In this document: one piece after another, positions 1 to 20,942 of the stretch
How the letters are laid out: the number at the start of each line of letters is the position of its first letter
Numbering within the stretch: the stretch's first letter is position 1
From: a virus
Reading direction: 5' to 3' (one strand)
Length of the DNA: 20,942 bases
IMG/VR virus record: IMGVR_UViG_3300042868_001044
Coordinates: 1 to 20,942 of that record
Position numbers and translations under genes: made by a program
The notes under the pieces: generated by a model
The model's input: the letters and a program-made list of their open reading frames with translations, nothing else
The model's database searches: none
What the model was told of the DNA's origin: nothing

Positions 1-762
1 ACAATCGCGCATAATGAACGTCTTGGATGTTCCGCCGACGCCATCAGTCCATGCAGCATTTATTACTGATTTTGCAGTAAGGGTTGGACACTCAAAACCA
101 AGCCGTTCAATTTGAAGTTGATTCGTGCCATACTCGCTTCCCGCCGTGCCTCCCGTGTAAATGAAACTAGATGTTCCGTTCATTTGCAGGATCGAACTGG
201 TCAGCGTGTCGCCGTAGATGTAAGTGTTGCCAGTGCGTGTTAAGTCATTGGTAACAATATACCGACCCGCAGGAAAATAAATTGCCACCGCGCCTGAGTC
301 AAACGCCGCTTGAATTGCCAATGTATCATCAGTTGTGCCATCGCCAGTAGCGCCAAAATCTATTACAGAAACTGTTTGCGCTAGTTTATCAGCTACTGTG
401 TAACCGCTAGTTACCGCCCCTGTAAATGGTGGATCATACTCAATGCTGGCAGCGCCAACATTTAGGCCAGTAGCTTCTGGAAAATTATAAACAAACAGAT
501 TCTTGCTATCATTGACGGTAATTGAAAAATCAGTTGCATTCACATAAATCTGCGCTGGTGTTCCATTTCGGTAGATATAGCCATTACTTGTCACAAGCGG
601 CTGGCTTGCTGTAATCGTCAAAGCCTCGTCATAATAGACTTGCAGCGGATTGGTCACAGGATCTAGGTTGGCAACACCAATATAGATGTTGCCATTATCA
701 AGAGGCTGACCATCTCGATCATAGAATACAGGAAATGGAACTTGTACGGAGAGAGCGGCCAT
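1..762 (-). CDS. P22-like tailspike, N-terminal part (runs off window)
   Basis: The frame is open from an ATG at 762 to the window edge, giving 254 codons with no stop, so the C-terminus is missing. Residues 1-100 look like the P22 tailspike head-binding domain, which attaches the spike to the tail hub: VQVPFPVFYDRDGQPL at 6-21, then NGNIYIGVANLDP at 23-35 and NPLQVYYD at 38-45. A linker leads to VIDFGATGDGTTDDT at 133-147, the usual opening of a pectate-lyase-like right-handed beta-helix, which in this family binds or cleaves surface polysaccharide. The start is backed by AAGGGA about 7 bases upstream. It follows the large internal virion gene after a 58-base gap holding a candidate promoter. 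P22 also has its tailspike last. The receptor and any enzymatic activity cannot be judged because the catalytic part of the beta-helix lies outside the window. Confidence 0.9.
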   Translation of the reverse strand, partial: MAALSVQVPFPVFYDRDGQPLDNGNIYIGVANLDPVTNPLQVYYDEALTITASQPLVTSNGYIYRNGTPAQIYVNATDFSITVNDSKNLFVYNFPEATGLNVGAASIEYDPPFTGAVTSGYTVADKLAQTVSVIDFGATGDGTTDDTLAIQAAFDSGAVAIYFPAGRYIVTNDLTRTGNTYIYGDTLTSSILQMNGTSSFIYTGGTAGSEYGTNQLQIERLGFECPTLTAKSVINAAWTDGVGGTSKTFIMRDC

Positions 763-786
763 TAGTTAATCCCTTGCGTCGTTAGG

Positions 787-815
787 CTTATAGCCGAAAT
801 TATGTTATGTGGAAA
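787..815 (-). promoter_or_regulatory. Candidate sigma70-type promoter for the tailspike
   Basis: In the 58-base gap before the tailspike, the minus strand reads TTTCCA (810-815), exactly 17 bases, then TATAAG (787-792). These match the -35 and -10 consensus at 4/6 and 5/6 positions with ideal spacing. Transcription would start near 780, giving a leader of about 18 bases that carries the AAGGGA ribosome-binding site. A short GGCT-ATA-AGCC palindrome overlaps the -10 box. This is a pattern match only; chance matches in AT-rich spacers are common. Confidence 0.4.
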
Positions 816-820
816 GGCCA

Positions 821-3664
821 TTACTGAATTCGCACAACAGGTGCGCCGCTAGTTCCTGGCATTGAATCTTGCTGGCCTTGCGTTACCGCTGCTTGAGTTC
901 CAGCCGCCTGCATCAATGCTGGCTTTGAACCTTCAAGCCGATCAGAAAGTTTAGTCAGAATGTTAGCTTCTTCCTTGCTTCCTGACTTTGTTTTCGCAAG
1001 CATCGCCATCAAGTTGCGGACTGGCTTGCTTTCATAAGCGCGAACCGCTCCGGTGAAAGCCGCAGCCAACGCCGTGCCAACGCCACCTGTTTGCAGAAAA
1101 TCTCCAAGCCCCAGAGCGCCAAGCAGTAACGGAAAGTTTTCCTGTCCCGTTTGAGTCTTGACGCCAGCACCAGAAGCGCGGCGAGTGGCATTCAGGACGC
1201 GAACCAGGCCTTTGATTTCCTCCTGCTGTGACTTGCCGAAAAATACGCCAAGCTGATCCGCACGCTTGTTAATTTGCGTGATGAATTTTTCTGCACTGAC
1301 AGCGCCGCCCTCAACGCCCATATCTTTCGCAATACGATTGACGATTGCCATACGAGCTAGAGATTGGCCTTCAGGAGTTAGCGACTTATAGAGCGCAGAA
1401 ACATCGCTCTTTTTGCCGCTGAACAGCATATTGTTAATGACTTCAGGCGTTGCTTCACCGTTGCGTATTATGCTCTTGAGAGCATTACGATTGGCTTCCT
1501 GAATGCTATCACTCAAACGTGCGTCAGAAATGCGCCACTTATTATAGTTGGTGCGTCCGCCACGATCTAAGATGAAGCTTCCCATGTCATCTTTGAATGG
1601 GCCGTAAAGGTTTTTGACAGCAGCTTTCACGCGATCAGATGCACCAACCGACAAAGCCTCGTCCTGCCAAGCCTTGCCCAAAACATCACGGCGGAAAGCT
1701 TCCATTGCTTCGATGTCTCGTCCAGCAGCTTGCCCACGAATCTCTTGCAACTTAGCAATAGCTTCGTCTGCGGCGGGTGTACGAGCCTTGGATAGGTCTG
1801 CGATTTGATCGTCAATAGCCTTGACAGTCTTATCAACAGCGACTTCCCCAGCGCCAGCAAGTCCAGAGAAAACATCACGCTTCAAGGTGGTATATTTTTC
1901 AACAACGTCGCCGCGCTTGCGAAGAACATCAGAAACAATACGATCTTCTACGTCAGCCGGAATAGCGCCTGCATTTTCAATAATGAAGTCTTTTACCGCT
2001 ACTTCACGGGCTTCCTGTTGAGTTGCGCGTGCGCCACCAGTTCCAACAATAGGAATACGCTCACCGATTGTTTGAGCAGCCTTGCCCATAAACGTTTCAG
2101 GTGGACGAATGTCCGATGTCATAACTGGAATGCCAGTGCGCTCCCCTGCCGCAATGATTTCCCGTGGCGCAGCTGGTGCGATAAGTTCTTCTGTAACGCG
2201 AGATACAGGCGCAGCAGGAGCAGCTGGTGCAGTTGGTGTTGCCAAAGGAACTTCAGGGCCACCGCGCACACCACGCACCGATGAAACAATTGCAGGAATG
2301 GCTTGCTCAAGCAACTTACCAGCACCGCCAGCACCGCCAGCAATGGCAATTTCTGTAGTGTCTAATTGCCCACCAGCTCCGGCTTGAGTTGCTTCGATAC
2401 CAGTTTGAGTAAGCGCAGAGCGACCAGCAGCGCTAGTAACAGTGGCAGCGCGACCAGCAGGTGTGAAGGCAAGGATGCCACCAATCGCACGCGGAACATC
2501 GCTCCAGCGGAAACCTGGCTTAATGCCATATTCCTGCCCATCTTGTGAACGAAGTATGTAGTTGCCTTTTTCATCTTGACGCACTTGAACGCCAGGATAG
2601 TTTGACTTAATGATCTGCACCGATTCTTCGGGGCTTGTGAACATTGTACCAATACCTGTACGCGCACCAGCAATGGATAGCTCGTTTAATTCAGGCATCG
2701 TTGTCCAGTCAGCGACAGCCTCAATCTCTGGCGTGCTGCGATCTGAGCCAGTTACAGTTTCGACAATGCCTTCAAAGAATCCGGTTTCTTCAGGTGCAGC
2801 GCCCTCTGCGGGTGGAAGAATCCGTGCGCCAAAATTGCCAGCATTACGGAATTCAATAGCTTTCTGAAGGTCTTCTTGATTAGGCGTAATGCCTAGAGTG
2901 CCAGCAAGCGCGTTTAGTTCTTCAATGGTAGCGCCTCTATTGAAGGCTTCTTGAAGCTGAGTTGCTTTGTCTGGGGAAGTCGCCATTTCATACGGAGTGG
3001 CAAGAGTGATGCCCTGCTTTTCAGGGTCTGCGCCTTGGTCGGCCATCAACCCACGATAGGTTTCCGCCAAAGAGTTATAGCCTTGAAGCCTCTGGTTGTA
3101 GATAGAGCGTGCAACGTCAGCCATGTCTTTACGCTGCGCTTCAGATAATCCTTCTCCAGAAATTAGCTGGTTATAAGCGTTGCGGAAACGATCTGGTACG
3201 CCAGCCGCATTTTGCACAGAAGCTGCTTCGCCCTCACGAACAGTAGAGCCTGGGTCTAGAATCTTCATCAAAGAAAAGACCGAACCAATGTTCCCGATTG
3301 GAGTGCCCTTGCTTGTCAAATCAATAATTTGACGGGTGGCGTTTTGAACCTGACGGAATTCCTTAACTTCTGGAATGCCTAAAAATTCTGTTCGCAATGA
3401 ACCAATGCGGGAAAAGCCTTTTTCTTCTATGTCGCGCTTTTCTCCACGGGCAGCGCGATCTGCTGCTTCCTGAGCAAGGCGAGCACTTTCTTGTTCTCGT
3501 GTTTCACCAGCAGCAGCACGCTGTTCAGTAGCACGACGAGCAGCAGCAGCCTCTGGCGATTCACCTCCGATGATAGGGCGAATAGTCCTAATAGGAACGC
3601 TAGTTGCGGCTGGCTTGTAGCTGCCAAACTCTTTTTCAAATGCTGCATCATCAGGAGTCGCCAT
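821..3664 (-). CDS. Large internal virion / DNA-ejection protein (gp16 position)
   Basis: This 947-residue protein sits where P22 encodes gp16, just before the tailspike, and is probably carried in the virion and ejected with the DNA. Residues 35-82 are Ala/Glu/Arg-rich and likely coiled coil. Residues 95-220 carry a module common in podovirus structural proteins, with MKILDPGSTVREGE at 133-146. A second recognisable module spans about 343-400, with SPEESVQIIKSNYPG and AFTPAGRAA. A Gly/Ala-rich hydrophobic stretch at about 395-460 could touch membrane. A Pro/Ala linker follows near 470-500, and the rest is mostly helical. I chose the ATG at 3664, one base after the stop of the peptidase frame; in-frame GTG 3685 and ATG 3676 are alternatives. 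No catalytic motif is visible. It is much longer than P22 gp16 (about 609 residues), so one-to-one homology is not claimed. Role from position and modules. Confidence 0.75.
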   Translation of the reverse strand: MATPDDAAFEKEFGSYKPAATSVPIRTIRPIIGGESPEAAAARRATEQRAAAGETREQESARLAQEAADRAARGEKRDIEEKGFSRIGSLRTEFLGIPEVKEFRQVQNATRQIIDLTSKGTPIGNIGSVFSLMKILDPGSTVREGEAASVQNAAGVPDRFRNAYNQLISGEGLSEAQRKDMADVARSIYNQRLQGYNSLAETYRGLMADQGADPEKQGITLATPYEMATSPDKATQLQEAFNRGATIEELNALAGTLGITPNQEDLQKAIEFRNAGNFGARILPPAEGAAPEETGFFEGIVETVTGSDRSTPEIEAVADWTTMPELNELSIAGARTGIGTMFTSPEESVQIIKSNYPGVQVRQDEKGNYILRSQDGQEYGIKPGFRWSDVPRAIGGILAFTPAGRAATVTSAAGRSALTQTGIEATQAGAGGQLDTTEIAIAGGAGGAGKLLEQAIPAIVSSVRGVRGGPEVPLATPTAPAAPAAPVSRVTEELIAPAAPREIIAAGERTGIPVMTSDIRPPETFMGKAAQTIGERIPIVGTGGARATQQEAREVAVKDFIIENAGAIPADVEDRIVSDVLRKRGDVVEKYTTLKRDVFSGLAGAGEVAVDKTVKAIDDQIADLSKARTPAADEAIAKLQEIRGQAAGRDIEAMEAFRRDVLGKAWQDEALSVGASDRVKAAVKNLYGPFKDDMGSFILDRGGRTNYNKWRISDARLSDSIQEANRNALKSIIRNGEATPEVINNMLFSGKKSDVSALYKSLTPEGQSLARMAIVNRIAKDMGVEGGAVSAEKFITQINKRADQLGVFFGKSQQEEIKGLVRVLNATRRASGAGVKTQTGQENFPLLLGALGLGDFLQTGGVGTALAAAFTGAVRAYESKPVRNLMAMLAKTKSGSKEEANILTKLSDRLEGSKPALMQAAGTQAAVTQGQQDSMPGTSGAPVVRIQ

Positions 3665-3665
3665 A

Positions 3666-4088
3666 TTAATCACCATATCTTTCACGAGAACGACTTACGT
3701 CCGGAGCCTTGCCCCAGCCAGGGAATGTTATATGCAATGCACCTTTGTTACTAGCAGCAACGCGAGTGCCTGGGTATGTTTGTTTTACCAAAGCTATAGC
3801 TTCAGAAACTTTCATTCCTTTGGGTGGCATAAAATCTAATGCGTCACCTTTTGGATGCGATCCGCGAGCAGTTGTTGTCATTCCCTGCCTTACTAGAGCC
3901 TGCTGATGCTTCTCAGTTCTAAACCCACTTGTAGGAGTAAATCCAAGAGCGCCCAAATCCTTCAATGGATTAATGTCACTGTCCTTGAAAGTTACCAGAC
4001 GAAGTAGACGTCTGACCTCCAGTCCCCATAACCTTTGCCGCACTGCCAGGGCCAAAAATGCTATCAAACTTCGCGGGTGTAACTGCAC
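3666..4088 (-). CDS. M15-type zinc peptidase domain (D-Ala-D-Ala carboxypeptidase-like)
   Basis: The frame encodes a compact M15/VanY-like metallopeptidase, a family that cuts peptidoglycan cross-links. Numbering from the GTG at 4088, it shows SGFRTEKHQQAL at 54-65, the zinc motif SHPKGDALDF at 77-86 (H78 and D85) and a second zinc histidine in ALHITF (H119). The domain begins only near residue 40. Residues 1-34 overlap the preceding gene by 113 bases and look like out-of-frame translation (Leu/Arg-rich, no domain). After the overlap no ATG or GTG precedes the domain; only a poorly placed TTG (PL-KDLGALGF) exists. The true product may therefore be a frameshift extension of the upstream ejection protein, adding 106 residues. 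In either form it would suit local wall digestion during DNA entry, or lysis, since no other endolysin is in view. The domain call is firm; the start is not. Confidence 0.75.
   Translation of the reverse strand: MQLHPRSLIAFLALAVRQRLWGLEVRRLLRLVTFKDSDINPLKDLGALGFTPTSGFRTEKHQQALVRQGMTTTARGSHPKGDALDFMPPKGMKVSEAIALVKQTYPGTRVAASNKGALHITFPGWGKAPDVSRSRERYGD
3976..3990 (-). other. Candidate +1 frameshift site (UUU-C) before the ejection-protein stop
   Basis: Near the end of the ejection-protein gene, codons AAC UUU CAA GGA CAG are followed by UGA at 3976-3978. If tRNA-Phe on UUU (3988-3990) slips one base to UUC, reading continues as AAG GAC AGU GAC into the M15 peptidase frame. The fused product would be 260 + 106 = 366 residues. 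UUU followed by C is a known +1 slip context, as in influenza PA-X. A GGAGGU sequence lies about 26-31 bases upstream and could act as an internal stimulator, or be chance. A sequencing error or a true separate start are the alternatives. Confidence 0.4.
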
Positions 4089-4767
4089 CAGCCTTTAATT
4101 TAGACACTGCTGCCTCTGGAATAATTGGCTTTACATTTACATCTGGATTTCCGGTTCTTTCTGCTTCTGCCACAGCACGTTCAATGTCTGACTTCAGAAC
4201 AATACCAATCCCAGACACATTTTCATAAGGCTCAGTCTGTTTAAATGCCTTATCATATATTTTTGCGCCTTCATCATCCTGAGCAAGCACGGTGACGATT
4301 GCAGATTCCTGAAGCTTTGGATTATCACTGTATAATTGATAGCCCGCCTTCATGTCCTGAAGCCTCTTTTGAAGATTCGGATTTTCTTTTGCCGCTTCAA
4401 TGCGCTGATCTAGAATAGAAAGCACTTGCTCAGGCTTCTTATTTCTATGCGCCATTAAAGCATCGACCGACACGTTTCGAATAGCTGGACGATCAATATC
4501 TTCTACAGCCTTTTGTACGCCAGCAAGCGCCGTAAACTCGCTGGGATATTTAGATGTTAATTGACGGAATCCTTCAGGAGTTGGGTTATTTACCCAAGAC
4601 GCAACATCACCTTGAAACTGCTTCTGCAATGCAAATTCGTCACGCTTTAGCCTTGCCATATCACGTTGGGCTTCAGCTTGCTGTTGTTGCTGCCCTAATT
4701 GTATGGACTTAAAGAAGGTCTCACTAGGAGATGGAGTTTTGAGTGTATAATCATAAGGCTGAACCAT
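3976..4767 (-). CDS. Putative DNA-ejection protein (gp20 position)
   Basis: This 263-residue protein is mostly helical and charged, with a Gln-rich stretch at about 25-31 (LGQQQQQAEAQ) continuing into a likely coiled coil to about residue 50. The C-terminal tail (about 245-263) is Gly/Ser/Thr-rich and low complexity, like a linker. The N-terminus (VQPYDYTLKTPSPSETF) resembles starts seen in podovirus ejection proteins. It lies between the gp7-like and gp16-position genes, where P22 encodes gp20. The ATG at 4767 follows the upstream stop by 8 bases and has GAGGT 5 bases upstream, a good ribosome-binding site. No enzyme motif is seen. The linker-like end, immediately followed out of frame by a peptidase domain, is odd and suggests the two may form one product. 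Function is inferred from position and composition. Confidence 0.6.
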   Translation of the reverse strand: MVQPYDYTLKTPSPSETFFKSIQLGQQQQQAEAQRDMARLKRDEFALQKQFQGDVASWVNNPTPEGFRQLTSKYPSEFTALAGVQKAVEDIDRPAIRNVSVDALMAHRNKKPEQVLSILDQRIEAAKENPNLQKRLQDMKAGYQLYSDNPKLQESAIVTVLAQDDEGAKIYDKAFKQTEPYENVSGIGIVLKSDIERAVAEAERTGNPDVNVKPIIPEAAVSKLKAGAVTPAKFDSIFGPGSAAKVMGTGGQTSTSSGNFQGQ

Positions 4768-4775
4768 AAGTTACC

Positions 4776-5402
4776 TCAATATCCTCTGCCGATTGCCAAG
4801 CCAGCGAACTGTGCTGGTAGATTTAGTGATTGCTGCCAAGCGCTAGCAGCGCCTAGTTTTGCGCCAGCCCGTGCTGCTCCACCTTGAGCTAGGAGGTCTG
4901 CAATAGAACCAGCCGATTGCATACCAGCCGTTCCTACGCCAGCAGCCGATTGCTGACCAAGAGATGTCAATCCACCTAAGCGACCATACTGTTGCTCAAG
5001 GAACTGATTGAGCAATGCGGGGCGAAACTGCGCTAATGCGCCTTGAACGTTGCCGCCACGAAGCCCACCAGTTGCCGATGCGTTCTGTAAAAGAGCTTCC
5101 TCTTGCTGCCGCGCCAAAGCTTGAAACGCTGGGCTTTGCTCTTGGCCTGCAACATATTCTTGTTGCGCCTCTGGGCCAGCAAGTCCTAATGCCGCCATCT
5201 GTGCTTGAAGGGCAGGGCCACCCGCAGCTACATACGGCTGCAACAAGCCACGCATTTCTTCACGAGCAGCCCTTGTTTCAGCGACGCCAGCTTGACTAGC
5301 ATCATACTGAAGCTGGCCAGCGCTCTTTGCGGCTTTAGCACCCATGGCACTGCCTGCTAGAGAAGTGCCGCCTACAACAAGCGCTGTTACTGGATCAGGC
5401 AT
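4776..5402 (-). CDS. gp7-like DNA-ejection protein, Ala/Gly-rich
   Basis: The 208-residue product is rich in Ala, Gly and Gln and has the look of P22 gp7-type DNA-transfer proteins, which leave the virion during infection and help form the channel through the cell envelope. The first 22 residues (PDPVTALVVGGTSLAGSAMG) are hydrophobic and glycine-zippered, like a membrane-inserting or processed N-terminus. A helical, charged middle follows. The C-terminal half has the family-typical GGLRGGNVQGALAQF (about 112-126), then NQFLEQQYGRLGGLTSLGQQ and AGMQSAGSIADLLAQGG, again small-residue rich. Its ATG at 5402 lies 8 bases inside the end of the upstream gene, so translation is probably coupled. P22 places gp7 directly before gp20, as here. 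Family assignment rests on composition, motifs and order, not an alignment. Confidence 0.7.
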   Translation of the reverse strand: MPDPVTALVVGGTSLAGSAMGAKAAKSAGQLQYDASQAGVAETRAAREEMRGLLQPYVAAGGPALQAQMAALGLAGPEAQQEYVAGQEQSPAFQALARQQEEALLQNASATGGLRGGNVQGALAQFRPALLNQFLEQQYGRLGGLTSLGQQSAAGVGTAGMQSAGSIADLLAQGGAARAGAKLGAASAWQQSLNLPAQFAGLAIGRGY

Positions 5403-5856
5403 TAGACATTTCCTTCATATATTCCTCAAGGCTTTCGCCATAAAGCTTTAGCACAACGTGACCTATTTCCATTGCTGCCTGTGTGCCGTGAACCAACTGC
5501 ACTGTAGCAAGGACAATATCATAATATCCAGCACGCCAAACAAAACTGGTAGCGCACGCATTCCCAGATAACTCAACAGTATCAGACGCCTTCCACTTTA
5601 AAATTGCAGTGCTGACAAGGGGAAGCAATACTAAAGCGTTAACTTGATAGAATGGATTTGACGGCAATCCTACCAAAGCAGCCCAAATTGCCATGTCAGC
5701 ATCGTCGCGGTCTATCTTGTCGCCATCAACAATGTCATCAAAAAGCTGAACAACTTGCCATAGGTCAATTAGCCACTCAACGGCATCTTCGGGCAAAGCT
5801 AATGCTTCCACAAAGTTCCGACGCAACCAGTATTCAGGCGTTCCGCTTTTAAGCAT
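5395..5856 (-). CDS. Conserved-type phage protein with FDDIVDGD motif, function unknown
   Basis: I do not recognise a named function. The 153-residue protein is predicted helical. It opens with TPEYWLRRNFVEALALPEDAVEWLIDLWQ, split by a short turn, and carries FDDIVDGD at 39-46, followed by LPSNPFY near 64-70 and a hydrophobic segment (NALVLLPLVSTAIL) near 73-86. A further motif FVWRAGYYDIV lies near 105-115. It has the look of a protein conserved among podoviruses. The acid cluster resembles the DDxxD metal site of isoprenoid synthases, but the protein is about half their size and lacks a second clear Asp-rich motif, so I treat this as resemblance only. The position corresponds to P22 gp14, a small protein needed for head assembly. 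Its ATG (5856) is preceded by a 65-base spacer with competing hairpins, unusual in this compact cluster. Confidence 0.6.
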   Translation of the reverse strand: MLKSGTPEYWLRRNFVEALALPEDAVEWLIDLWQVVQLFDDIVDGDKIDRDDADMAIWAALVGLPSNPFYQVNALVLLPLVSTAILKWKASDTVELSGNACATSFVWRAGYYDIVLATVQLVHGTQAAMEIGHVVLKLYGESLEEYMKEMSNA

Positions 5857-5860
5857 ATTA

Positions 5861-5906
5861 AGCTCTCTGCTATTGAGCTACAGGCTGCTCTTAAACGCTC
5901 TGTAGC
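5861..5906 (-). promoter_or_regulatory. Two competing hairpins in leader of the FDDIVDGD gene
   Basis: The spacer holds a 7-base-pair stem, GCTACAG/CTGTAGC (arms 5900-5906 and 5877-5883, 16-base loop), and directly after it AGCTC/GAGCT (arms 5875-5879 and 5861-5865, 9-base loop). The arms share three bases, 5877-5879, so both cannot form in full at once. The second hairpin holds the AGAGAG purine run 5-10 bases before the ATG at 5856 and could hide the ribosome-binding site. No U-tract follows, so it is not a terminator. Regulation is inferred only from the pairing. Confidence 0.35.
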
Positions 5907-5921
5907 CAAACCATAACACAA

Positions 5922-6323
5922 TCAATCTTCAAATTCAAACTCTCGTTCCTCAAATGCTTGACAAGAGCGTAAATCGTGACAGATGAACTCAAACTTAGTG
6001 CAATAGCCACGGAATCCAGCGTCAACGTCCCACTCGTTAAATGGAATCTTTTCCATCTTGGATTGGGTCATTGTGGAGTTATCGTAATACTCACAAAGTG
6101 AGCAGCGGCGGCGACGGGCTTCAGCCTCATCCACTTGCATAGCCTTGCCAAGCGCAATCCAGTATTCAGGATTAGCATCGCGCTCGTTACTAGGGTTTTC
6201 AGGGCCAAGCATCCAATCGTCAATGACGATCTTGGTGTTCTTCTTGTTCTCAGCAGTGGTGATGAATGGCTCGCTCTCACGCAGACCAGCAAAACCTTCA
6301 ATAATCATCATTGGCTTTTTCAT
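5922..6323 (-). CDS. Five-cysteine protein of unknown function
   Basis: The 133-residue product shows five cysteines in its C-terminal half: C74-x2-C77 in RRRCSLCEYYDN, C108 in GYCTKFEF, C115 in ICHD and C121 in SCQAFE. This spacing suggests a zinc or iron-sulphur site. The N-terminal 70 residues have no recognisable motif. The C-terminus is acidic (FEEREFEFED). Its ATG overlaps the upstream stop in TAATG (shared base 6323), so translation is coupled to the 111-residue gene before it. It lies among genes for tail or virion components, but composition does not look structural, and it may instead be an assembly or accessory factor. I cannot name a family. Confidence 0.65.
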   Translation of the reverse strand: MKKPMMIIEGFAGLRESEPFITTAENKKNTKIVIDDWMLGPENPSNERDANPEYWIALGKAMQVDEAEARRRRCSLCEYYDNSTMTQSKMEKIPFNEWDVDAGFRGYCTKFEFICHDLRSCQAFEEREFEFED

Positions 6324-6658
6324 TACGATACTTCCCGTCCAGATGCGCGAATATTTATTGCAGAAGCTGTTCCAGCAATCGTAGAAATAAAACCACCCCT
6401 AGGCAATACATGGCCTACAAGTTCTGGAAATGTATATGTCTCACTAGCTTGAAGCGTCTTGGATTTAACAATCAAGTTGTCATTTCCGGCGGTGCCAGCA
6501 GACGCAACTAGGTTTACGCTAATGGTTGCAGCCGAAGCTGAATAGTTAGTTGCAGTGAACTTATCAATGATGGTTTGTACACCAACAGCCGTATATTGGG
6601 TCACCTGTGTTGCTTCAGCAGTCCTAGCTGGAATGATGTTACTAATTACAACAGCCAC
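6323..6658 (-). CDS. Small beta-rich virion-type protein, function unknown
   Basis: This 111-residue protein is Ala/Thr/Ser/Val-rich with alternating hydrophobic residues, as in a beta-sandwich. Conserved-looking stretches are QYTAVGVQTIIDKFTATN near 21-38, then NLIVKSKTLQASETYTFPEL near 61-80 and INIRASGREV at the end. Similar short proteins accompany tail or head genes in many podo- and siphoviruses, but their role is undetermined. The start is GTG at 6658, two bases after the fibre stop. A strong AAGGAG ribosome-binding site lies inside the end of the fibre gene, which fixes this start. Translation is likely tied to the fibre's. It could be a fibre-associated cap, a decoration protein or a fibre chaperone. 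Confidence 0.65.
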   Translation of the reverse strand: MAVVISNIIPARTAEATQVTQYTAVGVQTIIDKFTATNYSASAATISVNLVASAGTAGNDNLIVKSKTLQASETYTFPELVGHVLPRGGFISTIAGTASAINIRASGREVS

Positions 6659-6660
6659 GT

Positions 6661-8955
6661 TTATTCTCCTTCTAATTGCGCTACACGCGCGCGAAGCGAT
6701 TGCAGTTCCTTTACCAGCATTGGAACCAACTTTGAATAGTCCACAGCCATCATATCTTCTGGATCTTCTGGCTGGTAAACAGCCTCTGGCGCGACTTCAA
6801 GAAGTTCCTGTGCAATAAAGCCGTAGCGTTGATGGACACTACTACCCTTCCAATCAAACTTACGCACCTGAAGCGCATCTATCAAACTTGCCGCATCATC
6901 TGCGTCGGAGATGTTTTCTTTTAGGCGAACGTCAGATGTGATGTTGTATAAAACACCAGTGTTAGCGTTGTTAGTTATGCTGCCGATAAATGCACTGTTG
7001 GCGGCATTGATAAAATACGCAAATGTGGAACCTGCGCCCGCCGTGTTTCGGTACGATACACACGCAGTGCCAGAAGCAGTGCTAACCGACGATATTCTTG
7101 CTGGGCCTTCTGAACTTGTTGTCCCAACCAGCAAGTATCCATTAGCGTCAATACGCATACGCTCTGCAACGGCGTCCGAAATGCGCGTCTGAAACGCCAT
7201 GTAAGAGCCAACATAGTTGACATCCGCTGGGCCTGATAAAACAAGCCCCGCGCTTTTCAGTGTTCCAACAGTGTCCACGCCTTGAAACAAAAGGCTAGTG
7301 TATTTTGTAGTGTTATTTGCAGTGCTGGTATTGGCAGATATAAGATTGCTTGTTCCTGCGGATGCGCTTTCAAATGCGCGGGCGACACCAGAAACATCCA
7401 GCCTATATGCTGGCGAAGCCGTACCAATACCTAGACGGTCGTTGGTGTTGTCCCAGAACAGGTTAGCGTTGTCCTGTGTATATACACCCGAAGCGCCTGC
7501 GAAGACAACGGAGCCAACGGTAAAGGAAGTAGCCGTGCCTGTGCCGCCGTTAGCAACAGGCAGTCTGCCTGAGACTTGTGTGGTAAGGCTGACGCCTGAA
7601 AGCGTGCCGCCAAGCGTCAGGCTTCCGCTAGATGTGACTGTACCAGTAAGAGTGATGCCGTTGACAGTTCCCGTACCGCTGACTGAGGTGACGGTTCCCA
7701 CAAACGCGTCTGAAGCGTTTATAGTAATTGCGCCGGCGCCATTCGTGATGCTGACATTTGTACCAGCCGTCAACGTAGTCTTGGTCAGTGTATTGCCCGT
7801 CGTGTTTCCTATAAGCAACTGCCCATCGGTATACGTTGTTTGCCCTGTGCCACCATTAGCAACTGGCAACGTACCTGTAACTTGTGTTGTAAGGCTGACG
7901 TTTGATAGCGTTCCGCCAAGCGTTAGTGATCCTGAAGACGTTACCGTTCCTGTAAGCGTAATGCCGTTGACAGTCCCCGTACCACTAACACTGGTGACTG
8001 TGCCTGAACCCTTGTTGTTAAACGTAGTCCAATCAGTGCTAGTCAGGTATCCATTAACCGAAGCTGTCGCGGCAGGCATACTAATGGCGGGTGTCGTACC
8101 GCCGCTGGATACAACGGGAGACGTTCCTGTGACGCTAGTAACTGTGCCTGACGCGCCAGTTAGAACGCCGCCTGACAGCGTCAAACCTCCAGCCACGCTA
8201 ATTTCTTCAGCTGCACCTGTGCTGGCAGTAGTGCGCCCCAATAGACGGCTGGTAGACATCGTAAGACCATTGGTTGAAGCATACGCACTTGGCGCAACGT
8301 AATCAGTTGCCGCGACTGCTGCCGATAGTGCGGTTCCGTTACCTTTAATGATGCCGTTAACCGAAGTTGATAAAGTGATTGCAGGCGTTGTAGTGGCATT
8401 AGCAACAGTTCCAGCAAAGCCGTTTGCCGAAACAACGGAAACGCTTGTAACCGTTCCAGTTCCCGCTGTAGAGGAAATAGTAATTGAGCCTGAACCGTTA
8501 GTGATGCTGATGTTTGTGCCAGCAATCAGAGTGGCTTTGGTCAGCGTATTGCCTGTCGTGTTGCCAATCAAAAGTTCGCCATCAACATAAGATGTCTGGC
8601 CTGTGCCGCCATTAGCTACCGCCAACGTGCCACCAAGTGTAAGCGTGCCACTTGTCGTTATTGGTGATCCAGTAAAGGTTAATCCAGTAGTGCCGCCAGA
8701 AGCAGCCACAGATGTAACTGTCCCTAAATTTGCAGGAGGTGCTAAATTAAGAGTTTCAGATAATGCAGTGATTTGGGCCAAGGCATCATTCGCACTTTCG
8801 CCAGCGTTTCCAGCGGCAATTTCAATGCCAGGTATGGTGTCATTGGTACTTGAATCAACAGTCGCAAACAGCCGCTCAAATTGCTTGATCTGCTCAAAGT
8901 CCTGCAAGAATGAAGCAAGTTGATCTCGTGTGAGGGATAGTTTCTGATTAGCCAT
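6661..8955 (-). CDS. Tail fibre with C-terminal S74 self-cleaving chaperone
   Basis: The 764-residue protein starts with a helical attachment-type segment (residues 1-75, LTRDQLASFLQDFEQIKQF). Residues 77-475 are a Gly/Ser/Thr/Val-rich repetitive shaft made of GTVTSV units (five copies, near 78, 168, 270, 318, 420) and VANGGTG units (three copies, near 113, 365, 467). Residues 495-525 carry the LFWDNTNDRLGIGT module that often precedes fibre tips, and 526-670 form the putative distal domain. The last 91 residues are a peptidase S74 intramolecular chaperone: TSDVRLKENIS with the expected cleavage serine S674, then RYGFIAQELLEVAPEAV and a final coiled coil. In this family the chaperone trimerises the fibre and cuts itself off. 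The gene occupies the slot of the P22 tail needle gp26. The start overlaps the upstream stop in TAATG. Confidence 0.9.
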   Translation of the reverse strand: MANQKLSLTRDQLASFLQDFEQIKQFERLFATVDSSTNDTIPGIEIAAGNAGESANDALAQITALSETLNLAPPANLGTVTSVAASGGTTGLTFTGSPITTSGTLTLGGTLAVANGGTGQTSYVDGELLIGNTTGNTLTKATLIAGTNISITNGSGSITISSTAGTGTVTSVSVVSANGFAGTVANATTTPAITLSTSVNGIIKGNGTALSAAVAATDYVAPSAYASTNGLTMSTSRLLGRTTASTGAAEEISVAGGLTLSGGVLTGASGTVTSVTGTSPVVSSGGTTPAISMPAATASVNGYLTSTDWTTFNNKGSGTVTSVSGTGTVNGITLTGTVTSSGSLTLGGTLSNVSLTTQVTGTLPVANGGTGQTTYTDGQLLIGNTTGNTLTKTTLTAGTNVSITNGAGAITINASDAFVGTVTSVSGTGTVNGITLTGTVTSSGSLTLGGTLSGVSLTTQVSGRLPVANGGTGTATSFTVGSVVFAGASGVYTQDNANLFWDNTNDRLGIGTASPAYRLDVSGVARAFESASAGTSNLISANTSTANNTTKYTSLLFQGVDTVGTLKSAGLVLSGPADVNYVGSYMAFQTRISDAVAERMRIDANGYLLVGTTSSEGPARISSVSTASGTACVSYRNTAGAGSTFAYFINAANSAFIGSITNNANTGVLYNITSDVRLKENISDADDAASLIDALQVRKFDWKGSSVHQRYGFIAQELLEVAPEAVYQPEDPEDMMAVDYSKLVPMLVKELQSLRARVAQLEGE
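7537..8004 (-). repeat. 54-residue tandem-type repeat in fibre shaft (two copies)
   Basis: Two 162-base units, 7843-8004 and 7537-7698, encode nearly identical 54-residue blocks (fibre residues 318-371 and 420-473). Each runs from GTVTSVSGTGTVNG through TSSGSLTLGGTL to LPVANGGTG. The proteins differ at only a few positions (for example SNV/SGV, VTGT/VSGR), while the DNA differs at many third-codon positions. That points to an old duplication kept by selection on protein, or assembly from diverged modules. Confidence 0.85.
7717..8619 (-). repeat. 49-residue dispersed repeat in fibre shaft (two copies)
   Basis: Copies at 8473-8619 and 7717-7863 encode fibre residues 113-161 and 365-413. Both start VANGGTGQT and contain the identical LLIGNTTGNTLTK, then AGTN and ITNG. 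A truncated third VANGGTG occurs at residue 467. The second copy interleaves with the 54-residue repeat, so the shaft alternates two module types. Confidence 0.8.
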
Positions 8956-10364
8956 TAGAACGCTAACGGCTCGATTGCCGCCTCTAACCTAGCAAACGAC
9001 ATATGTGCGTCTGAATCGCCTTGGAATCGCTGTATGCGCCAGTTACGCATCCAACCCTGCTGGAACCATACCAAACGCTTTGCACGTTGCCCTGTCAGTC
9101 CAGCATTGATAAACTTCTGTTGGCTATAGGTCTGGCCATCAGTTGAATAGCTGGTGTTGATTGTTGGCTCTACGCCAAACGCCGCTGATCCAGTTAGACC
9201 AACAAGCTCAAGGTTCTGAATGATTGCGCCACGGCCTTCATTGTAAACGATTGTCGTTCCAAATTCCCAGCGCACCTTTTGCCCGTAATGGCTTGAGACG
9301 TTGCTGACCATATAGCCAACGTTAGTGTTCATTGGGTCGCCCACCAGCCACTTGTCATAGCAATATACAAGGTTCTGTGCGCGATACTTTGACAGACCAG
9401 CCACGCTGCTTGTCAGTATGAACCATACAGGCTGGCCCAAGTCCTGCGTAGCGGCAGCGTCAAACACAATCGTGCGGTCAGGAAGGTGAATATATAGATG
9501 CTCATGCGCCTTGTCGTTACGCGCTTCTATCTTGATTGTGGACAGCTGGGCTTCAGTAAACTCAAGTAGGATTTGGTCTATCTCTTGCGTGCTGATCTTG
9601 TTCGCCTTGGCATTGCCACCGAGGTAAACGCCTGGCGCTTCATTAAACCCACTACCAACGAACGCGATACTTTCAAGATAGACGCAGCAGGCATGAGTTC
9701 CGACGACCCCCTTTTCAATCTGCGCTCCTTCAATGCGCTGGAATGGGAATAGGTCACCACCTACGTTGTCAAAGACTTCGATGGTGTTTCGGTTCAATGC
9801 GTATATCTCATTGCGAAGTTTCAGCAGTGCGACAACAGGGTCAGGGTCAATTTCAGACGAACCGTACTTCAGCGGGTTAACTTGCGTCGGGTCACTAAGT
9901 TCCGTTACGATAAGAAACTCACCGTCTGTGGTCATGAAGTAACCATCCACCCACACAACATCTAACACTACGCCAAGATCAGGATCAGTGACTTGATTAA
10001 GACCAGTGCTGGGTGAATAATAAAATAGGTCTTGATTGGACGCGATAGCTAATAGGTCAAAGCTATAATCCATCGTAACTAAATTACCGTCGCTACCAAC
10101 GTCACCAATAATACTTACATCGCCTGTGCTGGACACCGTGACAAGCGTGGAACCCATCACGCGATAGCAGATGCCATTCCAGTTAATGCCGCCACGATCA
10201 ACGCCTGGGCCTGTGCCGTTAGCCACCAAACCATCAGCAGGACGCAGGAAGCCTCCACTAATCCCATTATCCTTTGGCACTGGAATCATGTTCACAGGAT
10301 AAGACGTGCGAAAGTCCGGCCCATTGTCCGTGTAGATGCCGCTAAGGATTGGAACCTGAACCAT
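8955..10364 (-). CDS. P22 gp10-like tail hub / DNA stabilisation protein
   Basis: At 469 residues this matches P22 gp10 (472) in length and layout and fits the phage stabilisation family (PF11134). In P22, gp10 binds below the gp4 ring and forms the six-fold hub that carries tailspikes and the needle, helping to keep packaged DNA inside. Recognisable parts are SYPVNMIPVPKDNGISGGFL near 20-39, RVMGSTLVTV near 69-78, a short-strand propeller-like middle with STGLN, DGYFMTTDGEFLIVTEL, NTIEVFDN and EKGVVGTHACC, and the C-terminal VRWEFGTTIVYNEGRGA and SYSTDGQTYSQQ segments. The ATG at 10364 directly follows the TAA of the 93-residue gene. It ends in a TAATG overlap with the fibre. The order gp4-gp10-needle is kept apart from inserted small genes. 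Confidence 0.9.
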   Translation of the reverse strand: MVQVPILSGIYTDNGPDFRTSYPVNMIPVPKDNGISGGFLRPADGLVANGTGPGVDRGGINWNGICYRVMGSTLVTVSSTGDVSIIGDVGSDGNLVTMDYSFDLLAIASNQDLFYYSPSTGLNQVTDPDLGVVLDVVWVDGYFMTTDGEFLIVTELSDPTQVNPLKYGSSEIDPDPVVALLKLRNEIYALNRNTIEVFDNVGGDLFPFQRIEGAQIEKGVVGTHACCVYLESIAFVGSGFNEAPGVYLGGNAKANKISTQEIDQILLEFTEAQLSTIKIEARNDKAHEHLYIHLPDRTIVFDAAATQDLGQPVWFILTSSVAGLSKYRAQNLVYCYDKWLVGDPMNTNVGYMVSNVSSHYGQKVRWEFGTTIVYNEGRGAIIQNLELVGLTGSAAFGVEPTINTSYSTDGQTYSQQKFINAGLTGQRAKRLVWFQQGWMRNWRIQRFQGDSDAHMSFARLEAAIEPLAF

Positions 10365-10646
10365 TTACCATTTAACCTTATCAGCCCAAAACGCCGCGCT
10401 CATTTTGCCCTTGGCTATATTCTTTGCGTGTCTAGCCTTGAATGATGCGCGGCGCTTCTTGTTGGATTCGCTTTCGCCCTTGCTGGCAGGAGAACCCATA
10501 ACACCCTGCTGCCCGAAACGGATTGTCCTGATCTTATCGCCTTCTTTGGCTACCACAACGTGCGACTTCTTCGGATGCGATGGTGTGCGCTTTGGTTTGT
10601 TATAACCAGCGACACCAGCACGAGTAAGGCGCGAATCCTTTTTCAC
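10365..10646 (-). CDS. Small basic protein, DUF5872-like
   Basis: The 93-residue product is strongly basic, with RLTRAGVAGYNKPKRTPSHP at 6-25 and a Lys/Arg-rich C-terminus around SNKKRRASFKARHAKN, ending in FWADKVKW. The GVxGYNKPKRTP and RRASFKARH elements resemble the DUF5872-type proteins seen in phages and some large viruses, whose function is unknown; I hold this loosely. The start is GTG at 10646, ten bases after the stop of the 39-residue gene, with only a weak purine run upstream. The stop abuts the gp10-like ATG. Basic charge and location among head-tail genes suggest a nucleic-acid-contacting virion protein, which is inference. Confidence 0.7.
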   Translation of the reverse strand: MKKDSRLTRAGVAGYNKPKRTPSHPKKSHVVVAKEGDKIRTIRFGQQGVMGSPASKGESESNKKRRASFKARHAKNIAKGKMSAAFWADKVKW

Positions 10647-10655
10647 TTGGACAAC

Positions 10656-10775
10656 TTACTTCTTTTTCTTCTTGGCTTTGGTCATGGTCATTGACTTACC
10701 AGCCTTAGCAACGGCCTTCTTAGCCATTCCCATACCCTTTGAGCCATAGCTCATCTTTCCGCTACCCATTTTCAT
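10656..10775 (-). CDS. 39-residue Lys/Met/Gly-rich basic peptide
   Basis: A 39-codon frame runs from ATG at 10775 to TAA at 10656-10658, between the 317- and 93-residue genes. A GGAG ribosome-binding site at 10783-10786 lies 7 bases upstream, and the frame fills the spacer almost exactly, which supports it being real. The peptide has three parts: MKMGSGKMSYGSKGMGM, then AKKAVAKAGKSMTM, then a lysine tail TKAKKKKK. It is unstructured-looking and very basic, with no acidic residue. No family is recognised. A packaged DNA-binding peptide or an assembly factor is possible. Confidence 0.65.
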   Translation of the reverse strand: MKMGSGKMSYGSKGMGMAKKAVAKAGKSMTMTKAKKKKK

Positions 10776-10788
10776 ATCAATTCTCCAA

Positions 10789-11742
10789 TTAGAAAGTTAC
10801 ATGAAGCTTGAATGCTTCAAGCCGCATGAGGTTATTCGCAGTCGCTGGCTTTACCGTGATTGCAAATGTCTGATCCTGCGTGGCATCGACGTTCAGGAAT
10901 ACGTTCGCACCCGTCGATAGGCCATGACCTACAGCAGTCGCTGAGTTGGTTACAACTTGCGAGTCGCCACGATTGCACATCAACTTCTGAACGCACGCAC
11001 TAGCATTACTAGCAGCAGCAGCAGCCAATAGAACGCCGCCACCATATGTCATGCCCAATGTTTTAACTGTGGAGTTATTGGTTAGCGAGAACAGAGCATC
11101 AATCTCCATTCCACCACCAACACCCATAGACCAGCCAGGGACTGTGACAGATGCCAGAGTAACTTCCGTGTTAGCTACAGCAACAGTTGGTGTGCCAAGG
11201 CCAGTGACGTATGCAAGATCAATTGTAATGGCAACGCCAGTTGTATCAGCATCCAATGCAGTAACTTCATAGAAGCCATTAACACCAGTTCCTGTTGCCC
11301 AAGTCACATAGACGCTTGCACCTACTGCGATAGCCGCTGTCAAGCCGTGAGCGCCAGCACTGACTAACTGAACGCTTCCGCCATCATCAGCATAAGTGAG
11401 CGTTATAAATGTAGCTGCTGGCTCAACAAGGCCAATAGGCTCTAGGCTTCCAATTACCAAAGGCGGGAAGTCACGCAGCGTTGGTTGAGCGCCTACATCA
11501 TATTGTGCAGTTGATTGAATGCCGCTGACGATACGCACAGTGCGATCAACAGGATAAGGGCCAAATGTTTCTGCGCTGTTAGTGAGAGACGCAACCTCTG
11601 TGTAGTAGTCATAGCTTACTGGGCCAATTGGCTCAAGCAATACGGTTGTCGCATCGTTGCCCACGTTTCCAACGCTGATATATTCACCAGCAGGAACAAG
11701 AACGTCGGTAATGGTCTGAGTAAGGCCTGGTTGAATAATCAT
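10789..11742 (-). CDS. Beta-rich virion protein with inserted beta-barrel-like module
   Basis: The 317-residue protein has no named family that I recognise. Residues 1-105 form one beta-rich unit (VPAGEYISVGNVGND at 16-30, PYPVDRTVRIVSGIQST at 62-78). Residues 112-193 look like a separate small barrel of the type often inserted in phage proteins, with AGAHGLTAAIAVGASVYV at 129-146 and GVNGFYEVTALDADTTG at 153-169. Residues 194-317 form a third beta unit with a PGWSMGVGGGMEIDALFS stretch and a C-terminal LMRLEAFKLHVTF strand, similar in feel to jelly-roll virion proteins. The start has a good AAGGGG site 7 bases upstream. It follows the 99-residue gene after 21 bases. A head-decoration, head-fibre or tail-associated role is plausible by neighbourhood. 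Confidence 0.6.
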   Translation of the reverse strand: MIIQPGLTQTITDVLVPAGEYISVGNVGNDATTVLLEPIGPVSYDYYTEVASLTNSAETFGPYPVDRTVRIVSGIQSTAQYDVGAQPTLRDFPPLVIGSLEPIGLVEPAATFITLTYADDGGSVQLVSAGAHGLTAAIAVGASVYVTWATGTGVNGFYEVTALDADTTGVAITIDLAYVTGLGTPTVAVANTEVTLASVTVPGWSMGVGGGMEIDALFSLTNNSTVKTLGMTYGGGVLLAAAAASNASACVQKLMCNRGDSQVVTNSATAVGHGLSTGANVFLNVDATQDQTFAITVKPATANNLMRLEAFKLHVTF

Positions 11743-11763
11743 ATCTTTACCCCTTAATTACAA

Positions 11764-12063
11764 TTAAACGCCGCCATTGCCGGTTTGAATGTTTAGCGTT
11801 GTGCCAGATGCTGAGATGTGCGCGAGCTTTGTGAAGCCATTTGCTTTGCGTATAATAACTTCGCTGCCAGCACGAACAGCCAAATCGGCAGTTGTAGCAG
11901 TCGCAGCCGTTTCACCAATGCGAACGTAGCAGACGTTTGCGCCAGTATTGACCAAACGGACAGCATTGTCAGTTCCAGAAATGGTTACTGATGCCGATGA
12001 TGCCGCAGGAGTTGCAACAATGTTCGATCCATAATTAGGAGCAAAAGGATTTACATAAGACAT
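11764..12063 (-). CDS. Small beta-sandwich-type virion protein, function unknown
   Basis: The 99-residue protein is Ala/Thr/Ser/Val-rich with a beta pattern: ASVTISGTDNAVRLVNTGAN near 24-43, VCYVRIGETAATATTADLAV near 44-63, and VIIRKANGFTKLAHI near 69-83. Short proteins with an RLVNTGxxxCYVRxG pattern are frequent in phage head-tail clusters, and some may decorate capsids, but the function is not established. The start codon overlaps the upstream TAA by one base (TAATG), coupling it to the 108-residue gene. Its 1:1 coupling to neighbours and its size fit a structural or decoration protein. Confidence 0.6.
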   Translation of the reverse strand: MSYVNPFAPNYGSNIVATPAASSASVTISGTDNAVRLVNTGANVCYVRIGETAATATTADLAVRAGSEVIIRKANGFTKLAHISASGTTLNIQTGNGGV

Positions 12064-12389
12064 TAGCCAACCTTCCAGTTTGTGCCGTCGCTGTAGACGG
12101 GGACTTTGTTTGCGCCGCCACCAGCAACGGTAGCAGCAAATGTTGTGGTGCTTCCATCAGTGATGAAGGCCCGTGCGCCAGCATTGCTTACAGCACTTGG
12201 AAGCTGGGCATATGTTACAGGTGTAGTCTGCACTGACGAACAGGTGACAGCGCCAAAGTTTACCTGAATGTATTCAATAAGCGTTGTGACAGAGCAACGG
12301 CGCGCATCACCTTGGTTGGTTACGAACAAAGGTAACTGATCTCCACCGGAAACCTGTGTGACAGTTGGTAGCTGATTAATGGTAGGCAT
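12063..12389 (-). CDS. Conserved-type podovirus protein beside the gp4 gene, function unknown
   Basis: The 108-residue protein has two parts. The N-terminus (TINQLPTVTQVSGGDQLPLF at 3-22, then RRCSVTTLIEYIQ near 30-42) looks like a short adaptor with a helical end. The C-terminus, from ARAFITDGSTTTF near 73 to NKVPVYSDGTNWKVG, resembles the small beta domain used at the tips or bases of many phage fibres. The ATG (12389) has GGAG in the last codons of the gp4-like gene, 3 bases away from its stop, so both are probably translated together. I cannot give a function; a virion attachment or baseplate-like part is the best guess. Confidence 0.6.
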   Translation of the reverse strand: MPTINQLPTVTQVSGGDQLPLFVTNQGDARRCSVTTLIEYIQVNFGAVTCSSVQTTPVTYAQLPSAVSNAGARAFITDGSTTTFAATVAGGGANKVPVYSDGTNWKVG

Positions 12390-12392
12390 GGT

Positions 12393-12872
12393 TTAACTCC
12401 AATCAAGGGGGCCATCAGGCCCAGCATCTATAGGGTCGGCAGGGCGAGGGACGAATGGGTTATCCCAACGCCAAGGCTTGTTGCCCTGTCCCGTTGGCAT
12501 CGTCTGTGGAAGCTGTTGCTCAAGCGGATAGGTCGCACGTTGCAATAGCACGTTGTAAGCGCCCTTAGCCGATACCTTGGTGTCAGGCGATACAGCCTTG
12601 CCATATCCAGGGGCAATCCGAATGGCGAGGTTGGTGATTATAGCTTCCCACGCGCTGTCAGGCACATTGGTTTCTGTATCAAGGTCGCTGTCTTGTGGAC
12701 TGCTTGGCATTGCGTAACCAAGTCTGATACCCGCTGCGTTCCATTCAGCCATCATGGAATCTAAGCGCCGCAAAGCAGCCTCTAGCTGTTCAGGCTGAAG
12801 GTCGAAGACGTAATCTGCCAAGCCTATTTCTTCAAAGGCTGACGTTACGAATTGGCGCTTTGTATATCCCAT
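12393..12872 (-). CDS. P22 gp4-like head-tail adaptor
   Basis: The 159-residue protein matches P22 gp4 (166 residues) in length and pattern. In P22, twelve gp4 copies bind beneath the portal and make the platform for gp10. Signature elements are TSAFEEIGLADY near 10-21, the helix EAALRRLDSMMAEWNAAGI near 31-49, then AWEAIITNLAIRIAPGYG near 74-91, and PTGQGNK near 126-132, the counterpart of MPTGSGN in P22. P22 gp4 has muramidase activity; this cannot be judged from sequence here. The ATG at 12872 follows the previous stop after one base. Order coat, gp4, gp10 is as in P22, with extra small genes inserted. Confidence 0.88.
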   Translation of the reverse strand: MGYTKRQFVTSAFEEIGLADYVFDLQPEQLEAALRRLDSMMAEWNAAGIRLGYAMPSSPQDSDLDTETNVPDSAWEAIITNLAIRIAPGYGKAVSPDTKVSAKGAYNVLLQRATYPLEQQLPQTMPTGQGNKPWRWDNPFVPRPADPIDAGPDGPLDWS

Positions 12873-12873
12873 T

Positions 12874-13182
12874 TCAGGCTTCCAGTGCTGACGTTATACG
12901 TTCTGACAGCGTTATATCAGAAGTTCGCACATTAAACGATACCCCTAATTCTTTCGCCTTAATTTCTAGCTCCTCACGGGTTGGGCCGGAGACTTCATCA
13001 ATCTCAACAGCCTTAGTCTTTGGCTTCTGGCCTACAGCGTCCTCATAAGACGCAGACCAGCCCTTAGCGATCAATGCGTCGAATGCTTCTTTGTCCGCAG
13101 CGGGACGAATAGCGTATGTGCCACCACGAGGCTTCTTGAAAGGGCCTGGTGTGCGATAGAGAATGGTAGGGAAGTCGGTCAT
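12874..13182 (-). CDS. HeH/LEM-like domain protein between coat and gp4
   Basis: The 102-residue product has two small units. Residues 8-52 (YRTPGPFKKPRGGTYAIRPA, then EAFDALIAKGWSASYEDA) resemble a short N-terminal module common in phage head-completion regions, ending in a GW motif. Residues 67-100 (PTREELEIKAKELGVSFN, then RTSDITLSERITSAL) look like an HeH/LEM/SAP-type helix-extended loop-helix fold that can bind nucleic acid or protein. An acidic linker joins them. The ATG overlaps the stop of the small basic protein (ATGA at 13179-13182). By place it may join head completion. HeH is the likely fold; the partner is unknown. Confidence 0.6.
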   Translation of the reverse strand: MTDFPTILYRTPGPFKKPRGGTYAIRPAADKEAFDALIAKGWSASYEDAVGQKPKTKAVEIDEVSGPTREELEIKAKELGVSFNVRTSDITLSERITSALEA

Positions 13183-13352
13183 TTCTTTGCCTTCCGCTTA
13201 GGAGCCTTCGATGGCTTCCCTGCTTTCATTGCTGCATCGCGTGCTACATTGAGCGCAATGGCGATGGCTTGCTTTTTAGGGCGACCAGACTTCTCTTCCA
13301 TCTTGATGTTCTTGCCGATGCTTGAACGGCTGTAACCTTTTTTCAATGGCAC
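13179..13352 (-). CDS. 57-residue basic protein, DUF6496-like
   Basis: A 57-codon frame begins at GTG 13352 with AGGAG at 13360-13364, 7 bases upstream, and ends in TGA overlapping the next ATG. The sequence PLKKGYSRSSIGKNIKMEEK, then SGRPKKQAIAIALNVAR, then a Lys/Pro tail resembles the small DUF6496-type proteins found in phages and bacteria, whose function is unknown. There are 16 Lys and 5 Arg among 57 residues. It is the first gene after the terminator-like hairpin. Being short and GTG-started, it is easily missed by gene finders. A nucleic-acid-binding role is inference from charge. Confidence 0.75.
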   Translation of the reverse strand: MPLKKGYSRSSIGKNIKMEEKSGRPKKQAIAIALNVARDAAMKAGKPSKAPKRKAKK

Positions 13353-13376
13353 TGATTATCTCCTTAAAGAAGGTCA

Positions 13377-13403
13377 GGGGATGGTGACTTCCAAACCATC
13401 CCC
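13377..13403 (-). terminator. Terminator-like hairpin after the coat gene
   Basis: Twelve bases past the coat stop, a perfect 9-base-pair GC-rich stem (GGGGATGGT with ACCATCCCC) encloses a 9-base loop. On the minus strand it is followed by TGACCTTCTTT, a weak and interrupted U-tract, so termination is probably partial. That would leave coat mRNA abundant and the tail genes lower, as the virion needs. On the plus strand the following TTTCCTATT is a slightly better tract, but no plus-strand gene ends here. Confidence 0.6.
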
Positions 13404-13415
13404 TTTCCTATTGGC

Positions 13416-14690
13416 TTAGCTCTGGTTGAACAGAAGAATACCAGCCATTTCTGGGTTCGTCATTACAACGCCATACAATGTGTCGAGCGTGTAAAGCGTC
13501 TGGAAGGTCAGTGGGTCGAACTTCTTGGTCATGACCAATTCGATACCCTGATCCGTCGATGCACGAAGAACGTCAACGCCTGCGCCATCTGGAACAGCAT
13601 AGCGACCTGGGAGGAGTTCGATCGAATCCTTGCGCCAGAATGGGTTGATGTTCGAAGCAGCTACGTTCAAGAAGTTGACATCAGCAGTTGCCGAAGTCGC
13701 AGTTACTTCAACGTTCTGATACTGAAGTTCAGCATCAGTTGGCGACGAGTTTGCACCGATGATTGGAGGGCTGATGATCATCGAAGTGCCGTCGACAACT
13801 TCAATAACGCGGAACGTCTTGAGTTCGCCAGTCGAACGCTTCGTGATGTGGTGAACAGCTTCAATGCCATCGATCGTGAACGCATCGCCAGCAACAACAC
13901 CAGTTGTCGAGGAAACAGTTACGGTCTGATAGCGGTTGTCAACGTTCAGGATGCCGCCAGTGCTGCTTGTGGTCGCCTTAGGAACATAACGAACCTGAGC
14001 GCCATTGGTAGCGATGGTGACAGTTGCAGCGTTTGCAGCGCAACGGTTAGCATAGTCAAGCTTGTAGGTTGAGAAGCTTGCAACTTCACCAACGAACGAA
14101 CGCTCGTATGCGTTAGCCGACTTGTTACCAGTGAACGAGCGAGTCGCTACTGCCAAGTTGCCAGCCATGCCGTTGTAATCGCGGCTCGACAATGCGAGGT
14201 AACGATCACCAGCCATAACGCCCTGTTCGTTCATGATGCTGTCGCAAAGTGCGATGTCATCATAGTCGCCAGCAGCGGTTGCGATTGGAACAACGAGCGT
14301 GCCTTGAGCAGCAGCCAAATCCATAACGGAAAGGTTGATGTCAGAAGCAAGCTTTTGCTTTGCGGAATCGCCAAGACGACCTTCCTGCAACGCGTCACGC
14401 AGTTCCAGTGCGTTCATCTGCCAAGCAGAGCACTTGTTGAAACCGAGAGTCGATGGAACAGAAAGCTGAGTCATGGTCGAAACGTCGGAGGCAATCGAAG
14501 TGCCAACAGTACGATCGAACGACTGAGCGATGTAAGGTTGTGGACGCCAGATGGTGTCGCGTGCGCGTTCCATCGTTACGCCATTGGTGTTGTATACGTT
14601 GATGTTCTTTGACAGGATCAAAGCATCGTTGAAGCCTTCGAGGATGTCCTCAAAAGCAACAATTTCTTCTTTCGAAAAAGCGTTAGCCAT
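13416..14690 (-). CDS. P22-like major coat protein with I-domain
   Basis: At 424 residues this is close to P22 gp5 (430), an HK97-fold coat protein that forms the icosahedral shell. Parallels include AFEDILEGFNDAL at 12-24, ERARDTIWRPQPY at 41-53 (P22 has a similar NTIW motif), LALSSRDYNGMAGNLA at 165-180, and the inserted I-domain around 222-345 with LNVDNRYQTVTVSSTTGVVA at 248-267 and FRVIEVVDGTSMIISP at 293-308. P22 has close counterparts of both. FWRKDSIELLPG at 351-362 and a C-terminal NPEMAGILLF follow. It lies directly after the scaffold gene, with AGGGA and an AT-rich leader before the ATG. The stop is followed by a terminator-like hairpin. Confidence 0.93.
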   Translation of the reverse strand: MANAFSKEEIVAFEDILEGFNDALILSKNINVYNTNGVTMERARDTIWRPQPYIAQSFDRTVGTSIASDVSTMTQLSVPSTLGFNKCSAWQMNALELRDALQEGRLGDSAKQKLASDINLSVMDLAAAQGTLVVPIATAAGDYDDIALCDSIMNEQGVMAGDRYLALSSRDYNGMAGNLAVATRSFTGNKSANAYERSFVGEVASFSTYKLDYANRCAANAATVTIATNGAQVRYVPKATTSSTGGILNVDNRYQTVTVSSTTGVVAGDAFTIDGIEAVHHITKRSTGELKTFRVIEVVDGTSMIISPPIIGANSSPTDAELQYQNVEVTATSATADVNFLNVAASNINPFWRKDSIELLPGRYAVPDGAGVDVLRASTDQGIELVMTKKFDPLTFQTLYTLDTLYGVVMTNPEMAGILLFNQS

Positions 14691-14720
14691 ATTTAATTCC
14701 CTATTCTTTCTAAATTAGTT

Positions 14721-15572
14721 TTATTTCTTACGACGCTTGTATTCCATGACCTTTGACAAGTCTCCGGTCTTCAGAGCTTCGGCACGTAAGCGTTCAAGTT
14801 GTGAATCAATGGAACCAGACACACGCCCACCGCTTGTGGTGATTGTACGTTCTGGCGCGGTTGTTGCCCTACGGTTGGTTACTTTCAACTGAGTCTCCAG
14901 TTTTGCTACCGCAAAGGCAAACTTCACGGGGTCGGTGATTGCTGCAAGTTCCTTAGCTCGCTTGGTGCTTTTGCCAATTGCGTAGATAAGCAAAGCAGGG
15001 TTGTCAGAGCCTTGTAGAACGATCCCTTGTTGCGTTACGTCAAACGTATCTAAAGCCGTAGCCTCAGCTTCGTCATAGTCCCGCACCTTTAACGAGGCTT
15101 TCGCCTTCGCATAGGAATCAAGCTTGTCCTGCCATGCCTTAGCTTCAGCATCTCGCTGGGCTGCAACATTGGCTTCGGCTGCATCGTATTCGCGTTTATG
15201 CTCATACCAAGCAGCAAGCTTTTGTTCGTACTCGTCGGAATCATAGTCGCAGCTTTCAAGCGTTGGCTTAGATACTAGTGCAACCGGCTTGGTCTCAGTT
15301 GCTGTCGTATTTAGCTTTGCTTCAAGCTCACGAATCTTCCGCTCTTTTTCCCGATTTGATTTACGCAATTCACGCACCCAAGCAGGCGCACGAACTTCTT
15401 CATCTTGAGGTGGCGATTCCTCTCCGATAGATATTACGACTTCATCTTCGTCATCTTCGTCTTCTGGTTCATCGTCGATGGAATTGGTCTCATCATCCGA
15501 TTGCTCATTGAAGTCTGTGTCGATGTCGATTGTGTCGATGTTGTCGTCGTTATCCTGTTCTGCCGTTTTCAT
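14721..15572 (-). CDS. Scaffolding protein
   Basis: The 283-residue protein is assigned from position between portal and coat and from composition. P22 gp8 has 303 residues and directs coat assembly, then leaves the procapsid. Residues 1-60 are very acidic (runs such as EPEDEDDEDE). Residues 65-85 and 110-165 are charged and helical, likely coiled coil (RELRKSNREKERKIRELEAK). The C-terminus has LERLRAEALKTGDLSKVMEY followed by KRRKK; in P22 the positively charged C-terminal helix-loop-helix binds coat, and this end looks equivalent. The ATG at 15572 lies 17 bases after the portal stop with a weak GGGG ribosome-binding site. No protease motif is seen, so scaffold release without cleavage is expected, as in P22. 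Confidence 0.85.
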   Translation of the reverse strand: MKTAEQDNDDNIDTIDIDTDFNEQSDDETNSIDDEPEDEDDEDEVVISIGEESPPQDEEVRAPAWVRELRKSNREKERKIRELEAKLNTTATETKPVALVSKPTLESCDYDSDEYEQKLAAWYEHKREYDAAEANVAAQRDAEAKAWQDKLDSYAKAKASLKVRDYDEAEATALDTFDVTQQGIVLQGSDNPALLIYAIGKSTKRAKELAAITDPVKFAFAVAKLETQLKVTNRRATTAPERTITTSGGRVSGSIDSQLERLRAEALKTGDLSKVMEYKRRKK

Positions 15573-15589
15573 GTTTTAACCCCATTAAC

Positions 15590-17662
15590 TCACCCAAATT
15601 GTGTGGAGGGTGGAACCACATTCGTACTGGGTCGCAATGCTTCCCCAATCTTTTCAGCAGTCTCAATTGCCGACTTGCGCTGGTCAATGTCGATGTTTGA
15701 GATGGTCTCTGCTGTCTTGGCTTTCGTTTCTTCCGAACGTGCCAATGTGTATTCAGTGTTAGCTTGTGCTTGGATAGCTTGAGCCTGTGACTTAGCAGCT
15801 TCAGCAAGCAGGTAAGTGGTCTGTGCATCTTGCTGCACGTTTGCTTGCGCTTCCATCATCTGCTGCTGCTCTTCTTCCGTTGGCTTGACAACACCCAACT
15901 GGACTAGCTGCTTGCGGAAATATTCCTTGATGTCGCCAATGCCTTCGCCTTCCATGTTCATGATAGCCATAGCTTGCAGAACCTGTTGGGTTGTCGGATC
16001 GGTGGTAACTTGCATCATGCCTGTAAGCGCACGCACTGTTGCGTCACGACGGCTGCTGAACGATGGGCCAACATCTACAGCGACATCAAACAAAGCGTCA
16101 GCCAGGTTATTCTCGTAAATCAGTTCGCCAGTTTCTTCGTCGATCTGTGGCTTCATCAGTTCAATCGAACCGACTTCCTCCATAGAGCCGACCGTCTTCA
16201 TCTTGCGCTTTTCTTCAACGTAGATGTCTTTAGCCATTGACAGCCATATCTCACCACAGCGCCGAACAGCCTTAGCCATGTTGCTCATGTAGATGAACGT
16301 CTGCATATCCAAGCGGGTCTGGATAAGCTCAACAGCCTTGCCACTGATATTGCTGACCATCTTGTCTGATTGCTGGTTGTTGCCCAGTATCTCAGCCATG
16401 TCGGATTCGGTGATCTGCAACAGTGCAGCCATTGCTGGCGGAATCTGTGGCGACTTGGTATAAGCAACAGGCCCAGCAGCTTGAGTCTCACCATTAGGGC
16501 CAGTGATAGGATTGACCAAGAGGTAAGGATAGTTGCGAAGGTTATCTTCAGCCCACATCACTTGGTGACCAGAGACTTGCTCAGGAAGCAGGATTGGCTT
16601 TTCAACGGATGAAAGCGCACTAATCTCGCCCAGCTTCGATAGCTGCATATTCTTCAGGCGCTGCGGGTCTTTCGCTAAACGCACTTGGCCCATGCAACGC
16701 TCAACGTTATCGACGAACCAACGCTTGCCATAGACAGGAACGATCGGAATGTTCTTGCCAGCAATGTAGCCCATATCGTCAAGAACGCCGCCACCGCTCA
16801 TGATATACTTGCGGACGCGCTTACGCTTAACACGCTTCTGGCGCACTTCAACCGTGCCAACAGCGGCAAGAGTTTCTTCTAGCGTTTCATCTGCGTCAAA
16901 GTCTGCTTGCGTGTAGCGTTCTTCTTCGCCTTGGATTGTCAGGAATATGCGGACAGTCTCGCGGGTTTCTTCAACGCGATAGTATTCAGCAACGAACACA
17001 ACATCAGGCGTATCCCAGTCAAACTCATACTGGTGAATCTCTTTGGGCCATGTCGCTGGGTCATCATTCCATTCAGCTTTGTAAGCTTCATAGGTCATGG
17101 AATACAGAACGAAGCAATACTTAGCGTCGGCTTTGTCCTGGCGCTTAGAGTCAAGGTCGAAGAACACAGAGCTATCAGCATCATAGATTGGCTCTATGCG
17201 GATGCGCTGGCGTTCGTCCTCATCGTTCTCGTCATCTTCATAAGCAGTGCGTAAGCGCCATGCACCAATCCCACCGCCTACAGCTTCCTCAAAAGCGTTG
17301 TCGTATGCTTCTTCTGCGCCGCTATCCCGTTCGTCTGCACGATAAAGGCCATTGCAAGTCTCTGCTAGTTTTTCATCCGTGTCGCCGTCCTTGCTAACAA
17401 AGTCTACAGCGATGCGGTTGTTACGGTATTCGTTAATGATACGAATGACGCTAAGGTGAATCTTGTTTACCTCGAAGCGCGGCTTGTTTTCGTATTGGTC
17501 ACCCAGTGGGCCCTCCCATTGTGCGCCAGCGATTGAATAGAAGCGTCTATCCTGAAGGCACTGTAGGCGCTCATCACGGACTGAGGATTGAACACGATCG
17601 AACTCCGTCATCGCCTGTTGATGGATGTTCTGGAACCTTTGTTCTTTATTCAGTCGAGCCAT
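15590..17662 (-). CDS. P22-like portal protein
   Basis: The 690-residue protein fits the P22 portal family (gp1, 725 residues), the twelve-subunit ring through which DNA enters and leaves. It begins with a helical segment, then IAGAQWEGPLGDQYENKPRF at 44-63 and NKIHLSVIRIINEYRNNRIA at 66-85, close to P22-type portals, then EAYDNAFEEAVGGGIGAWRL near 119-138. The core ends with IGDIKEYFRKQLVQLGVV near 575-592. The last 90 residues are Ala/Gln/Glu-rich and coiled coil, and match the barrel that P22 portals extend into the capsid; it looks somewhat shorter here. The ATG abuts the terL TAA, with AGGTGG upstream. A low-complexity end, STNVVPPSTQFG, follows the barrel. Confidence 0.93.
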   Translation of the reverse strand: MARLNKEQRFQNIHQQAMTEFDRVQSSVRDERLQCLQDRRFYSIAGAQWEGPLGDQYENKPRFEVNKIHLSVIRIINEYRNNRIAVDFVSKDGDTDEKLAETCNGLYRADERDSGAEEAYDNAFEEAVGGGIGAWRLRTAYEDDENDEDERQRIRIEPIYDADSSVFFDLDSKRQDKADAKYCFVLYSMTYEAYKAEWNDDPATWPKEIHQYEFDWDTPDVVFVAEYYRVEETRETVRIFLTIQGEEERYTQADFDADETLEETLAAVGTVEVRQKRVKRKRVRKYIMSGGGVLDDMGYIAGKNIPIVPVYGKRWFVDNVERCMGQVRLAKDPQRLKNMQLSKLGEISALSSVEKPILLPEQVSGHQVMWAEDNLRNYPYLLVNPITGPNGETQAAGPVAYTKSPQIPPAMAALLQITESDMAEILGNNQQSDKMVSNISGKAVELIQTRLDMQTFIYMSNMAKAVRRCGEIWLSMAKDIYVEEKRKMKTVGSMEEVGSIELMKPQIDEETGELIYENNLADALFDVAVDVGPSFSSRRDATVRALTGMMQVTTDPTTQQVLQAMAIMNMEGEGIGDIKEYFRKQLVQLGVVKPTEEEQQQMMEAQANVQQDAQTTYLLAEAAKSQAQAIQAQANTEYTLARSEETKAKTAETISNIDIDQRKSAIETAEKIGEALRPSTNVVPPSTQFG

Positions 17663-18886
17663 TTACCACCTACTCACAGTTGCCAAAGGTTGCACATCGA
17701 AAGTCTTTGGAGGGACTGCTCGACGTATGGCCTCGCACGCATAACGTAGCGCATCTATAAGGTGATTATCACGATCCGCAAGGATTGGCAAGATTTGTCC
17801 TGTCAAGGGGTCAGTTTTATAACTATAGCACGTTAATTCGTCGATCGTGTGCTGGCAGCGAGGGTGGACAACGATGTCATATGACTTCAACCATTCAACA
17901 CCTTCCTCTACAGACTTAGGCCCTTTTACTGCAGCCATAATCTTTGGGAAGCCATGTTTACGCATATGGCTAATCGTTTCAGGTCTGGCGCTATCAGCAA
18001 CGATTGGCCACTTCTCAGACTCAGGCACAGTGAAGAATAGGTCTGGCGTGTCCATAATCTCGCAGCCAACGCGATAGGCCTCGTGATCGACATAGATTGT
18101 CCGGCCAACAACATGGCAGCGGATTAGAACAGTCGGGTCAGATGCAAATCCCCAGTCAGCGCCAAAGCGATGTGTTGTGTCCTCTGGCGTTTCAAAGTCC
18201 TCTATCTTCCAGTTGCGGAATACACGGGCTTCGCTGTTCGATGCGTAGCTTCCCAGCCAAACGTGCTTGTATTTGTCAGGGTCACGCTCTCGGTCGTATT
18301 CCATCTCCGCTTTAAGCACATCAGGGAACCAAGGATTGTCTCGGTAGTTTACCTGTGCAACCACAGCATCAGGTGGTGGCGTTTCACCACGCAGCAACAT
18401 ATCGATCGGGTCACTGCTGTTCAGCGGGTTCCATGTGAACCATAGCTCACTGTCTGGCTTACGGATTGTCGGACGCAATAGGTCAAGTGATCGTTGCGAT
18501 AGCGTCTGAGCTTCTTCTACCCAAGCGCAGTCGTAACCTTCCAGCGACTTAATGGAGTCGGCTGTGTGGTTCTGCATCCCCTGGAAGATGATTAGGCCAT
18601 CGCCATGCAGGGATTTTATCTGAGTCTCTTGAATCTCAAAGTAATCCTGAACGCCAAGCTGTTCTATCTTTAGCTCCAGCAAACGCTTGACGGATTGCGA
18701 TAGCGACTTCTGTATTTCACGGACGCAAACAGTTCTTCGCCGCTGATCCATAACGTGCGCTTCGATAACCATTTCAGCGAAGGCATGACTCTTACCTGAA
18801 CCACGCCCACCATGAGCGCCCTTATAGCGGCTGGGCTTTAGGAATGGCTTGAACCATCGCGGTGTTTTAATCTTCAGCGTTGTCAT
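17663..18886 (-). CDS. terL: Terminase large subunit
   Basis: The 407-residue packaging motor has an N-terminal ATPase and a C-terminal nuclease. Walker A is GGRGSGKS at 26-33. Walker B with catalytic acid is YDCAWVEEAQ at 118-127. The nuclease has GADWGFASDPTV near 243-254, ADSARPETISHM near 296-307 and DNHLIDALRYACE near 377-389, supplying the metal-binding acidic residues. This is the Terminase_3/PBSX type, used by Sf6-like P22 relatives, not the P22 gp2 type, and points to headful packaging. The ATG at 18886 lies inside the terS reading frame (overlap 20 bases). An in-frame TTG one codon upstream is unlikely to be used. The portal follows without a gap. Confidence 0.95.
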   Translation of the reverse strand: MTTLKIKTPRWFKPFLKPSRYKGAHGGRGSGKSHAFAEMVIEAHVMDQRRRTVCVREIQKSLSQSVKRLLELKIEQLGVQDYFEIQETQIKSLHGDGLIIFQGMQNHTADSIKSLEGYDCAWVEEAQTLSQRSLDLLRPTIRKPDSELWFTWNPLNSSDPIDMLLRGETPPPDAVVAQVNYRDNPWFPDVLKAEMEYDRERDPDKYKHVWLGSYASNSEARVFRNWKIEDFETPEDTTHRFGADWGFASDPTVLIRCHVVGRTIYVDHEAYRVGCEIMDTPDLFFTVPESEKWPIVADSARPETISHMRKHGFPKIMAAVKGPKSVEEGVEWLKSYDIVVHPRCQHTIDELTCYSYKTDPLTGQILPILADRDNHLIDALRYACEAIRRAVPPKTFDVQPLATVSRW

Positions 18887-19271
18887 CAATCACTTCACGC
18901 TGGATGTGTGTAACTAGATTGCCTGTGAGATTCAGCTTGGATGGAGCGTCAAGGCCAATCATTGCGTTGATAGCTTTTACAGCGTTCACTTTGTCGCTTG
19001 GCTTTGCGTCTGTGTCTAATCCTTTGGCTATCGTAGACAACACATCAAGGCTGTCTGCAAGCGTCCATGTGACACGTTCTGCAACGGCTGCTCGTAATTC
19101 GGCAACCCTTGTTGAAACATTGCTATCAGCCATTAGCCTGCAAGCATTCGCTTGGCTGGTCTCTGGTTTAGTTGTCGGCTTAACATTAAAGGCTGTTCTG
19201 TAAGCCTCTGCTTGGCTTTTGCCTGATGCTACTTCTTGAGCGAATCGCTCTTGTTTAGGTGTTAACGCCAT
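18867..19271 (-). CDS. terS: Terminase small subunit
   Basis: The 134-residue protein begins LTPKQERFAQEVASGKSQAE, the helix-turn-helix typical of the Terminase_2 family, with AYRTAFNVKP next. A helical stretch RVAELRAAVAERVTW and a middle oligomerisation helix (SDKVNAVKAINAMIGLDAPS) follow. The C-terminus, HIQREVIDDNAED, probably contacts terL. Small terminases of this family find the packaging start site and recruit the large subunit. It overlaps terL by 20 bases, so the two are translated together. The ATG at 19271 has a GAG-type ribosome-binding site. A hairpin at 19287-19311 precedes it. The pac site cannot be located from sequence alone. Confidence 0.9.
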   Translation of the reverse strand: MALTPKQERFAQEVASGKSQAEAYRTAFNVKPTTKPETSQANACRLMADSNVSTRVAELRAAVAERVTWTLADSLDVLSTIAKGLDTDAKPSDKVNAVKAINAMIGLDAPSKLNLTGNLVTHIQREVIDDNAED

Positions 19272-19286
19272 TTGTCTCAGCTTCCA

Positions 19287-19311
19287 TAAAAGGTCTGGTG
19301 AAAACCTTTTA
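19287..19311 (-). other. AT-rich hairpin before terS
   Basis: A perfect 8-base-pair stem, TAAAAGGT with ACCTTTTA, encloses a 9-base loop in the 47-base spacer between the DUF3310 gene and terS. The stem is AU-rich, without a following U-tract, so it is a weak terminator at most. It could be a processing or attenuation site between early-type and packaging genes, or a TerS recognition element; neither is shown. Confidence 0.35.
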
Positions 19312-19318
19312 GAGCATC

Positions 19319-19729
19319 TCAGTCATTGTGTCTATCCATTACGGATTCCGCCCTTCCCTTCAGATACCCGCGCCGCCAATCTATATCCATATCAATATAT
19401 GAAGAATCAACTGGAGGCGTATTGTGCAAACCCGCTTGGTAACCAGATTCAAAATAGGATTTACGCATATTTTCACCCACAGCATTCAGATTATCACTGA
19501 CCAATTCAATAGTTTCAATTGCAATCAGCTTTGACAGATAGTGCTGCGCCTTCTTCAAATCCTCAATCCCGTTCTTGTCACGATAGCGTGCAAGGTACTT
19601 TATGCAGTTCCCTTGCAGAAATCCTGAGAAAGCTTCTGCCGACATCCAGGACTCCATTGCTTGCCAAGGCTGAACGCTCTTGGATGCGTAATGGTCTCCG
19701 CCTACCTGATGTGAATTAATATTCTCCAT
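19319..19729 (-). CDS. DUF3310 protein
   Basis: The 136-residue protein carries a DUF3310 domain in its first 70 residues: QVGGDHYASKSVQPWQAME at 8-26 and GFLQGNCIKYLARYRDKNG at 35-53, then DLKKAQHYLSKLI. The family is common in phages and sometimes called a nucleotide-kinase-like protein, but its reaction is not settled. A second part has two GYxxG units (SGYQAGLH and RRGYLKGR). The ATG at 19729 is chosen because GGAGG lies 6 bases upstream, in the end of the preceding gene; ATG 19732, one codon earlier, is possible. The start overlaps the preceding gene by 14 bases. It is the last gene before the packaging genes. Confidence 0.82.
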   Translation of the reverse strand: MENINSHQVGGDHYASKSVQPWQAMESWMSAEAFSGFLQGNCIKYLARYRDKNGIEDLKKAQHYLSKLIAIETIELVSDNLNAVGENMRKSYFESGYQAGLHNTPPVDSSYIDMDIDWRRGYLKGRAESVMDRHND

Positions 19730-19940
19730 CATCTTCCTCCTCGTCGTAATCAAACGGATCATAACCCTTTAGCATTGCATCTACTGCAACCATGATAGGC
19801 CCAGTGATACGCACCTTGCCAGCTTCCATCTTGCGAATGGTTGTGCCGCCATTGTCAGGCGATAGGCGGAGAGCGTCCGCCATCTCGTTTACGCTATAGC
19901 CCATGTAGGCTCTAGCTAGTTTAAGCTTTGCTGGCGTCAT
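19716..19940 (-). CDS. Small XRE-type helix-turn-helix protein
   Basis: The 74-residue protein is a single helix-turn-helix unit: LKLARAYMGYSVNEMADALR at 6-25, the recognition region DNGGTTIRKMEAGKV, then ITGPIMVAVDAMLKGYDP. The remainder is an acidic tail (EEEDDGE). The layout is that of XRE/Cro-like DNA-binding proteins. The start is ATG at 19940, in an ATGA overlap with the preceding gene's stop and with GGAG 8 bases upstream; the frame stays open to 19967 but the extension would lie inside the neighbour. It may regulate phage transcription, but operators are not seen here. The acidic tail and lack of divergent transcription make a repressor role uncertain. Confidence 0.8.
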   Translation of the reverse strand: MTPAKLKLARAYMGYSVNEMADALRLSPDNGGTTIRKMEAGKVRITGPIMVAVDAMLKGYDPFDYDEEEDDGEY

Positions 19941-20821
19941 GGCGCTTCTCCACACCAAAGTCCACACTCAGCATCCATGTCTGGGTCTTCATTAAAAAAT
20001 CCTTTAAATAAATCTCCCTGATTACGAGCAGCATCAATTAACTGATTATATCCGTATCCAGAGCGAAACGTTGCCGCGCTTTGTTTTGAACAAATATCGC
20101 TGGCAAAGCTTTCCATGTCGGCCCACCATTTCAAAGTACCTGGCTGCGTCCGCTCAATCTCCATTAACTTTGGACGCGCCTTTAAAAAGCAGCCATCGCA
20201 ATTTCCCTCGAATGGCAGCAACTGCAAGTCAAAATCTTGCTCTGCCCACCAAGTGCGAACATCTCGCTGCGTAACTCCATCTTCAAATAAGGGGAAAACG
20301 GAAACCCAAGGGTCTTTACCTTTTTCGTTAGCAGATGCTCCACGAGATACACGGTGGCCTTCGTCTGCCCTAAGCCCAACCACGTTAGTCCATTTTTTAT
20401 ATCCCTTGGACTTCATAAAAAACTTCATGGGTTCGATTTTTAATTCTGTAGTGCAAAAGCGCATCACGCTGTTTGGTAGATATTTCTTGCGCTCAATCAA
20501 AGCACGGAATGGCTCTCCGTTTCGGCTGGCACTGTTGTAACCAATTTCAACAAACCGATCCTCATAGCTTTTGGCTTTCCGATCTGATTGCTCTAGCCAA
20601 TGAATATTAATTCCCCAGCGGCTTTGACACTCATGCACAAAGCGCAATGTTTCTTCGCGCTCTTTGCCTGTGTTGGCAAAAGTCACATGAACATCATCTG
20701 GTAACACTCCTCCATGTGCGTCAAGGATATGCTTGAGCATATATCCAGATGTTCTACCACCACTGAATGATATGAGTGCTGGCCCATGAATGAGGTAAGG
20801 ATTGACCTTTTCCTCCGTCAT
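19937..20821 (-). CDS. Phage PAPS-reductase-like (PP-loop) protein
   Basis: The 294-residue protein belongs to the PAPS reductase / adenine nucleotide alpha-hydrolase superfamily. The PP-loop is SFSGGRTSG at 18-26, followed by VTFANTGKEREETLRFV at 46-62, RFCTTELKIEPMKFF at 121-135 and VVGLRADEGHRVSR at 147-160. Extra cysteines (C123, C208-x2-C211 in GNCDGCFLK, C244, C286, C290) could hold an iron-sulphur cluster. Phage members are common near early and packaging genes; their substrate is unknown, and links to sulphur metabolism or DNA modification are speculative. The frame is open to 20938 but the start is the ATG at 20821: residues before it overlap a real gene in another frame. Start and upstream stop overlap as ATGA. 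It overlaps the next gene in the same way. Confidence 0.85.
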   Translation of the reverse strand: MTEEKVNPYLIHGPALISFSGGRTSGYMLKHILDAHGGVLPDDVHVTFANTGKEREETLRFVHECQSRWGINIHWLEQSDRKAKSYEDRFVEIGYNSASRNGEPFRALIERKKYLPNSVMRFCTTELKIEPMKFFMKSKGYKKWTNVVGLRADEGHRVSRGASANEKGKDPWVSVFPLFEDGVTQRDVRTWWAEQDFDLQLLPFEGNCDGCFLKARPKLMEIERTQPGTLKWWADMESFASDICSKQSAATFRSGYGYNQLIDAARNQGDLFKGFFNEDPDMDAECGLWCGEAP

Positions 20822-20942
20822 GCTTCTTCCATCTCTGCTGCCGCTGCCATCTTCTGCAGTGAGTGAACAATGGTGCTGTGATCGCGGTTCATAATTCTTC
20901 CAATCTCTGTGGTTGAATAGCCCTTGCCTCTCATCCACACAA
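20818..20942 (-). CDS. C-terminus of a DnaA domain IV-like DNA-binding protein (partial)
   Basis: Reading from the window edge to TGA at 20818-20820 gives 40 codons. The peptide RGKGYSTTEIGRIMN then RDHSTIVHSLQKM fits the DnaA signature (I-G-x2-hydrophobic-N-R-x-H-S-T-I-V-x-S-x2-K-M). In DnaA this helix-turn-helix reads DnaA boxes. The stop overlaps the ATG of the PAPS-reductase-like gene. The N-terminal part is outside, so it may be a full DnaA-like ATPase or, more often in phages, a small protein with only this domain. A frame shifted by one base also reads through this region; the match to the signature decides which is real. Confidence 0.7.
   Translation of the reverse strand, partial: VWMRGKGYSTTEIGRIMNRDHSTIVHSLQKMAAAAEMEEA

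What the first reader, a model, noticed from the sequence alone, without database searches (positions are those of the whole stretch)
3666..4088. Ejection protein and M15 peptidase may be one frameshifted product
The M15 zinc-peptidase domain (H78, D85, H119) starts where the ejection-protein gene stops, in the +1 frame. No ATG or GTG lies between the stop and the domain; the only upstream starts are inside the overlap and give a leucine/arginine-rich shadow sequence. The upstream gene ends in a Gly/Ser/Thr linker, as expected before a fused domain. At 3987-3990 the mRNA reads UUU-C, where tRNA-Phe can slip +1 to UUC. A fusion would give 366 residues and would deliver a wall-cutting domain with the ejected proteins. 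A single-base deletion in the assembly would look the same.
Basis: partly seen in the sequence, partly recalled or inferred. Interest (0 to 1): 0.72.

Follow-up and report, generated by a model that had tools for sequence, protein, structure and literature searches.

The report
Frameshift cassette adds wall-cutting domain
In many short-tailed phages a conserved RNA signal appears to make the ribosome skip one base near the end of a DNA-injection gene, so that only some copies of the protein carry a cell-wall-cutting enzyme; the same signal is joined to several different enzymes and to unrelated injection proteins.

Summary
The finding holds and is larger than first described. The window's P22-like ejection gene (4767-3976, minus strand) stops just after UUU-C at 3990-3987; the M15 domain continues in the +1 frame. 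Of 82 distinct junctions found by protein similarity alone, 81 have the domain in +1 behind the same signal: GGAGG, one base, a 7-8 bp hairpin, five bases, UUU, then a pyrimidine. The stem changes in compensated pairs; in viral contigs matched variants give over 119, 46 and 13 hits, a mismatched one none. Pooling all searches, 161 of 168 junctions are +1, 7 in-frame, none -1. Three unrelated wall-hydrolase groups and several unrelated ejection proteins share the signal. The seven in-frame fusions keep it, and there the +1 frame stops within four codons, so both genotypes still give a short and a long product. It occurs in cultured cyanophage Pam1 and in Sphingomonadales prophages. Most likely: programmed +1 ribosomal frameshifting by tRNA-Phe, stimulated by an internal Shine-Dalgarno sequence and a hairpin 5' of the slip site, tethering a hydrolase to a fraction of ejection proteins. 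No laboratory proof exists; no prior description was found in the held papers.

The parts
3976..4767 (-). Zero-frame ORF, ejection-type protein of 263 aa in the P22 gene 20 position (between gene 7-like and gene 16-like genes)
   Evidence: neighbours identified; 29 related loci in IMG/VR
4016..4020 (-). GGAGG, internal Shine-Dalgarno-like element
   Evidence: present in 81 of 82 junctions found by protein similarity (one as GGGGG); GGAGG or GGGGG in 114 of 114
4009..4015 (-). 5' arm of the hairpin (UCAGACG)
   Evidence: fold -8.4 kcal/mol; covariation in 45 relatives
3995..4001 (-). 3' arm of the hairpin (CGUCUGG)
   Evidence: compensated variants found across the collection, mismatched control absent
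3987..3990 (-). Slip site UUU-C: tRNA-Phe (GAA) proposed to move from UUU to UUC (+1)
   Evidence: UUU-Y in all +1 junctions found by protein similarity
3976..3978 (-). Zero-frame stop UGA, four codons after UUU begins
   Evidence: zero-frame stop 1-16 codons after UUU in 114 of 114
3666..3989 (-). +1-frame coding stretch: M15-like zinc peptidase domain (107 aa) and its stop (3666-3668)
   Evidence: third-codon-position variability in +1 frame 0.51 against 0.20 and 0.17; model pLDDT 93; best PDB matches LysECD7 and ChiX
821..3664 (-). Gene 16-like DNA transfer protein; its likely ATG (3664-3662) is one base past the +1-frame stop
   Evidence: PHROG 770, E 7e-65; tight junction in 105 of 106 relatives
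4776..5402 (-). Gene 7-like DNA ejection protein
   Evidence: Pfam P22_gp7, below its curated cut-off; PHROG 598, E 1e-26

Best explanation
The junction is a programmed +1 ribosomal frameshift site. A ribosome translating the ejection gene unwinds the hairpin and reaches UUU in the P site. The GGAGG can pair with 16S rRNA, and the hairpin, refolding five bases behind the P site, pushes the mRNA forward by one base. tRNA-Phe re-pairs from UUU to UUC (or UUU), and a fraction of ribosomes continue in the +1 frame through a peptidoglycan-hydrolase domain. The rest mostly stop 1-5 codons later. The phage thus makes two forms of one ejection protein, with and without a wall-cutting domain, at a set ratio. 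Inferred role: the domain opens peptidoglycan where the injection tunnel crosses the periplasm, without a bulky domain on every tunnel subunit. Shown by sequence: frame, signal, covariation, exchange of domains, conservation of two products. Inferred: that frameshifting happens, its efficiency, how the hairpin and GGAGG act, and virion location.
For: 81 of 82 junctions found by protein similarity have the domain in +1 behind GGAGG + hairpin + UUU-Y; 80 pair 7 of 7, one 6 of 7; the 82nd (L254) is an in-frame fusion without the signal. Pooled: 161 of 168 +1, none -1. Spacings are almost fixed: stem to UUU 5 bases, GGAGG to stem 1 base. Covariation: 24 double-change cells against 4.6 in shuffles, 0 of 500 reach it. 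Matched stem variants 46 and 13 hits, mismatched 0. Upstream DNA is unconserved until GGAGG; downstream, third-position variability follows the +1 frame. All seven in-frame fusions retain the signal, and +1 stops within 4 codons (product of baselines about 6e-5 for the five less related). Cultured phage Pam1 has the signal and +1 domain, found again by a model not trained on it. VSN-002 is a plain in-frame fusion. Bacterial genomes L268 and L282-L284 carry it. Upstream hairpins stimulate +1 shifting on 70S ribosomes in vitro (PMC6321510).
Against: No protein or reporter data. The A-site codon is usually an ordinary sense codon (CAA, CGC), not a stop or known hungry codon, so the pause rests on the hairpin and GGAGG alone. 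In the cited in vitro work the hairpin effect needed RF2 to be absent, with a stop in the A site. The junctions share ancestry, so counts are not independent events. Loci found by DNA pattern had UUU-Y imposed; only the protein-found set is unbiased there. The usual catalytic acid just before the last His was not recognised in this M15 subtype.
Confidence: 0.9

Rival explanations
1. The hydrolase is a separate protein started internally at a non-AUG codon, with GGAGG (brought close by the hairpin) or AAGG as its ribosome-binding site.
For: GGAGG plus a folded hairpin leaves about six bases to UUU, close to usual initiation spacing. In the window's subtype, AAGGR lies seven bases before an ATT/ATA/ATC codon.
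Against: No start codon is conserved. 18 of 114 junctions have no ATG, GTG or TTG from the upstream +1 stop to 20 codons into the domain, and candidates with SD-like sequence are scattered. The ATT position and AAGGR are absent from the other domain families. Zero-frame continuity, natural in-frame fusions and the early +1 stops in them are unexplained.
Confidence: 0.05
2. The inverted repeat is a DNA feature, a recombination point at which C-terminal domains are exchanged, and any frameshift is incidental or only a remnant.
For: The signal is the boundary at which upstream and downstream parts are exchanged.
Against: Almost fixed distance from stem to UUU, invariant UUU-Y, G-U pairs, a consistent +1 offset with no -1 case, and early +1 stops in the in-frame fusions. 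It may be an additional role.
Confidence: 0.04
3. Single-base assembly or sequencing error, or a decayed gene.
For: A one-base deletion would look the same in one contig.
Against: The same offset occurs at the same place in over 100 distinct junctions, an isolated phage and bacterial genomes; the +1 frame is under protein-level constraint.
Confidence: 0.005
4. Transcriptional slippage by RNA polymerase produces the +1 mRNA.
For: It would give the same fusion.
Against: The site has only three or four U residues, no long homopolymer, and slippage would not need a conserved GGAGG and hairpin at fixed spacing.
Confidence: 0.005

Closest known systems
prfB (release factor 2) +1 frameshift, SD + CUU UGA
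   Same: +1 direction, internal Shine-Dalgarno sequence, P-site slip onto an overlapping codon
   Different: prfB waits on a UGA in the A site and is autoregulatory; here the A-site codon is usually a sense codon, the slip codon is UUU, GGAGG lies about 25 bases upstream with a conserved hairpin between, and the product is a virion-type protein
Influenza A PA-X +1 frameshift, UCC_UUU_CGU (PMC3498833)
   Same: UUU-C slip by tRNA-Phe; 36 of 114 junctions have UUU-CGC
   Different: Eukaryotic ribosome; here a conserved GGAGG and upstream hairpin accompany the slip codon
Listeria phage PSA, A118 and A500 +1 frameshifts (CCC_U)
   Same: +1 frameshifting in phage structural genes giving C-terminally extended proteins
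   Different: Proline codon slip with a pseudoknot or stop downstream (PMC5009743); no modular cassette shared by several enzymes
Artificial upstream refolding hairpins (PMC6321510, PMC3639245)
   Same: A hairpin next to the E site favours +1 shifting
   Different: Designed reporters; this would be a natural counterpart, combined with GGAGG
Hydrolase domains swapped between podovirus ejection proteins (T7 gp16, K1E gp15-like; PMC8954989)
   Same: A peptidoglycan hydrolase carried on an ejection protein and exchanged between phages
   Different: There as an ordinary in-frame part of the protein; here on a fraction of copies through recoding

Membership tests
Programmed +1 ribosomal frameshifting | Downstream ORF in +1 frame, conserved across relatives, without its own start | tested here: met
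Programmed +1 ribosomal frameshifting | Slip codon that lets the P-site tRNA re-pair after moving +1 | tested here: met
   UUU followed by C or U in 114 of 114; unbiased subset 81 of 82
Programmed +1 ribosomal frameshifting | Conserved stimulatory elements | tested here: met
   GGAGG and covarying stem at almost fixed spacing
Programmed +1 ribosomal frameshifting | Fusion protein made in cells by the ribosome | not testable with these tools
   needs reporter or mass spectrometry
prfB-type +1 frameshift | Stop codon UGA in the A site at the slip | tested here: not met
   only 5 of 114 have a stop directly after UUU (3 UGA, 2 UAA)
[quoted passage not shown]
   GGAGG is 25 bases from UUU in linear distance in the window, about 6 only if the hairpin is folded
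M15 zinc peptidase | Zn ligands His-x6-Asp ... His | tested here: met
   H45, D52 and H86 invariant in 33 sequences
M15 zinc peptidase | Match to a curated family model | tested here: not met
   window domain matches no Pfam family; several other +1 domains match Peptidase_M15_3 or SLT above cut-off
M15 zinc peptidase | Fold | tested here: inconclusive
   best PDB matches are M15 peptidases LysECD7 and ChiX, E 0.006-0.008, probability 1.00, TM about 0.5
M15 zinc peptidase | Peptidoglycan-cleaving activity | not testable with these tools
   needs an enzyme assay
P22 gp20-type ejection protein | Position between gene 7-like and gene 16-like genes in a P22-type head and tail module | tested here: met
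   VSN-002 and Pam1 counterparts annotated as injectosome translocase
P22 gp20-type ejection protein | Sequence similarity to known phage protein families | tested here: not met
   no PHROG match for the 263-aa protein

The most novel reading that the evidence does not exclude
A natural class of +1 frameshifting driven by an internal Shine-Dalgarno sequence plus a 5' refolding hairpin, spread among phages as a modular recoding cassette that attaches exchangeable wall hydrolases (M15, SLT and NNPG types) to a set fraction of different ejection proteins; some lineages have swapped the roles of the two frames while keeping both products.
Probability: 0.75. Interest if true: 0.9.

Novelty: new variant of a known kind. 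Interest (0 to 1): 0.86.

Why it matters
A 2024 paper on frameshift prediction states that no general motif for forward frameshifts has been identified (PMC10885494), and upstream hairpins as +1 stimulators are known to me only from designed constructs (PMC6321510). A compact 36-base natural signal with covariation, found in a cultured phage, would make that question directly testable. It also suggests that podoviruses put a wall-cutting enzyme on only some ejection-protein copies, and it shows recoding moving as a module. Practically, gene finders miss or truncate these enzymes: in Pam1 the hydrolase is annotated as a 49-aa hypothetical protein.

Tried and rejected
Separate internal start: no conserved start codon or ribosome-binding site. 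Assembly error: refuted by relatives. -1 frame: no case in 168. A-site stop as the cause: only 5 of 114. Termination-reinitiation at UGAUG seen in one subtype: that ATG is in the third frame, not the hydrolase frame. Ten of the 11 genome-contig hits of the DNA pattern look like chance by ORF context. Pattern hits L117, L152 and L157 were set aside as false. Caulobacter phage SR18 carries the SLT domain inside an ordinary long protein; the other SLT or NNPG protein matches in known phages were not examined further. A pattern search of 399 genomes of the phylum found nothing beyond the known prophage. Reading the fusion with TTTC as a four-base word failed because the ORF holds another in-frame TTTC; AACT was used as notation only.

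Full report
What is in the window. The minus strand carries a P22-type head and tail module: terminase, portal, coat, head-tail adaptor, head closure protein, gene 7-like, the ORF in question, and gene 16-like. The ORF (4767-3976, 263 aa) sits in the gene 20 position. It reads ...GGA GGT CAG ACG TCT ACT TCG TCT GGT AAC TTT CAA GGA CAG TGA. From TTT C the +1 frame reads F K D S D I N P ... to a TAA at 3668-3666, one base before the likely gene 16-like ATG.

Relatives found by protein similarity only. Searching viral contigs with the ejection protein, with the M15 domain, and with a second hydrolase found downstream of related junctions gave 82 distinct junctions at which the domain could be read with its upstream DNA. 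In 81 the domain is in the +1 frame of an upstream ORF that stops soon after UUU. All 81 have UUU followed by a pyrimidine and a GGAGG (one GGGGG); 80 have seven of seven stem pairs and one has six. The 82nd (L254, same sequence in L255) is an in-frame part of an 881-aa protein and lacks the signal. Because no DNA pattern was imposed here, this set is free of selection for the signal.

The signal. Across 114 junctions the distance from GGAGG to the stem is one base and from the stem to UUU five bases, with few exceptions; loops are mostly 5 or 8 bases. The zero frame stops 1-16 codons after UUU. Stem letters covary: A-U to U-A, G-C and C-G, and G-C to U-A and C-G; 24 cells with changes on both sides against 4.6 in shuffles. 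G-U pairs occur, which favours RNA over a DNA palindrome. The encoded linker changes with the stem (GGQTATPSGNF, GGQTSTTQSGNF, GGPASSAPGQF, GGSGGNVTGGF and others), so protein constraint does not explain it. At collection scale, matched stem variants were found 46 and 13 times, the original pattern more than 119 times, and a variant with one mismatched pair zero times.

Coding evidence. In the 54 junctions of the window's subtype, the DNA upstream of GGAGG is nearly unalignable (diversity about 0.65), conservation begins at GGAGG, and after the slip site mean diversity at +1 codon positions 1, 2, 3 is 0.20, 0.17, 0.51. The protein in the +1 frame is therefore selected from the slip codon onwards. 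The +1 stop lies within 17 bases of the next large ORF's start in 105 of 106 loci.

Modularity. Pooling all searches gives 168 junctions: 161 in +1, seven in-frame, none in -1. The domains fall into three unrelated groups: 128 M15-like, 29 SLT-type transglycosylase, nine of an NNPG type whose relatives include virion hydrolases of other phages. Upstream N-terminal parts form five clusters, three of them large; two of the large clusters are joined to more than one domain group, and every domain group is joined to more than one upstream cluster.

In-frame fusions as controls. Seven junctions carry the domain in the zero frame yet keep GGAGG, hairpin and UUU-Y. In all seven the +1 frame meets a stop within four codons, in L294 and L320 at the very next codon. 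The per-site baseline for this is 9-19%, so the product over the five less related cases is about 6e-5. A simple reading is that the site still shifts and that both a short and a long product are wanted, whichever frame encodes the enzyme. Sphingopyxis phage VSN-002 and L254 are in-frame fusions without the signal.

Cultured phages and hosts. Pseudanabaena phage Pam1 has GGAGGT CAGGCGG CTCCC CCGCCTG CTGGC TTTT; its gp14, annotated as injectosome translocase, ends a few codons after TTT, and the hydrolase follows in +1, partly annotated as a 49-aa hypothetical protein. The covariance model finds it although it was not in the training set. Sphingopyxis bauzanensis DSM 22271 and three more genomes of its order carry the signal with SLT or M15-type domains and further compensated stems. 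This removes assembly error as an explanation.

The domain. The window's 107-aa domain has no Pfam match, but H45, D52 and H86 are invariant, the AlphaFold2 model is confident (pLDDT 93), and its best PDB matches are the M15 peptidases LysECD7 and ChiX. The acid that usually precedes the last His was not recognised, so activity is inferred.

Mechanism. tRNA-Phe with anticodon GAA can re-pair from UUU to UUC or UUU after a +1 move. UUU is among the codons reported to slip next best to CUU at the prfB site (PMC10885494). UUU-C is used by influenza PA-X (PMC3498833). Upstream hairpins next to the E site stimulate +1 shifting on 70S ribosomes, less than an internal SD does (PMC6321510). Here both are present. 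With the hairpin folded, GGAGG lies about six bases from UUU, so hairpin and SD pairing might act together; this is inference. The likely use is a fixed ratio of ejection protein with and without a hydrolase. Podovirus ejection proteins form a periplasmic tunnel and are known to swap hydrolase domains (PMC8954989).

Limits. Nothing here measures frameshifting. Related sequences are not independent. The paper library lacks most subscription journals, so prior description cannot be ruled out; seven completed literature searches found none.

Noticed in passing
window 3662-3668 and 105 of 106 related loci: The +1-frame stop almost touches the start of the gene 16-like ORF, so the share of ribosomes that shift may also set gene 16 translation by coupling.
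   Followed up: partly
IMGVR_UViG_3300042314_000177 (L278, L281) and IMGVR_UViG_3300035670_000305 (L083, L085): Two different cassettes about 34-37 kb apart on one contig, one phage-genome length, suggesting tandem prophages or chimeric assembly.
   Followed up: no
window 4614-4617, minus strand: A second in-frame UUU-C (UUUCAAGG) in the ejection gene without GGAGG or hairpin; a natural negative control for the slip codon alone.
   Followed up: no
ON014753.1 (Pam1) 11366-11515: Pam1_15, annotated as a 49-aa hypothetical protein, is a fragment of the +1-frame hydrolase of gp14.
   Followed up: yes
window 19937-20938, minus strand: ORF with a PAPS-reductase-like motif (ISFSGGRTSGYML) next to the packaging genes; read from sequence only.
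   Followed up: no
L284 (G265:C1): In this Sphingomonadales prophage the +1 extension holds an extra stretch of about 100 residues before the M15-type domain.
   Followed up: no
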